This document shows, in pieces, positions 1-64,000 of a DNA stretch of 64,000 bases. The DNA lies in contig NZ_JAPWHB010000005.1 in assembly GCF_027214025.1 (NCBI RefSeq), positions 1 through 64,000 on the forward strand. The letters run 5' to 3'. The position numbers and the translations under genes are program-made. The number at the start of each line of letters is the position of its first letter. Positions within the stretch are counted from its first letter, which is position 1. This DNA comes from Parahoeflea alexandrii (GTDB lineage Bacteria; Pseudomonadota; Alphaproteobacteria; Rhizobiales; Rhizobiaceae). The notes beneath the pieces were generated by a model. It saw only the letters and a program-made list of their open reading frames with translations, was not told where the DNA came from and made no database searches.

Positions 1-28
1 CCCCTGCCGGGCCACGCCTTGGCAGGGG
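1..28. terminator. Hairpin before the chemotaxis operon
   Basis: A perfect 8-bp inverted repeat (CCCCTGCC at 1-8 and GGCAGGGG at 21-28) encloses a 12-nt loop. No T-run follows, so this is only a possible terminator for whatever gene lies to the left of the window. It stands about 90 bp before the first chemotaxis gene. Confidence 0.35.
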
Positions 29-116
29 CTCATGGCACCTGCGCAAAAGCAATTTCCAGACGTCAAGTTACAGTACCGATATCCTCGGCTAATGGCCGAC
101 TGTTGGGGTTGAACGC

Positions 117-1694
117 GTGGGGCAGGTTCAAGCAAGGGTGAGGGATGCAGCGGCCGCTGACGGCCTGCGCGCACGACTTGAGCTGACCCGGCTTGATCAG
201 GAGAGCGGCGACCGGCTGCGCGGCATGCGCCCGATGATCGAGGCCGAAGCCCGAATTGCACTCTCGGCCTTTTTCGAACGCCTCCAGAACACTCCGGAAA
301 TCGCCTCGCTGTTCACATCGGGTCGCCAGATCGACCGGCTTGAGGAACTGGAAGTGGCCCACTGGTCCATCCTCGCAGATGGCCGCTTTGACGGTCTATA
401 TGCAGACCGGTCGATCATTCTCGGAGAGGTTCGCCAGCGTATCGGCCTGGATGCAGGCTGGTCCATCGGCGGGCATGCCCTGGTCTTGGAACGGGTTATC
501 CGCAGGCTTGTCGATGAAAATCCCTCAGGGTTGTTCAGGGTTTTCTCGCGGCAGACCGATCGGAAACAGCTGGCCGACCGGCTCGTCGACGTCGTCAAGG
601 CCGCCCTTATTGACATCGACATGCAGGTTACCCACAGGCTTGGCGAGCAAGCCCGGACTTTTTCGAAGCAGCGCGAAGCCGAAATCGCCCAGGAACGCGC
701 TCTGGTCGAATCCACCCTTGGAGCCGCACTTGCCCAACTGGCTGAAGGCGACCTGTCCGTTCGGATCGAGCCCGAGGCCATTGAACCGCACCGTGAGGCA
801 GCCGGCAATTTCAATCGTGCAGTCAGTCGCCTCGAAGACCTTGTGACCGGCGCCGCCGCCAGCCTGGCCGAGGCCGAGCGGCTTGCCGCGCGGCTCAGCA
901 ACGATGTCGAGACTGTGCGTGTCGAGATCGAGCGGCAGGGCGCGTCCGTTGACGGGGAGCATGACGGTCTGGCAGCAATCGCCGAGCGCATGCGGGTGAC
1001 CGCCGGAGCAGCACTGAAAGCCGAAAGCCTGATTGCCGAAGCCCGCAAGAGCGCTGAAGCCGGTGACCGGGTTGTCGCCGACGCCATCGATGCGATGGCC
1101 GGCGTCGAGAACTCAGCCGAACAGATCGGCAAGATCATCTCGGTCATCGAGGAGATCGCGTTCCAGACCAATCTTCTGGCGCTCAATGCAGGGATCGAGG
1201 CCGCCCGCGCAGGGGATGCCGGTCGCGGCTTTGCTGTCGTCGCCACCGAAGTTCGCGCCCTTGCGCAAAGGTCGGCTGGCGCCGCAAATGAAATCAAGGA
1301 CCTGGTTTCCGACGCAAAATCCCATGTCGGGCGCGGTGTCGAGCTGGTCGATCAGACCCGCTCCGCCATTTCGGGACTCGTCGAGCAGGTCGGCAACATC
1401 TCCCAGTCCGTTTCGGGCGTCGGCGCCCAGTCCCAGACAGAGGCCGATCACATCGACGGCTCGGCGACCTCTCTCGGTCGGATTGCCAGCCAGATCAACT
1501 CCGGTTCGGCACGGTTTGCCGGCGCGGCTGAAAACGGCGCGGATCTGCAGCTCGTCATTTCCGAGCTTGGCGAGCAGATCCGCCTGCACCGGCAGCAGCG
1601 CCACACCGGTTTTCAAAGCGTTGAGCTGTCAGCTCAGCCGACATCTGCACAGGCTGGACACCTGCAACCGCCGCAGCGGAGGCTCGCGCGATGA
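117..1694 (+). CDS. icpA: Soluble globin-fold methyl-accepting chemotaxis protein (IcpA-like)
   Basis: Cytoplasmic chemoreceptor that should signal to the CheA/CheW complex. No transmembrane segment is visible. Residues about 20-180 match the protoglobin (globin-coupled sensor) fold, with H82 in an AHW motif and an [12 protein letters not shown] segment at 108-119. Residues about 290-470 hold the methyl-accepting domain, with the conserved hairpin tip around [20 protein letters not shown]. In heme-binding globin sensors the position just before the RIGL motif usually carries the proximal histidine (H-x-R-I-G-L); here it is R106, so heme binding is doubtful. It heads the che operon, as icpA does in Sinorhizobium meliloti. 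The GTG start at 117 follows an in-frame stop at 90-92; a second GTG at 138 is also possible. No strong ribosome site decides between them. Confidence 0.9.
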
Positions 1695-1757
1695 GCCTGA
1701 TCGAGAAACAGGTCGCGGTAAACCGCGTATGCCCATTCACAAGCAAGGATAGTCGAC

Positions 1758-2057
1758 ATGTCGTCTGACGGTACATCAGCAAAAGTCTTGAAACTGCCGG
1801 AGGTTCTCGACCTCAACGCGGCCAGCCGGTTGCATGAACAGGTGCTCGCGCACAAGGGCGAGGACATTGACATCGATGCGTCGGATGTCAGCCGGGTTGG
1901 CGCTCAGTGCCTCCAGGTGTTGCTGGCCGCCGCAAAGAGCTGGCGCGCCGAAGACCAGAACTTCAAGGTTCAGCCGGCTTCAGACGTCTTTATCAAAACA
2001 TTGCAATTACTAGGAATTTCGGATGAAGCCCTGCTTCCAAAGGAGATGCTGAAATGA
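1758..2057 (+). CDS. cheS: STAS-domain chemotaxis protein CheS
   Basis: A 99-residue protein made of one STAS domain, including the DASDVSRVGAQCLQVLLAA segment typical of anti-sigma-antagonist-like proteins. In S. meliloti the second gene of the che operon encodes CheS, which binds CheA and speeds loss of phosphate from CheY1, the phosphate sink. Size and position (between icpA and cheY1) agree with that role. The stop codon overlaps the cheY1 start by 4 bp (ATGA), so the two are likely translationally coupled. Confidence 0.85.
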   Translation: MSSDGTSAKVLKLPEVLDLNAASRLHEQVLAHKGEDIDIDASDVSRVGAQCLQVLLAAAKSWRAEDQNFKVQPASDVFIKTLQLLGISDEALLPKEMLK

Positions 2058-2419
2058 AGAAGAAGGTTCTCACGGTCGATGACTCGCGAACCATCCGCAA
2101 CATGTTGCTGGTGACCCTGAACAATGCAGGCTTTGACATCGTGCAAGCGGAAGACGGTATCGAGGGTCTCGAAGTCCTCGAAGAATCCAATCCGGACGTC
2201 ATCGTCACGGATATCAACATGCCGCGGCTCGATGGCTTCGGCTTCATCGAAGGTGTGCGTCAGAACGATCGATTCCGCGCCATTCCAATCCTGGTCCTTA
2301 CCACCGAAAGCGACGCGGAAAAGAAAAACCGTGCCCGCGAAGCTGGCGCAACCGGTTGGATTGTAAAACCTTTTGACCCATCGAAGCTGATCGCAGCCAT
2401 CGAGCGTGTAACCGCCTGA
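2054..2419 (+). CDS. cheY1: Chemotaxis response regulator CheY1 (phosphate sink)
   Basis: A 121-residue single receiver domain. The acidic pair is D9-D10, the phosphorylation site D53 (TDINMP), the switch threonine T83 and the conserved lysine K105. In rhizobia the CheY directly upstream of cheA is CheY1, which drains phosphate from CheA and ends signalling, while CheY2 acts on the motor. The assignment to CheY1 rests on position. It overlaps cheS by 4 bp and lies 13 bp before cheA. Confidence 0.93.
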   Translation: MKKKVLTVDDSRTIRNMLLVTLNNAGFDIVQAEDGIEGLEVLEESNPDVIVTDINMPRLDGFGFIEGVRQNDRFRAIPILVLTTESDAEKKNRAREAGATGWIVKPFDPSKLIAAIERVTA

Positions 2420-2432
2420 CAGGATCTTCCCC

Positions 2433-4706
2433 ATGGATATGAATGAAATCAAGGAGATCTTCTTCCAGGAATGCGAGGAACAACTCGCTGAACTGGAATC
2501 CGGTCTGCTCCGACTCAATGATGGCGACACCGATCCGGAAACGGTCAACGCGGTATTCCGCGCCGTGCATTCGATCAAGGGTGGCGCAGGGGCCTTCGGC
2601 CTCGATGATCTCGTCTCCTTCGCTCACGTGTTCGAGACAACACTTGATTGCGTTCGATCCAACAAGCTTGAAGCCTCGCAGGACCTGCTCAAGGTCATGC
2701 TCCGGTCTGCGGACGTTCTTGCCGACCTGACCGCTGCGTCCCGTGACGGCGGCACCGTCGAGAGCTCCCGTACCTCGGGTCTGGTGGCGGAACTTGAAGC
2801 CTACGCCAAGGGACAGCCCTTGCCGGCTTCGGCTGCCGCTCCGGTCGCCGTGGCGCCGGAGTCCGTCAAGACCGAAGCGCCAGCTCCGGTTGCCGAAGCA
2901 CCCGAACCCACCGATGACAGCGGTTTCCAGCCTGTTCCGTTCAGCTTCGACGCGCTCGATGGCGAGGACGAACTGGCGATCGACGGCGGTCGCTCGGTGT
3001 TCACGGTTCGCTTCAAGCCCCGTTCCGATCTCTATGCGAAGGGCAATGAGGCGGTCCTCATTTTGCGCGAACTCGCCAAGCTCGGTGACCTGCAGGTACG
3101 GTGCGAGACCGACGATCTGCCTTCTCTCGACATGCTCGATCCGGAAGGCGCCTACTTCTCGTGGCTGATCCGGGTTGAAACCGAAAGTGACGAAGAAGCC
3201 GTTCGCCAAGTGTTCGAGTTCGTCGAGTGGGATTCCACCGTTGAAATCACGGCGGGTGCCGACGAGGAGGCATTCTCTGCCCCGGCCGCATCCGGCGAAG
3301 ACCAGCCGATGGCCGCTGTCCCGTTTGACCTGTCGTTGCTGGAAGATGAGCCGCCTGTTTCCGCCGAAGCGGCCGCTCCGGCGGCACCAGCCCCTGCAGC
3401 CGGCGAGCCGGCGCTGGCTCCCGCGAACATGCCACTTGCGGCAAAGGCGATTGCCGAAGCCGAGAAAAAGGAAACCGTGGTTCCCGCGGTTCCGGCCGCA
3501 CCGCAGACCATTCGTGTCGATCTTGACCGGGTTGACCGTCTGATCAACCTCGTGGGTGAGCTGGTAATCAACCAGGCCATGCTGGCGCAGAGCGTGGTTG
3601 AGAACGAAAGTGGCGGCTCTTCCGCCGTCAACCTTGGACTTGAAGAGCTGCAGCAGCTGACCCGGGAGATCCAGGACAGCGTGATGGCCATCCGCGCCCA
3701 GCCGGTCAAGCCGGTGTTCCAGCGGATGGGCCGGATCGTACGCGAAATTGCCGACATGACCGGCAAGCAGGTCCGATTGGTCACCGAAGGTGAAAACACC
3801 GAAGTCGACAAGACGGTCATCGACAAGATTGCCGAACCTTTGACCCACATGATCCGCAACGCGGTCGACCACGGGCTGGAAAGGCCCGAGAAGCGCACCG
3901 AACTCGGCAAAAACGCCGAAGGCGTGCTGCGCCTCAGCGCCAAGCACCGCTCCGGCCGCATTGTCATCGAGATTGCCGACGACGGCGCCGGCATCAACCG
4001 CGAGCGTGTCAAGGCCAAGGCGATCGAGAACGGCTTGATTGCACCGGACGCAAACCTGAGCGATGAGGACATCGACAACCTGATCTTCCATCCTGGGTTC
4101 TCGACCGCCGACAAGATTTCGGACATTTCCGGTCGCGGCGTCGGCATGGACGTGGTCAAGCGCTCCATCCAGGCTCTGGGAGGCCGGATCTCGATCACCT
4201 CCAAGCCCGGCAAGGGCTCGATCTTCACCATGAGCCTGCCGCTGACCCTGGCCGTTCTTGACGGCATGGTTGTCACGGTCGCCAACCAGACGCTTGTGGT
4301 GCCGCTCACGGCAATCGTCGAAACCCTGCAGCCGGAAAAGGCCGATATCCATTCCTTCGGTCCAAGCCAGCGGCTTATCGCAATCCGCGATACGTTCTGC
4401 CCGCTGGTCGATGTCGGCCATATCCTCAACTTCCGGTCCGATCTCGCCAACCCGATCGACGGTGTGGCCTTGCTGGTGGAATCCGAGGGCGGCGGTCAGC
4501 GCGCGCTCATGGTCGACGCCATCCAGGGGCAGCGCCAGGTGGTCATCAAGAGCCTCGAAGCCAACTACACGAACGTTCCCGGCATCGCCGCCGCGACCAT
4601 TCTTGGCGATGGACGGGTTGCTCTCATCCTCGATGTCGACGCAGTCGTCACGGCCTCGCGCGGTCAGCCGCTCAGCCCTGACATGATGCTCGCGGCTACC
4701 GGCTAG
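2433..4706 (+). CDS. cheA: Chemotaxis histidine kinase CheA
   Basis: A 757-residue sensor kinase that phosphorylates CheY1, CheY2 and CheB in response to receptors. Domain order is clear: HPt domain with phospho-acceptor H46 (AVHSIKGGAGAFG), a Pro/Ala-rich linker, a CheY-binding region around 170-280, a second Pro/Ala linker, the dimerisation helix at about 355-420, and the kinase domain with an N-box (HMIRNAVDHGLE), G1 (EIADDGAGIN) and G2 (SGRGVGMDVV). A CheW-like regulatory domain ends the protein. All catalytic motifs are intact. It is the largest gene of the che operon and is followed at once by cheW. Confidence 0.97.
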   Translation: MDMNEIKEIFFQECEEQLAELESGLLRLNDGDTDPETVNAVFRAVHSIKGGAGAFGLDDLVSFAHVFETTLDCVRSNKLEASQDLLKVMLRSADVLADLTAASRDGGTVESSRTSGLVAELEAYAKGQPLPASAAAPVAVAPESVKTEAPAPVAEAPEPTDDSGFQPVPFSFDALDGEDELAIDGGRSVFTVRFKPRSDLYAKGNEAVLILRELAKLGDLQVRCETDDLPSLDMLDPEGAYFSWLIRVETESDEEAVRQVFEFVEWDSTVEITAGADEEAFSAPAASGEDQPMAAVPFDLSLLEDEPPVSAEAAAPAAPAPAAGEPALAPANMPLAAKAIAEAEKKETVVPAVPAAPQTIRVDLDRVDRLINLVGELVINQAMLAQSVVENESGGSSAVNLGLEELQQLTREIQDSVMAIRAQPVKPVFQRMGRIVREIADMTGKQVRLVTEGENTEVDKTVIDKIAEPLTHMIRNAVDHGLERPEKRTELGKNAEGVLRLSAKHRSGRIVIEIADDGAGINRERVKAKAIENGLIAPDANLSDEDIDNLIFHPGFSTADKISDISGRGVGMDVVKRSIQALGGRISITSKPGKGSIFTMSLPLTLAVLDGMVVTVANQTLVVPLTAIVETLQPEKADIHSFGPSQRLIAIRDTFCPLVDVGHILNFRSDLANPIDGVALLVESEGGGQRALMVDAIQGQRQVVIKSLEANYTNVPGIAAATILGDGRVALILDVDAVVTASRGQPLSPDMMLAATG

Positions 4707-4717
4707 GAGGACGGGAC

Positions 4718-5176
4718 GTGATGCGGATTTCGGGAAACGACATGCTTGAATTGATCGCCTTCACACTTGGCGACCAGGAGTTCTGCGTCGAAGTCATGTC
4801 CGTGCGTGAAATCCGCAGCTGGACGCCCGCTACGATCTTGCCGCATTCACCGGACTATGTCCGTGGCGTGATCAATCTACGCGGTGTGGTGCTGCCGGTA
4901 ATGGACCTGTCGCAGCGGCTCGGGATGGCCCCGGCGGAACCCACCCAGGGCCATGTCATCATCGTCACCCAGATCGGCACCCAGATTGTCGGCTTGCTCG
5001 TCGATGCGGTCTCGGACATCCTTGCCGTTCCCGCAAGCGATGTTCATCCGGCTCCGGACCTCAGCAAGACCATGGATCGCAACCTGATCCGCGGAATGCT
5101 CCCGATGGATGATCGTATGATCTGCTTTATTCAACTCAACGCCCTTACTGTCAGCATTGAAAGAGAGGCCGCATGA
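4718..5176 (+). CDS. cheW: Receptor-kinase coupling protein CheW
   Basis: A 152-residue single CheW domain (LIAFTLGDQEFCVEV near the start, VRGVINLRGVVLPVMDL in the middle) that links chemoreceptors to CheA. A strong ribosome site (GGAGG, 4706-4710) overlaps the cheA stop. It lies 7 nt before a GTG at 4718 and 10 nt before an adjacent ATG at 4721, so either may start the protein. The 3' end overlaps cheR by 4 bp. Confidence 0.95.
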   Translation: MMRISGNDMLELIAFTLGDQEFCVEVMSVREIRSWTPATILPHSPDYVRGVINLRGVVLPVMDLSQRLGMAPAEPTQGHVIIVTQIGTQIVGLLVDAVSDILAVPASDVHPAPDLSKTMDRNLIRGMLPMDDRMICFIQLNALTVSIEREAA

Positions 5177-6054
5177 GCGCCGCTGCTATACTCCAATCGG
5201 GACGGCCTGATGACTGCCTGGTTAAGGGAGAGTATCCGCTTACTCGAAAGGATCTCTCCGAGATCGCGGCCATGATCTATGCCGACGCCGGCATTGCGCT
5301 CAACGAGACCAAGGCATCACTCGTCTATTCGCGGCTGTCCAAGCGGCTGCGCCAGATCGGCCTGAACAGCTTCCGCGACTATTGCGCGCTTGTCAGTTCA
5401 ACCGCGGGCGCTGACGAGCGGCGGGAGATGTTGAGTTTCCTGACCACCAACTTCACCCGGTTCTTCCGCGAAAATCATCATTTCGAGCATCTTCGCCATG
5501 AGGTTCTGCCGGGCCTGCTGGCGCGCGCCAATGCCGGCGGACGGGTTCGCATATGGTCTTCTGCCTGTTCGGATGGCCAGGAGCCCTATTCGATCGCGCT
5601 GACCGTGCTTTCCATGGCGCCGAACGTGGCGAACCTGGATTTCAAGATCCTGGCCACCGACATCGATCCGAAAATCATCGCTCAGGCGAAAGCCGGCGTC
5701 TACGATGCGCAATCCATCGAGACGGTCGATGCAGGCATGCGCAGCAAGTGGTTCACCCAGACACCGGAAAAACGCTGGAAGATCAGCGACCAGGTCAAGC
5801 AGCTGATCAGCTTCAAGGAACTCAATCTGATGGCGCAGTGGCCATTCCGTGGGCCATTTGACGTCATCTTCTGTCGCAACGTCGTGATCTATTTCGACGA
5901 ACCCACCCAGGCGAAGATCTGGGTTCGCTACGCGGATCTTCTGCCGCCCGGCGGTTATCTTTATATTGGCCACTCAGAGCGCTTGTCCGGCGAGGGCAAG
6001 GATCGTTTTGAGAATACTGCCATCACGACCTATCGCCACAAGGGGAGGATCTGA
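5173..6054 (+). CDS. cheR: Chemoreceptor glutamate methyltransferase CheR
   Basis: A 293-residue S-adenosylmethionine-dependent methyltransferase that methylates receptor glutamates for adaptation. An N-terminal helical CheR domain spans about 20-90. The Rossmann domain follows with [15 protein letters not shown] (SAM-binding region), ILATDIDP, and the [13 protein letters not shown] motif typical of the family. It overlaps cheW by 4 bp and is followed 5 bp later by cheB, its opposing enzyme. Confidence 0.96.
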
Positions 6055-6059
6055 CGACC

Positions 6060-7127
6060 ATGACAGCACGAACGCGTGTACTTGTTGTCGATGATTCTGC
6101 GACAATGCGCAGCCTGATCAGGGCCGTGCTTCGGACCGATCCGGGCATCGAGGTTGTCGGTGAGGCTGCCGATGCCCTGGAGGCCAGAAGCGCCATCAAG
6201 AAGCTCAATCCCGATGTCGTTACCCTGGACGTCGAGATGCCCAACATGAACGGCATCGAGTTTCTCGACAAGATCATGAAACTCCGGCCCATGCCTGTCA
6301 TCATGGTGTCGACGCTGACCCAGCGTGGCGCCGAAGCGACCTTGGCCGCCCTCGAGATCGGAGCATTCGATTGCATCGGCAAACCCTTGCCTGGCGATCC
6401 GCGGCCATTCGCGGGACTGGCCGAAACGGTCAAGGCGGCTGCGCGGTCGCAGCGCCATTTGCCGGAGCCGGTGGTTGCGGGGCAGTCAGCTGCAGCCGTG
6501 CCTGATTACTCGGCTGCCAGCAATTATCAGCCGGCGCGCAAGATCATCGCCATCGGGGCTTCCACCGGCGGTGTCGAGGCATTGATTGCAGTATTGACAA
6601 AATTTCCGGCAAACTGCCCGCCGACGGTCATTACCCAGCACATGCCGGCGACCTTCACCAAGAGTTTCGCCGAGCGGCTCAACCGGTTGTGCGCGCCTCA
6701 GGTCAAGGAAGCCGAGGATGGCGACCGGCTCGAGATCGGGCGGATATACCTGGCCCCCGGCGGCGATCGCCATATGGAGATCTCCAACCCGACAGCGCCG
6801 CGCTGCATGTTGATTGAAGGAGCCCCGGTCAACGGGCACCGGCCATCTGTCGACGTCATGTTCAAGTCCGTTGCAAGGCTTGCCGGGCGCAAGGCGGTCG
6901 GGGTCATTCTGACCGGCATGGGCCGTGACGGGGCGACCGGACTGCTCGAAATGCACAAGGCTGGCGCCACGACCATCGGTCAGAACGAAAAATCCTGTGT
7001 TGTCTACGGGATGCCACGCGTAGCGCACGAGATTGGCGCCGTAGATTTCCAGTTCCCGCTTAATCAGATTGGGGAAGAGATCCTCAAGTCAACAACAACA
7101 ACCTCTCGCAAAGATAGGGTCGCGTGA
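6060..7127 (+). CDS. cheB: Protein-glutamate methylesterase/deamidase CheB
   Basis: A 355-residue two-domain adaptation enzyme. The N-terminal receiver domain has D11-D12 and phospho-acceptor D57 (LDVEMP). The C-terminal esterase domain shows the catalytic triad context: the serine in GASTGG, the histidine in ITQHMP and the aspartate in TGMGRDG. Phosphorylation by CheA relieves inhibition by the receiver domain. Its stop codon overlaps the cheY2 start. Confidence 0.96.
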
Positions 7128-7516
7128 TGTCCATTGCACAGAAAATCAAGGTTCTCATAGTTGATGATCAGGTGACAAGCCGGCTTTTGCTCGGCGACGC
7201 CCTCCAGCAGCTCGGGTTTACACAGATCACTGTCGCGGGTGACGGAGAGCAGGGTGCCAAGATCATGGCCCAGCAGCCGCATCATCTGGTTATTTCGGAC
7301 TTCAACATGCCGAAAATGGATGGATTGGGCTTTCTGCAGGCAGTCCGGTCCAATCCGGCAACCAAGAAGGCGGCATTTATCATGCTGACAGCCCAGGGTG
7401 ACCGGGCATTGGTTCAGAAGGCTGCGGCACTAGGCGCAAACAATGTCCTGGCGAAGCCGTTCACCATTGAAAAGATGAGAGCGGCGATCGAGGCCGTGTT
7501 TGGATCCTTGAAATGA
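7127..7516 (+). CDS. cheY2: Chemotaxis response regulator CheY2 (motor-acting)
   Basis: A 129-residue receiver domain with D13-D14, phospho-acceptor D58 ([10 protein letters not shown]), the switch threonine in LTAQGD and a conserved AKPFT lysine. It is very close to the S. meliloti CheY2 sequence as I remember it, the regulator that slows the flagellar motor when phosphorylated. I chose the ATG at 7127; a GTG directly before it (7124) would add one residue. The gene overlaps cheB at the front and cheD by 4 bp at the back. Confidence 0.95.
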
Positions 7517-8067
7517 CAGCAGACGTCCAGCATCGCCGGATTCATGTGATCCAGGGCGAGTATAAGGTATCTGACGATCCGGATGTTGTGCTGTCCACGA
7601 TCCTGGGGTCATGCGTTGCTGCATGCATGCGTGACCCGGTTGCAGGCGTTGGCGGCATGAACCACTTCCTGTTGCCAGGTTCGGCCAATGGATCGGGCGG
7701 CGAAGCAACGCGCTACGGCGTTCATCTGATGGAATTGCTCATCAATGGCCTGCTGAAGAAGGGGGCCCGGCGCGAACGCATTGAAGCCAAGATTATCGGC
7801 GGAGCAAAGACGATCGCGGGTTTCTCCAATGTCGGCGAGAAGAATGCCGAGTTCGCTCAGCAGTTTTTAAGTGACGAAGGCATTCGCATCGTCGGGAGCA
7901 ACACCGGTGGGGATGTCGGGCGCAAGCTTGAATATTTCCCCGTCAGCGGTCGTGCCCGCCAGTACCCGCTCTCCGGTGCGGAAATGCAGAAGACAGTGGC
8001 ACTTGAAACAGCGCCACCAAGGATCATTGCACCGAAGCCGGCGGATACGTCGATCGAGTTTTTCTAA
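7513..8067 (+). CDS. cheD: Chemoreceptor glutamine deamidase CheD
   Basis: A 184-residue CheD family enzyme that deamidates receptor glutamines. The conserved catalytic region is plain: the cysteine in [14 protein letters not shown] and the histidine in [10 protein letters not shown], followed by KIIGGAKTI. Operon position after cheY2 matches other rhizobia. It overlaps cheY2 by 4 bp and ends 14 bp before cheT. Confidence 0.95.
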
Positions 8068-8081
8068 GGAGTTCCGCCACG

Positions 8082-8474
8082 ATGACGCAATCGTCCTTTG
8101 ACCCCGGCGGCGACGTGAGCGAGCCGCTGCGTGAAGTAATGGCCCGGATCAGTTCGGAACTCGTTGATGTCGCTGAGTTGATCGAACGGCTCGAACCGCT
8201 CCTGTCGAATGGCCGGTCGACGGAGTTCCTTGCGTCTCCGGATCACATGCGGGTCATGCAGGGGATTGATCTTGCCGTGCAGAAAACCCATGGGCTTGCG
8301 GACTTCCTCAACGGGCTCGGCGAGCGGCTGGAGCCCAACCACCTTATCGACATCACGACCGCGCTCAATCTCATTACCCTGGAAGACATGAAGCGGCGCT
8401 TGAAGGCCTCGATTCATGAGACCTCCTCCGCGGAGGTCTATCAGAAGGCATCTGGCGACCTCGAGTTTTTCTGA
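8082..8474 (+). CDS. cheT: CheT-like chemotaxis protein, probable CheY phosphatase
   Basis: A 130-residue, largely helical protein in the position of S. meliloti cheT (after cheD, before fliF). It carries D63-L-A-V-Q67, fitting the D-x-x-x-Q motif that CheZ-type phosphatases use to remove phosphate from CheY. CheT of S. meliloti is reported to act in signal termination and adaptation. The phosphatase role is inferred from the motif and position. An AAGGAG-like ribosome site (8065-8071) overlaps the cheD stop. This is the last gene of the che operon. Confidence 0.8.
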   Translation: MTQSSFDPGGDVSEPLREVMARISSELVDVAELIERLEPLLSNGRSTEFLASPDHMRVMQGIDLAVQKTHGLADFLNGLGERLEPNHLIDITTALNLITLEDMKRRLKASIHETSSAEVYQKASGDLEFF

Positions 8475-8504
8475 CCGGTCCGGGTCCGGCGGTTCCTGAC
8501 CATC

Positions 8505-8530
8505 CTCGCGCAAGTTTCACCGTCTAGGGT
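8505..8530 (+). promoter_or_regulatory. Putative flagellar activator box and -10 before fliF
   Basis: CTCGCGCAAG (8505-8514), ten bases, then TAGGGT (8525-8530), 51 bp before the fliF start. The same box with the same 10-base gap precedes six other flagellar operons in this window, so it is likely a shared promoter or regulator site. Confidence 0.6.
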
Positions 8531-8580
8531 GAACATACCGGTCAATGTGGCCGGCATCTTTTATTGAGCGCGGATACAGA

Positions 8581-10263
8581 ATGAGTCTGTTGAACCAGCT
8601 GTCACAAATCACCAAGAATCTGGCCGGACTCGGTCAGACCAAATTGTTGGCTCTTGTCGGGGTTGGCGCCCTGTCGATCTTGTTGATTATCGGGTCCGCG
8701 ATATTCCTGAACAAGCCGACGCGCGAGACGCTCTATATCGGTCTCTCCGGTGAGGACATTAACCAGATCGGTCTGGTTCTTGCAGAAGCAAACATCGATT
8801 TCGCGACCGGTTCGGATGGAACATCCGTGACTGTCCCGGCAGGTTTGACAAATCGTGCCCGGATGCTGCTGGCGGAACGCGGACTGCCATCCTCGAGCAC
8901 CGCGGGTTACGAGCTGTTTGACCAGGTTGGTTCGCTCGGCCTGACCAGCTTCATGCAGGAAGTGACCAGGGTTCGCGCGCTTGAGGGCGAAATTGCCCGG
9001 ACAATTCAATCAATCAATGGCATTTCCGCTGCCCGTGTTCACATCGTCATGCCTGATCGCGGCAATTTCAGGCGCGGCGACCAGAAGCCATCCGCTTCGG
9101 TGATGGTTCGCGGCGGCACCAATATTGCCGGCCGCACCGCTGATTCGATTCGTCATCTGGTTGCCTCTTCCGTGCCGGGCCTGACCGTGGACGAAGTCAC
9201 CGTGCTCGACGCGACCGGCAAGCTGCTCGCCGCCGGAGACGACTTCTCCAACTCCAACATCAACCGTTCGCTCTCGATCGTGCAGATGGTGCAGACAGAG
9301 GTCGAGACCAACATCGAAAAGGCGCTCTCGCCGTTCCTCGGGATCGAGAACTTCCGCGCCAGCGTCAATGCGAACGTTAACACCGACAGTCAGCAGATCC
9401 AGGAAACCGTCTACGACCCGGAATCCCGTGTCGAGCGGTCGATCCGGGTGACGCGGGAAAACCAGACCTCGAATCAGTCGACCTCCGCCACACCGGCCAC
9501 TGTCGAGCAGAACATTCCGGATCAGGGGCCGGGCGCCACCGGTGCCGACGGCCCGACCTCCAGCGAGTTGGCCGAGCGCAAGGAAGAGCAGACCAATTTC
9601 GAGATCAATTCGAAAACGGTCTCCACCGTTCGCAACAGCTACACCGTCGAGGGTCTGTCGATTGCAGTGGTGGTCAACAAGGCGCGCATCGATGCAATGC
9701 TCGGCGGCGAACCCACTGCTGAGCAGACCGCGGCCTACATAGCGGAACTTGAGCAGGTGGTTGCCTCCGCGTCCGGCATCGATGCCGAGCGCGGCGACCG
9801 CGCCACCGTGACGGTCATGGAGTTCCTGGCCAGCGAAATCCTCACCGCCGATGCCGCTCAGCCTGGATTCATGGACACCTTGAAGACCCAGCTCGGCACG
9901 ATCATCAATGCCATAGCTTTCATCACGGTTGCCGTGTTGCTGATCATGTTCGGGTTCCGTCCGCTTCTGCGCGGCTCGGCCGGAACTGCCAGCACGGATG
10001 CACTTGGACTGGATGACGAGCTGGAGCTGCCCGACTTCTCGCCGGCCGCAATGGGCGGGGGCAACGCCATGCCCATGGAAGGCTTCGGCGCGGACTTTGG
10101 ATTTGGCGAGGAGAGCGAATCCGAACTCGAGCTCGAAGACAGCGGTGCATTCAATCGCCGCGTCAAGGAAGGTCCCGAGCGGCGTCTCGCCCGGATGGTC
10201 GAAATCAACGAGGAACGTGCGGCGAAAATTCTCAGAAGCTGGGCCTCGAGCGAAGCGGCATAG
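8581..10263 (+). CDS. fliF: Flagellar MS-ring protein FliF
   Basis: A 560-residue inner-membrane protein that builds the MS ring, the base of the flagellar body. A first membrane segment lies near residues 22-43 (LLALVGVGALSILLIIGSAIFL) and a second near 445-465 (IINAIAFITVAVLLIMFGF). The two ring-building repeats lie between them. The acidic C-terminal tail ends in an ERRLARMVEINEERAAKILRSW segment, the FliG-binding end. The ATG at 8581 was chosen because the family starts there and the upstream extension would run into the promoter box at 8505-8530. Confidence 0.95.
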   Translation: MSLLNQLSQITKNLAGLGQTKLLALVGVGALSILLIIGSAIFLNKPTRETLYIGLSGEDINQIGLVLAEANIDFATGSDGTSVTVPAGLTNRARMLLAERGLPSSSTAGYELFDQVGSLGLTSFMQEVTRVRALEGEIARTIQSINGISAARVHIVMPDRGNFRRGDQKPSASVMVRGGTNIAGRTADSIRHLVASSVPGLTVDEVTVLDATGKLLAAGDDFSNSNINRSLSIVQMVQTEVETNIEKALSPFLGIENFRASVNANVNTDSQQIQETVYDPESRVERSIRVTRENQTSNQSTSATPATVEQNIPDQGPGATGADGPTSSELAERKEEQTNFEINSKTVSTVRNSYTVEGLSIAVVVNKARIDAMLGGEPTAEQTAAYIAELEQVVASASGIDAERGDRATVTVMEFLASEILTADAAQPGFMDTLKTQLGTIINAIAFITVAVLLIMFGFRPLLRGSAGTASTDALGLDDELELPDFSPAAMGGGNAMPMEGFGADFGFGEESESELELEDSGAFNRRVKEGPERRLARMVEINEERAAKILRSWASSEAA

Positions 10264-10909
10264 AGCGTGCCGGTTCCCACCGCCGGACTATGACCGGCTG
10301 CAAGAAAGCATCCCGCCGCGGAGAAGACCCGCAGTGGGATGCGCGGCGTTCAGGGGGCACATGCCCGGTCCGCACACCGCCGATCCGGTCCCGGACCATC
10401 CACTCCCGAGGTTTTCTGGACGCGATCGCAAACGGCTTGCCGGATGGCGTTCCGGGATTTTGCCCATCTGTCCGCCAGGCTTGATCGCACGGCGCACCGG
10501 CGACTTCTCACGGCCGGCACGTCCATGCAGGGTTCCAGCAGATATGTGCCGGGCAAGACAGGCATTTTGCTTTCGCTTCGCCCCCTCTAGCCTCGTACAC
10601 AAGATTTATGCAGGTTGATTCGCAGAGAGACCGTGCAAAACCGGTAAAATGGGGTAAGCTTGATTCAGAGAAAATCGGATCTGTCCAGTCCCAGAAAGTG
10701 GTTATGTTTTTTCGGGGTGAAGTCCGGCACACTACACCTGCCAGCGAGTTGATTCGGTGACTGGCTTGGCGGGGCAAATAAGGAAGCGGGTTGGTCTCGT
10801 GGCGGGGCGATCGGTTTCAAGTGGTGTATGGATGCTGACATTTCCCGAACCATGCAGTGGTTTCCCAGCGCGCTGTCAGTTGTCGGCGCTATAGGAGGAT
10901 GGGTACCTG
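10264..10909. other. 646-bp spacer between fliF and visN
   Basis: No convincing gene. Open stretches on both strands here are short, proline/arginine-rich and lack good starts. A 6-bp inverted repeat (GCCGGT 10269-10274, ACCGGC 10293-10298) directly follows fliF and may end its transcript. The right half becomes AT-richer and probably holds the visN promoter; I see no clear copy of the flagellar box or of a CtrA-type site here. Confidence 0.5.
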
Positions 10910-11581
10910 ATGATTGCGCGCGGAGCATTTATCCATGAACTGGAAGCTCAGCGGAATCGCGGGCACCTGGATGGCGGAATGGACCTTATCTGCACCTATG
11001 CCGGCGCCAAGTCCTATCTTCTGGCCCGAACGGATCTCTACTCGGACCGCAATCACGATTTTGTCCTCACGTCGAACTGGCCGTTCAATCTGGTCCGCAA
11101 ATATGGCGCAACACTGGTCGATGGCGAGGCGCGCACTAGTGAGGTTCGTCGTTGTCTCCAGGCCTTCGAGCCGTCATTTCGGGAGATCGATGCTTCGGTG
11201 GACCTGTCTCCCGAATATGCGCGGCGGATGTGTCTGATACCGTACAATGTTGGCCAGGCCCGCATGCTGCTGGCTCTTCTGTTCGACAAGGATGCGTCGG
11301 TCTCGCACGACCGTATGCGCGACGTGGCCCTGGCGACTGCCTATCACACCTCCCAGTTTCCCGAACTGGTCTCCAACAACTATGCGCTCTCCGATCTCAC
11401 GGTCAGGGAAGTTGAATGCCTGTCATGGATTGGCGAAGGAAAGACCAGTGACGAGATTGCACTGATTATCGGCATCTCGCGCAACACCGTGAACAACTAC
11501 ATCACCAGCATCATGAACAAGACCGGTGCAAAAACACGCTCCGAAGCGGTTGCATTCGCCGTTCGTCAGCGCATTATATGA
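10910..11581 (+). CDS. visN: LuxR-type flagellar master regulator VisN
   Basis: A 223-residue regulator with an N-terminal ligand-binding-like domain and a C-terminal LuxR helix-turn-helix (LTVREVECLSWIGEGKTSDEIA...ISRNTVNNYITSIMNKTGA, about 160-215). In S. meliloti VisN and VisR form the global activator VisNR at the top of the motility cascade and switch on rem. An AGGAGG ribosome site (10893-10898) lies 11 nt before the ATG. The stop overlaps visR by 4 bp, as expected for partners made together. Confidence 0.92.
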   Translation: MIARGAFIHELEAQRNRGHLDGGMDLICTYAGAKSYLLARTDLYSDRNHDFVLTSNWPFNLVRKYGATLVDGEARTSEVRRCLQAFEPSFREIDASVDLSPEYARRMCLIPYNVGQARMLLALLFDKDASVSHDRMRDVALATAYHTSQFPELVSNNYALSDLTVREVECLSWIGEGKTSDEIALIIGISRNTVNNYITSIMNKTGAKTRSEAVAFAVRQRII

Positions 11582-12339
11582 TCAGAGGAACCACTTGGAT
11601 GGCAATCGGAGCATATCAGGACGCACAAAATAGCCAGGAACGCTCGGTTGAGCGATCGGCGGACAGTGCGTCTGGCGGTGCCGGTTCGATTGCTGATCTG
11701 TTCCCAAGACTGGTGACGATGCAAAGGCTCTGCGGCAGCTCCGCGTTCGCGCTGCTGGCGGTTCAGGCGCACACCTTGCTCAAACCGGGCCAGATTGAAT
11801 GCGCCATGCAAAGCGCCGGATCCGAGGATCGGGTCGACAAGTTCCTTCTGGAATACTCCGAATTCCTGCTCGAGCACCTGTTCTCTTCACCTTGCCCGGT
11901 CATCTTTGCGCCGCAAGGTGCTGCGGTTTTCAATTCCTCCCCCGCGACAGTCGTCAACACCGAAGCCGGCTCCGGCATCAACCTGGTGTTTCCGGTTCAA
12001 CTGGGAACGATGGGCAACGGCCTGATCGTTTTCCTCGACGCCCGCGCCATGCTCAACAATGACATGCTGATTGATCTGCACAGGAAGTCTCTCACCGTCA
12101 TGCGGGAGAAGCTGCGGCTGGCCTTCGGGATGACCAGCGGGTCCGAAAATCTCAATGACCGTGAAATCGAATGCCTGCAGCTGGTCGGCAACGGGATGAA
12201 GAGTGAAGCGATCGGCGAACAGCTCAACCTCTCTGTTCACACGGTAAATGCCTATTTGGGATCCGCCACCACCAAGCTCAATGCCGTCAATCGTATCCAG
12301 GCGATTGCAAAGGCAATCCGGCTTGGCGTTATCGCGTGA
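11578..12339 (+). CDS. visR: LuxR-type flagellar master regulator VisR
   Basis: A 253-residue partner of VisN with the same plan: an N-terminal sensor-like domain and a C-terminal LuxR helix-turn-helix (LNDREIECLQLVGNGMKSEAIGEQ...LSVHTVNAYLGSATTKLNA). The VisNR heterodimer is thought to bind effectors and activate rem. It overlaps visN by an ATGA. The 171 bp after it separate it from a minus-strand operon that runs toward it. Confidence 0.92.
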   Translation: MIRGTTWMAIGAYQDAQNSQERSVERSADSASGGAGSIADLFPRLVTMQRLCGSSAFALLAVQAHTLLKPGQIECAMQSAGSEDRVDKFLLEYSEFLLEHLFSSPCPVIFAPQGAAVFNSSPATVVNTEAGSGINLVFPVQLGTMGNGLIVFLDARAMLNNDMLIDLHRKSLTVMREKLRLAFGMTSGSENLNDREIECLQLVGNGMKSEAIGEQLNLSVHTVNAYLGSATTKLNAVNRIQAIAKAIRLGVIA

Positions 12340-12510
12340 CGGGCAGCGTCAATGCTGGTCTTGCTGCCCGATTCACCAGGGTTGGACGTCTTTTCCGCGC
12401 CAGCGTCGTCAAAATCCTCGCACGATGCGCTGCATCGCGCTTGCGGTTTTTCCTCGCCGACACGAAAAAAACCTGGCCATCTAATCGCTTCCAGCCAAAG
12501 ATGATCGGCT

Positions 12511-12963
12511 CTAAGCCGCAGGCCTGGAGATATGGGTTGCCGTCACGAACGGTCGGAAGGCCGCGGCGCGCAAGCTCTCGGCAAGAACCGCGGTGTTGTC
12601 CTCCGGTTTTTCCAGCGGTTCGTCAAAGGCAATGTGGTTGATCTCGATACCGCCGCAATCCTGCTCCAGCACAAGCCGCGCATAGATGGTGACTTTTCTC
12701 GGACGGATCTCGAGATCGAGCACAACGCGCGGCTGCCCCCCCCAGTCGAGGTAATAGTCGCCGCCGATACCAAGCTTAATGGTGCCGGGCAGAAAATACA
12801 TTTCCGCGGCCGAAGCCACCAGGTCGGCCAGATCGCCGTGCCGTTCGAAACGCAGCATCGAGATCAGGTCCGCCACGTCGATCAGGCGCAGTTCGCTCGC
12901 GACTGTGCAGATGGCATCGGCAATGATCTTTTCCTGCTCGGCGGAGAATGGATTCTGTTTCAT
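12511..12963 (-). CDS. Conserved-looking protein of unknown function, last gene of the motA-flhB operon
   Basis: A 150-residue protein I do not recognise. The N-terminal half is helical and reads like a small four-helix unit ([44 protein letters not shown]). The C-terminal half is beta-rich ([40 protein letters not shown]) with an aspartate/glutamate-rich stretch after it. No signal peptide or membrane segment. Its start overlaps the flhB stop by 4 bp, so it is co-translated with a flagellar export gene, which suggests a motility-linked role. It runs convergent to visR. Confidence 0.7.
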
Positions 12964-14051
12964 GTTCGCGCGCCCGGGATTCTGGAATTTGGTTTGGCCG
13001 AATAGATACGGTGCACCAACTCGGCAACAGCCTTGTAGAACACCGGCGGAATGAAATTATCCACTGAGACTTGCGCAAAAATGGAGCGAGCCAGCGGCGG
13101 GTCCTCGAAAACGGGAATCCCGTGCGCTTCGGCCACTTCACGAATCTTCAGCGCGATCAGGTCCTGACCCTTGGCGATGACGATCGGAGCGCCGCCTTCT
13201 TCGCGGACGTAGCGAAGCGCGACGGCGAAATGGGTCGGATTGGCAATCACCAGGGTCGCGCGCGGCACATCGGCGATCATCCGGCGTCGTGCGCGGTCAC
13301 GGGCAAGCGAGCGCTGGCGGGCCTTCATGATCGGATCGCCGTCCGATTGCTTGAGCTCGTCCTTGATCTCCTGCTTGCTCATCTTCAGATCCTGGTGCCA
13401 GCTGTAGCGGGTCCACAACAGGTCGAGAACGGCCAGCGTGGCCGTGCAGATCAGCACCACGACGATCACCTTGCCGGCCATCCGCGCCATGTCGGGCACG
13501 ACCAGCATCGGGTCCATGAACATGAAGTCGAGCGAGCGGTAAAACTCGGTCTGCATCACCACCGCGACGATTGTCGAGACCGCCGCGATCTTGAAGATGT
13601 TCTTGCCGAATTCGACGAAGCCCTTGGCGCCGTAAATCCGGCCGAACCCCTTGATGATCGAAATCCGCTCCAGTTTGGGCTGGATCCTGTCGAGAACCGG
13701 GCTCGGCATGTTCTGCAGCACCGAGGCGGAGATACCGAACCCCATCAAAAGCGCGAAGGCGGGCAGCAGGATGCCGCCGGCCGAGAAAAACAGCATCTGG
13801 AACAGAGCCATCGCATCGCCGCCGGTATTGAGCTGCCACCCGTCCGATTGCTCGAACAGATCCTTCAATGTTTCGGCAAACCGTCCTGCGCTGTTGGGAA
13901 GGAAGAAGACCAGAAAGACCAGCATGCCCAGCGTCGATGCAAAAATCGGGACTTCCCGGCTGAAGGGCACATTGCCCTTGTCCACGGCGTCCCGAATCTT
14001 TTTCTCTGTTGGTTCTTCTGTTTTGCTGTCTTTGTCGTCGCTCTCGGCCAT
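12960..14051 (-). CDS. flhB: Flagellar export switch protein FlhB
   Basis: A 363-residue component of the flagellar type III export gate that switches substrate class after hook completion. The N-terminal half holds about four membrane segments. The cytoplasmic C-terminal half contains the self-cleaving NPTH motif ([15 protein letters not shown]) followed by the conserved [28 protein letters not shown] block. Twelve bp separate it from fliG upstream on the minus strand, and it overlaps the unknown gene downstream by 4 bp. Confidence 0.96.
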
Positions 14052-14063
14052 CTCAGCTCAGGC

Positions 14064-15110
14064 TCAAGCCGCGGCAGCTTCGGCGCCGGCGCTTTCACGC
14101 AGCGTCAGCTGGTCAAGCCCGGCCAGCCTGATGGCCTCCTGGGCGATACTGCGACGGGCAACGGCGATTTCGCGCGTGCTGACATTGCCGGTGCCCGAGG
14201 CCAGATCCGATTCGATCATCCGGCGCTGGCGAGCGCCGATGGCCGACAGGACCGAATCCGTCAGGACCTGGTCAGCACCGCGCAGCGCAGTGGTGATGAT
14301 ATCGCCCGAAATGTCGTTGAAAAGCGTAACGCGGCTCTTCTGCGGCATCAGGATGATGTCGTCGAACAGGAAGATCCGTGGCCGGACCTTTTCCACCGCG
14401 GTCTTGGAAACTGTCTCGAGCGCGCCGAGCAATGATTCGACATCCGGCTTGGATAGTTCGTTCATGATCTCCGCGACCTTGACCGAACCGGCGCTGGAGC
14501 GCTCCGCTTCAATGGCCGCAACCAGATCCCTGACGCGCGCCTCGATGATTTCAGCCGCCCGCGGGTTGACGTTCTTCAGGTCGACGGCCCGACGGACGAT
14601 ATCGACCCGGACCTTTTCGGGCAGTTTCATCAGCGTCCGGCCGGCAAATGCGGTGGGCAGCATCGAGACGATGTAGGCTGCGGTTTGCGGATGCTCGCTC
14701 TGCAGGAACTTGCCGACGCGGTCCGGATCGGAATCCTGAAGCCGGTCCCAGATCGATGTTTCGTAGCTCTGGAACTGGGTGCGGCGTCCGAGAAGCCCAT
14801 CGACCTCGTCGGGCGTAAGGCCTTCCTCGAGAATTCCCTCCATCGCCTTGGCATTGTCCATCAGGCCAGTGCCTTCGCTGAACAGATCCTCGAATTCATT
14901 GACCAGTTCCACCAGCTCCTGCGGCTTGATGGTGCGCAGGTTCTGGGCGTTCTTGATGATTTCCTGCAGTTCCTCGTGTTCGAAGAACTTCAGCAGCTTA
15001 CCCGCCACCGGTTTTCCCATGGCGAGCAGCACGGCAGCGGCCTTTTCCGACGGCGTCAGAGCAGTGCCGACTTCGGTGCCTTCCGGGTTGAACTCTCCAT
15101 AACTTGTCAT
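14064..15110 (-). CDS. fliG: Flagellar motor switch protein FliG
   Basis: A 348-residue rotor protein that sits on the MS ring and meets the MotA stator. The order fits FliG: N-terminal FliF-binding domain (LTPSEKAAAVLLAMGKPVAGKLLKFF), middle domain (HPQTAAYIVSMLP), and C-terminal torque domain with the charged FLFDDIILM and RGADQVLTD segments. The minus-strand gene follows fliN with a 1-bp gap. Confidence 0.96.
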   Translation of the reverse strand: MTSYGEFNPEGTEVGTALTPSEKAAAVLLAMGKPVAGKLLKFFEHEELQEIIKNAQNLRTIKPQELVELVNEFEDLFSEGTGLMDNAKAMEGILEEGLTPDEVDGLLGRRTQFQSYETSIWDRLQDSDPDRVGKFLQSEHPQTAAYIVSMLPTAFAGRTLMKLPEKVRVDIVRRAVDLKNVNPRAAEIIEARVRDLVAAIEAERSSAGSVKVAEIMNELSKPDVESLLGALETVSKTAVEKVRPRIFLFDDIILMPQKSRVTLFNDISGDIITTALRGADQVLTDSVLSAIGARQRRMIESDLASGTGNVSTREIAVARRSIAQEAIRLAGLDQLTLRESAGAEAAAA

Positions 15111-15111
15111 A

Positions 15112-15807
15112 TCAGTTCGACTTCTTCTGCGGTTCGCCGATGACTTCGATTATCTTGACGGCAAATTTTGTGTCGTCTGTCTCAAGGACTGTAATCTCTC
15201 CGCGGCCGATAAGCTTGCCATTGACCATGATATCCACAGGTTCGCCGATTTTCCGGTCGAGCGCGATCGTTGCGCCCTCCGACAGGTTCATCAGGGTGGA
15301 CACCGCCATTCGGCTGGAGCCGAGAATGATCTGAACATCGATCGGAATGCCCATGACCAGGTCGACGCGATTCGCGGACCCGGTAGCACCGATCTTGGGG
15401 CCTGCGTTGGAGGACTGCTGGGATCCGAAATCCTGCACCAGGGCGTTTCCGCCGCCTGCGCCGAGCGAAGGTCCGTCAAGATCCGGCGCACCGAAATCGC
15501 CACCGAAATCCGCACCGCCAAGATCCGGCCCACCAAGGCCAACCCCGCCGAAATCGGAGGTACCCGCCGCCGAATCGCCTAGGTTGAACGGATCATCGGT
15601 CGTTGAGTCATCTCCGAAGTCTGCGCCAAAATCGGAACCAAAGGCTGCTGCGCCACCCATACCATCCACGCTTTCTTCAGTGAGATCCGGCTCCATGCCG
15701 GCATCTTTTTTCAATACGTCGCGAAGATCACCTACGGCGTCGTCAATCGCGCTGTCGTCCTGCGCCATCAGATCGTCAGTGCCATCAAGTGCTTTTTCGC
15801 CAGCCAT
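15112..15807 (-). CDS. fliN: Flagellar motor switch protein FliN with long N-terminal extension
   Basis: A 231-residue protein. Only the last 90 residues or so ([61 protein letters not shown]) are the SpoA/FliN domain that builds the C ring. The first 140 residues are an acidic extension. Residues about 50-115 of it are low in complexity and made mostly of Asp, Phe, Gly and Leu ([25 protein letters not shown]). Enterobacterial FliN is about 140 residues, so the extension is large. The gene sits between fliM and fliG. Confidence 0.93.
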
Positions 15808-15867
15808 GTATCTTTATCCCGTCTGAAGCTTGCCCGGAGCCTTCCACCGCGGCTCGCGGGCATCATA

Positions 15868-16821
15868 TCATCTAAAATCGGTTTTCCAGTTTTCGTCTGG
15901 TCCGGCCTGTCCCTCGACCTTGACCATGTAACGTGAGCCCGCCCTCCCCAGGGCGCAGGTGTAGAGCGGCCGTTCGTTCGCGCTCAGGGTGACCTCGATA
16001 TCTCCGTTGTGTGCGAATGCAATCAGATCGCCGGGCTGCAGGCGGCTGATCTCGCCCAGCGCCAGCGGCTGCAGAGCAACCGCGGCCTGCAGGCTGATCT
16101 GCGACTTGGAAACACGATCGCTCAGCCGTTCCGTCCACTCGTCCTTGTTCGGGTCGGATTTCTTGTCGAGTTTGGCCGTGTTGGTCTTCGTCTTGAGAAG
16201 CACCGATTGCGGCAGGATGAGTGTCAGCGGTGCTGCGACCGAGCCGAATTCGATATCAAGCGTCAAGGCGACGGCATGAAAATTCGGAATCGCATCGTCG
16301 TCTTCTTCGGGATGCTCCGGTTGCGGGTTTTTCGCCCGTGCCCTGGCGTCCGGCTTGGCCGAAACCAGTCCGCGCAGGCTGTCGTTGAGCTGTTCGAACA
16401 CCACCAGCGACATATCGAGTTCGATACCCGACAGTGGCCGCGCGGCGATGTCGAGCTGGTCCGGATCCGAACCGCCCAGCAGGCATTCGACCATGCCGAT
16501 GATCAGCTTCGTGCCGCACAGACTTGAAATCTCATTCGACCAGTTTGCGATGGTTGTTTCGCAATACACCGTGTCGCCGCTCAATTCGGAAAGCAGTTCG
16601 CGCCGGCGTCCCAAGTGGATTTCCCCGGGCCTGGCGTCGATCACCACCCCGGTCGCACTGTGGAAAGCGGTGGCCAGCATCGGACAGAGCGCATTGAGCA
16701 GGGTCTGGCTTCTTGCCTCGATGTCTGCGGTGTTGCCCTTGACGCCGATCATCCGGTCCAGCAGGTCCGGATCAAATCCGTTGTGGTCTGACGATTGCTG
16801 GTTCTCGCTCGCAACGCTCAT
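15868..16821 (-). CDS. fliM: Flagellar motor switch protein FliM
   Basis: A 317-residue C-ring protein that binds CheY-P and sets motor speed or direction. The middle domain and the C-terminal SpoA domain (VALQPLALGEISRLQPGDLIAF) are recognisable. In enterobacteria an N-terminal LSQxEIDALL peptide binds CheY; here the equivalent place holds FDPDLLDRMIG, which is related but divergent. Four bp separate it from the motA stop, and 60 bp from fliN. Confidence 0.9.
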   Translation of the reverse strand: MSVASENQQSSDHNGFDPDLLDRMIGVKGNTADIEARSQTLLNALCPMLATAFHSATGVVIDARPGEIHLGRRRELLSELSGDTVYCETTIANWSNEISSLCGTKLIIGMVECLLGGSDPDQLDIAARPLSGIELDMSLVVFEQLNDSLRGLVSAKPDARARAKNPQPEHPEEDDDAIPNFHAVALTLDIEFGSVAAPLTLILPQSVLLKTKTNTAKLDKKSDPNKDEWTERLSDRVSKSQISLQAAVALQPLALGEISRLQPGDLIAFAHNGDIEVTLSANERPLYTCALGRAGSRYMVKVEGQAGPDENWKTDFR

Positions 16822-16825
16822 CGTA

Positions 16826-17704
16826 TCAGGCCGCCTTCGCTTCGCCGCCGCCGCCCGGATTCATCATTTCCTGCTCGACGGCATCAATCGATGGGCGCTC
16901 GTAGGAAGAAATGGTCTTGCGGCCATGCTCGAGAGCAACCTGAGGAACCGAACCGTTCATGTAGGCCAGCAGGGTCTGCTTGACGATCGTGTAGAGCCGG
17001 TTCTGCTTGGTCCGCACGATCTTGATGTTCGTGGCGATCGGGCTGAAAACACAATAAGACAGGAAAATGCCGAGCATGGTGCCCACGAGTGCGGCGCCAA
17101 TCAGGCCGCCGAGCACTGCCGGCGATTCGTTGATGGCGGCCATCGCCTTGATGACGCCCAGCACCGCAGCAATGATCCCGATCGCCGGGCAAGCGTCGGA
17201 CATCGTGCTCATGGCATGATAGGGCTTCAGGCGGTCCTGCGAGATGGTCTGGATTTCCTCGTCCATCAGCGCTTCGATCTCATGCGGGCGGGCATTGCCG
17301 ATGATGATCAGGCGAACGTAGTCGCAAATGAACGCGGTCAGTTCCTTGTTCTTCAGGATCGTCGGCGCAGACTGAAACAACTCCGACTCTTCCGGATTGT
17401 CGATGTGGCTCTCGATCTCGTTGCGGCTCTTGGTGCGCAGGTCGCGCATCAGCGAGTAGAGAATGCTCAGTGTGTCGAGATACTCGCGTTCCTTCGGGAC
17501 CTTGCCTTTGAAAGCCTCGCCCAGTGCCTTCATCGTGTCTTTGATGGTCTTGATCGGATTGGTCATGATGAAGCCGCCAATTGCGGCGCCGCCGATGATC
17601 AGCAGTTCGAACGGCTGATTGAGCACCTCGATATGGCCGCCCATGGCCATGAAGCCGCCGAGCACGCAACCGATGGTAATAACAAAACCAACAATAATAT
17701 TCAT
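16826..17704 (-). CDS. motA: Flagellar stator protein MotA
   Basis: A 292-residue proton-channel subunit with four membrane segments: two near the N terminus (from [20 protein letters not shown]) and two near 170-220 ([34 protein letters not shown]). A charged cytoplasmic loop between the pairs contacts FliG. The ATG at 17704 is chosen because rhizobial MotA starts MNIIxGF; longer versions add sequence unlike the family. First gene of the minus-strand motA-fliM-fliN-fliG-flhB operon, with a flagellar box 38-63 bp upstream. Confidence 0.95.
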
Positions 17705-17738
17705 AACGTCCCGCCGCGGTAATTGAGATGCAAACCAA

Positions 17739-17764
17739 TCACTACGGCTTGAGCCTTGTGTGAA
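17739..17764 (-). promoter_or_regulatory. Putative flagellar activator box and -10 before motA
   Basis: On the minus strand: TTCACACAAG (17764-17755), ten bases, TAGTGA (17744-17739), ending 34 bp before motA. I looked for this copy after noticing the pattern at other operons, and it matches in sequence, strand and spacing. It faces away from the copy at 17810-17835. Confidence 0.6.
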
Positions 17765-17809
17765 GCTGAATCTGTCTGCTTGATGAATGGCTTCCTGCCA
17801 ATCTTCAGC

Positions 17810-17835
17810 TTCGCACAAGCAAGATGCCCTAGTCC
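17810..17835 (+). promoter_or_regulatory. Putative flagellar activator box and -10 before the DUF1217-flgF-fliI operon
   Basis: TTCGCACAAG (17810-17819), ten bases, TAGTCC (17830-17835), 72 bp before the GTG start at 17908. Together with the minus-strand copy 45 bp away it forms a divergent promoter pair. Confidence 0.55.
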
Positions 17836-17907
17836 GGGACAGGCTTGCGGAGTTGTGTCGATTTGCAACTGCGCAATGCGCCCTGGAAAACAGGAGGGGT
17901 ACATCCG

Positions 17908-18690
17908 GTGACATCGACATACACCAGCTACAATCTCATAACGCGGGATCTCCCGCGATCCATCGAGCGCATTGCCAGCCAGCCCCAGGTCGCCCGGGAA
18001 AGCGAATACTACCTCAAGCGGATTTCCGAGATCAAATCGATCGACGAGTTCATGGCGGACACCCGCGTGTTCAACTACGCCATGAAGGCTCATGGTCTTG
18101 AGGATATGAACTACGCCAAGGCGTTCATGCGCAAGGTTCTGACGGAAGGCCTCGACAACGAGGATGCCTTTGCCAACCAGCTTGCCGATTCCAAGTACAA
18201 GGAATTCGCCGAGACCTACAATTTTGCCCGCCACGGTGAAACCGCGACCATCTTCACCAAGGCTCAGCAGGGCACGGTTGACAAGTATCACCGGCTGACG
18301 CTGGAGGAAGAAGCCGGCGAAGACAATACCGGGGTGCGGCTGGCGCTCTACTTCGAGCGGACAGCCCCGGAACTCGATTCCGTCTACGGCATTCTTGCCG
18401 ACACGGCCCTTTACGAGGTCGTCCGCACCGCGCTCGGCATTCCGGCGGAAGTCGCCGCTTCGGACATCGACAAGCAGGCAGAAATGCTCAAGTCGCGTAT
18501 CGACATCGAAGACTTCAAGGACCCGGAGAAACTCAACACCTTCATGCAGCGGTTCACTGCTCTCTGGGAACTTGACAATCCCTCCTATGGCTCCGTCGGT
18601 TCGAGCCTGCTGCTGAGTTCGTCCACCGGTTTCGGCATCACCCCCGAGCTGATGCTATCAATCAACAATCTCAAACTCGGGGGCCGCTGA
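17908..18690 (+). CDS. DUF1217-type flagellar-cluster protein
   Basis: A 260-residue soluble, mostly helical protein of the DUF1217 type, found in rhizobial flagellar clusters between motA and flgF. Function is not known to me. Visible traits are the N-terminal [32 protein letters not shown] helix region and a repeated pattern of helical units ending in [19 protein letters not shown]. The GTG at 17908 is chosen because an AGGAGG ribosome site (17892-17897) lies 10 nt before it; upstream sequence belongs to the divergent promoter region. Its stop overlaps the flgF start by one base. Confidence 0.8.
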
Positions 18691-19415
18691 TGCAGGGTTC
18701 TATCTATGTCTCATTGTCGTCGCAGATTGCGCTTGAACGTCGCCTGAGCACTCTGGCCGACAACGTCGCCAACGCCAATACCACCGGGTTCAGGGCAACC
18801 GAGGTCAAGTTCAACGAAGTCCTGGCCAACACCGGCGCCAACGATGTCTCCTTCGTCGACGAGGGGAAGGACTATCTCAGCACGGCCAATGGCGGTCTCA
18901 AGACCACCGGCAGCGCGCTCGATTTCGCCATTCGCGGCGACGCCTGGTTCATGATCGAGACTCCGACCGGAAAGATGCTGACCCGCGACGGTCGATTCAC
19001 CCTCACCGACACCGGCCAGCTGGTGAACATCAACGGCTATCCCGTGCTTGATCCGGGCGAAGCGCCGATCCAGCTGGATCCCGATGGTGAAGCGCCCAGG
19101 GCAGGGCGCGACGGCGGCCTCAGCCAGGACGGCTTCCGGCGCGGTGCCATTGGCATGTTCTCGGCGGATTTCAGGGATGGTTTCGTCCGAAAGGCCCCGA
19201 TCGGCATCGTGCCAACGATCCCGCCTGAACCGGTGATCGACGCTGAAAGCGCCGGTCTGTTGCAGGGCTACATCGAGAATTCCAACGTTAATGCCATGGC
19301 CGAGATGAGCCGCCTGATCGTGATTTCGCGGGCTTTCGACAACATCTCCTCGATGAACAAGTCGACGGAAGACACTTTCAAGCAAGCCATCCGCACTCTG
19401 GGCAGCGGAAGTTGA
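18690..19415 (+). CDS. flgF: Flagellar proximal rod protein FlgF
   Basis: A 241-residue rod protein. It has the N-terminal rod motif (LERRLSTLADNVANANTTGFRATEVKF) and the C-terminal family signature (GYIENSNVNAMAEMSRLIVISRAFDNISSMNKSTEDTFKQAIRTLG). Exported by the flagellar type III system. It directly precedes fliI, an order seen in other rhizobia. Confidence 0.94.
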   Translation: MQGSIYVSLSSQIALERRLSTLADNVANANTTGFRATEVKFNEVLANTGANDVSFVDEGKDYLSTANGGLKTTGSALDFAIRGDAWFMIETPTGKMLTRDGRFTLTDTGQLVNINGYPVLDPGEAPIQLDPDGEAPRAGRDGGLSQDGFRRGAIGMFSADFRDGFVRKAPIGIVPTIPPEPVIDAESAGLLQGYIENSNVNAMAEMSRLIVISRAFDNISSMNKSTEDTFKQAIRTLGSGS

Positions 19416-19470
19416 AACTGATGCCGGGTTTGCCGTTTGATTGCTTTCCCGGGTCGGGAGCCAGTGCGCG

Positions 19471-20850
19471 ATGAGTGGGCGGTCGGGTCTGGCCCTGCTC
19501 GCCGAGAGCGTGCGCACCTTTTCCAAGCCGGAAGGCGCCTGCGATATTTCAGGAACGGTCACCGCGGTGGCGCCCGGCCACTGCGTTGTCGCCGGGTTGT
19601 CGCGGCACGCGCGGATCGGGGATTTTCTCACGTTCCGCCACGGCGAGACGACCAAGCTCGCTGAAGTTGTCAGTCTTGGTCCCGATGAGTTGATCGCCTG
19701 CCCGGTGGACGGAGCATCCCAGGCCAATATCGGCGAGCGGGTCTGGCGCAGCGGCCCGTTTCGGCTGTCGCCCGACAAGAGCTGGTGCGGCCGGACGATC
19801 AATGCGCTCGGAGAACCGGTGGATGGCGCCGGACCGCTCAGGCAGGGTCCGGTTGCGCGTTCGGTAACCGGTTCGGCGCCGGCATCCATGTTGCGCCAGA
19901 GGGTCGACAAGCCGCTCAGGACCGGAATTCGCGTCGTCGATGTCTTCACCCCGATGTGCCAGGGGCAGCGGCTCGGGGTGTTCGCCGGCTCGGGCGTCGG
20001 CAAGTCCACGCTTCTGTCGATGTTCGCCAAGGCTGCCGATTTTGACCGGGCCGTCGTGGCGCTGGTGGGCGAGCGCGGCCGTGAAGTCCGCGAATTCATT
20101 GAGGACACGCTTGGCCCGAACATGGCCAAGACCGTCGCCGTGGTCGCTACCAGCGATGAAAGCCCGATGCAGCGCAAGCTCGCGCCGCTGACAGCAATGG
20201 CCATCGCCGAGTATTTCCGCGACACCGGCGAGAACGTTCTTCTGATCGTCGACAGCCTGACGCGATTTGCCCATGCGCTGCGCGAGATCGGCATGGCGGC
20301 GGGCGAACCGCCGGTGGCCCGTGGCTACCCCGCCTCCGTCTTCACCGCCTTGCCCGGACTGCTGGAACGCGCCGGACCCGGGCCGGAAGGTGCCGGCGCA
20401 ATCACCGCGATCGTCTCTATCCTGGTCGACGGCGACAATCACAACGATCCCGTGGCGGACTCGGCCCGCGGCATTCTTGACGGGCACCTGGTGCTCGACC
20501 GCGCCCTTGCCGACGAAGGCCGCTATCCGCCGGTCAATCCGCTGACATCGATCTCCCGGCTGGCCCGCAAGGCCTGGCGCGGGGACGAGGAAAAGCTGGT
20601 GATGCGTCTCAAAGCCCTGATCCATCGTTTCGAGGAAACCCGCGATTTGCGGCTGATCGGCGGCTATCGGGCCGGATCAGATGCCGAACTGGAAATGGCG
20701 ATCAAGCAGACGCCGGTGATCTACGAGATATTGCGCCAGACACCGGAACAACCGCCAAGCGCCGATGCTTTTGCCGAACTCGCGGATGCAATGAAGGCTG
20801 CGGCCGGCTTGCCCGTCTCATCGCCCGCCAAGGAAAGGACGAAACAGTGA
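19471..20850 (+). CDS. fliI: Flagellar export ATPase FliI
   Basis: A 459-residue F1-beta-like ATPase that energises flagellar protein export. The Walker A motif GSGVGKST lies at 173-180; the Walker B region (NVLLIVDSLTRFAHALREIG) and the downstream VSILVDGDNHNDPVADSARGILDGH block are intact. I chose the ATG at 19471 with a GGGAG-like ribosome site before it; a TTG at 19441 would add 10 residues. Its end overlaps the next gene by 4 bp. Confidence 0.95.
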   Translation: MSGRSGLALLAESVRTFSKPEGACDISGTVTAVAPGHCVVAGLSRHARIGDFLTFRHGETTKLAEVVSLGPDELIACPVDGASQANIGERVWRSGPFRLSPDKSWCGRTINALGEPVDGAGPLRQGPVARSVTGSAPASMLRQRVDKPLRTGIRVVDVFTPMCQGQRLGVFAGSGVGKSTLLSMFAKAADFDRAVVALVGERGREVREFIEDTLGPNMAKTVAVVATSDESPMQRKLAPLTAMAIAEYFRDTGENVLLIVDSLTRFAHALREIGMAAGEPPVARGYPASVFTALPGLLERAGPGPEGAGAITAIVSILVDGDNHNDPVADSARGILDGHLVLDRALADEGRYPPVNPLTSISRLARKAWRGDEEKLVMRLKALIHRFEETRDLRLIGGYRAGSDAELEMAIKQTPVIYEILRQTPEQPPSADAFAELADAMKAAAGLPVSSPAKERTKQ

Positions 20851-21422
20851 CCGACGTTGCCGAAGCCGCGATCGAGACCAATGACAGTGCAGATGAAACG
20901 CCGGTGCGCGCCACGAAGCGGAAACGGAACGGCGACCGCGTGCTGGCTGTCGCCGGGTTCATGCTGGCCACTGCGGCGGCTTTTTTCCCCTGGTACGTCT
21001 TCTTCAATCAGGAGGACTTCGGCATTGCGCCGATGGGCTACACCGAGACCCGGGATCTTCCGGAAACCGGCGGGCGCTCCTTCGTCAATGTATCGCCGCT
21101 TGCCATTCCCGACGAAAAGGATGGATCGGGCCAGCCATCGGCCTTCGATCCGATCATTACCGCCACCGTATCCGGCGAGGGAAGCGAGTCCACGGGCGCG
21201 CCGGCGCTGACCGCCATCGACCCCGACAAGAGCTTCCCCGGCAAACCGCGCTACAAACTTCTGCATGTCGCCAATGGACGGGCGCTCATAGAGGACAAGT
21301 CCGGCATGTACATCGTCCGCATCGGTTCGGTTCTACCGGATAACTCCCGTCTTGCCACTCTGGAAAAGCGCGATGGACAGTGGGTGATCATCACCTCCAA
21401 TGGCGAAGTCATCCAGCGTTGA
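20847..21422 (+). CDS. Single-span membrane protein of unknown function in the fliI operon
   Basis: A 191-residue protein I do not recognise. A basic cytoplasmic N terminus (ATKRKRN) precedes one membrane segment at about 32-53 (VLAVAGFMLATAAAFFPWYVFF). A disordered linker follows, then a small C-terminal beta-rich domain (KYRYKLLHVANGRALIEDKSG-like, then VRIGSVLPDNSRLATLEKRDGQWVIITSNGEVI). That last part recalls GspC/PilP-type periplasmic domains, but this is only a resemblance. The GTG start overlaps the fliI stop by 4 bp, so a flagellar role is likely. Confidence 0.75.
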   Translation: MTDVAEAAIETNDSADETPVRATKRKRNGDRVLAVAGFMLATAAAFFPWYVFFNQEDFGIAPMGYTETRDLPETGGRSFVNVSPLAIPDEKDGSGQPSAFDPIITATVSGEGSESTGAPALTAIDPDKSFPGKPRYKLLHVANGRALIEDKSGMYIVRIGSVLPDNSRLATLEKRDGQWVIITSNGEVIQR

Positions 21423-21661
21423 GATGACCCGAAGCGCCTGAGCGCCGGCCGGGCGGCAACCCGCTCGCTGAGCCATCTCTTGAACCGGCGGTGAGCGGAC
21501 TGTCCCATCTGCGCCGATGCTGTTATCGAGAACGGCGTCGGTGTCCGCCGGCAAGGCCCAAGCAGATCCACCAGCCGCCATGCCCCTATTCTCCGACCGC
21601 AAGACTTCAGGCTATCACGCCGCGCCACGCTTGGATTATGACGCAAGAAGCAGGCGCCTTT

Positions 21662-21707
21662 CCCGTAAAGCACACGCAAGATTACCCGTAAGGCACACGC
21701 AAGATTA
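21662..21707 (+). repeat. Tandem 23-bp repeat upstream of flgB
   Basis: Two adjacent 23-bp copies (21662-21684 and 21685-21707) differ at one base (the eighth, A or G). Each contains the box CACACGCAAG. The 23-bp period is close to two turns of DNA, so both boxes lie on the same face of the helix. Only the second is spaced 10 bases from a -10-like element. Confidence 0.85.
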
Positions 21708-21719
21708 ACGGCCTACTCT
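21694..21719 (+). promoter_or_regulatory. Putative flagellar activator box and -10 before flgB
   Basis: CACACGCAAG (21694-21703), ten bases, TACTCT (21714-21719), 29 bp before flgB. It departs from the consensus box at one position. A second identical box lies 23 bp upstream. Confidence 0.55.
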
Positions 21720-21747
21720 CTGAGCTTGTTAAGGACAGGGAAACGCC

Positions 21748-22131
21748 ATGCAGCCGATTCAGCTTTTCGAACTGGCATCCAACCAATCTCACTGGCTTAC
21801 AGTGCGCCAAAGCGTGGTTGCCGGAAACATCGCGAACGCCAACACACCCGGCTACGCAACCCGGGACGTAGCGGCTTTCGAAGCCGTGCTCGACCAGACC
21901 CAGGCTCCGGTTCGCATGGCTGCGACCCATCCCGGCCATATCCATGAGGATCCGATGCGCGGCGCGGTTCGCAGCGGCAGCTTTGGCGACGTAGACGTTC
22001 AGCCATCCGGAAACTCGGTCAGTCTGCCGGAGGAAATGAGCAAGACCGGAGAAATCAAGCGGATGTACGAACTCAACACCGGGATGGTGAAGGCCTTTCA
22101 CCGGATGATGCTTCTGACAGTGAGGCGCTGA
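21748..22131 (+). CDS. flgB: Flagellar proximal rod protein FlgB
   Basis: A 127-residue rod protein with the family N-terminal motif ([25 protein letters not shown]) and the C-terminal helical motif ([19 protein letters not shown]). An AAGGA ribosome site lies upstream of the ATG. It opens the ten-gene operon flgB-flgC-fliE-flgG-flgA-flgI-motE-flgH-fliL-fliP. Confidence 0.94.
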
Positions 22132-22133
22132 CC

Positions 22134-22559
22134 ATGCCAATTGATCCTCTTTCCCTCGCCTCGCGCATAGCGTCTTCCGGATTGAGCGTTCAGGAAACCC
22201 GCATGCGCGTGGTTTCCGAGAACCTCGCCAACGCGCAATCGACCGGCAACACGCCGGGAGCCGATGCCTATCGCCGCAAGACAATCAGTTTCTCCTGGGA
22301 ACTCGACCGCACCATTGGCGCCTCGCGCGCCGAGGTGGCGAAGATCGATGTCGATCCGGCCGACTTCACCATCGAGTATGATCCTGGAAATCCGGCAGCC
22401 GACAGCAAGGGCATGGTTAAGCTGCCCAACGTCAATGTCCTGATCGAACTGGCCGACATGCGGGAAGCCAATCGGTCATACGAAGCCAATCTTCAGACAG
22501 TGAAGCAAACCCGGGAACTGGTTTCCATGACGATTGATCTGCTGAGGGCCAGCCAATGA
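22134..22559 (+). CDS. flgC: Flagellar proximal rod protein FlgC
   Basis: A 141-residue rod protein. It shows the [21 protein letters not shown] motif and the C-terminal [35 protein letters not shown] signature typical of FlgC. Two bp after flgB; overlaps fliE by 4 bp. Confidence 0.95.
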
Positions 22560-22891
22560 TTGACAAGATTTCTGGAATGTCTGCCCTGTCCGGCTTTGCC
22601 GGTCCGCGCGAGACCGACATGGCAAGCGCCGCGGGAATGCCGAACCTGACGGCTGCCGCGGTTGCGCCGTCACCATCTTCGTTCGCCGAGACCTTGAAAA
22701 GCCTCGGCGAAGGCGTGGTGTCCAATCTGAAGGTCGCCGAAGGTCAGTCATTCGCTGCGATCCGCGGCCAGGTGCCGACCCGTGAAGTTGTCGACGCCAT
22801 CATGGCGGCCGAACAGTCGCTGCAGACCGCTGTCGCCATCCGCGACAAGATGGTCACTGCTTATCTCGAAATCGCTCGTATGCAAATCTGA
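22556..22891 (+). CDS. fliE: Flagellar hook-basal body complex protein FliE
   Basis: A 111-residue protein joining the MS ring to the rod. The C-terminal half carries the FliE signature ([24 protein letters not shown], then [33 protein letters not shown]). It overlaps flgC by 4 bp. Confidence 0.95.
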
Positions 22892-22901
22892 GGAACTCGC
22901 C

Positions 22902-23687
22902 ATGAAGGCTTTGGCCATCGCAGCTACCGGTATGAACGCCCAGCAGATCAATCTTGAGGTGATCGCCAACAACGTGGCGAACATCAACACCACCGGCTTC
23001 AAGCGCGCCCGCGCGGAATTTTCCGACCTGCTCTATCAGGTCGAGCGCAACTCCGGCGTCCCCAACGCTTCCAACCAGGCGATCGTGCCCGAAGGAGCGC
23101 ATATCGGACTTGGCGTGCAGACGTCTGCCGTTCGAAACCTGCACATCCAGGGCAGCCTCGTCGGAACAGGCAACAAGCTTGACCTCGCGCTCGTCGGCCG
23201 AGGCTGGTTCCAGATCGAAACGCCGGATGGCGAAACCCAGTATTCGAGGGCAGGTGCCTTCAACACCAATGCCGATGGCCAGTTGGTTACCATCGACGGC
23301 TATGTGGTCGTTCCGGGGATCACCTTCCCCGATGAAACCAGCGAAGTGCAGATTTCCCGTACCGGCCAGGTTCTGGTCCGGGTCGGCGACGATGTCGAAT
23401 TGCAGGACCTGGGTCAGCTGACGCTGGCCAATTTTGTCAACGAGGCGGGTCTCGAACCGTTGGGCGACAATCTCTTCCGTCAGACCGTGGCATCCGGCCC
23501 GGCGATCGTCGGCGCTCCTGCCGATCCGGGATTCGCCCATATCCAGCAGGGTTACCTGGAAGCCTCCAACGTCGATCCGGTCAAGGAAATCACCGATCTG
23601 ATCTCTGCGCAGCGCGCCTATGAAATGAATTCGAAGATCATCAAGGCGGCGGATGAAATGGCGTCCGTCGTTTCCCAGAACCTCTAG
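22902..23687 (+). CDS. flgG: Flagellar distal rod protein FlgG
   Basis: A 261-residue distal rod protein, beginning [20 protein letters not shown] and ending in the typical [19 protein letters not shown] block. The ATG at 22902 has an AGGAAC ribosome site and matches the family; reading further upstream would run through fliE. Ten bp after fliE. Confidence 0.95.
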
Positions 23688-23708
23688 GGTACAAAGGACA
23701 AGGCAGAC

Positions 23709-24191
23709 ATGACGTTTCGCCCAGTATCGCCTTTGCAAGGCCTCATTCGCGCGGCCGCTGTGCTGCTTGGCCTGCTCTGCGCCATGCCCCTGGCGCAGGC
23801 CGGTCGCGGCACTGCGGTGGTCCCGGAACGGACCATCTATCCCGGCGAGGAAATCCTGTCGGAAGCGGTCCGCGAGGTCGAGGTCACCAATCCGAACCTG
23901 CGCGGCGGCTATGCCGAGATCACCAGCGAAGTGCTAGGCAAGGTGACAACCCGCACATTGCTGCCGGGCCGCACCATTCCGGTCGCGGCGTTGCGCGATT
24001 CCTGGGCCGTCGAGCGTGGCAAGACGGTTCAGCTGATATTCAGCGGCAAGGGCTTGACCATCACGGCAATGGGCACACCGCTTGAAAATGCGGCGATTGG
24101 CGATTTCATCCGTGTCCGTAACGTGGAAACCGGCGTTATCATCTCCGGTACGGTGATGGACAACGGCAGCATTCGGGTGGCGGCGAAATGA
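23709..24191 (+). CDS. flgA: P-ring assembly chaperone FlgA
   Basis: A 160-residue periplasmic protein needed to assemble the FlgI P ring. A signal peptide is visible (AAAVLLGLLCAMPLAQAG, with cleavage likely near AQA). The mature part is a single SAF-type domain (RTIYPGEEILSEAVREV; LLPGRTIPVAALRD; RVRNVETGVIISGTVMDNGSI), shorter than enterobacterial FlgA. It overlaps flgI by 4 bp. Confidence 0.92.
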   Translation: MTFRPVSPLQGLIRAAAVLLGLLCAMPLAQAGRGTAVVPERTIYPGEEILSEAVREVEVTNPNLRGGYAEITSEVLGKVTTRTLLPGRTIPVAALRDSWAVERGKTVQLIFSGKGLTITAMGTPLENAAIGDFIRVRNVETGVIISGTVMDNGSIRVAAK

Positions 24192-25387
24192 TCCGCACGG
24201 TCACCAAGATAGTCGGCATCTGGATCGCCATGCTTGTCCTGGCCGGTTCCGGGCCGGGCCCGGCGACGGGTACGGGAACCGGGACCGCGTCCATGGAGCA
24301 GTTTGCCTCCGGAGCGGGGCTGAGCTTCATCCGGCCCGCCGGCGCCTCATCTCGCATCAAGGATATCGCCTCGCTTCAGGCTGGCCGCGACAACCAGCTC
24401 ATCGGCTATGGCCTTGTCGTCGGATTGCAGGGCACCGGCGATGGTCTCCGCAACTCGCCGTTTACCGAGCAGTCGCTGCGCGCCATGTTGCAAAACCTCG
24501 GCATCTCCACCGAAGGCGGCGCCTCGCGCGTCAACAATGTTGCGGCCGTGATCGTCACGGCCAATCTGCCCCCCTTTGCCAGCCTTGGTTCGCGGATCGA
24601 TGTTACCGTTTCCTCTCTCGGCGATGCGACCTCGCTGCGTGGCGGTACACTGGTCATGACCTCGTTGTCCGGGCCGGACGGACAGATCTACGCCGTCGCG
24701 CAGGGCTCGGTGATCGTCTCGGCGATCAATGCGCAGGGCGATGCGGCCACCTTGCAGCAGGGCACCGCCACTGCGGGACGGTTGCCCGGTGGCGCCATCA
24801 TCGAACGCGAGATCCCGGCAACATTCAAGCAGGTTGACGGGCTGGTCTACCAGCTTCGTAATCCCGATTTCACCACTGCTGTGGGAATGGCCGACGTCAT
24901 CAACGCGTTTTCCGAAGCACGCTATGGCACCGCCATCGCCGAAGCTCGTGATTCAACCACGGTGGCGGTTCGCAAGCCACCGCGGGCTGACCTTGCACGG
25001 CTGACTGCGGAGCTCGAGGGCCTGGTCGTCGAAACGGATTCGCCCGCCCGCGTCGTGGTCAACGAGCGGACCGGCACCATTGTCATCGGCAATGACGTCC
25101 GCATCTCCAGGGTCGCGGTCAGTCACGGAACGCTGACCGTACAGATCAATGAGACGCCGACGGTTGTGCAGCCGTTGCCGTTCTCCGATGGGGTGACGGC
25201 AGTCGAACCGCTCACCGACATCACCGCAGGCGTCGACGGTGGCCAGGTCGCCATCATCGACGGCCCGGACCTCAGAACGCTGGTGGCCGGCCTCAATTCG
25301 ATCGGCGTCAAGCCTGACGGCATCATTGCCATCCTGCAGGGCATCAAGTCCGCCGGCGCGCTGCATGCGGAACTGGTGCTGCAATGA
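24188..25387 (+). CDS. flgI: Flagellar P-ring protein FlgI
   Basis: A 399-residue periplasmic ring protein. After a hydrophobic leader with an unusual Gly/Pro/Thr-rich stretch (GSGPGPATGTGTGT) come the family signatures SRIKDIASLQAGRDNQLIGYGLVVGL and VRKPPRADLARLTAELEGL, ending IGVKPDGIIAILQGIKSAGALHAELVL. It overlaps flgA and motE by 4 bp each. Confidence 0.95.
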   Translation: MIRTVTKIVGIWIAMLVLAGSGPGPATGTGTGTASMEQFASGAGLSFIRPAGASSRIKDIASLQAGRDNQLIGYGLVVGLQGTGDGLRNSPFTEQSLRAMLQNLGISTEGGASRVNNVAAVIVTANLPPFASLGSRIDVTVSSLGDATSLRGGTLVMTSLSGPDGQIYAVAQGSVIVSAINAQGDAATLQQGTATAGRLPGGAIIEREIPATFKQVDGLVYQLRNPDFTTAVGMADVINAFSEARYGTAIAEARDSTTVAVRKPPRADLARLTAELEGLVVETDSPARVVVNERTGTIVIGNDVRISRVAVSHGTLTVQINETPTVVQPLPFSDGVTAVEPLTDITAGVDGGQVAIIDGPDLRTLVAGLNSIGVKPDGIIAILQGIKSAGALHAELVLQ

Positions 25388-25911
25388 TTGCGGCCCGACA
25401 GCCTGCCTCGCGCAGATGGGCCCGCGGCGCAGGCGCCGCGGCGGTCATCATGCTGGGCATGATCGCGCCTGGTGCATTTGCGCAGCAGGCGCCGGCGCCG
25501 AGCCTCGAAGATGAGATCCGTGCGTTTTGCGGCAACATTGCCGACGCCGCGCGCGACCAGCGCTATCTTCTTCAGAAGAAGGAACTCGAGGATCTTCAGG
25601 CCGGCGTCGACGAGAGAATCCGCCTGCTCGAGGAGCGAACCCTGAAATACCGCGACTGGCTGAAGAAACGTGAAGACTTCATGCGGGTCGCCGACACGCA
25701 ACTGGTTGAAATCTACAAGAACATGGCGCCGGACTCCGCTGCCAAGCAGCTGGAAATCGTCAAGCCTGGGATCGCGGCGGCAATCGTCATGAAACTCAGC
25801 CCGCGGCTGGCAAGCCAGATTCTCAACGAGATGGATACCAAGAAGGCCGCGGCGTTGGCGAGCATTCTCGCCGCGGCCGCAGCACCCGAGCAAACCGAGG
25901 ATCCGTCATGA
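25384..25911 (+). CDS. motE: Motility chaperone MotE
   Basis: A 175-residue exported protein with a signal peptide (AAAVIMLGMIAPGAFAQQ) and a central coiled coil (about 50-105, KKELEDLQAGVDERIRLLEERTLKYRDWLKKRE). In S. meliloti MotE is a periplasmic chaperone for MotC, and its gene sits between flgI and flgH exactly as here. The C-terminal half resembles the MgtE-type N domain (LEIVKPGIAAAIVMKLSPRLASQILNEMD). motC itself lies at 33963. Confidence 0.88.
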   Translation: MIAARQPASRRWARGAGAAAVIMLGMIAPGAFAQQAPAPSLEDEIRAFCGNIADAARDQRYLLQKKELEDLQAGVDERIRLLEERTLKYRDWLKKREDFMRVADTQLVEIYKNMAPDSAAKQLEIVKPGIAAAIVMKLSPRLASQILNEMDTKKAAALASILAAAAAPEQTEDPS

Positions 25912-26612
25912 TTAGGGCCATAGCTGCCACCGTTCTTGCGCTCACCCTGGCCGGATGCAATTCGCAGACGATCAAGGAGATTGGCCAGGCGCCTTCGATG
26001 AGTCCGGTGGGCTCGGGCCTTGCCTATGGCGAAACCCCCCAAATGGCGGCTTATCCAAAGCAGCCGCCCGTGCGCTCGAGCAATTTCTCCTTGTGGGATG
26101 ACCGGCGGTCGAAACTGTTCCAGGACGCCCGCGCGGTCAGTATCGGCGACATTCTCACGGTCGATCTCGCCATCAACGACAAGGCCAGCTTCGACAACGC
26201 CACCGACCGGAGCCGGAAGAACTCCAGCGGGATGAACATGGGGCTCAACCTCCCGGCGATCAGCACGATTAGTTCGGGTGACCTCAACTATGGTTCGAAC
26301 ACATCGACCAAGGGAACCGGCACGACGGCCCGGTCGGAAAAATTGCAGCTGCGCGTGGCCGCTGTTGTCACCGGGATCCTGCAGAACGGCAATCTGGTGA
26401 TCAGCGGCAGCCAGGAAGTGCGGGTCAACCAGGAACTTCGCATTCTCAATGTCGCCGGTATCGTGCGACCGCTGGACGTGGATCACAACAACACCGTGGC
26501 CTACGACAAGATCGCCGAAGCCCGCGTCTCCTACGGTGGCCGTGGCCGTTTGACCGAAGTCCAGCAGCCACCCTACGGGCAGCAGCTTGTCGACATTCTT
26601 TCTCCGATTTGA
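25908..26612 (+). CDS. flgH: Flagellar L-ring lipoprotein FlgH
   Basis: A 234-residue outer-membrane ring lipoprotein. The lipobox LTLAGC puts the lipid-carrying cysteine at residue 17. Conserved parts follow: LFQDARAVSIGDILTVDLAINDKA and the C-terminal NGNLVISGSQEVRVNQELRILNVAGIVRP. It overlaps motE by 4 bp. Confidence 0.95.
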   Translation: MIRAIAATVLALTLAGCNSQTIKEIGQAPSMSPVGSGLAYGETPQMAAYPKQPPVRSSNFSLWDDRRSKLFQDARAVSIGDILTVDLAINDKASFDNATDRSRKNSSGMNMGLNLPAISTISSGDLNYGSNTSTKGTGTTARSEKLQLRVAAVVTGILQNGNLVISGSQEVRVNQELRILNVAGIVRPLDVDHNNTVAYDKIAEARVSYGGRGRLTEVQQPPYGQQLVDILSPI

Positions 26613-26623
26613 TGGCATGATCC

Positions 26624-27127
26624 ATGGCTGACTTTGACAGCGCAGAAGAAGACGGTGGCAAGAAGAAGTCCGGACTTGTCATCACCATAGCGATCGTGCT
26701 GGTCCTCAGCCTGATCGCTGCCGGTGGCGGCTGGATGGTGGGCGGTCTGATTGCGCCGCAGGTGGACCAGCCCGAAACGGCAGCCGCTGAGCAGGCTCAC
26801 GGGAAAGACGAGAAAAAAGAGGACAAAGCCGAGGACAAACCCCGGGAAAACGTCGTTGCGCTTGAGCCGATCACCACAAACCTGTCATACCCTTCTGACA
26901 ACTGGATCCGAGTCGAAGTCTCGCTTGTGTTTACCAATGAACCCGACGATGCCATTGCCGACCAGATCCATCAGGACATTCTTGCCTATCTGCGGACCGT
27001 GTCGCTTCAGCAGATAGAAGGACCGCGTGGCTTTCAGTATTTGCGCGAGGACCTGCGTGAACGCGTGAAACTGCGGTCGGAAGGCCGCGTCAACGATCTC
27101 CTTTTGAGGACATTTGTGATCGAATGA
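26624..27127 (+). CDS. fliL: Flagellar basal-body-associated protein FliL
   Basis: A 167-residue inner-membrane protein associated with the stator. A short acidic cytoplasmic tail precedes one membrane segment (LVITIAIVLVLSLIAAGGGWMV, about 17-38), then a charged linker and the periplasmic FliL domain ending in LRERVKLRSEGRVNDLLLRTFVIE. It overlaps fliP by 4 bp. Confidence 0.93.
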   Translation: MADFDSAEEDGGKKKSGLVITIAIVLVLSLIAAGGGWMVGGLIAPQVDQPETAAAEQAHGKDEKKEDKAEDKPRENVVALEPITTNLSYPSDNWIRVEVSLVFTNEPDDAIADQIHQDILAYLRTVSLQQIEGPRGFQYLREDLRERVKLRSEGRVNDLLLRTFVIE

Positions 27128-27861
27128 TTCGATTTTTATCAGCCTTTGCAGCCATGATGGCATTTGCAACGGCGGCGCAGGCCCAGATCCTGGACCCGAA
27201 TTTGCTGCAGGCGCCGGTCGACGGTTCGGTTGCGAGCTGGATCATCCGCACCTTCGGGCTGTTGACCGTCCTGTCCGTTGCGCCGGGCATCCTGATCATG
27301 GTGACCAGCTTTCCGCGGTTCATCATTGCCTTCGCCATCCTGCGTTCAGGCATGGGGCTGGCCACAACACCCGCCAACATGATCCTGGTCAGCCTTTCCC
27401 TCTTCATGACCTTCTATGTCATGGCCCCGACATTCGACCGGGCTTGGGAAACCGGCGTCAGTCCGCTTCTTGAAAACCAGGTCACGGAGCAGGAAGCAAT
27501 CGGCCTGATCGCCGATCCGTTTCGCGAGTTCATGCTGGTCAACACGCGCCCCAAGGATCTGACCTTGTTCATCGACATCGCCGACGAGCGCGGCCAGTCG
27601 ACAGAAACGGACGGCAAGATCGACATGCGCGTGCTGGTTCCAGCCTTCATGATTTCTGAAATCCGGCGCGGATTTGAAATCGGCTTCCTTGTGGTTCTGC
27701 CGTTTCTGGTGATCGATCTGGTGGTGGCGACCATCACCATGTCGATGGGCATGATGATGCTGCCGCCGACGGCCATATCGCTGCCTTTCAAGATCTTGTT
27801 TTTTGTCCTGATCGACGGCTGGAACCTGATGGTGGGAAGCCTGGTGCGGTCCTTCGTCTGA
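27124..27861 (+). CDS. fliP: Flagellar export gate protein FliP
   Basis: A 245-residue core membrane protein of the flagellar export gate, made with a cleavable signal peptide (ending AAQAQ). Family landmarks are IIAFAILRSGMGLATTPANMILVSLSLFMTFYVMAP and MSMGMMMLPPTAISLPFKILFFVLIDGWNLMVGSLV. Last gene of the flgB operon. A separately encoded fliO was not seen in the window. Confidence 0.96.
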   Translation: MIRFLSAFAAMMAFATAAQAQILDPNLLQAPVDGSVASWIIRTFGLLTVLSVAPGILIMVTSFPRFIIAFAILRSGMGLATTPANMILVSLSLFMTFYVMAPTFDRAWETGVSPLLENQVTEQEAIGLIADPFREFMLVNTRPKDLTLFIDIADERGQSTETDGKIDMRVLVPAFMISEIRRGFEIGFLVVLPFLVIDLVVATITMSMGMMMLPPTAISLPFKILFFVLIDGWNLMVGSLVRSFV

Positions 27862-27953
27862 TCGTCGGCAAGGCACTTCCGATCCCTTTGTCCAGCGCGC
27901 CGGATGACGCCGCCATGCGGTGTTCTGTCCGCCCAATTGACCGCGACATCCAT

Positions 27954-27972
27954 TTAAGTCAGCGTTAACCAT
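27954..27972 (+). promoter_or_regulatory. CtrA-type site upstream of flaA
   Basis: TTAAGTCAGCGTTAACCAT fits the full CtrA consensus TTAA-N7-TTAAC and also the extended half-site TTAACCAT. It lies about 200 bp before the flaA start. Comparable sites occur before both other flagellin genes. Confidence 0.6.
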
Positions 27973-28087
27973 ATTGAAATTACGCGCTATTTCGGCTTTC
28001 GATTAATCAATTCGAAAGTCCTCGCTGTGATTATGGTGCCAACATGACGGGGAGGAACACCTTTGCGAAGTCAGAGGGTTCCGACAG

Positions 28088-28172
28088 GCATGATGCCGAA
28101 CCGCATGACCGGTAAATCAATAAGCCCGGTATGTCCCTCATCAGTTTTGCGTTTTTTTAAAGGGACAATCCC
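28088..28172 (+). promoter_or_regulatory. Structured 5' leader of flaA
   Basis: Begins with GCATGATGC (28088-28096), shared by all three flagellin genes. Two inverted repeats follow: ACCGG (28108-28112) with CCGGT (28126-28130), and TGTCCC (28132-28137) with GGGACA (28162-28167). The second stem takes in the only ribosome-site-like sequence (AAGGGA), so pairing would hide it. FlbT is known in Caulobacter to act on flagellin leaders. Confidence 0.6.
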
Positions 28173-29144
28173 ATGACTAGCATCATGACCAACTCCGCAG
28201 CTATGTCTGCACTCGCCACTCTTCGTTCGATCAACAACGACATGGAAACGACGCAGAACCGCGTCTCGTCCGGCTATCGTGTTGAATCGGCCGCGGACAA
28301 TGCTGCCTACTGGTCGATCGCCACAACCATGCGTTCGGACAACAAGGCTCTCTCCACCGTTCAGGACGCACTCGGCCTCGGCGCCGCCAAGGTTGACGTT
28401 GCCTACACGGGTATGAACTCGGCCATCGATGTGGTCTCCGAAATCAAGGCAAAGCTGGTTGCTGCCCGCGAGCCTGGCGTTGACAAGACCAAGATCGACA
28501 AGGAACTGACAGAGCTCAAGAACCAGCTGATTTCGATCTCTGAATCGGCATCGTTCTCGGGTGAAAACTGGCTCAACAACACCACCGCCACTGTAGCCGG
28601 TACCAAGTCAATCGTCGGCGGCTTCAACCGTGATGCCAGCAACAACGTTTCCATCACCACGCTTGATGTCGACACCAGCAAGACGACTCTGATTGCTTCT
28701 GCTGCCGGCGATGCACAGTTCGGCCTCCTGACCAAGGACGTCGACTCCGATGCACTCGATCCCGCTGGTCTCTCCTCGGACGGAGAGTTCTTCCTGCTCG
28801 ACAACGGTGCCACCACCGCAGCGTCAGGTACCGAGATTAAGCTCACCGCATCAACCTCGGATTCCCAGGTCACCTCGATGATCCGGGTTGTTGACTCGAT
28901 CTTGCTTCAGATGACGGATGCGGCCTCCAACCTCGGCGCGGTCAACAAGCGGGTCTCCATGCAGGAAGACTTCGTCGCCAACCTGATGGGCTCGATCTCC
29001 AAGGGCGTCGGTCGTCTTGTCGATGCGGACATGAACGAGGAATCGACTCGCCTGAAGGCCCTGCAGACGCAGCAGCAGCTGGGCATCCAGGCGCTCTCGA
29101 TCGCCAACTCCAGCTCGCAGAACATCCTGCAGCTCTTCCGTTAA
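28173..29144 (+). CDS. flaA: Flagellin FlaA
   Basis: A 323-residue flagellin, the filament subunit exported through the flagellar channel. The N-terminal coiled-coil end (ATLRSINNDMETTQNRVSSGYRV, then AADNAAYWSIATTMRSDNKAL) and C-terminal end (ALQTQQQLGIQALSIANSSS, then QNILQLFR) are conserved; the middle is the variable surface part. First of three tandem paralogues. It shares a 245-bp stretch (28374-28618) of perfect nucleotide identity with flaB. A strong terminator follows. Confidence 0.97.
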   Translation: MTSIMTNSAAMSALATLRSINNDMETTQNRVSSGYRVESAADNAAYWSIATTMRSDNKALSTVQDALGLGAAKVDVAYTGMNSAIDVVSEIKAKLVAAREPGVDKTKIDKELTELKNQLISISESASFSGENWLNNTTATVAGTKSIVGGFNRDASNNVSITTLDVDTSKTTLIASAAGDAQFGLLTKDVDSDALDPAGLSSDGEFFLLDNGATTAASGTEIKLTASTSDSQVTSMIRVVDSILLQMTDAASNLGAVNKRVSMQEDFVANLMGSISKGVGRLVDADMNEESTRLKALQTQQQLGIQALSIANSSSQNILQLFR

Positions 29145-29184
29145 GGAACCCGCCAGCTCTGATCTCAGAGTTGAGCAAACCAGG

Positions 29185-29218
29185 ACGCCGGGGCGAAATC
29201 CCCGGCGTTTTGCGTTTT
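29185..29218 (+). terminator. Terminator after flaA
   Basis: A perfect 9-bp stem (ACGCCGGGG 29185-29193 and CCCCGGCGT 29200-29208) with a 6-nt loop, followed by TTTGCGTTTT. It separates flaA from flaB, so each flagellin gene is probably its own transcript. Confidence 0.85.
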
Positions 29219-29268
29219 GATTCAAGCAAATAGCAAAATTCCAAAAAAACTGGCAGAGCGATCCTGGG

Positions 29269-29287
29269 TTAAGTGTTCGGTAACCAT
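29269..29287 (+). promoter_or_regulatory. CtrA-type site upstream of flaB
   Basis: TTAAGTGTTCGGTAACCAT matches TTAA-N7-TTAACCAT with one mismatch (G for T). It lies 138 bp before the flaB start and aligns with the sites before flaA and the third flagellin gene. Confidence 0.5.
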
Positions 29288-29350
29288 AACCTGCGATTTT
29301 CGATCTCAAGAAATAGTGGGTCGTTGATCGGAAGAGACCGGAAGCGACGG

Positions 29351-29424
29351 GCATGATGCCTGGCCACTGTTGCCGGTAACCGAGTCCGGTATGTCCCGAG
29401 TAATTTGTCTAAAGGGACAATTCC
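29351..29424 (+). promoter_or_regulatory. Structured 5' leader of flaB
   Basis: GCATGATGC (29351-29359), then inverted repeats ACCG (29379-29382) with CGGT (29387-29390) and TGTCCC (29392-29397) with GGGACA (29414-29419). The stems match those of flaA while the loops differ in sequence and length, which argues that the folded RNA is what is conserved. Confidence 0.6.
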
Positions 29425-30396
29425 ATGACAAGCATCATGACCAACTCCGCAGCAATGGCTGCACTCGCCACCCTGCGTTCGATCAACTCCGACATGGAAA
29501 CGACGCAGAACCGCGTTTCGTCCGGTTACCGGGTTGAAACGGCCGCGGACAACGCTGCCTACTGGTCGATCGCAACAACCATGCGTTCGGACAACAAGGC
29601 AATGTCGACCGTCAAGGACGCCCTTGGCCTCGGCGCCGCCAAGGTTGACGTTGCCTACACGGGTATGAACTCGGCCATCGATGTGGTCTCCGAAATCAAG
29701 GCAAAGCTGGTTGCTGCCCGCGAGCCTGGCGTTGACAAGACCAAGATCGACAAGGAACTGACAGAGCTCAAGAACCAGCTGATTTCGATCTCTGAATCGG
29801 CATCGTTCTCGGGTGAAAACTGGCTCAACAACACCACCGCCACTGTAGCCGGTACCAAGTCAATCGTCGGTGGCTTCAACCGTGATGCCAGCAACAACAT
29901 TTCCCTCACCACGCTTGATATCGACACCAGCAAGACGACTTTGATTGCTTCTGCTGCCGGCGATGCGCAGTTCGGCCTCCTGACCAAGGACGTCGACTCC
30001 GATGCACTCGATCCTGAGGGTCTCTCCTCGGACGGCGAGTTCTTCCTGCTCGACAACGGTGCCACCACCGCAGCGTCAGGTACTGAGATTAAGCTCACCG
30101 CATCAACCTCGGATTCCCAGGTCACTTCGATGATCCGGGTCGTTGACTCGATCTTGCTTCAGATGACGGATGCGGCCTCCAACCTCGGTGCGGTCAACAA
30201 GCGGGTCTCCATGCAGGAAGACTTCGTCGCCAACCTGATGGACTCGATCAGCAGCGGTGTCGGACGTCTTGTCGATGCGGACATGAACGAGGAATCGACT
30301 CGCCTGAAGGCCCTGCAGACACAGCAGCAACTGGGCATCCAGTCGCTGTCGATCGCCAACTCCAACTCGGAAAACATCCTGCAGCTCTTCCGTTAA
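29425..30396 (+). CDS. flaB: Flagellin FlaB
   Basis: A 323-residue flagellin that differs from FlaA at few positions: for example A for S at residue 8, S for N in the first helix, and E for A in DALDPEGLSSDG. Both terminal assembly regions are intact. The N-terminal third outside the shared block differs from flaA at many silent positions, whereas 29626-29870 is identical base for base. This points to gene conversion. It has its own leader and terminator. Confidence 0.97.
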   Translation: MTSIMTNSAAMAALATLRSINSDMETTQNRVSSGYRVETAADNAAYWSIATTMRSDNKAMSTVKDALGLGAAKVDVAYTGMNSAIDVVSEIKAKLVAAREPGVDKTKIDKELTELKNQLISISESASFSGENWLNNTTATVAGTKSIVGGFNRDASNNISLTTLDIDTSKTTLIASAAGDAQFGLLTKDVDSDALDPEGLSSDGEFFLLDNGATTAASGTEIKLTASTSDSQVTSMIRVVDSILLQMTDAASNLGAVNKRVSMQEDFVANLMDSISSGVGRLVDADMNEESTRLKALQTQQQLGIQSLSIANSNSENILQLFR

Positions 30397-30445
30397 GAGC
30401 ATCCAGGACCGGGGCCGCCTCAAGGCGGCTTCCGATGGCAGAATT

Positions 30446-30484
30446 CGAAAGGCCGCATCGGAAACGATGCGGCCTTTCGCGCTT
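30446..30484 (+). terminator. Terminator after flaB
   Basis: A perfect 15-bp stem (30446-30460 with 30465-30479; core GGCCGCATCG) is closed by a GAAA tetraloop and followed by a short CGCTTTC stretch. The long stem and stable loop make a convincing transcription end, although the T-run is poor. Confidence 0.75.
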
Positions 30485-30624
30485 TCGGGCAAGCCGGGTC
30501 GGCGCAAATCTTCCGGCTTTGTGTGCGCCGCGGTAACTTCTTGAATTCATCTATTTCTGTGACAGCTAAAACAGGAGAAGCTGAGATGCTCAATATGGCC
30601 CTGTTACTAGATTTAGGGGTTGAA

Positions 30625-30643
30625 TTAACCCCTCGTTAACCAT
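30625..30643 (+). promoter_or_regulatory. CtrA-type site upstream of flaC
   Basis: TTAACCCCTCGTTAACCAT is a perfect TTAA-N7-TTAAC with the extended TTAACCAT half-site, 135 bp before the start codon. Its distance to the gene is almost the same as for flaB. Confidence 0.6.
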
Positions 30644-30705
30644 AAACGTTTACCTCTTAGTTACCGACGATGAACCGGAAGTTAATGGCAAAGGCCGATC
30701 CGGTA

Positions 30706-30777
30706 GCATGATGCAAGTTCATCGTAACCGGGATTGTGGCCGGTATGTCCCTGGGCAATTATAGGGGGCATTTAAAT
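30706..30777 (+). promoter_or_regulatory. Structured 5' leader of flaC
   Basis: GCATGATGC (30706-30714), ACCGG (30727-30731) with CCGGT (30740-30744), and TGTCCC (30746-30751) with GGGGCA (30765-30770). In the second stem one base differs from the other two leaders, but the pair is kept as G-U. The ribosome site (AGGGGG) lies inside this stem. Confidence 0.6.
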
Positions 30778-31752
30778 ATGACCAGCATCATGACCAACGC
30801 AGCCGCGATGGCTGCACTGAAGACTCTTCGTACCATCAACTCCGAAATGCAAACAACGCAAGCGCGGGTATCATCGGGCTATCGCGTTGAAACCGCCGGC
30901 GACAACGCGGCTTACTGGTCGATCGCAACAACCATGCGTTCGGACAACAAGGCGCTTTCAACGGTGAAAGACGCCCTTGGCCTCGGCGCCGCGAAAGTGG
31001 ACATTGCCTATACCGGCATGAGTTCCTCGATCGACGTGGTCTCCGAAATCAAGGCAAAGCTGGTTGCGGCCCGCGAGCCTGGCGTTGACAAGACCAAGAT
31101 CGACAAGGAACTGACAGAGCTCAAGAACCAGCTGATTTCGATCTCTGAATCGGCATCGTTCTCGGGTGAAAACTGGCTCAACAACACCACGGCTACCGTA
31201 GCCGGTACCAAGGAAATCGTCGCCGGCTTCAACCGTGATACCAACAACAACGTTTCCATCACCACATTGGACGTCGACACCAGCAAAACGACCTTGATTG
31301 CTTCCGGTGCCGGCGATGCGCAGTTCGGCCTCCTGACCAAGGACGTCGACTCCGATGCACTCGATCCGGATGGTCTCTCCACGGACGGAGCCTTCTACCT
31401 GCTCGACAATGGTGCCACCACCGCAGCGACGGGTGCCGAGATAAAGCTCACCGCGGGTACCCAGGATTCCGAGGTTGCCTCGATGATCCGGGTTGTTGAC
31501 TCGATCTTGCTTCAGATGACGGATGCGGCCTCAAACCTTGGTGCGATCAACAGCCGTGTCTCCATGCAGGAAGACTTCGTCGCCAACCTGATGGACTCGA
31601 TCTCCAAGGGCATCGGCCGTCTTGTTGATGCGGACATGAATGAGGAATCGACTCGACTGAAGGCCCTGCAGACGCAGCAGCAGCTGGGCATCCAGTCGCT
31701 GTCGATCGCCAATACCAACTCTGAAAACATCCTTCAGCTCTTCCGTCAGTAA
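30778..31752 (+). CDS. flaC: Third flagellin
   Basis: A 324-residue flagellin, more divergent than FlaA and FlaB (KTLRTINSEMQTTQARVSSGYRV near the start), ending FRQ rather than FR. I chose the ATG at 30778 because its protein lines up with the start of the other two; an in-frame ATG in the leader (30745) would add 11 residues but lies within the hairpin. A 122-bp block (31069-31190) is identical to flaA and flaB. The letter C is a label only; orthology to S. meliloti flaC or flaD is not shown. Confidence 0.95.
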   Translation: MTSIMTNAAAMAALKTLRTINSEMQTTQARVSSGYRVETAGDNAAYWSIATTMRSDNKALSTVKDALGLGAAKVDIAYTGMSSSIDVVSEIKAKLVAAREPGVDKTKIDKELTELKNQLISISESASFSGENWLNNTTATVAGTKEIVAGFNRDTNNNVSITTLDVDTSKTTLIASGAGDAQFGLLTKDVDSDALDPDGLSTDGAFYLLDNGATTAATGAEIKLTAGTQDSEVASMIRVVDSILLQMTDAASNLGAINSRVSMQEDFVANLMDSISKGIGRLVDADMNEESTRLKALQTQQQLGIQSLSIANTNSENILQLFRQ

Positions 31753-32059
31753 GCCTGGAGTTCCCCCCTAACGGGGGCGCAGAATGAACCTATTCTGCCG
31801 TGCCGCCGGTCAACGGACATGGTGGATTGGCTGGTCCGCGCCAAAATTGCCCTTGGTGCGGACCGGCACTCAATTCGTGTGATGACCGGCATTTTGCATC
31901 GGGTCGGGCAGCCTGAGGTCATTCTCACACAAGTTTAGCTCTCTAGGTTTCTCACGCGCATGAAGGCGCAGTCGGATTCCGCAGTCCCCGCCTTCTGAAT
32001 CTGAAGGGAAAGACATTGAACCGGCTATCGTCAGCAATTGCCACCAATCGGAGAGGCTC
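31753..32059. other. Spacer between flaC and the motB operon
   Basis: A 307-bp region without a gene. Two short hairpins follow flaC: CCCCC (31763-31767) with GGGGG (31773-31777), and GCAGAAT (31779-31785) with ATTCTGC (31792-31798); neither has a T-run, but together they may end the transcript. The flagellar box of the motB operon lies at 31924-31949. Confidence 0.55.
31924..31949 (+). promoter_or_regulatory. Putative flagellar activator box and -10 before the motB operon
   Basis: CTCACACAAG (31924-31933), ten bases, TAGGTT (31944-31949). It lies 110 bp before the FliH-like gene, the farthest of the seven copies from its gene. Confidence 0.6.
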
Positions 32060-32677
32060 ATGACGGCCAGTTTCGCACGGTACCTTCCTGATTTCGAATT
32101 CACCGACATGAGCGGATTTCACGCTGACCAGCATGTGGAAGCCGACGAAAAGCTTGTGGCATTGCCCCATATCGACACCGAAAGCATCCGCGCCGAGGCG
32201 AGAGCCGAAGGCGAAGCAATCGCCCGGGCCGAGCTGACGAAGAAATTCGAAGCCGAGCATCTCGCCATCGAAAATCTCCACTCTGCCGAACTAGAGGCAT
32301 TGCGGGCAGAACTGGAAACCAAAGCCGCCAAAACTATCCCGGATGCGATTGCCGCCCGGAGCGGCGAAATCGCTGACCTGATCGCCGGCGATGTCGAGGC
32401 CGTGTTGAAGCCATTGATCGATGAAGCTGTCCGCAAGCGCATTCTCGCCGGTCTGGCCGATGAGATCCGCAAGATCCTGGCGCTCGAGAATGCCAGCCGG
32501 ATCCGCGTGTCAGGACCGAAAGCTCTCGTCCATGCTTTCAGTGAGCAGGTTGGTATCGACGCTGACCGGCTGACAATCGAGGAAAGCGACGGATTTGACA
32601 TCGAGGTCGAAGTCAATCGCACCAAGTTTGCCAGCCGCTTGTCCGACTGGTCCAAAGCCCTTGCCGAGGTTCTCTGA
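32060..32677 (+). CDS. FliH-like export-ATPase regulator (proposed)
   Basis: A 205-residue soluble protein. Residues about 45-100 are a charged coiled coil (AEARAEGEAIARAELTKKFEAEHLAIENLHSAELEALRAELE). The C-terminal part (IADLIAGDVEAVLKPLIDEAVRKRIL, then RIRVSGPKALVHAF, then DIEVEVNRTKFASRLSDW) follows the pattern of FliH/YscL and V-ATPase E-type stalk proteins, which hold and control FliI. No gene with a clear fliH name is seen elsewhere in the window. Its stop overlaps the motB start by one base. The family call is my inference from pattern, not from a search. Confidence 0.6.
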   Translation: MTASFARYLPDFEFTDMSGFHADQHVEADEKLVALPHIDTESIRAEARAEGEAIARAELTKKFEAEHLAIENLHSAELEALRAELETKAAKTIPDAIAARSGEIADLIAGDVEAVLKPLIDEAVRKRILAGLADEIRKILALENASRIRVSGPKALVHAFSEQVGIDADRLTIEESDGFDIEVEVNRTKFASRLSDWSKALAEVL

Positions 32678-33963
32678 TGGCGGATGGCGATTCAACACAT
32701 CAAGGCAAGAATGAAATCATCATCGTTAAGCGACGCGGTGGCGGCGCGGAGGATGGCAGCCACGGTGGTGTCTGGAAAATCGCTTATGCCGACTTCATGA
32801 CCGCCATGATGGCCTTCTTCCTGGTCATGTGGCTGGTCAACGCCGCCAACGAGGAAAGCAAGGCTTCGGTCGCGAGCTATTTCAATCCAATCAAGCTGAT
32901 GGATGACAAGCCGACTGATCGCGGTATCAAGAAGGTCGGCAACACGCAGGACGGCGAGGCCAAGGCGCCGAAATCCAAGACCGACGGTGAGGGGAAAACC
33001 GACGGTCAGGGCTCCGATGCCGGCAATCAGGAAAACGCCTCGGCCGGCGAGAAGCAGGACTATTCGGAATCCGACTATTTCGAGAACCCGTTCTCGGTCC
33101 TGGCCGAAATCGCCCAGGAAACCGGAACCCAGTCCAACATATCCGAGAAGGGCGAAGGCGGAGCCGCGCAATCAGGCCCCTCCACCGGTGCTTCCGGTGG
33201 CGAGGCCTACCGCGATCCGTTCGATCCGGATTTCTGGTCCAAGCAGGTCGAACAGGAAAAGAAGACGCTTGAAGACACTCAGGCAATGGTCGCGGCCGAC
33301 GATTACCAGAGAAACATGGCTCCACCTGATGCTGTCGATGATTTCGGCCTGCAGGACGATCCCTATGCCCAGGCCGGAAACTTCGGCGGCAAGACAGAGG
33401 ATGGGCCGCAAGGAAGCAAGGCCGCGGAGATCGCCGGCGAGGGCGGTACAGGCACGCAGTCCGAGCTGAGCGAGGCCGAGCAGCAGCAGGCCAGGTTCGA
33501 AGCCGAGGCCGACGTCCTCAAGGAGGAAATCGCCAAGGCGCTCGGTGGCGGGGTCGGCAAGCTCGCCGAAGGCCTGACGGTTACGCCCGCCGAGGGCGGC
33601 CTGCTGGTTTCGCTCACCGACCAGCTCGATTTCGGCATGTTCAATGTCGGGTCGGCAGTGCCCGGGCGCGATCTGGTGATCGCGATGGAGAAAATCGGCC
33701 AATTGCTTGCAAAACGGCCCGGAGCGATCGCGATCCGCGGGCACACCGATGCCCGCCCCTACACATCCGGCAATGACGACAACTGGCGCTTGTCGACGGC
33801 ACGGGCCCATTCCGCGCTGTTCATGCTGGTCCGCGGCGGCGTGCCCGAGGAACGCATCACCCAGGTTACCGGTTTTGCCGACCGGCGGCTCAAGGACCCG
33901 GAAAATCCTTATGCCGAGGTCAATCGCCGCATAGAGATTCTTGTTGAGGCCAAGGGGAGCTGA
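32677..33963 (+). CDS. motB: Flagellar stator protein MotB
   Basis: A 428-residue stator subunit. The single membrane segment (IAYADFMTAMMAFFLVMWLVN) contains the proton-accepting D39. A long Gly/Asp/Gln-rich periplasmic linker follows, and a C-terminal OmpA-like peptidoglycan-binding domain (AIRGHTDARPYTSGNDDNWRLSTARAHS, ending EVNRRIEILVEAKGS). MotA is encoded apart, at 16826, as in other rhizobia. One-base overlap with motC. Confidence 0.95.
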   Translation: MADGDSTHQGKNEIIIVKRRGGGAEDGSHGGVWKIAYADFMTAMMAFFLVMWLVNAANEESKASVASYFNPIKLMDDKPTDRGIKKVGNTQDGEAKAPKSKTDGEGKTDGQGSDAGNQENASAGEKQDYSESDYFENPFSVLAEIAQETGTQSNISEKGEGGAAQSGPSTGASGGEAYRDPFDPDFWSKQVEQEKKTLEDTQAMVAADDYQRNMAPPDAVDDFGLQDDPYAQAGNFGGKTEDGPQGSKAAEIAGEGGTGTQSELSEAEQQQARFEAEADVLKEEIAKALGGGVGKLAEGLTVTPAEGGLLVSLTDQLDFGMFNVGSAVPGRDLVIAMEKIGQLLAKRPGAIAIRGHTDARPYTSGNDDNWRLSTARAHSALFMLVRGGVPEERITQVTGFADRRLKDPENPYAEVNRRIEILVEAKGS

Positions 33964-35501
33964 TGGTGCGGCGCGCCCGTCAATTTGCGCCCGTGAGCCT
34001 CGCCGTCATTGCGGCGATGTTTGCGTTTGGGGCTCACGCCGAAGAACCGCAGGCGCCTCTTCCCTTCGAACTGTTTCACGGTGCCGAAACCTTCTCCAAC
34101 ACCCTGTCCGAAGGTGCGTCCGATGGGCATGCCGGGTCCGAACCGGAAGCGCATTCCGGGATGGCCGCCGGAGAGCATGCGGATACCGCTCCGGGTGAAC
34201 CGGACCATGGTGCAGCAGACGCGGCCTCGTCCCAGGAAATCGAAGGCATCAAGGCACCATATTCCGAACCGGGCGAAACCGCCGGCTTCGAGATGGACGA
34301 CCAGATGGAAGCTCTCGAACCCTACAAGCTGGTCCGGTCGCTGCAGTTTGTGCAGGATGCGGTGGTGCAGGGCGATCATTCGGCGATGGAGATGCAGCGT
34401 TTTCTCATCGGCGTCATCGACAGCCGTCTTCGGCAAGCGGACCAGTCGGTCTTTGACGATCCGCGCAATGTCGACGCGGCGCTGATCTACGCCATGAGCG
34501 GCGGCAATCCGGCGACGCTCGATATTCTGGCCATCAAGGACAAGTTCGGCAATTTCGACAACGAGGTCACCACCGTACTCAGGGCCTATCTGAACGGCCG
34601 CGCCGCCAAGACGCAGACAGAGCTGAGCGAAGTGGTCAAGATCTACCGGGATACGGAGATCGGCCCCTATATCACATTGGTGGCCGCCAATGTGATGGCC
34701 GCGCTGAATGACTCGTCGGCCCTGGAACTGTTCGATTGGGCCAGGCTGACCGCTCCCGGAACCCTGGTGGAGGAGGCTGCCCTGAGGCGGTCCCTGTTCA
34801 TCGCGGCGCAGAAGAACATGGTCGACGAGGCGCTGCATTACGCCCAACTCTATGCCCGTCGCTTCATCAACTCGCCCTATGCGGGCCAGTATGCCGATCT
34901 TGTTGTCGATCTCGTGCTGCTCAACTACGAGAAAGTCGGAGATGAGGGGCTCAGCGAGATCCTCTCCTTCATGGATAGGCCAAGAAAGCGCGAGATCTAC
35001 CTGCGCATCGCCCGCAAGGCGGCGATCACCGGCCTGCGCGAACTTGCAGTGTTTGCTTCCGACCGGGCCGAAGCCCTGCTGGGAGTGAACGACAAGACCC
35101 CCCAGGCAATGGCGGAACTCTATTCAGGCATGGCAAAGATACCCACGGATGGTGTTGATGCTGTTCTTCAAAGTATAAATTCTCTTTCAGGGGCCCGTTT
35201 GTCGCGGCGCGACCGCGCATTACGGGAAGCGGCAAAGATTGTTGCAGGCGAAGTCGTGAAAAGACCTGTCCCCGACAGCTTCACGCAAGCATACCCTTCC
35301 ATCATAGCGCAACCGGAAGTGCCGCAAGGTGCCGAAAACATCAAGGCGAAAGCCGGTGAAGAGAAAAAGCCCGGAAGCTCTATTTTCAGACGGACGAGTG
35401 TAGCTGAAGAGGAGAGCCGGGCGGCAGAGGAAGAAGCATTCAAGGGTTATGTAGCGGAGCGCAAACAGGCCCTCGAGCGCATAGACAAGCTGCTTGAGTG
35501 A
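33963..35501 (+). CDS. motC: Periplasmic motility protein MotC
   Basis: A 512-residue exported protein with a signal peptide (FAPVSLAVIAAMFAFGAHAEE), a disordered acidic part to about residue 105, and a long all-helical body resembling TPR-type repeats. In S. meliloti MotC binds MotB in the periplasm and is needed for rotation; MotE is its chaperone. Gene order motB-motC-fliK is the rhizobial one. The last 90 residues are charged and partly coiled. Confidence 0.92.
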   Translation: MVRRARQFAPVSLAVIAAMFAFGAHAEEPQAPLPFELFHGAETFSNTLSEGASDGHAGSEPEAHSGMAAGEHADTAPGEPDHGAADAASSQEIEGIKAPYSEPGETAGFEMDDQMEALEPYKLVRSLQFVQDAVVQGDHSAMEMQRFLIGVIDSRLRQADQSVFDDPRNVDAALIYAMSGGNPATLDILAIKDKFGNFDNEVTTVLRAYLNGRAAKTQTELSEVVKIYRDTEIGPYITLVAANVMAALNDSSALELFDWARLTAPGTLVEEAALRRSLFIAAQKNMVDEALHYAQLYARRFINSPYAGQYADLVVDLVLLNYEKVGDEGLSEILSFMDRPRKREIYLRIARKAAITGLRELAVFASDRAEALLGVNDKTPQAMAELYSGMAKIPTDGVDAVLQSINSLSGARLSRRDRALREAAKIVAGEVVKRPVPDSFTQAYPSIIAQPEVPQGAENIKAKAGEEKKPGSSIFRRTSVAEEESRAAEEEAFKGYVAERKQALERIDKLLE

Positions 35502-35519
35502 ATTGAAGAGGAAAGCATC

Positions 35520-37025
35520 GTGAGTGCACTGGATATGGTGTTGCAGCGTCAAGTGCCTGCACGGCCGGTTGCAAAGGCCGGTGAAGGCTTCACCGGCGCC
35601 GATGCTGCCGGGGACGGCAGAAGCGATGCCTTTTCGGCCGCCCTTTCTAATGAAAAACGCAGCGCAGCCGCGGAACCGCAGGACAAGCGCACGGTGGTCG
35701 CGGACTCCGACCAGGTCGGGTCAGGCGAAGAAACCGATGCAGGCACTGACAGCGGGGAACCTGATGACCTGATTTCTTCCGGGCCCGGGCAGTCCGACGA
35801 GGTTCTCAATCTCCTGTCCGGATTGATGTCCAGTGCGGCCTACTCCGATGACGTCGATCTTGGAAAGACCGCGCAGGGCGAACAGGTTGCGGCTGATGCC
35901 GAAGAAATGGCGGCTGGCGCCGATGCCGCCGAGGAAGCGCCTGCAGGCAAGCCGGACGCTGCCGTCATGATCAAGCCTGGCAAGCCAGGGTCGGACGATT
36001 CCAGCGTGGCCAGCGCGAATGCTGCTGGAGCCAAGGCGGCGCGGCCTCAGGCTGGGGCTGAGGCAGTTGCAGCCAACGCGTCCCCGACGATCACTGATGC
36101 ACAGAAGGCAGCCCCTGGCCAGGCAAGCACGGTGCAGCCGGGTCAGCACGCCTCCGCCGATGCCGGGTCGGCAACCGCGGCGCCAGCCACCCTGGCATCC
36201 GCAGCCGCAGCGGCGCTGACAGGGCAGGGCACGCAGGCACCGGCTAAGGCTTCGACGACGGAGTCCGGTTCCGACCGGCAGAAGGACCAGGCCGCAATCA
36301 GGGAAGTCATGCGCGCCCTTGGCATGGAGGGCGAGGCTCGGCCCGCCGATGATGCCGGGATCCGGGGCCGCAATGCAGGCAGGCAGGGCGACGCTTCCGA
36401 GCGAAACAGCGACGAACCGGTCAGCCTCAAGGGCGGCAAGGTCGAAGTGATCGAATCACGGCGGTTCATGCCCGCCCAGACCATGTCGGCGAATGCCCAG
36501 TTGGTGACCCGTTCGCTGGTGGATGCGGGCACCACGGCGTTGTCCGCCCAGCGCACGGCGCCGGCGCAACCGGTTGCCCAGACGGGACCGCAGCAGGCAG
36601 GGCAAACGCTTCATACCCTCAAGCTTCAACTCAATCCGGTATCGCTTGGCAGTGTCACCGCTGTTTTGAAGCTGTCCGGTGAAGACCTGTCGGTCGAGAT
36701 CAAGGTCCAGACGGCTGAAGCCTACCGGCAGATCAAGCAAGACAATGAATCGATCATCAAGGCACTCCGTGGTCAGGGCTTTGGCGTTGAGCAGATCACG
36801 GTCCAACACGTTGCCGGACCCGACCGTGCTTCAAGCCAGACCGCGCAGCAGGGATTTCAACCGAGCCAGCAGGGACCGGGTTCAAGTGATGCGCAGTCGT
36901 CGGGCAACGAGAGCGGGCGCAACAATGCTGGCCGGCAGGGAACCGGTAGCCAGGGAGGGCAAGGCCATGAACAGAGTTCGTATGCTGGTTCTGGCGCTGG
37001 TCGCACTGACGGCGTTTATCTCTGA
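35520..37025 (+). CDS. fliK: Flagellar hook-length control protein FliK (formerly MotD)
   Basis: A 501-residue protein, mostly Ala/Gln/Pro-rich and disordered, as is usual for FliK rulers. The conserved hook-length domain lies at about 363-437 (LHTLKLQLNPVSLGSVTAVLKLSGEDLSVEIKV, then IIKALRGQGFGVEQITV). In S. meliloti the gene after motC was first named motD and later shown to be fliK. The GTG start at 35520 follows a GAGGAAAG ribosome site. Its end overlaps the next gene by 59 bp in another frame. Confidence 0.9.
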   Translation: MSALDMVLQRQVPARPVAKAGEGFTGADAAGDGRSDAFSAALSNEKRSAAAEPQDKRTVVADSDQVGSGEETDAGTDSGEPDDLISSGPGQSDEVLNLLSGLMSSAAYSDDVDLGKTAQGEQVAADAEEMAAGADAAEEAPAGKPDAAVMIKPGKPGSDDSSVASANAAGAKAARPQAGAEAVAANASPTITDAQKAAPGQASTVQPGQHASADAGSATAAPATLASAAAAALTGQGTQAPAKASTTESGSDRQKDQAAIREVMRALGMEGEARPADDAGIRGRNAGRQGDASERNSDEPVSLKGGKVEVIESRRFMPAQTMSANAQLVTRSLVDAGTTALSAQRTAPAQPVAQTGPQQAGQTLHTLKLQLNPVSLGSVTAVLKLSGEDLSVEIKVQTAEAYRQIKQDNESIIKALRGQGFGVEQITVQHVAGPDRASSQTAQQGFQPSQQGPGSSDAQSSGNESGRNNAGRQGTGSQGGQGHEQSSYAGSGAGRTDGVYL

Positions 37026-37545
37026 CGGGTTGATGCCACGCCAGGCCGAAGCAGCAACCGGTGTCTGCGAGGCCGAGATCCTCGCCGCCGCACGGGCCCA
37101 CGGCGTGCCGCCCGGCATCCTTCATTCCGTCGGCCTGACGGAGACCGGCCGGAAGGGATCGCTCTATCCCTATGCGCTCAATATCGAAGGCCGCACGGTC
37201 TATGCGAAGAACCGCAGCGAAGCACTGCGCGAATTCGAAAAGGCGCGGGCCGAGGGCAAGACCCTGATCGATCTCGGATGCATGCAGATCAATCACCGCT
37301 ATCATGGCGCTGAATTTAGGTCAGTGAGTGCGATGCTGGATCCGCACGCCAATGTTGAATATGCCGCCCGCTTTCTTGCCCGGCTGCACGCCCGGCACGA
37401 AACCTGGACGATGGCCGTGGCGCGCTATCATGCCGGTCCGAACAACGATCCGGCACAGAAAAGATATGTCTGCCGGGTCATCGCAAATCTGATCGCGACC
37501 GGTCACGGAGCATGGACGGAACAGGCCAGATCGTTCTGCGGATAG
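36967..37545 (+). CDS. Lytic transglycosylase of the flagellar cluster
   Basis: A 192-residue exported SLT-type lytic transglycosylase. After a signal peptide (MLVLALVALTAFI, ending near AEA) come the family motifs: catalytic glutamate in GLTETG, GCMQINHRYH, and ARYHAGPNN in place of AYNAGP. It probably opens peptidoglycan for the rod or helps place MotB/MotC. A GGGAGG ribosome site (36955-36960) lies inside the fliK reading frame; the 59-bp overlap with fliK is long. Confidence 0.9.
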   Translation: MNRVRMLVLALVALTAFISDGLMPRQAEAATGVCEAEILAAARAHGVPPGILHSVGLTETGRKGSLYPYALNIEGRTVYAKNRSEALREFEKARAEGKTLIDLGCMQINHRYHGAEFRSVSAMLDPHANVEYAARFLARLHARHETWTMAVARYHAGPNNDPAQKRYVCRVIANLIATGHGAWTEQARSFCG

Positions 37546-37634
37546 CACAACCTGAAATAGCAGATGACATTTTTCTGCCCGATTTGTAACAATTTGTTTA
37601 GAATTAGGCGTTTCTAAACGACGCAAGAAAAAAA

Positions 37635-37650
37635 TTAACCATTTGTTAAC
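37635..37650 (+). promoter_or_regulatory. CtrA-type site upstream of rem, distal
   Basis: TTAACCATTTGTTAAC is a perfect TTAA-N7-TTAAC site, 177 bp before rem, in a strongly AT-rich region between the transglycosylase gene and rem. A second, looser copy lies 71 bp downstream. Confidence 0.55.
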
Positions 37651-37720
37651 TTTTCCCAACATAATTGTGTGTAAGAGCGGTGATGCATACCATATCTAGG
37701 CAAATCAGCGGGAAATATGG

Positions 37721-37736
37721 TTAATCAATTATTAAT
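37721..37736 (+). promoter_or_regulatory. CtrA-type site upstream of rem, proximal
   Basis: TTAATCAATTATTAAT fits TTAA-N7-TTAA, with T instead of C at the last position, 91 bp before rem. The stretch is also nearly self-complementary, so it could equally be a site for the LuxR-type VisNR. Confidence 0.4.
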
Positions 37737-37826
37737 TGTCACCGGATTCATTTCATAGTTTACCGCGATTCAGCGGATTCGTACTCCTTATGCAACGAGG
37801 CACCACACTGATTCGGAGGCGAACGA

Positions 37827-38498
37827 ATGATCGTAGTGGTTGATGATCGGCAATTGGTAAAAGATGGGTACACATCTCTTTTCGGGCGGGAAGGAGTTCC
37901 TTCGGCGAGCTTTGATTCCGTCGAATTCGGGGAATGGGTGCACACGGCTGCAGATTCGGATCTGGCGGCGGTAGAGGCTTTCCTGATCGGACATGGAAAA
38001 CAGATGATGGATCTGCCCAGAGCGATCCGTGATCGCTCTCAGGCTCCTGTGATCGCAGTAAGCGATACACCATCACTTGAATCCACCCTGGCGTTCTACG
38101 ACAGCGGAGTGGACGACGTGGTGCGCAAGCCGGTTCATCCCCGGGAAATTTTGGCGCGTGCGGCGGCAATCCGCCGTCGGCTCAAGGCGATTACCACTCA
38201 CATCGAGATCGGTCCCATCCGGGTCTTTTCCGATGGCCGGGATCCCGAGATCGAGGATCGCACCTTTGCGCTGCCCAGGCGCGAACGCCGCATCCTCGAA
38301 TACCTGGTCGCCAACCGCGGCCGGCGGGTGACCAAGCAGCAGATCTTCAACGCAATCTACGGGATCTTCGACGAAGATGTGGAAGAGAACGTTGTTGAAA
38401 GCCACATTTCCAAGCTGCGCAAGAAGCTGCGCAAGCGTCTGGGTTTTGACCCGATCGATTCGAAGCGGTTCCTCGGATACCTGATCGATTGGAAGTAA
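37827..38498 (+). CDS. rem: OmpR-type flagellar activator Rem
   Basis: A 223-residue regulator with an N-terminal receiver-like domain and a C-terminal winged-helix DNA-binding domain ([31 protein letters not shown], then [19 protein letters not shown]). The receiver is degenerate: the D6-D7 pair is kept, but the usual phospho-acceptor position reads VEAFLIG without aspartate. S. meliloti Rem is likewise atypical, is made under VisNR control and activates structural flagellar genes. It stands alone between the fliK and flgE operons. Confidence 0.93.
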
Positions 38499-38560
38499 AT
38501 GGGAATTGGCCAGCCCAAAAACGCGGTTGGCCACCTCTGTTAGCATCACAAACAATCAGG

Positions 38561-38586
38561 TTCACGCAAGGCCCGCTCGCTAATCT
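38561..38586 (+). promoter_or_regulatory. Putative flagellar activator box and -10 before flgE
   Basis: TTCACGCAAG (38561-38570), ten bases, TAATCT (38581-38586), 31 bp before the flgE start. The -10 position has TAA rather than the more common TAG. Confidence 0.6.
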
Positions 38587-38616
38587 AAATCGCAGTAGCA
38601 AAAGAGGGATTATGCG

Positions 38617-39879
38617 ATGAGCCTTTACGGAATGATGCAAACCGGTGCGTCCGGCATGAACGCACAAGCCAACCGTCTGAGCACCGTTGCAGATAACATT
38701 GCGAACTCCAGTACGACTGGATACAAGAAGGCAAGTACGGCATTCTCTTCGCTCATTCTGCCCTCAAGTGCCGGTGCGTACAATTCCGGAGCGGTCAATA
38801 CGAGTGTACGCTATTCAATCAGCGATGCCGGCCCTCTCGAGTTCACCACCTCCAACACCGACCTGGCTATCGATGGCGATGGCTTCTTCATCGTCAATGA
38901 CTCTGGCGGCAGGTCTTTCCTGACCAGGGCCGGATCCTTCGTCAAGGATGGCGATGGTAACCTCGTCAATGCTGCCGGCTTCACTCTGATGGGTTATGAT
39001 TACACCGGCGGCCCTCCGGCGCCTGTTGTCAATGGATTTGATGGCCTGGTTAAGGTGAACGTGCAATCGGCTGGACTGACTGCGACACCTTCAACAACCG
39101 GCAATTTCTTCGCCAACCTTGATGATGGTGCGGCCGTTGTTGCGCCAGCCAACTTGCCGTCGGCGAACGCCGCAAACGCTGAATATTCGCATAAAAGCTC
39201 TCTGGTTGTGTATGACAATGTCGGCGCGGAAGTCATGCTCGATTTCTACTACACCAAGACCGCCGACGATAACTGGGAAGTTGCTGTTTACAATCGTGCA
39301 GATGCTACGCCGGGGACGTCCTTCCCCTATGGTGCGGCTGCTCTGGCGACCCAGAACCTGGTATTCGATCCTGCGCTCAGCGGCGGCCTTGCTGCAGCCA
39401 GTCCGACCAGTATTTCGCTGGCCGTACCTGGCGGCGCGGCGCTCACCATAGACCTGGCTGAAATGACGCAGCTCAACTACGAATTTACCGTCGATGATGC
39501 AGACGCAAACGGCAACGCACCCAGCGCGGTGACCGATGTCGAGATCTCGGCGGATGGCACAGTGTATGCGAAATATGCAAACGGCGACCTGAAGCCGCTC
39601 TATCAGGTGGCGCTGGCCAATGTCCCCAGCCCCGACAATCTCACTCCGCTTCCGGGCAATGTCTACCAGCAGGGGATTGATTCAGGCGTAATCATCACAG
39701 GGTTTGCCGGCTCGGGTGGCTTCGGCAATCTGATCGCGGGTGCTCTTGAAGGGTCCAACGTCGACCTTGCCACGGAGCTGACCGACATGATCGCATCCCA
39801 GCGCAGCTACACGGCCAATTCCAAGGTCTTCCAGACCGGTTCTGACTTGTTGGACGTCCTCGTAAATCTCAAGCGATAA
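38617..39879 (+). CDS. flgE: Flagellar hook protein FlgE
   Basis: A 420-residue hook subunit with the N-terminal rod/hook motif (MNAQANRLSTVADNIANSSTTGYKKASTAF) and the C-terminal signature (GALEGSNVDLATELTDMIASQRSYTANSKVFQTGSDLLDVLVNLKR). The middle holds the D1/D2 surface domains. GAGGG lies before the ATG. It opens the flgE-flgK-flgL-flaF-flbT-flgD-fliQ operon. Confidence 0.96.
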   Translation: MSLYGMMQTGASGMNAQANRLSTVADNIANSSTTGYKKASTAFSSLILPSSAGAYNSGAVNTSVRYSISDAGPLEFTTSNTDLAIDGDGFFIVNDSGGRSFLTRAGSFVKDGDGNLVNAAGFTLMGYDYTGGPPAPVVNGFDGLVKVNVQSAGLTATPSTTGNFFANLDDGAAVVAPANLPSANAANAEYSHKSSLVVYDNVGAEVMLDFYYTKTADDNWEVAVYNRADATPGTSFPYGAAALATQNLVFDPALSGGLAAASPTSISLAVPGGAALTIDLAEMTQLNYEFTVDDADANGNAPSAVTDVEISADGTVYAKYANGDLKPLYQVALANVPSPDNLTPLPGNVYQQGIDSGVIITGFAGSGGFGNLIAGALEGSNVDLATELTDMIASQRSYTANSKVFQTGSDLLDVLVNLKR

Positions 39880-39910
39880 GTTTCGACTCGGGAGCTAGAA
39901 AGAACAGTCA

Positions 39911-41374
39911 ATGTCTCTGACATCCGCACTCAATACAGCGCAATCGTCTCTGTCCAATTACGCGACACAGACAAGTGTGATTTCGCGCAACATATCCAAC
40001 GCCTCCAACCCGGATTACGTCAGGCGCGATGCGGTCCTGACGAATTCGGTGATCGGTGCGCAGGGCGTCAGCGTTCAACGCGCTCAGGATATGGCTCTGT
40101 TCGTGCGGAGCATTGCAGACACATCGACTGCCAGCGCCCAGGAAACGCTGCTTACCGGGTTGACGGACCTGAAGAGCATACTGGGTGGCAACGACTATGA
40201 AACGTCGCCGGCCGTCCTGATCGCAACCATGCGTGATACGCTCGCGACATTCGCTTCGAAGCCTGGTGAAGCCACCCTTGCGCAAATGGCGATCGCCGAT
40301 GCTGTCACCGTGGCCAACGGGCTCAACGAGGCTTCGAAGTCCGTCCAGAGCGTCCGGTTTGAGGCTGACAAGGCGATCGGACAGCAGGTCCAGACCCTTA
40401 ACGAACTGCTGGCGCGCTTCGAGACCAACAACAACAGGATCTACAGCGGCACCCAGACCGGCAAGGACGTCAGTGCCGAACTGGACGAGCGCGACTCGCT
40501 GATCAAGCAGATCTCGTCGATCATCGGCGTCACCCAGGTTACCCGTTCGGGCAATGACATGGCGCTTTATACAAACGATGGCGTCACATTGTTTGAAACG
40601 GTTGCCCGACCGGTGGAATTCGATACCTCGTCGGGCTTCTCGGCGTCGCTTTCGGGTAATCAGGTCTTCATTGACGGCGTGCCGTTGGCGGCCGGTAAGG
40701 GGGCCAACACAACCGGCCGTGGTTCGCTGCAGTCACTGATGCAGATCCGCGACGAATATGCGCCCATGATGCAGGACCACCTCGACGAGATCGCGCGTGG
40801 GCTTATTGTCGCCTTTGCCGAATCCGATCAGTCGGCCATCCCGGTGCTGCCTGACATGCCCGGGCTCTTCACCTGGAGTGGTGGAACCATTCCTGCCGGC
40901 GCGACGATTGAGCCCGGTATTGCGTCTACGATAACAGTCAACGCGGCGCTGTTGCCGTCGCTTGGCGGCAATCCGCTGCTGTTGCGTGACGGCGGCATCA
41001 ACGGTGCTGCATACAGCTCCAATCCCACCGGTGCTTCGGGGTTCTCCACGCTGCTGGATGCCCATGTCCAGGCTCTTGACGAGCCGATGGCGTTTGATGC
41101 GGCTGCAGGGATTTCCACGTCAAGCAGTGTTCTGGCCTTTGCCGCCGAATCCATCGGCTGGCTTGAACTTAACCGGAGCGATGCTGAATCGGCGGCTCAA
41201 ACGCGCGAGGCCTCGCGGTTCCGTTCGGTTGAAGCCTTTTCAAACATCACCAGCGTTTCGCTGGATGAGGAAATGTCGATCCTGCTCGAACTGGAGCAGT
41301 CCTACAAGGCATCGGCCCGGTTGATCTCTGCGGTCGATGAAATGCTCCAGGCCCTCCTGGCGGTGGCGAGGTAA
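39911..41374 (+). CDS. flgK: Hook-filament junction protein FlgK
   Basis: A 487-residue hook-associated protein joining hook to filament. It begins MSLTSALNTAQSSLSNYATQ and has the NISNASNPDYVRRDAVL motif; it ends in the family C-terminal block (SVSLDEEMSILLELEQSYKASARLISAVDEMLQALLAVAR). Gap to flgL is 4 bp. Confidence 0.95.
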   Translation: MSLTSALNTAQSSLSNYATQTSVISRNISNASNPDYVRRDAVLTNSVIGAQGVSVQRAQDMALFVRSIADTSTASAQETLLTGLTDLKSILGGNDYETSPAVLIATMRDTLATFASKPGEATLAQMAIADAVTVANGLNEASKSVQSVRFEADKAIGQQVQTLNELLARFETNNNRIYSGTQTGKDVSAELDERDSLIKQISSIIGVTQVTRSGNDMALYTNDGVTLFETVARPVEFDTSSGFSASLSGNQVFIDGVPLAAGKGANTTGRGSLQSLMQIRDEYAPMMQDHLDEIARGLIVAFAESDQSAIPVLPDMPGLFTWSGGTIPAGATIEPGIASTITVNAALLPSLGGNPLLLRDGGINGAAYSSNPTGASGFSTLLDAHVQALDEPMAFDAAAGISTSSSVLAFAAESIGWLELNRSDAESAAQTREASRFRSVEAFSNITSVSLDEEMSILLELEQSYKASARLISAVDEMLQALLAVAR

Positions 41375-41378
41375 TCGG

Positions 41379-42431
41379 ATGAAAACGAGTTTCGTTTCAA
41401 ACTTGGCAATGCAGAATGCCATGCGGCTGACCATCGGCCGCGGGCAGAATGAGATCCAGAAACTGAATACCGAAATGGTCACCGGTCGCTATGCCGATAT
41501 CGGTTTGGCCCTCGGAGCCAAATCTTCCAACAGTGTTTCGCTGAACGGCGATGTCTCCAGGCTGAAGGCTATCCTGGATACGAACGCGCTGGTGACCCAG
41601 CGGTTGTCGGCATCCCAGGCATCGCTCGACCTGATGGCAGACGCCGCCCAGCAGATGCTTGAGGCATTCATCTCGGTCAGCGGATCGAACGATGTCAATC
41701 GGTTGCTGATCGCGCAACGCGATATCGAAACGTCCCTCGGCGCCTACACGGTAGCCGCCAATACGTCATCCAATGGCGAATACCTGTTCGCCGGCATCAA
41801 CACCAACACGCAGCCGCTGCAGGAATATCTCTCTCCCGGATCGCCGCCAAAGGTGGCTTTCGATGCCCTGTTCGTCAGCAAGTTCGGCTTTGTCCAGGAT
41901 GATCCGCTGGCTGCCACCATCACGGTGGCTGATATGCAGGATTTCCTCGACAACTATGTTGAGCCGGCCTTCAGCGGCGCCGACTGGAACACGAACTGGT
42001 CCAGCGCGTCCGATACCAATATCACAAGCCGCATTCAGAAGAACGAGGTGGTGGAATCCAGCACCAACGCCAATTCGGCTGGCATGCGAAATTTTGCGAT
42101 GGCCGCCGTGATCGGTGTCGAACTGCTCAAATCGCCGATCTCGGCGGAGGTTCGATCGGCTCTCAACCGGTCCGCGATCGAGTACGCTGGTGCTGCCGTG
42201 ACCGGGATCGACAATGAGCGCAGTATGCTCGGTGTATCGGAAAATCGCATCACCAATGCAAATGCCGCGCTTGAATCGCAACTCCGCATCATCACCCTGC
42301 ATCTGGGGGATGTCGAAGGCGTGGATGCCTATGAGGCTTCCACGCGAATGAAATCTTTGCTGGCCCAGGTCGAGACATCCTACACGCTCACGGCCCGGAT
42401 CCAGCAAATGAGCTTGATGAATTACTTGTAG
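41379..42431 (+). CDS. flgL: Hook-filament junction protein FlgL
   Basis: A 350-residue hook-associated flagellin homologue. It starts MKTSFVSNLAMQNAMRL; the C-terminal flagellin-like helix region (DAYEASTRMKSLLAQVETSYTLTARIQQMSLMNYL) is intact. The ATG at 41379 was chosen; going further up would overlap flgK widely. Confidence 0.93.
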   Translation: MKTSFVSNLAMQNAMRLTIGRGQNEIQKLNTEMVTGRYADIGLALGAKSSNSVSLNGDVSRLKAILDTNALVTQRLSASQASLDLMADAAQQMLEAFISVSGSNDVNRLLIAQRDIETSLGAYTVAANTSSNGEYLFAGINTNTQPLQEYLSPGSPPKVAFDALFVSKFGFVQDDPLAATITVADMQDFLDNYVEPAFSGADWNTNWSSASDTNITSRIQKNEVVESSTNANSAGMRNFAMAAVIGVELLKSPISAEVRSALNRSAIEYAGAAVTGIDNERSMLGVSENRITNANAALESQLRIITLHLGDVEGVDAYEASTRMKSLLAQVETSYTLTARIQQMSLMNYL

Positions 42432-42484
42432 CTGCATAGCCCGGAGTTGCCGGGCGTAAGTGGACAAACATGAAGGGCGTCTGA

Positions 42485-42832
42485 ATGTACCAATTTTCCT
42501 ATGCGGATGTTCAGGAGGATGGTGTAGCCGAAGCGCGCGAACGCGAGCGAGAGGCAATCAATCATTCGATTTCGCTGCTACAGGCAGCCAAGGCCAGCGG
42601 TCTTGAATCCCGCGAAGCAATCGAAGCCGTCTATTTTGTAAGCCGACTCTGGGTCCGGTTTGTCGAGGATCTGGCGTCGCCTGACAATCAACTGGCAGAG
42701 GAACTGCGGGCCAACCTGATCTCCATAGGGATATGGATTATCAGGGAATCCGAGCGAATCCGAAAACGCGAATCGGACAATTTCCAGGGGATCATCGATA
42801 TCTCGATCATCATCAGGGACGGATTGAAATGA
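42485..42832 (+). CDS. flaF: Flagellin synthesis and export regulator FlaF
   Basis: A 115-residue helical protein of the FlaF family ([66 protein letters not shown]). In Caulobacter FlaF is needed for flagellin production and works against FlbT. It overlaps flbT by 4 bp, fitting a paired role on the flagellin transcripts encoded at 28173-31752. Confidence 0.93.
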
Positions 42833-43278
42833 AAAGCTCTCTGCGCATTTCCCTAAAGGCGGGCGAACGGATTTTCATCAACGGAGCGGTGCTTCGTGTT
42901 GATCGCAAGGTGGCTCTTGAGTTTCTCAATGACGTGACCTTCCTGCTCGAAAACCACGTGCTGCAGCCCGAACAGGCGACCACTCCGCTCCGGCAGCTCT
43001 ACTTCATAGTCCAGATGATGCTGATCAACCCGGAAGGCGCTGAACAGGCAATGGGCATGTTTCGCAAGTCGGTCGTCATGTTGCTCACCTGCTTCAAGAA
43101 TGAAGAAGTTCTTACCGAGCTCAAGCATATTGATGGTATGGTAACCCAAGGCCGGGCATTCGAAGCGCTCAAGGCGATTCGCGCGCTCTACCCGATAGAG
43201 GAGCAGATCCTCGATACCGCCGGGATGTCCGCCGGGACCATTGAGCAGATTCGCAAGGAGTTGGCGCCATGGACGTGA
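42829..43278 (+). CDS. flbT: Flagellin translation repressor FlbT
   Basis: A 149-residue FlbT protein ([61 protein letters not shown]). In Caulobacter FlbT binds the flagellin 5' leader and represses translation when assembly is incomplete. The three flagellin leaders here carry matching hairpins over their ribosome sites, which makes them plausible targets. The ATG at 42829 overlaps the flaF stop; the 3' end overlaps flgD by 10 bp. Confidence 0.94.
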
Positions 43279-43673
43279 ATTCAGTCAGCAGCAGCAGCAT
43301 GGTGGCAAGCACCTCTGCAGCAGCCACGGCATCCAAGAAAGCCACGCTCGATTACGACACGTTTCTGACCCTGCTCGTGCAGCAGATGAAGAACCAGGAC
43401 CCGACCGAGCCGATGGATGCGACCGAGCAGATTGCCCAGCTGGCAACCTTCAGCCAGGTCGAGCAGACCATCCAGACCAACAAGAACCTGGAAAACCTGC
43501 TGCAGTCCTCGACCCTCAATCAGGCCGGAACCATCATCGGCCGTACCATCACCAGCGCCGACGAGTCCGTTTCCGGTGTCATCAAGGAAGTCCAGGTCTA
43601 CTCCGACGGGCTGATCGCCATCCTTGAAAGCGGCGAGAAGGTTCTGGTCAGTGCCGGCGTGACGATTAGCTGA
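43269..43673 (+). CDS. flgD: Flagellar hook cap protein FlgD
   Basis: A 134-residue hook-assembly scaffold. It has the FlgD N-terminal signature ([44 protein letters not shown]) and a short C-terminal part. At 134 residues it is much shorter than enterobacterial FlgD (over 200), as is usual for rhizobia; it lacks most of the Ig-like C-terminal domains. Confidence 0.94.
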
Positions 43674-43674
43674 G

Positions 43675-43941
43675 ATGAACGAAGCTGACGCCCTCGATAT
43701 TGTGCAGACTGCGATCTGGACCGTGCTGGTCTGCTCGGGACCGGCCGTCTTCGTTGCCATGTTCGTCGGTGTCGGCATCGCCTTCATCCAGGCCCTGACC
43801 CAGGTTCAGGAAATCACCCTGACCTTCGTTCCCAAGATCGTGGCCATTCTGGTCACCGTGGCCGTCTCGGCGCCTTTCGTCGGCGCCCAGATTTCGACCT
43901 TCACGAACGTCGTCTTCCAGCGCATCGAATCCGGATTCTAG
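43675..43941 (+). CDS. fliQ: Flagellar export gate protein FliQ
   Basis: An 88-residue protein with two membrane segments (IVQTAIWTVLVCSGPAVFVAMFVGVGIAFIQALTQVQEITLTFVPK and IVAILVTVAVSAPFVGAQI), the normal size and shape of FliQ. One bp after flgD. It ends the flgE operon; flhA and fliR follow in a separate transcription unit. Confidence 0.95.
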   Translation: MNEADALDIVQTAIWTVLVCSGPAVFVAMFVGVGIAFIQALTQVQEITLTFVPKIVAILVTVAVSAPFVGAQISTFTNVVFQRIESGF

Positions 43942-44095
43942 CTCCGTCTTCAGGCTCCCGCGATAGCCGGGATGATGCGGGCGGTTGACCCCGACGGCCG
44001 GGCCGCTCCGGCTTCGTATCGCCAACGCGGCGGAGCAGGGCAGGCAGCCCCGGTCGCTCCCGGTCTGTGAACGCACCGGCAATCACTCTGCCACC

Positions 44096-44121
44096 TTCGC
44101 GCAAGCTTCGGCCTTTAGGGT
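44096..44121 (+). promoter_or_regulatory. Putative flagellar activator box and -10 before flhA
   Basis: TTCGCGCAAG (44096-44105), ten bases, TAGGGT (44116-44121), 57 bp before the flhA start. Box and -10 are nearly the same as before fliF. Confidence 0.6.
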
Positions 44122-44178
44122 CATGGCGACCTGTTGCGCGGGCATGATGCTTGCGCTGTGTTCCGGAGCTCCGCAAAT

Positions 44179-46266
44179 ATGGCCAACCCGCAAGCGCTGG
44201 CGATCCAGAAGACAAGCTTTCAGGGAAAGGACATGGGCTTTGCCTTTGGCATCGTCGTCATCCTGTCCATCCTGTTTTTGCCGATTCCGGCCTTTCTCAT
44301 CGATATCGGGCTGGCTTTTTCGATAGCGTTTTCTGTTCTCATCCTGATGGTGGCCTTGTGGATTCGCCGTCCGCTGGATTTTTCCTCGTTCCCGACCATT
44401 CTGCTGATCGCCACGATGATGCGCCTGTCGCTCAACATCGCGACCACACGTGTCATCCTGTCCGAAGGCCATCTCGGCCCGGAGGCGGCCGGTCATGTCA
44501 TCGGCGGGTTCTCGCAGATGGTGATGTCCGGCGATTTCGTCATCGGCGTCATCGTCTTCCTCATTCTGGTGACGGTCAACTTCATCGTCATCACCAAGGG
44601 CGCGACCCGCATCGCGGAAGTCGGCGCCCGCTTTACCCTTGACGCCATTCCCGGCAAGCAGATGGCCATTGATGCCGATCTGTCCGCCGGCATGATCGAC
44701 GACAAGCAGGCGCACGAACGGCGCAAGGAACTGGAGATGGAGAGCTCTTTCTTCGGTTCCATGGACGGTGCTTCCAAGTTCGTTCGCGGCGATGCCATTG
44801 CCGGCCTGCTGATCACCGGGATCAACATGTTCGGCGGTGTGATCATTGGTTACGCCCGTCACGACATGCAGATCGGCGAAGCAGCCGACGTGTTCGTGCG
44901 GCTGTCGGTCGGCGACGGACTGGTCAGCCAGATCCCGGCGCTGATCGTCTCGCTGGCGGCCGGCCTGCTGGTCTCCCGCGGCGGTCAGCTGGGTTCCACC
45001 GATGAGGCCGTCATCGATCAGCTGGGCGGCTATCCCCGGGCGCTCTTTGCGTCGTCGGGTTTGCTGTTTCTGCTGGCCGTGATGCCCGGCCTGCCTTTCA
45101 TTCCCTTCGTGCTGCTGGGCGCCGGCATGGCTTTCGGCAGCTGGATCATCCCGCGCCAGCGCGACCAGAAGGCCCGCGCCGAGGCGCAGGAGGTCCACCG
45201 CACCGAGCAGGAAGCCAAGGACAAGGAAAAGGATTCGGTCAAGTCGATCCTCAAGACCGCGGAGATCGAACTGGTGCTCGGCAAGCAGGTTGCCACCAAG
45301 CTGCTTGGATCGCACGAGGAACTGGCCTTCCGCGTCGCAAAGATGCGAAAGAAGTTCGCTACCCAGTACGGTTTCGTCGTGCCGGAAATCAAGGTTACGG
45401 ACGACATCTCGATCAAGGACAAGAGCTATCACATCCGCATTCACGGAACCACGGTGGCCGCCAACGACCTCAGGGTCGGCGAGTTGCTGGTGGTTCTGGC
45501 CGGCTCTCATCGCCCGTCGATTCCGGGCGACGAGATCCGCGAGCCCGCATTCGGCCTTCCCGCCCTCTCTGTCCCGGAAAGTTTTGGCGCCGACCTCAAG
45601 CGCGAGGGCTTCCAGCCGATCGACAACGTCTCCGTCGTGCTGACCCACCTCTCCGAGGTGATCCGCAACAACCTGCCGCAACTGCTGTCCTACAAGGACA
45701 TGAAGATCCTCATCGACCGGCTCGATCCGGAGTACCGCAAGCTCGCCGACGAGATCTGCACGTCGCACATGTCCTATTCCGGCTTCCAGGCGGTGCTCAA
45801 GCTTCTGCTTGCCGAGCGGGTCTCGATCCGCAACCTGCACCTCATTCTCGAGGCGGTGGCCGAGCTCGCCCCGCATGTGCGCAAGACCGAGCAGATCGTC
45901 GAGCATGTCCGCATCCGCATGGCCCAGCAGCTGTGCGGCGACATTGCGCGCAACGGTCAGCTCAATGTGCTCAGACTCGGCAACCGTTGGGATCTGGCCT
46001 TCCACCAGGCGCTCAAGCGCGATCCGAAGGGCGAGGTCATCGAATTCGACATCGATCCGCGCATGCTTGAGGAATTCTCCGAGGAAGCGACCAAGGTTAT
46101 CCGTGAACACATGGACAAGGGCGTGCCGTTTGTACTGGTAACTTCGCCCGACTCACGGCCATATGTCCGAATGATCGTCGAACGGATTTTTGCAACCTTG
46201 CCGGTGCTGTCGCACGTCGAAATAGCGAAGGGCATCGAGATCAAGCTTCTCGGCTCGATTTCGTGA
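44179..46266 (+). CDS. flhA: Flagellar export gate protein FlhA
   Basis: A 695-residue core export-gate protein. The N-terminal half has about eight membrane segments and the highly conserved family stretch ([61 protein letters not shown]). The large cytoplasmic C-terminal part (from about residue 350) receives chaperone-substrate complexes. The ATG at 44179 is preferred over an in-frame ATG at 44134 because the latter is too close to the promoter. It overlaps fliR by 4 bp. Confidence 0.96.
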
Positions 46267-47018
46267 TCGAGGACCCGCAGGGAACGGTTCTTGCGCTGTT
46301 TCTAGCGTTCTGCCGGATTGGCGGCTGCTTCATGGTCCTGCCGGGCTTCTCGAGCTTTCGCGTCCCGGTCCAGATCCGCCTGTTCGTTGCCGTTGCCGTA
46401 TCCATGGCGCTGCTGCCCATCCTCTGGGACACGATTTATCCGAATGTTAAGGGCGGCGGCGGCGAGTACGTGCTGCTTGTCGGCGAGGAAATGCTCATTG
46501 GCGTTACTCTCGGTCTTGTCGCCCGCTTCATCGTGATGTCGCTCCAGTATGCCGGAACAGCGATGTCCATGGCGATCGGTTTCAACTCCTCGCCGGGCGC
46601 CGGCATCATCGAGAACGAACCGGAAGGCCAACTTACGTCGCTGATCACCTTTTCCGCCATCTTCATCCTGTTCCTCACCGATTTTCATCACATGGTCATC
46701 GGTTCTCTTGTCCGCTCCTATGGGTTCATGCCGATGAATACCGGTTTCGAGCCCCGGATTGCGCTGATGACGCTGACTGATACGCTCGCCGGCTCCTTCA
46801 TGCTGGTTCTCAGGCTGGCGAGCCCCTTTCTCGTCTACGGCCTGATCTTCAACCTGTCGATCGGCATGGTCAACAAGCTCGCGCCGCAGATTCCGGTCTA
46901 CTTCATCTCCATTCCCTATATTCTCGCCGGCGGGTTGATCCTGTTCTATTTTGGCTCCAACACCTTCTTCTCGCTGTTCATCGACGGCTTCGAGGCCTTG
47001 TTCATGGGATTGATCTGA
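46263..47018 (+). CDS. fliR: Flagellar export gate protein FliR
   Basis: A 251-residue membrane protein of the FliP-FliQ-FliR export gate, with about six membrane segments. The family region [26 protein letters not shown] and the closing [15 protein letters not shown] are visible. GTG start, overlapping the flhA stop by 4 bp. Confidence 0.95.
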
Positions 47019-47019
47019 G

Positions 47020-47415
47020 ATGGTGGCGTCACGCTCGGAAAAGCTCGCCCGCCTCGTCCGTGTCCAGCGGCAGATCGAACGGATGGCCGAGTTCGAACTG
47101 GCCCACACCGTACGGGAGCAGGCCGAAACGGAGGCGACCCAAGAAGCACTGGTTGTCGCCGTCGGGTCCTTCGATCCCATCCATGCGGCAATGTCGACCC
47201 AATATGCTCGGCGGTTTCAGCGCCTGTCCGCCAAATCGCAGTTGCTGGAGGGCGCCAAGGGCGTGCAGGAACGCCGCATGCTGACGGAAAAGACCAAGGC
47301 TGACCGGCTTTCCGACCAGGCCGAGCGTGCCGCCCAGTCCGAGGACCGCCTGGCGACCGACGAGACCCTGCTCGATCTTCTCGACAGTTCGCTTCAGCGC
47401 CGCGGGTCCGACTGA
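47020..47415 (+). CDS. Small coiled-coil protein, possibly FliJ-like
   Basis: A 131-residue, almost wholly helical, highly charged protein (ARLVRVQRQIERMAEFELAHTVREQAETEATQEAL; ERRMLTEKTKADRLSDQAERAAQSEDRL). No signal or membrane segment. Its size, coiled coil and place directly after fliR (1-bp gap) fit a FliJ-type export cofactor, whose sequence is poorly conserved. The FliJ identity is inference only. Confidence 0.65.
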   Translation: MVASRSEKLARLVRVQRQIERMAEFELAHTVREQAETEATQEALVVAVGSFDPIHAAMSTQYARRFQRLSAKSQLLEGAKGVQERRMLTEKTKADRLSDQAERAAQSEDRLATDETLLDLLDSSLQRRGSD

Positions 47416-47514
47416 GACAAGGCGGCTGGCGCCTTTGTTGCGCAAGGCCAGCGTAAGCTTCGTAGGACAAAGTGTAGACGATCATTTCCGGTCAGTTTCT
47501 GCGAGGAAAGCTCT

Positions 47515-48096
47515 TTGTCCATACAAACAGCAACCGATATCATTCTCGATGTCGTTCGGGCGGCGGATCCTGCCGTGGCGCAGCGGGCGGAAGCAATGCT
47601 CGAAGCGGCCTCGATCCGCAAATCCGAGCAAGCCGCCGCGACACCCGCGTTCCAGCATCAGCTGCTGGCGTCCGCCGATCAGTCATCCGTTTCCGTCGCG
47701 TCTGCCCAGGATGCTGCGCCCGACAAGTCGCTTGAGGTCTACCAGCGCTTCGAGGCGATGATCCTGCAGAATTTCGTCGGTTCCATGCTGCCCACGGACA
47801 GTGAGCAGCTCTACGGTGAAGGTACCGCCGGCGAAATCTGGAAAGGCATGATGGCCGAGCAATTGGGTGCGGTCCTGGCCAAGGGCGGCGGAATCGGCAT
47901 CGCGGCCCGCATGATGGGCGATCGCTTGAACGCTCCTGTGGCGCCTGAATCGGCCGACGCCATCGGCTCCAACGTGTCCAACCGCGCGGCCGGCCTGATC
48001 AATGAAATCCAGAAACAGATCCTGGCCGATGTTGCCGGATCTGTCGAAACCACAGACCAGACAGAAAAATCCAGCCAGGGACAACAAGCAGCATGA
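47515..48096 (+). CDS. FlgJ-type rod-binding protein
   Basis: A 193-residue protein with the FlgJ N-terminal rod-binding domain at about 70-140 (LEVYQRFEAMILQNFVGSMLPTDSEQLYGEGTAGEIWKGMMAEQLGAVLAKGGGIGIAARMM). It lacks the C-terminal peptidoglycan hydrolase of enterobacterial FlgJ; the lytic transglycosylase at 36967 may supply that activity. The TTG start is supported by a GAGGAAA ribosome site 5-6 nt upstream and the absence of a nearby ATG. Confidence 0.85.
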   Translation: MSIQTATDIILDVVRAADPAVAQRAEAMLEAASIRKSEQAAATPAFQHQLLASADQSSVSVASAQDAAPDKSLEVYQRFEAMILQNFVGSMLPTDSEQLYGEGTAGEIWKGMMAEQLGAVLAKGGGIGIAARMMGDRLNAPVAPESADAIGSNVSNRAAGLINEIQKQILADVAGSVETTDQTEKSSQGQQAA

Positions 48097-48464
48097 GCGA
48101 AATGAATTCCCACGATCATCGTATCATCGGTGTCCTGTCCCGTCTTGAAGCCGTAATCGACGCCGAAAATGCGGCGATCGGGACCGATCCGGATTTCGAC
48201 CTCAACCGGTCGAATACGGTCAAGAGCCGTTGCCTCTATGACATGACCATGCTGTTCAACGGCATCCGTCCGGATGATCTTGAGCCGGCGCACAAGCAGC
48301 ATTTGCAGACAGTGCGGGCCAAGCTGAAGATCAACCATCTCAAGGTCGAGGCGCACATGGAAGCGGTTCGCGAAATTGCCGAGATGATCAAGGAAACCGT
48401 TGCGGCATGGGAAGCCGACGGTACCTATTCCGCCGACCAGTTCAGGACCGTCGAATTGTCATGA
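48093..48464 (+). CDS. FlgN-like export chaperone (proposed)
   Basis: A 123-residue helical protein. Pattern and length (RIIGVLSRLEAVIDAENAAI near the start, then a long helix HKQHLQTVRAKLKINHLKVEAHMEAVREIAEMIKETV) suit FlgN-type chaperones of FlgK and FlgL. It overlaps the FlgJ-type gene by 4 bp, and the two would act in the same assembly stage. No decisive motif. Confidence 0.65.
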   Translation: MSEMNSHDHRIIGVLSRLEAVIDAENAAIGTDPDFDLNRSNTVKSRCLYDMTMLFNGIRPDDLEPAHKQHLQTVRAKLKINHLKVEAHMEAVREIAEMIKETVAAWEADGTYSADQFRTVELS

Positions 48465-48997
48465 TCAAACTGCTCGCCACTGGCGTCTGGATATGCGTTG
48501 TGGCGCTGGCGTCGGTCTATTTCTCCGTCCAGGTCACCAACAAGAAGGAAGTGGTTGAGCCCGATCCCGCCATGTTTGGCGGCCTGGAGACTGTCCGTGG
48601 CGAAGTCACTTCAATCCCGGTCATCAGCAGTGGCGCCGTTCAGGGTTACTTCCTGACACGGCTGTCCTACACGGTCGATCCGCTCAAGACCCAAAAGCTC
48701 AGCGTCCCGGTCAATGAACTGATCACCGACGCGCTCTACTCCGCGCTGGTCGGCGAACCGGTAATCGATTTCCCCGACATGGAGCGGTTCGACCTCGAAG
48801 CTTTCAAGACCCTCATTCGCGACTCTCTCAATGAGCGGGTTGGCGAGGAACTGTTTCACGACGTCATCGTCGAGCAGATCGATTTTCTGTCCAAGGAAGA
48901 TATCCGCTCCAACGTGCAGCAGGGCCGCTCGCTGAAGAACAATCCCACGGTCGAGCGCGCGGCTCCGCCGCCTGCTGCGGAAGCACCGTCACACTGA
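48461..48997 (+). CDS. Membrane-anchored protein with a FliL-like layout
   Basis: A 178-residue protein with one N-terminal membrane segment (LLATGVWICVVALASVYFSVQV) and a periplasmic domain with the order strand-strand-helix (GYFLTRLSYTVDPL; VPVNELITDALYSALV; FDLEAFKTLIRDSLNERVGEELFHDVIVEQIDFLSKEDI). This layout resembles FliL, of which another copy lies at 26624. Its Pro/Ala-rich tail is likely disordered. It overlaps the FlgN-like gene by 4 bp and closes the flagellar cluster. Family membership is unproven. Confidence 0.7.
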   Translation: MIKLLATGVWICVVALASVYFSVQVTNKKEVVEPDPAMFGGLETVRGEVTSIPVISSGAVQGYFLTRLSYTVDPLKTQKLSVPVNELITDALYSALVGEPVIDFPDMERFDLEAFKTLIRDSLNERVGEELFHDVIVEQIDFLSKEDIRSNVQQGRSLKNNPTVERAAPPPAAEAPSH

Positions 48998-49035
48998 TCC
49001 GCCGGGCGCCCGGTTCGACACTGGGTATCGTCGCG

Positions 49036-50025
49036 TCAGTTGCTTTCGGGATTGCGGTACTGTTCGTTGACCAGCCCGAACTCCGCCATCAGCCGCCCGA
49101 CAGCCACCTGGAGGTGGTAGAGACCGATCACGGCCGAACCGGTCTGCAATCCGAGCCGCAGGCCGCGCAGCGGTGAAGCGGCAAGCAGGGCGAGCGATTT
49201 GGCCAGTGTGCGGACGCGGCCGGGAATACCCGGCCATTGCCGTTTCTCCAGGATTGCCGAGATCGCCCCGTTTCTGAGCGAGCGGGCATTCAGCCACGAA
49301 AACTCGGCCCGCCGCGATGGCAGCGTTTCCATCACCGCCGCTTCGGCGCTCCAGCCGAAGGCGAAGCCGCGCGCCTTGGCCCGGCGGTAAAAATCGCTGT
49401 CGCCACCGCCGATGAAATTGAACGCCGGATCGAGAAACGGCCGTGGCATCATGTCCAGCACCGGCCGCGAAATCAGCACGTTGCCGGAGGAATAGAGGAT
49501 CGGTACCAGCCCGGATTCCCGGTAATGCGGGGTAAACACCGGGTGCCGCCGCCAGCCGTCGAGCGCCTTGTCGGCAAACACCGGGATCTGCGGGCCGCCG
49601 ACCAGATCGGCGCCGGTCTTCCGCGCCGTCTCCATCAGTCCCGACAGCCAGTCGGGGCCGGCAATCTCATCATCGTCGATGACGGCGATGTGGGTCAGCC
49701 GCGGAAATTCCTTCAGCGCGGTTTCCCAGCCGGCATTGTAGGCATGGCAGTTGCCGCGCTGATGCGCCACGATGACGATACCCTTGAGCCGCGACCCCGA
49801 CAGCCATTCGGCGGCTGCGCGGGCGCCTGCAAGCCCCTCGGCGTCATTGTCCATCACCACCACGGCCGTGTCGTCGCCCAGGCCCTGCGCCTGCAGCGAG
49901 TCCAGCGTCATGATCAGGTGATCGGGCCGGCGGAATGTCGGCAGCGTGATGACGACGCGGGCGCGGTCCGGTTTGAGGCCTGCGGAGCGGGCATGCTCGG
50001 TGACGAAAACGGGGTCAGGCGTCAT
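49036..50025 (-). CDS. Family 2 glycosyltransferase
   Basis: A 329-residue GT-A type glycosyltransferase. The N-terminal nucleotide-sugar domain has VVITLPTFRRPDHLIMTLDSL, the metal-binding acidic cluster in HIAVIDDDEIAGPDWL, and a GGGDSDFYRRAKARGF acceptor-side motif. A weakly hydrophobic C-terminal part may rest on the membrane. I chose the ATG at 50025; an in-frame TTG at 50058 would add 11 residues, and neither has a clear ribosome site. It converges on the flagellar genes and diverges from the next glycosyltransferase. Confidence 0.85.
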   Translation of the reverse strand: MTPDPVFVTEHARSAGLKPDRARVVITLPTFRRPDHLIMTLDSLQAQGLGDDTAVVVMDNDAEGLAGARAAAEWLSGSRLKGIVIVAHQRGNCHAYNAGWETALKEFPRLTHIAVIDDDEIAGPDWLSGLMETARKTGADLVGGPQIPVFADKALDGWRRHPVFTPHYRESGLVPILYSSGNVLISRPVLDMMPRPFLDPAFNFIGGGDSDFYRRAKARGFAFGWSAEAAVMETLPSRRAEFSWLNARSLRNGAISAILEKRQWPGIPGRVRTLAKSLALLAASPLRGLRLGLQTGSAVIGLYHLQVAVGRLMAEFGLVNEQYRNPESN

Positions 50026-50171
50026 GGGTGGATATCCGGTTGTTACGGTGCCATCCAATCACAGCTTTCTGAACAATGCCTGAAGCCGATATGAAGCATT
50101 TGAATCAGGCGTTTAACGCGCCTTTCAAGCCGCTGCGGTATGATCGCTGCCGATATCGGATCGGAACCCGC

Positions 50172-51344
50172 ATGCATCTTGTTTTCATTTCCTCGCTTGT
50201 CCCGGTGGCAAACCCGGCTTCCGGCTATGACATTGCCAACCGTGTCATCGTCGATGCCATCCGGCTGCTCGGCCACAAGGTGTCGGTGATCGGCTTCCTG
50301 CAGCCCGGCCATGAACCGGCGCAACCGGATCAGGCAAGGCTGCTTGGCCGCCTGGAAGTCACCAATGCCCGTGTCGGCACGTGGCAGAAGGCGCTCTGGC
50401 TCAAGGATGCCTTCGTCCACGGTGAACCGGTGTCGGTGGCCAAGATGCATGCTGTCACGCCCGCCGATGTCCGTTTCGCGCTGGCCGCATTGGCCCCGGT
50501 CGACGGGCTGGTCCTCAATTCGGTGCAGTTGCCGGGCGCATTCAGGGATGTCTTTGCATCCTTCCCGTCGGTCTTCGTCGCCCACAATGTCGAGGCCCAT
50601 AGCGCCGCCGACAATGCCCGCAATGCCGATGGCCGCATCACCCGCTTCCTGTTCGAGCGCGATTCCCGGCTGCTGGCCGAGCTTGAGCGCAGCCTCTGCG
50701 CCATGTCGGCCCATGTCTTCACGCTGGCCGAGGCCGACCGCGCCGCTCTTGGCGCAGCAGGCGACGACCGGTCGTCCGTCCTGCCACTGGTCACCTCGGT
50801 CACCCCGCCGCAACCGCCGTCGCCGCGCGCGCCGATCCATGACGCCGGCATGATCGGCTCCTGGAGCTGGGCGGCCAACCGCGCGGGTCTTGACTGGTTC
50901 CTTGAAGAGATCGTCCCGCGCCTCCCGTCTGATTTCCGCATCGCGATTGCCGGCGGCATCGGATCGGACGTGCCCGATGCTCCGGGCAATGTGTCCTTTC
51001 TCGGCCGTGTCCCGGACGCCCGCACCTTTGTTCAATCCTGCCGGGTCGTGCCGCTGATCTCGCGCACCGGCACCGGTGTCCAGCTCAAGACCATCGAGAC
51101 CTTCGAGATGGGACTGCCATCGGTGGCAACGCCAAGCGCGCTGCGTGGAATCTCCACCCGGCCGGACAATTGCACGGTTGCCGACGAGCCGCAGGCCTTC
51201 GCCTTGTCGCTGATCGAAATGGTCGGCCGGTCACGCGCCGGCGAGCCTCTCGACCGTGATGGCCGGGCCTTTCATGCGCTCCAGCTGGAAGGATTGACGA
51301 ACGCCCTGTCGCGCGGCCTTGAACGGCTTCCGCGGCATGGTTAA
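50172..51344 (+). CDS. Family 4-type glycosyltransferase
   Basis: A 390-residue GT-B type glycosyltransferase. The N-terminal domain starts MHLVFISSLVPVANPASGYDIANRV; the C-terminal domain has GSWSWAANRAGLDWFLEEIVPRLP, ISRTGTGVQLKTIETFEMGLPSVATP (the E-x7-E-like sugar-nucleotide motif region) and ends near the membrane-neutral tail. Sugar and acceptor unknown. The ATG at 50172 matches the family start; longer reading upstream is not supported. Confidence 0.85.
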   Translation: MHLVFISSLVPVANPASGYDIANRVIVDAIRLLGHKVSVIGFLQPGHEPAQPDQARLLGRLEVTNARVGTWQKALWLKDAFVHGEPVSVAKMHAVTPADVRFALAALAPVDGLVLNSVQLPGAFRDVFASFPSVFVAHNVEAHSAADNARNADGRITRFLFERDSRLLAELERSLCAMSAHVFTLAEADRAALGAAGDDRSSVLPLVTSVTPPQPPSPRAPIHDAGMIGSWSWAANRAGLDWFLEEIVPRLPSDFRIAIAGGIGSDVPDAPGNVSFLGRVPDARTFVQSCRVVPLISRTGTGVQLKTIETFEMGLPSVATPSALRGISTRPDNCTVADEPQAFALSLIEMVGRSRAGEPLDRDGRAFHALQLEGLTNALSRGLERLPRHG

Positions 51345-51397
51345 CAAGAGGTAAATTCGGGCCTTAACCGCATTTGTGAAATGCGGCTGCGGACAAG

Positions 51398-51413
51398 TTA
51401 AGAAAGTGCTAAC
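51398..51413 (+). promoter_or_regulatory. CtrA-like site before the WecG/TagA-type gene
   Basis: TTAAGAAAGTGCTAAC fits TTAA-N7-TTAAC with one mismatch, 60 bp before the start at 51474. Several other TTAA words lie in the 90 bp before it. Confidence 0.3.
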
Positions 51414-51473
51414 ACGGTTGCCAGGGCGCCCATGACGGAATGCCCGCCTACAGGCAGAGTGTTCGGAGTTACC

Positions 51474-52253
51474 ATGCCAGCATTGGAAAACGGTCAGCAT
51501 CGCGATATCCTCGGCATCCGGGTCGCAGCCCTGGGCTGGGCTCAGGCGCTCGACGAGCTGAAGCGGACCATCGAAGGCAATGGCCCCCAGCGCATTTTCA
51601 ACTTCCTCAACGCCAACAATGCCAACCTTGCGATGCGCAATGCCAGGTATCGCCAGGGCCTGAGCAAATCCGAGGTCCTGCCCGATGGGGTCGGCGTCGA
51701 TATCGCCTCCCGCGCGCTCCATGGCACGGCCTTCCCGGCCAACCTGAATGGCACCGACTTCATTCCGGCCCTGCTGGTGCATTCGGAAAAGCCGCTGAAG
51801 GTGGCGCTGATCGGCGCCCGCCCGGACATTCTCGAGCGCGCCACCGTCAACTTCAGGACGGCCACTCCGTGGCATGAGTTCGTTGCCGTGTCGGACGGAT
51901 ATTTCGACAAGACCGACAGCTCGAAAGTTCTTGCCGATCTGTCCGCCGTCAATCCCGACATCACCCTGGTGGCGATGGGCAGCCCGTCGCAGGAAATCTG
52001 GATCGACAGCAATATCGGGCCGGGCCATGGCCGTGTTGTCTTTGGCGTCGGCGCGCTGTTCGATTTCGTCTCCGGTGCCGTCCCGCGCGCCCCGGAGGTC
52101 TTCCGCAATCTGAGGCTCGAGTGGGTCTGGCGGCTGATCCTGGAACCATCCCGGCTGTGGCGCCGCTACATTCTCGGCAACCCGGTTTTCCTGTTTCACC
52201 TCTTGCGCTACAAGGTTCTTGGTGCGGGCCGGCACTCAGGGCTTCCCGCCTGA
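51474..52253 (+). CDS. WecG/TagA/CpsF family glycosyltransferase
   Basis: A 259-residue family 26 glycosyltransferase of the WecG/TagA/CpsF type, which adds N-acetylmannosamine or a related sugar to a lipid-linked intermediate. Signatures are IFNFLNANNANLAMRN, LPDGVGVDIASRALHG, DITLVAMGSPSQEIWI and VVFGVGALFDFVSGAVPRAPEVFRNLRLEWVWRL. I chose the ATG at 51474 because a GGAG ribosome site (51464-51467) lies just before it; an ATG at 51432 would add 14 residues. Confidence 0.92.
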   Translation: MPALENGQHRDILGIRVAALGWAQALDELKRTIEGNGPQRIFNFLNANNANLAMRNARYRQGLSKSEVLPDGVGVDIASRALHGTAFPANLNGTDFIPALLVHSEKPLKVALIGARPDILERATVNFRTATPWHEFVAVSDGYFDKTDSSKVLADLSAVNPDITLVAMGSPSQEIWIDSNIGPGHGRVVFGVGALFDFVSGAVPRAPEVFRNLRLEWVWRLILEPSRLWRRYILGNPVFLFHLLRYKVLGAGRHSGLPA

Positions 52254-52291
52254 CAACCGACGCCCGCCTTCAGCAACCGACCGGAACTGCC

Positions 52292-53170
52292 ATGAAGACA
52301 GCCGTAATGACCGCGTCCTGGTCCCCCGACCTGGACCGCTGCCGCCTGATGTGTGAAAGCCTTGACCGGTTTCTGTCAGGCGACTGGCACCACTACATCC
52401 TGGTCGAGCCGCGCGACGTGGCGGCATTCAAGCCGCTCGAAGGCCCGCGTCGCACCGTCGTCAGCGAAACCGATCTGTTTCCCCGCTGGCTGCGGTCCTT
52501 CCCCGATCCGGCAAGTCTTGGCCGCCGCCGCGTCTGGCTGAGCCCGTTCTCCGTGCCCTTGCGCGGCTGGCATGCCCAGCAGATCCGGCGTCTTGCACTC
52601 GCCCGCCACATCGACGCAGACATGCTGCTGTCGATCGATTCCGACGTGGTGATGGTGCGCCCCTATGATCCGGCGGCGATGTGGATCGACGGAAGCATGC
52701 GCATGTTCCGAATCGACGGCGGTGTCAGCGAGACGATGGCTGAACACCGCGAATGGCTGGCCCATGCCGGCCATCTGCTTGGTTTGCCCGCAACGGTTAC
52801 CCCGGCGCACGACTACATCAACACCTTTATCGGCTGGCGGGTCGACACCGCCCGCGCGCTGCTCGATCACATCGAAGAAACCACCGGCCGCAGCTGGGTT
52901 AGGGCGGTGATCTCCTCGCGCGCCATATCCGAATGCACGATTTATGGCCGCTTCGCTGACGAGGTTCTGGGCGGCGAGGGGCATGCGGCGTCCGATCAGG
53001 CGCTGTGCCACATGCTCTGGTTCCGCGAGACCTATCCCGAGACCATCGAGGGGCTGGAGATCTTCATGCGCGAGTTGCGTCCCGACCAGGTCGCGGTGGG
53101 CGTGCAGTCCTTCGTGCATCACCCGATATCGGAGATCCGCCGGCTGGCGTTCTCGGTGACGCCGCAGTGA
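52292..53170 (+). CDS. DUF6492-type putative glycosyltransferase
   Basis: A 292-residue protein that looks like a GT-A fold: MKTAVMTASWSPDLDRCRLMCESLDRF at the start, then a DxD-type site in MLLSIDSDVVMVRPYD. A conserved-looking EHREWLAHAGHLLGLP stretch follows, and YINTFIGWR. It resembles proteins labelled DUF6492 in glycan clusters. Donor and acceptor are unknown. The ATG at 52292 is the first with family-like sequence after the WecG-type gene, 38 bp downstream. It converges on the flippase gene with a 4-bp gap. Confidence 0.75.
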   Translation: MKTAVMTASWSPDLDRCRLMCESLDRFLSGDWHHYILVEPRDVAAFKPLEGPRRTVVSETDLFPRWLRSFPDPASLGRRRVWLSPFSVPLRGWHAQQIRRLALARHIDADMLLSIDSDVVMVRPYDPAAMWIDGSMRMFRIDGGVSETMAEHREWLAHAGHLLGLPATVTPAHDYINTFIGWRVDTARALLDHIEETTGRSWVRAVISSRAISECTIYGRFADEVLGGEGHAASDQALCHMLWFRETYPETIEGLEIFMRELRPDQVAVGVQSFVHHPISEIRRLAFSVTPQ

Positions 53171-53174
53171 GGCT

Positions 53175-54440
53175 TCAGATCGGCCGTTTCTTGATCGAGC
53201 GCAGCGCGCGGTAGGTCATCAGTGCCGATTGCAGGTAGAGCACCAGGAAGGCGCCATTCAGCAGCTCGACCCAGATCACCGTCTCGGTGTTGAGCGCCAG
53301 CAGTGAGGCAAGCAACAGCGCCTTCATCGCACCGAGCGACGCCAGGATCAGCATCCGCACCACCGTTCTGCCCGTCGCATACAGAAGTTCCGAATGGTAC
53401 TCTATCAGGTTGCGGAAGGCCGGTACCATCAGCACGAAAATCAACAGCGGCGCTGCCACGGCGACATTCTTGCCAAGCGCCGTGGGAAACAGCCACAGAA
53501 AACCCGCCATCCCCAAGAGCCCGGCTGTCGAAACCGCCGCAACCACGCCCTCGAGCAGGATCCGGTTCTTGAGCTCGTTGAGCATCGCCGATGTGCGCAT
53601 CAGCTTTTGCGTCAGTACCGTCAGGAAGGCGCGCACCGGCAGCGCGGTCAGGTCGACCAGCCGCATGATGATGGCGTAGATCCCGGCGGTTTCGGGCCCG
53701 CCCAGCGAAAGCACCAGCACCTTGTCGAGTTCCGACTGCACGTAGAACAGCACTTCTGCCCCTGCCACCGAGACGGCGTCGAGCCAGCGCCGGACATAGA
53801 GCGCCGGCTTCCAGCGCAGCCTGACCCGCGGATAGAAGAACCCGATGGCGATGATGGCGGCCATGCCGTTGGCGGCGAGGTAGTACCAGCCCCAGCTGGC
53901 AAGCGTTGCATCCGCCAGCCAGGCAAACAGCACTGCGGCGACGGTCTTGAGCGCGGTGGCGACCACAACCAGCACCGATCCGGACCCGAAGCGGTTGGTG
54001 CCGTAGCTGACGATGACCGCGATTTCCATGATCCGCCAGCACAGCACTTCCGCCACGATGATCTTGGCGAAGGTCGCAAGCTGCATCTCGCCGGCGAAGA
54101 TCAGTGCGTGGGTCAGCCAGGCCGCGAGCGCGATCACCGGAGCCGACAGCACCACGCCGCCCAGGAAACCCGCGGTGTAGACCCCGAGCAACCGGGTCTT
54201 CACCGTGGCGATCCGGTAGAGCGGCGAGACAAACCCGAAGGCCAGAAGCCGCGACAGCATGATGCCGCAGGCCGACGCGGTGGCGAACAGGCCGAATTCG
54301 CTGATCGACAGAGTGTTGGCGATGGCGATGAAATAGACCAGCGAAATCACCAGCCGTCCAGCCGATCCCCCCACCATCGAGAGATAGGCGCGGATCAGGG
54401 TGCTGTTGGCGCTAGCAAGATGTCTCAGGCGAACAATCAT
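53175..54440 (-). CDS. Wzx-like polysaccharide flippase
   Basis: A 421-residue membrane protein with about 12 hydrophobic segments, of the MATE/MVF-related polysaccharide transporter type. It begins MIVRLRHLASANSTLIRAYLSMVGGSAGRLVISLVYFIAIANTLSISEFGLF, a typical Wzx opening. It would flip lipid-linked oligosaccharide made by the neighbouring transferases. Reading further upstream adds sequence unlike the family, so the ATG at 54440 is used; its ribosome site is weak. It diverges from the ExoP-like gene. Confidence 0.88.
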   Translation of the reverse strand: MIVRLRHLASANSTLIRAYLSMVGGSAGRLVISLVYFIAIANTLSISEFGLFATASACGIMLSRLLAFGFVSPLYRIATVKTRLLGVYTAGFLGGVVLSAPVIALAAWLTHALIFAGEMQLATFAKIIVAEVLCWRIMEIAVIVSYGTNRFGSGSVLVVVATALKTVAAVLFAWLADATLASWGWYYLAANGMAAIIAIGFFYPRVRLRWKPALYVRRWLDAVSVAGAEVLFYVQSELDKVLVLSLGGPETAGIYAIIMRLVDLTALPVRAFLTVLTQKLMRTSAMLNELKNRILLEGVVAAVSTAGLLGMAGFLWLFPTALGKNVAVAAPLLIFVLMVPAFRNLIEYHSELLYATGRTVVRMLILASLGAMKALLLASLLALNTETVIWVELLNGAFLVLYLQSALMTYRALRSIKKRPI

Positions 54441-54628
54441 CGAGTACCGTATTGGGAAGACGTCTGCAGCTGCCGCACCCGTCGTTTCATCCGTCAAATC
54501 ATACGGGGAATATGTTAATTCGGCGTTCGAGCCAGCGGAATTTATGCGAATTTGGCTATATGTGGCCAAAGCGGCAAGGGCGCGCGCCCGTTCGAATAAC
54601 TGCGATTCTCCAACTGTTTCGCTGGAAA

Positions 54629-54644
54629 TTAACCATTTGTTACC
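54629..54644 (+). promoter_or_regulatory. CtrA-like site before the ExoP-like gene
   Basis: TTAACCATTTGTTACC fits TTAA-N7-TTAAC with one mismatch and includes the TTAACCAT half-site. It lies 65 bp before the start at 54710, within an AT-rich region between two divergent genes. The first 13 bases equal the distal site before rem. Confidence 0.4.
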
Positions 54645-54709
54645 CATGAATTTATAGCCTGTCTTAACGAAGTCGACAATTTTGCCAACCAAGGCGGCCA
54701 AAGCCGGAC

Positions 54710-57700
54710 ATGAGCGATTCCACCGAAGACAGAAGACACCGCGGCCGCCGTGGATCGCTGCTCGACCATGCTCGCGACGCGCAGCCGGCCGCGCCTGAAC
54801 CCGTGATCGAACCCGTGACCGGGTTTCCGGAAGCCGGTGCCCGCACGGGCAGGGCGTCGTCGGCCTCGAATGCATCGCTTCTGACCACGCCCACCCGTTC
54901 GGCGCGCATTTCCACGTCGCGCTTTGCCGAGCCCGGCAATCAGGCTCCGGCCCGGTCGGCCCCGCCGCTGCTTGCATCCGCCGCCGCCAAACCGGCAGCG
55001 CCGCGCCCGGCAGCCGCGCGCCCGCAGCTTGCCGCGGTCAGCCAGCCATCGCCGGGACGCGAGAGATTCGGTGACAGGATCGCCCGCCTGATCGGCACGA
55101 TCGCACCGGAAGCCAGGCCTGCTGAACCCCGTGCGGTCGACGCGGGTCTTACCGCCGATGAACCGGCCCCGGTCCACCCCGTCGCGGAAGCGCAGCCGGG
55201 CCCCGGCCCGGAGAACCATTCCCGGGCGGCAGCCCGGCCGGAGCCTTCACCCGTTGACCCCGATCGTCCCCGGGATCGCCAGCGTGACGACCGGTACGAT
55301 GGCGACGATCACTACCACTGGCATGCCGCGTCCGGCGGGGGCCAGTTCGAGGACGGAACACGGCCGCTGCTCGATGCGTCGATCCTGATATCCGCGGTCT
55401 GGCGCTTCCGCAGGTTGATCGCTGCGGCAACCGTGGCCGGAGCCATGCTCGGCGTGCTGATGGCGCTGTCGACGCCGCACAGATATTATGCCGAAAGCCG
55501 GCTGTTTGTTGATCCGCGCGAAATCCGGGTCACCGAAGACGACATCCGCAACCAGCAGCTTTCCACCGAGGCCATGCTGGCGATCACTGACAGCCAGTTG
55601 CAGATCCTGTCGTCGACCAGCGTTCTGGAGAAGGTGATCGAGGATCTGGGTCTTGACCGCGATCCCGAGTTCAACGGATCGATGTCGTCGGGCGGCATCA
55701 GCGGCGGCCTGTCGCTGATCCGCGAACTGTTCACCGGCAAGAATGCAACGACCGAAGGCGAACAGAAGGCGCTCAACAATCTGCGCAAGGCGCTGTCGGT
55801 TGGCCGCGATGCGAAAACCTTCGTCATCATCGTCGGCGTCGACACGCGCGATCCGGAAAAGTCTGCGCTGATTGCCAATCAGATCGTCGAGACCTATCTC
55901 GATTCCGAAGGTCAGGCGCAATCCAGCCTGCTGGAGCGGACATCGGAATCCATCGACACCCGGATCAACTCGCTGCGTGCCGATCTTGACGCCGCCGAGC
56001 GCGAGGTCGAGCGCTTCAAGGCCGAGAACGGCCTGGTTGGCGTAGGTGGACAATATATCGATGACAAGGAAATCCTGGCGCTGAGCGATCAGCTCGCCAA
56101 TGCCCGGGCCATGAAGGTCGGCATCCGGGTCAAGGCCGACAACCTCGCCCGGGTGAAGATCGACGACGTCCTCTCCGGCGCCTTTCCCGAAGAGCTGCTG
56201 TCTGCCAATCTCAGCGAACTGCGCAAGCAATACGCCCAGACCAAATCCAACGCCGATTCGCTGGCCACTCGTCTCGGCCCCCGCCATCCGCAATACATCG
56301 CCGCCATGCAGTCGCTCGAAACCATCACCAACGAGATCAGCGCCGAGTTGCGCCGTATCGTCGCCAGCTCCCAGACCGAGCTGCAGCGCGCGGTGGAAAC
56401 CGAGCAGGAACTGGCAAGTCAGATGGCGGTGGCCAAGAGCCGCGCCATCGACCAGTCGGTCGAACTCGTCACCTTGCGCGAACTTGAGCGCAAGGCCAAC
56501 GCCACCCGTGGCATCTACGAGGCCTTTCTCACCCGCTCGCGCGAGACCAGCGAACGCTCCAACCTGTCGACGCGCAACGTCCGGGTCATTTCCCCGGCCG
56601 AGGCGCCGCTTCAGCCGATGGGTCCGTCGCGCAAGTTCATCGCCATCGGCGGCATGATCGCAGGCTTCCTCGCAGGCCTTGGCCTGGCGCTTCTCGCCGG
56701 TGCGATCGAAAGCATCCGCGCCTACAATGGCATGCAGGCCCAGGCCCGGTACCCGGGGTCGGCCTCCGGCGGCTACCCCCAGCCGCCTTCGCCTGGCCCG
56801 CAGACGCCTCCCGGTGGGCCTGGCCAGAGGTTCTGGCCATCCGGCAGCACCGAGATGCCCGGCCGTGACGCCGCTTTCGGCGCGGCCGCAGCACAGCCAT
56901 GGTCGGGGAAGCAACAGCCGGTCGCGGAGAACCCAGCGCAGAGCGAGCCTCTCGCGGGCAAGCCCGGCCTGCGTGAAACCTTCCACCTTGGCTTGCTGCG
57001 TCCGAAACCCATCCGCGAGCAGGCCCCGCGTTCAGGCGCCGCTGCCGCGCAAACCGCAGCTTTCAAACCCGAAGTGGAGCCTGTCGGCGATCATGACCCG
57101 CAGCGGACCTCCGCCACGGGCCGCAATGCACAGGCCTTCATGGCCGGTCATGGCCAGGTCCATGACGAGCCGCAACAGTTGGCGCCGGTCGGTTTCCCCG
57201 GAAATCCGGTTGGCGAGGAGTCGCAGGCCGCCCAGCCGTTCCCGCCGGCCCCCACGCCCCATCAGCACTCCTTGCCGCCCGCGCAGCCGGCCGGCCAGCC
57301 ACCGGTTCAGCAGCCTGTATATCCCTATCATCCCGCATATGCAGCCGATCCGCATGCCCAGGTCCATACCCAAGTCCATGCCCAGGCGCCCGTATACCCT
57401 GTCTACCAGCCGGCCTATCCCGTCGGTCCGGCAGTCCACCCCTATCCGGCGCCACCGCAGATGATGCCGGGCCTGCCGCCTCAGACCTATCCTCTGCCGC
57501 CCCACGCTTATCAACCGCAGCCGCAGATGCCTCAGCACCCGTATCCGGCGGCCTACCAGACGCCGCCACTCTATCCGGTTCAGCAGCCGCTTGCGCCGGC
57601 GCAGGCCTGGCAGCAGCAGGTCACGCCTCCCTTGCCGCAGCCCGCGCCGCCGGCCCCTGCAATGCCGGTCGTCCAGCCCCAGGCCCAGGCCCAAACTCAT

Positions 57701-57844
57701 GCACACCCGCAGCAGCCGGCCGGGCCGGCCCCCGCACCTGTCCCGGTAGCCCGCGACAACGCGGCTGCCGAGCGCATCCGCCGCGAGATGGACGACCTCC
57801 GCTCCCGGATCGACAGCTACGGTGCGGACCGCCGCCGCGCCTGA
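54710..57844 (+). CDS. Wzz/ExoP-like polysaccharide co-polymerase without kinase domain
   Basis: A 1044-residue inner-membrane protein of the GumC/ExoP type that sets chain length of exported polysaccharide. Residues 1-225 are disordered, Pro/Ala/Arg-rich. A first membrane segment lies near 233-252, followed by the Wzz domain ([19 protein letters not shown]) and long periplasmic coiled coils. The conserved PxxP-like stretch [18 protein letters not shown] leads into the second membrane segment at about 642-665. The remaining 380 residues are Pro/Gln/His-rich, with no Walker motifs, so the usual tyrosine kinase half is missing. Confidence 0.88.
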
Positions 57845-57984
57845 CGCGCGCACAGCGCTTGAATTTTGACACCAGAGGACGCAAAGAGGCTATCAGCCGT
57901 TGCGTCCGGTTTCGTAGGGTCTCTCCGGGAGCCGGCTCCTGCGGCCATCAGGACCGTGCGGCGGCAGATCGAAGAGGATGGATC

Positions 57985-58884
57985 ATGGCGAAGGTGATTG
58001 ACGGCAAGGCCGTTGCGGCGGGCGTGGTGGAACAGGTGACGGCGGCCAGCAACGCGCTGGAGGCTCAGACCGGAGCGCGCCCGGGTCTGGCGGTGATCAT
58101 CGTCGGCGACGATCCGGCCTCCCATGTCTATGTCTCGTCGAAGAGCCGCATGGCCAAGCAGTGCGGCTTCAAGTCGGTGCAGCACACGCTGCCCGCCGAA
58201 ACCACGCAAGGTGAGCTCGAGGCGCTGGTCGCCAAACTCAACGAAGATCCCGAGATCCACGGCATCCTGGTGCAGCTGCCGCTGCCCACGCATCTTGATT
58301 CCGATGCGGTGATCCAGTCGATCCGGCCCGAGAAGGATGTCGACGGCCTGCACGTCGTCAATGCCGGCAAGCTGATGACCGGCGATCTCGAGGGCGGGCT
58401 GATCTCCTGCACGCCCGCCGGCGCCATGCTGTTCGTGCGCCAGACACACGGCGAGGATCTCTCCGGCCTCAACGCGGTTGTCATCGGCCGCTCCAACCTG
58501 TTCGGCAAGCCGATGTCGGCGCTGCTGCTCGCAGCCAACGCCACCGTGACGACGGCCCACTCGCGCACGAAGGATCTGGCGAGCGTCTGCCGCAACGCCG
58601 ACATTCTTGTCGCCGCCGTCGGCCGTCCGCAGATGGTCAAGGCTGACTGGGTCAAGCCCGGCGCCACCGTCATCGATGTCGGCATCAACCGCATCGACGC
58701 GCCCGAACGCGGCGAAGGCAAGACCCGCCTCGTCGGCGACGTCGCCTTCAACGAATGCGCCGAAGTGGCGAGCGTGATCACCCCCGTCCCCGGCGGCGTC
58801 GGCCCGATGACCATCGCCATGCTGATGGCCAACACCGTGACCGCCGCCATGCGCGCCCACGGAATCAAGCCTCCGAGGTTTTGA
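57985..58884 (+). CDS. folD: Methylenetetrahydrofolate dehydrogenase/cyclohydrolase FolD
   Basis: A 299-residue bifunctional folate enzyme that interconverts 5,10-methylene-, methenyl- and 10-formyl-tetrahydrofolate. Catalytic region [21 protein letters not shown] with the Y-x3-K pair, then [15 protein letters not shown], the NADP-binding [15 protein letters not shown] and the closing [15 protein letters not shown] are all intact. A GAGG ribosome site precedes the ATG at 57985. A housekeeping gene unrelated to the glycan locus. Confidence 0.97.
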
Positions 58885-59471
58885 GGGGGAGTGGGGAGAA
58901 GGGGGGAGAGGGGCAGTACGCTGCTCTCCGGCCAGTATTCGCTACGCGCCCCCATTCCTGTCCTTGGTGATTTCCGATTTGCGGCTTTAAAACGGTCGTT
59001 GTCAACGATGACGAGAACGGACCGCAACTACGGACATTCTGTCCGCATGCATGCTGTCCTTTGACTTTGCAGTCCGATTGATTTTGTCGACCCTATCTGA
59101 CGCAATTTGGCGCTACCCACCAAGTGTTCATTGGGCTATACCCAGCTGACACGATCCCATGCCCCGACCTATGTCAGCCGTTCCTATGGAGAAGGTGTAC
59201 TGATGGCATCGTATTGTCTGCTGCGGGTGAAACGTATGCCCCTTCTGGTAGACCCCATGGGGGCGACGGCTGCGCCAAGGGACTTAGATGCCCCCGCGCA
59301 AAAAATTTCTAATTCTGAAGTGCCGCCCTTTTAGCTTGTCAATGCACCGCAGTACATTGCGCGCGAGCAAAGCTGTTGAGGACCCATTTAAGTTGTGATC
59401 CTTTCGTGTCTGCTTCATTGACGGACGGTGTGATTTCTGATGCCTTTGAGCTTCGCACACAGGGGCAGCAA
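58885..59471. other. 587-bp spacer before the NACHT-type gene
   Basis: The left end is a G-rich tract directly after the folD stop. GC content then falls toward the level of the next gene. No tRNA, integrase, insertion sequence or clear promoter was recognised. A 43-codon frame (59203-59334) with a GGAGAAGG sequence before its ATG exists, but nothing else supports it as a gene. Confidence 0.5.
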
Positions 59472-62400
59472 ATGAAAATCGATACTTCAGCAAAAGGCCG
59501 TAAACCTGCATGGACTACGGCTGCGGCAGATTTGGCAAAGGCCGCCGCCGCCGCTGTCCCGGTACTAATCACAGGGCAGCCCGGCGCTTCGATGGTAGCA
59601 ATGGGCGCAGCCATGCCTGCTATCATTGATGCTGCCCTGGCTCTGTCGAGCCACAGCAAGCCTTCGTTGGGTTCTAGCGCTTGGTCAATGGTAAAAGCCG
59701 CCTACGCGGCAGGTATTGTGCGGTTCATATCGACCGCTCCATTGGACCGGCGACCAACGGGCGTGGAGCTTCAGTCCCTTGTCGAGACACTAGTTATCCG
59801 GCTTGAACTTCTGCTTGAGGAGAATACTCAGGAGTTGTCACCTGAGGTGTTTTTGTCCCCTTTGAGACTTCCTGCTTTCCGCAGGATGGCCAGAGACATC
59901 ACACATGAGATGAGGCTCTATACACTAGACAATCCCATTGCCAATGGGCGGAAGCTGTTCGAAGAGTGTTTGATCGAAGGGTTCCTGGATTGCAGGAATG
60001 CCCGTCCGGACGAATTTGCAAAGGTCGAGCAGAGTTTCCGAGGGGCATTTGCAGACGGCTACGACAAGTACAGATCGCTAACGCGTCACTACAATTTCCT
60101 TCTTAACTCCTTCAGTCTGAAGCCAGTTTTTGGGCAAGAAGACGAAGGGATAACGTTGTCAGATCTCTACGTTCGCCAGAGAGCACTTTGGGTTTCGAGG
60201 GAAAGGCATGAGGGGCATGTCCAAGAGGACGATGGACCGGCTGAGCTTGTAGGAAGCGACTTTTTTCGGGAGAGCGATAAGGATCCGCACAAATGGCGCT
60301 ATTTGTTCCACGTTGACGACTTGCATGCTACCATATGGACGTGGTTACGGGAGCGCGACTGCAGTGAAGCAATTAGAGTTATTGCGGGTGGTCCCGGTTC
60401 AGGAAAATCCACTCTGGCGCGTGCGTTAGCTATCGAAGCCATTGATAGCGAGGAATTTGATGTTTTGTTCGTTCCCTTACAAGAAATCGAAGCTGTAGGA
60501 TCGTTTCCGGTCCGCGTGGAAAATCTCTTGAGGTCACGGACCGATCTTGGTTTAGATCGACATCCAGACGCGCTTAATTGGCTGGGCCAAAGCGAGACCA
60601 CGGGGTCTTCTCCGGTGCGTCCCCTGCTGCTCATCTGCGATGGTCTTGATGAAATCGCTCCGCCAGGGTCCGCCGAAGCGGCGACAGTTACCGCCGATTT
60701 TGTGCAAGCACTTAGTTCCTGGGTCTACGCGCGGAACTCCGGTGGGTTCCATGTCTGTGCGCTAGTGTTGGGTCGAACTATCTCTGCCCAAGAGGCTTTC
60801 CATAAATTGGGCATCGGACATCACGCACTCGTTCGGGTAGCCGGTTTCCTTCCAGTAACGGGCACGGATGAATGGGAGAAGGCGAAACGCCACAGTTGCA
60901 CTGTCGATCTTGCGCAGCTTGCAGAGAAGGACCAGCGGCAAGAATACTGGCTCAATTGGTGTTCAGCAAAGGCAATAGCGGACCAATCGCTGCCCGTCGC
61001 TTTAGAGGCAAACAACGCGCCCGGACGGGCGCTTCAAGAACTTACCGCCGAACCGCTGCTTCTGTATCTTCTAATTTGGACAGGCTACCTAGGCCAGCAG
61101 TGGGAAAAAGCGGCAAGTAATCGCAATCACGTCTACGAGGAAATCTTCAAGCAGATCTATCAAAGGAAGTGGGGATTATCCGCACCACGAGTGACGGGTA
61201 ACAAGCAGCGGGGTGGCCACCCAGCCACTGATGATGTTTCAGAGGATGATTTTTTCCTCTTGCAAGAGGCATTAGGCTTAGCGTCTTGGGGTACCGGCGG
61301 GCGCACGGTGAACGTGGCCGCGTTTGATGCCATGCTTAAGGTTTATCTCAATGAAGACAAATATGAAGATATTTCAGATAGCGTAGCAAGTTCCCTCAAA
61401 TCAGTTGCGCTCCAGGGGTACACGCGCAGTGTGGGGGGAGATGCTGCTGGCTATGAGTTTGTTCACAAAACCATCGGCGAGTATCTTATCGCTAGGGGAC
61501 TCGCCACCACATTGACAACGGCTTTGGACGAAGTACGGGAGCGCTCCTCTCCCGGCAGGTGTGCAAAAGCTGCAGCTAAACTTGCAGCAATCATGCGATA
61601 TGGAGTTCTGAAGCCGGAAATAGCTAGGTTTTTTGTTGACGAGCTACGAATGCGCCTCCGCAGCGCTAAAATTGCACGCCGCGAACTGGAATGGCATTTT
61701 TTGCCGGTTATGAATTGGCTTTTACAAAACGGGTTTAGCTTCTCGCCTGAACCAGGTGGTCAAACTGAAATGGTTTATGCAAGAGCAGACCAGTCAGACC
61801 AGCGTATCTGGGACGTAGTCTGGTCTGCGTTTCAAGCAATAGCGCACATTTCGTATCCCTGGCGGACGATGGGCATAAATCATGATGAAGCCTGGGAAGT
61901 CGGCCCTGTTCGCCTGGATTGGCCAAATCCTCAGTCCTTCATATCACTCTTCGCGCGCCTGTCTTCTAGAAGTCACGTCGCAGAAACAGGTAGGATACCT
62001 ACATTTGATTACTTGGATATTCGCGGGCAGGCGGTAACCGATTACACTTTCGGCAGCGTGATCTTCAATGAAAGCAGCAATGAAGGGTCTTTTCGACCTC
62101 TGATATGGCTACCGATTTCAATGCGCGCCTGTAGATTAGATGGCCTTTTTTTTTACGGAGCTAATTTGCGGGAAGCTCACTTGAATCTTTCTAGTTTGGT
62201 GGAGACCGTATTTTCTGGGGCTAGATTAGATCGCGCTATTTTGCAGAAAGCTAACTGCAGGTCGGCAGTATTTGTAGACGCGTCTCTAAATTTTGTTGAT
62301 GCGCATGAGGCGAATTTTACTGGAGCAAATCTTAGCGGGACGAAATTTAAATCCGCGCAGCTGCAGGAAACGGATCTTTCTGAAGCAAAGTTCGATCCAC

Positions 62401-62747
62401 GAGTGCGAGAAGGAGGCCTTACCATATTTGCCAACGCGTCACTAGAACGCGCGAAAGTGCAAAATACGGATTTGGGACAGTCCATCCTATTTCGGTGCAA
62501 AGTCGATGGTGCCGACTTCACTGGCGCAGATCTAACGAAATGCCACATAGTAGATACAGATTTCAGAAAAACTATACTCGAGGAAAATCAGAGTGAACTG
62601 AAGAAGAATTCCGCTAGAAAATCCAAGGGTGGTCCGAATAGAACGCAAACCATTCTCGTTATGGATGATGAAGAGATAGCAGCGGAGAAATTAGCATTCA
62701 ATGGGCGCGCCCCCTTACCTCGAGGGAAGTCAAAGAAGAAGAGCTAA
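59472..62747 (+). CDS. NACHT-type STAND NTPase with C-terminal pentapeptide repeats; candidate defence protein
   Basis: A 1091-residue signal-transducing NTPase. Residues 17-58 are Ala-rich and hydrophobic; 59-290 are helical and unrecognised. The NTPase core has Walker A GGPGSGKST (306-314) and the NACHT-style Walker B LLLICDGLDEIAP with D390, D393 and E394. Helical regions follow (LTAEPLLLYLLI; YEFVHKTIGEYLIARGLA, typical after NACHT cores). About 886-1036 are pentapeptide repeats (ANLREAHLNL, GARLDRAILQKAN, ANFTGANLSGTKF). The tail is lysine-rich. Bacterial NACHT proteins include anti-phage immune sensors; that role here is inference. The ATG at 59472 has AGGGG upstream; a TTG at 59376 would add 32 residues. 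Sampled GC is about 45-53%, against about 72% in folD, suggesting transfer. Confidence 0.85.
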   Translation: MKIDTSAKGRKPAWTTAAADLAKAAAAAVPVLITGQPGASMVAMGAAMPAIIDAALALSSHSKPSLGSSAWSMVKAAYAAGIVRFISTAPLDRRPTGVELQSLVETLVIRLELLLEENTQELSPEVFLSPLRLPAFRRMARDITHEMRLYTLDNPIANGRKLFEECLIEGFLDCRNARPDEFAKVEQSFRGAFADGYDKYRSLTRHYNFLLNSFSLKPVFGQEDEGITLSDLYVRQRALWVSRERHEGHVQEDDGPAELVGSDFFRESDKDPHKWRYLFHVDDLHATIWTWLRERDCSEAIRVIAGGPGSGKSTLARALAIEAIDSEEFDVLFVPLQEIEAVGSFPVRVENLLRSRTDLGLDRHPDALNWLGQSETTGSSPVRPLLLICDGLDEIAPPGSAEAATVTADFVQALSSWVYARNSGGFHVCALVLGRTISAQEAFHKLGIGHHALVRVAGFLPVTGTDEWEKAKRHSCTVDLAQLAEKDQRQEYWLNWCSAKAIADQSLPVALEANNAPGRALQELTAEPLLLYLLIWTGYLGQQWEKAASNRNHVYEEIFKQIYQRKWGLSAPRVTGNKQRGGHPATDDVSEDDFFLLQEALGLASWGTGGRTVNVAAFDAMLKVYLNEDKYEDISDSVASSLKSVALQGYTRSVGGDAAGYEFVHKTIGEYLIARGLATTLTTALDEVRERSSPGRCAKAAAKLAAIMRYGVLKPEIARFFVDELRMRLRSAKIARRELEWHFLPVMNWLLQNGFSFSPEPGGQTEMVYARADQSDQRIWDVVWSAFQAIAHISYPWRTMGINHDEAWEVGPVRLDWPNPQSFISLFARLSSRSHVAETGRIPTFDYLDIRGQAVTDYTFGSVIFNESSNEGSFRPLIWLPISMRACRLDGLFFYGANLREAHLNLSSLVETVFSGARLDRAILQKANCRSAVFVDASLNFVDAHEANFTGANLSGTKFKSAQLQETDLSEAKFDPRVREGGLTIFANASLERAKVQNTDLGQSILFRCKVDGADFTGADLTKCHIVDTDFRKTILEENQSELKKNSARKSKGGPNRTQTILVMDDEEIAAEKLAFNGRAPLPRGKSKKKS

Positions 62748-62831
62748 TATTCAACTAATCTTCCGGGCAGATGCCTTGCTCGCTAATAGATAAGCTGTCT
62801 CGCTGGGGCTTGCCGGAGTTGATCTTCCCCC

Positions 62832-64000
62832 TCACCCCCCAGCTAAGATCTTCGCCACCTTGTTCGGCCTGAGCCGATAGGCGTCCGGCATGCCGCTGCC
62901 GAGCAGCGGGCGGAGATACATGCGGAACGCGTCGGTCACGTCGTGGCCGGAGGCGGCGATGAATTCGTCGGGCATGGTCCGGGTCTTGCCGGCCACCCGT
63001 TCCAGCGGCACCAGCTCGTAGTCGACCGAGTAGTGGCCGGTGCGCTTGATCGTCACCGATCCGTCGCGGTCGCCGAACATGCCGTATTGCACCGCCTTCT
63101 CGCCGACTTCGCGGGCCTCGTTCTGGTCGACATCGGACACGCAGCCGACGAAACTGCGCTGGATATAGCCGAGCGTGTCGCCGCGCACCCGGGTGATGCC
63201 CAGTTCCTGCTTGACCTTCTGGGTCAGCAGGTCGGCCAGCGCGCCGCTGCCGGAGAGTTGCACATTGCCATGCGCGTCGCGCTCGACCTGTTTGGCCAGC
63301 CTGGCGATGATCGGCTCGCCCGAACCGTCATGGATGCCCTCGCTGACGGCGACGACGCAGCGCCCGTACCGTTCGTACACCTGCTTCACATCGCTCAGGA
63401 ACCGGTCGATCTCGAAGGCGCGCTCGGGCATGTAGATCAGATGCGGGCCGTCGTCGGAAAATTTCTTGCCGAGCGCCGAGGCGGCGGTGAGAAAGCCTGC
63501 ATGCCGCCCCATGACGACACCGATATAGATGCCGGGCAGCGCCGCATTGTCGAGATTGATGCCCATGAAGGCCTGCGCCACGTAGCGCGCGGCTGACGGA
63601 AAACCGGGCGTATGGTCGTTCTCAACCAGATCGTTGTCGATGGTTTTCGGAATGTGGATGCAGCGCAGATCGTAGCCTGCCTTGCGCGCCTCGTCGTTGA
63701 CGATGCGGACCGTGTCGGAGGAATCGTTGCCGCCAGTGTAGAAAAAATAACCGATCTCGTGCGCCCTGAGCACCTTGAAGATTTCCTGGCAGTATTTCAG
63801 ATCCGGCTTGTCGCGGGTCGAGCCCAGCGCCGAGGACGGCGTATTGGCGACCATTTCCAGATTGTGGGTGGTCTCCCGGGTCAGATCGTAGAAATCCTCG
63901 TTGAGGATTCCCTGCACGCCGTGCACCGCGCCGTAGATCAGCTCGACATTGCGGAACTTGCGCGATTCCAGCACCGCGCCCACCATGGACTGGTTGATGA
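62832..64000 (-). CDS. pfp: Pyrophosphate-dependent 6-phosphofructokinase, 5' end outside window
   Basis: At least 389 residues of a phosphofructokinase family enzyme of glycolysis and gluconeogenesis. The reading frame continues through the window edge (residues INQS precede the first visible methionine), so probably a few tens of N-terminal residues are missing. GGNDSS and PKTIDNDL replace the GGDGS and PGTIDND of ATP-dependent enzymes; the aspartate after GGN and the lysine in PKTIDND are the marks of pyrophosphate use. VMGRHAGFL and the DTLGYIQRS block are intact. It converges on the NACHT-type gene. Confidence 0.93.
   Translation of the reverse strand, partial: INQSMVGAVLESRKFRNVELIYGAVHGVQGILNEDFYDLTRETTHNLEMVANTPSSALGSTRDKPDLKYCQEIFKVLRAHEIGYFFYTGGNDSSDTVRIVNDEARKAGYDLRCIHIPKTIDNDLVENDHTPGFPSAARYVAQAFMGINLDNAALPGIYIGVVMGRHAGFLTAASALGKKFSDDGPHLIYMPERAFEIDRFLSDVKQVYERYGRCVVAVSEGIHDGSGEPIIARLAKQVERDAHGNVQLSGSGALADLLTQKVKQELGITRVRGDTLGYIQRSFVGCVSDVDQNEAREVGEKAVQYGMFGDRDGSVTIKRTGHYSVDYELVPLERVAGKTRTMPDEFIAASGHDVTDAFRMYLRPLLGSGMPDAYRLRPNKVAKILAGG

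Follow-up and report, generated by a model that had tools for sequence, protein, structure and literature searches.

A NACHT-type NTPase with C-terminal pentapeptide repeats at a variable site beside folD in Parahoeflea alexandrii: a candidate single-gene anti-phage system

The window analyzed here, i.e., the whole stretch of 64,000 nucleotides of Parahoeflea alexandrii DNA, harbors a gene for a NACHT-pentapeptide protein (Table 1) between two genes that we take to be folD and pfp; these names, like that of the LacI-type regulator mentioned below, were read off the sequence by the initial annotation and by ourselves. The reading frame is uninterrupted from the ATG at position 59472. A longer open frame, starting with TTG, extends upstream to position 59376, but in an alignment the ATG coincides with the start in the closest listed relative. 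Gene tables were obtained with simple open-frame scripts, so that errors are possible where genes are small or overlap. Upstream of folD (54710-57844), a 1044-aa protein is encoded, which is presumably chain-length-determinant-like and has a very long C-terminal part rich in proline and glutamine.

Table 1. Positions of the features discussed in the text (window coordinates, or coordinates within the named locus).
Feature	Position	Strand	Basis
Stretch from folD to pfp that lacks homology to relatives	58886..62826 (approximate edges; left edge up to 58905)		blastn, low GC
NACHT-pentapeptide protein, 1091 aa	59472..62747	+	open frame, motifs, Pfam, family scan
N-terminal domain, residues 1-283	59472..60320	+	remote homology to the N-terminus of the other clade (hhalign)
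NACHT Pfam match, residues 303-401	60378..60674	+	Pfam
Walker A GGPGSGKST, from residue 306	60387..60413	+	sequence and family alignment
Walker B DGLDE, from residue 390	60639..60653	+	sequence and family alignment
FVHKTIGEYLIA motif (family form FxHKSFGEYLxA)	61458..61493	+	25-row alignment; weak NLRC4 profile match
Pentapeptide-repeat region, residues ~887-1034, proposed sensor	62130..62573	+	Pfam, sequence
Basic tail, poorly conserved, residues 1041-1091	62592..62744	+	13 K+R vs 6 D+E
~160-aa cyanobacterial protein	L037:8582-9061, L041:8309-8788, L042:7980-8450, L043:8299-8769		neighbour tables

The protein carries both motifs of a NACHT/STAND NTPase, a Walker A and a DGLDE-type Walker B, just as the initial annotation had described. 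The Pfam search that had been proposed as a check gives 78.9 bits (1.9e-22) for Pentapeptide, above the cut-off of 20.2 bits and over a C-terminal stretch of the claimed length of about 150 residues, while the NACHT match (4.4e-5, 23.8 bits) lies slightly under the curated 26.7 bits. Ahead of residue 285, Pfam returns nothing except a stray Sigma54 match (E 0.13), i.e., no recognized effector. PADLOC gives no strong match to the protein (best 0.0028, confined to the Walker region), and no strong membrane segment was seen (top 19-residue hydropathy 1.73). In the FxHKSFGEYLxA motif, the residues F663, H665, K666, E670, Y671, and L672 are invariant across the 25 alignment rows. A profile search of solved structures pairs this motif with KFFHKSFQEYTAGRR of NLRC4, a weak and non-significant match (E 0.035) above which an unrelated chain (0.026) is ranked. 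The gene resembles what forms the core of NLR immune receptors in animals.

With 19 K+R and 21 D+E over the 165 residues 876-1040, the repeats show no strong acidity, and on this charge balance DNA mimicry, which had been raised as a property of such repeats, was rejected for the window protein, although the repeats of some relatives are more acidic (net down to -16 in L038). The wider idea that the repeats form a DNA mimic or a gyrase-binding module, with the NACHT part as its regulator, could draw on their weak similarity to Qnr and MfpA models, but these matches fall far under the curated cut-offs and, together with the charge, leave this idea with very little probability.

In 1-kb windows, the gene has a GC content of 0.49-0.54, against 0.61-0.69 in most of the windows that flank it, in line with the earlier remark that it lies below both neighbors. 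On the folD side, homology to 14 folD-downstream loci of relatives (blastn) stops between a point before the folD stop codon and 20 bases past it, and on the pfp side, homology to the relatives' pfp loci starts at the earliest 5 bases ahead of the pfp frame. Since homology breaks off near the folD stop and the pfp start, the gene appears alone on a segment of ~3.9 kb, where it is the only gene seen, in agreement with the earlier description as solitary. We infer from these comparisons and from the low GC content that the segment was laterally acquired. The two flanks of the segment have no direct or inverted repeat in common that is exact over at least 10 bases. A search of these flanks for remnants of a prophage, by tblastx and blastn against 25 loci, gave nothing better than E 0.065 apart from the window itself, and a scan for promoters and terminators gave no clear excess over shuffled sequences.

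The folD gene was found in all 18 genomes of the genus, and the sites of relatives were read as the initial annotation had suggested: none of the 13 sites read, from a total of 17 relatives, holds a homologue of the NACHT part. Two of these loci (G014 and G017) lead from folD to the LacI-type gene with no gene between, two others (G002 and G010) have a gene in common, which Pfam identifies as flagellin in G010, and the remaining nine contain mostly unshared genes according to the open-frame script. The 3' side of folD (L093-L105) is a variable cargo site in the genus. Of ten cargo proteins scanned from eight loci, a single one, a KAP NTPase in G003, matches PADLOC strongly (PDC-S20, 2.2e-76); several other cargo genes are metabolic or transport genes, and the site is therefore not defense-specific. 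The folD site of G006 encodes a 679-aa protein with a GC content of 0.52 and a weak AAA_16 match.

Homologues of the NACHT part were detected in two of 61 genomes, namely the host's own and that of its genus-mate G015, which has three divergent copies. Counted with the own genome, matches occur in 2 of 18 genomes of the genus and 4 of 385 of the class (one of them a short partial match), and the family profile matches 7 of 299 genomes of the phylum at 1e-20. No paralogue was found in the own genome (best other match E 0.076 over 34 residues), and searches of phage and plasmid collections yielded no match at 1e-5 (tblastn, residues 1-860). The gene is accessory and patchily distributed. About 2 kb from one of the G015 NACHT genes, an open frame at the contig end (L022:9121-9666, minus strand) encodes a long near-perfect pentapeptide run.

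Beyond the genus, a search with residues 1-861 (A1), begun from the three G015 copies, retrieved at least 16 loci from species genomes and at least 10 viral contigs, of which eight show no difference in the stretch compared and were counted as one locus; three further viral contigs, found by motif, lie outside this identity comparison. The family is larger than the members listed, and the matches listed include an archaeon and cyanobacteria. The initial annotation had considered the combination of NACHT and pentapeptide repeats unusual; the gene is accessory and single, but the combination belongs to a widespread family and is not a one-off. When 25 members were scanned, Pentapeptide matched 25 and NACHT 24 at E ≤ 0.01, and NNH3 matched 15. 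Since 21 of the 25 were retrieved with queries that omit the repeats of the window protein (the remaining four are the three copies of G015 and the window gene itself), the linkage of NACHT-type and pentapeptide parts is no search artifact. Repeats are visible by eye in the later members L112, L127, L128, L129, and L130 as well, albeit short in some; L131, a 525-aa open frame that stops ahead of any repeat region, and L032, a short partial match, were not included in the family alignment. A dedicated NNH3 family search gave no match in 190 genomes of the class nor in 14 controls and is thus uninformative, and the A7 viral scan confirmed none of the 600 stretches listed, though A1 had found L049.

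The order of N-terminal domain, NACHT, helical region, and pentapeptide repeats is the same in all complete members examined. In the N-terminal part, where the initial annotation had placed the effector of known bacterial NACHT proteins, Pfam recognizes no enzymatic effector in the window protein; 15 of the 25 members match the helical domain NNH3 (PF22735; best match 1.6e-52); the window protein has no NNH3 match (Pfam, E ≤ 1) and is tied to such NACHT proteins through its family alone. An hhalign comparison of the N-termini of two clades (99.3%, E 3.4e-20, 240 columns) shows the alphaproteobacterial clade to be remotely related in this domain to the other clade, which is taken to be the NNH3-bearing one. 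The NACHT part is more conserved than repeats plus tail in eight of eight compared pairs, and the N-terminal domain is more conserved than the repeats in only four of eight. With L033, the closest listed relative (49%), identity amounts to 63% in the NACHT-WHD part, the best conserved one, 41% in the N-terminus, and 30% in repeats plus tail. L033 is also the partner of the window protein in the tree (100/100), and the G015 copies, three in number, branch elsewhere. The genome of L033 is from the Rhizobiaceae and may be fairly close to the host, whose folD is nearest, among plasmid records, to Sinorhizobium and Rhizobium, which points to Hyphomicrobiales; the pairing therefore need not mean transfer between distant hosts.

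Several relatives reside in phage-like surroundings, where members from viral collections are viral partly by selection. The labels 'Mu-like' and 'P2-like' are our own, given after the usual gene sets of such phages, PHROGs naming single genes only, and on this assumption the phage DNA around L033 would be Mu-like: it contains a transposase (phrog_310, 1e-156), a ParB-like gene, a CI-like repressor ~80 bases upstream of the NACHT gene, and head genes on the side opposite the repressor. In L049 as well, a transposase (phrog_310, 1.5e-161) is present upstream and a CI-like repressor directly precedes the NACHT gene, and in L112 a CI-like repressor lies ~430 bases away. In L048, a repressor-like gene is followed by a type IV restriction enzyme (PADLOC, 1.4e-67) and the adjoining NACHT gene. 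An integrase is found near the member in L046 and near that of its sister in the tree, L058, and a transposase in L106. In L057, the order is an origin-nicking replication gene (phrog_91, 8.7e-155), a repressor, a 455-aa gene, the NACHT gene, an adjoining PDC-S36 gene (4.6e-45), another gene, and an integrase. This arrangement resembles the published defense hotspot between cI and integrase in P2-related phages of Vibrionaceae (PMC9122126). The repressor-like genes that lie beside the member in L033, L049, L048, and L112 would also suit a prophage gene that serves the phage's own lysogeny or the exclusion of phages of the same type and was kept in the window by chance. We regard this as improbable, as there are archaeal and cyanobacterial members around which no phage gene was seen by eye, and as the window copy is an intact frame of 1091 codons in flanks where no phage remnant was found.

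The search for homologues near defense genes, which had been proposed as well, thus turned up members inside prophages and others next to a type IV restriction enzyme or an Argonaute, and the gene is neither core in all relatives nor its family always remote from defense genes, the pattern that had been set against a defense role. In L046, a class II Argonaute (6.3e-224) and its partner lie nearby, and farther on in the phage-rich L033 contig there is an AriA-like gene (L033:17232-19561, 4.4e-26) whose AriB-like partner is weakly matched; this PARIS-like pair may belong to a second element that is degraded. A clear phage or defense neighbor is present in only three of the 16 listed chromosomal loci (L033, L046, and L048), and none was seen in the other 13 by PADLOC and by eye, in an uneven search that had no control loci. 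The genes for phage and defense neighbor identification were chosen by eye. When 148 of 172 neighbors from 15 loci were submitted to PADLOC at 1e-15, the Argonaute pair was the sole convincing match; further matches were PD-T4-2_B (three members), PDC-S07, MzaA, and DrmD. Matches such as those to mad3, DndA, SspA, pVip, C3a186, and 2OG were taken as housekeeping look-alikes.

Many chromosomal members are solitary among genes that resemble housekeeping genes by eye, and some cyanobacterial copies have common neighbors, which suggests vertical retention. Both observations would fit a STAND signaling or regulated-death protein that responds to host stress instead of phage, but the patchy distribution and the presence of several members in prophages count against this function, which we hold to be rather unlikely. 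In four of six cyanobacterial loci, with two different wider contexts, a conserved protein of ~160 aa is encoded upstream of the NACHT gene (Table 1).

With a probability of roughly 0.6, we favor the interpretation that the window gene encodes a single-gene STAND/NACHT anti-phage switch of the bNACHT type, with the pentapeptide repeats as sensor, which was spread partly by prophages. By analogy to bNACHT (PMC12169576) and Avs proteins (PMC12724215), the repeats might detect a phage component or a phage-caused change, and detection might lead to ATP-dependent oligomerization; the output, growth arrest or death, could then come from the helical N-terminal domain, either directly or via a host partner. 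Prophages that carry the gene would protect their lysogen against other phages, and the window copy would be cargo at a chromosomal position of variable content. More tentatively, and with the odds somewhat against it, the family might be a widespread undescribed NLR-like defense clade with a fixed pentapeptide-solenoid sensor, located beside repressors in unrelated prophages where it protects lysogens, while stranded copies such as the window gene provide host immunity. If the gene does serve in defense, the pentapeptide would be a type of repeat that the literature searched did not show in the sensor role of any bacterial NLR tested against phage, a family across several bacterial phyla and an archaeon would raise the question of how a repetitive solenoid recognizes phage, and the prophage-borne members would offer testable cases.

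The consulted parts of the literature (including PMC7159879, PMC8195603, PMC12169576, PMC10853773, PMC13092281, PMC12724215, PMC2853523, and PMC9122126) yielded no phage-tested NACHT-pentapeptide protein, though one may well have been published elsewhere. Known systems that are most alike are bNACHT clades 6 (bNACHT25/32) and 14 (bNACHT02/11/12), which like the window protein are single proteins with a central NACHT and a C-terminus taken as sensor, and in clade 14 an N-terminal effector is likewise not discernible (PMC12169576). By description, they are set apart through the domains NCH1 or SNaCT, and clade 6 also through a nuclease as effector (PMC12169576), whereas the window protein has pentapeptide repeats and no recognized effector. 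The STAND genes in hotspots of P4-like satellites also combine a STAND NTPase with C-terminal repeats on a mobile element, but the repeats named there are TPRs, and the effectors are TIR, SIR2, or nuclease domains (PMC9122126). Cyanobacterial conflict systems with VMAP and TRADD-N include pentapeptide repeats and STAND/NACHT NTPases among their domains, but are defined by other constant domains and often comprise several components (PMC7159879; PMC8195603).
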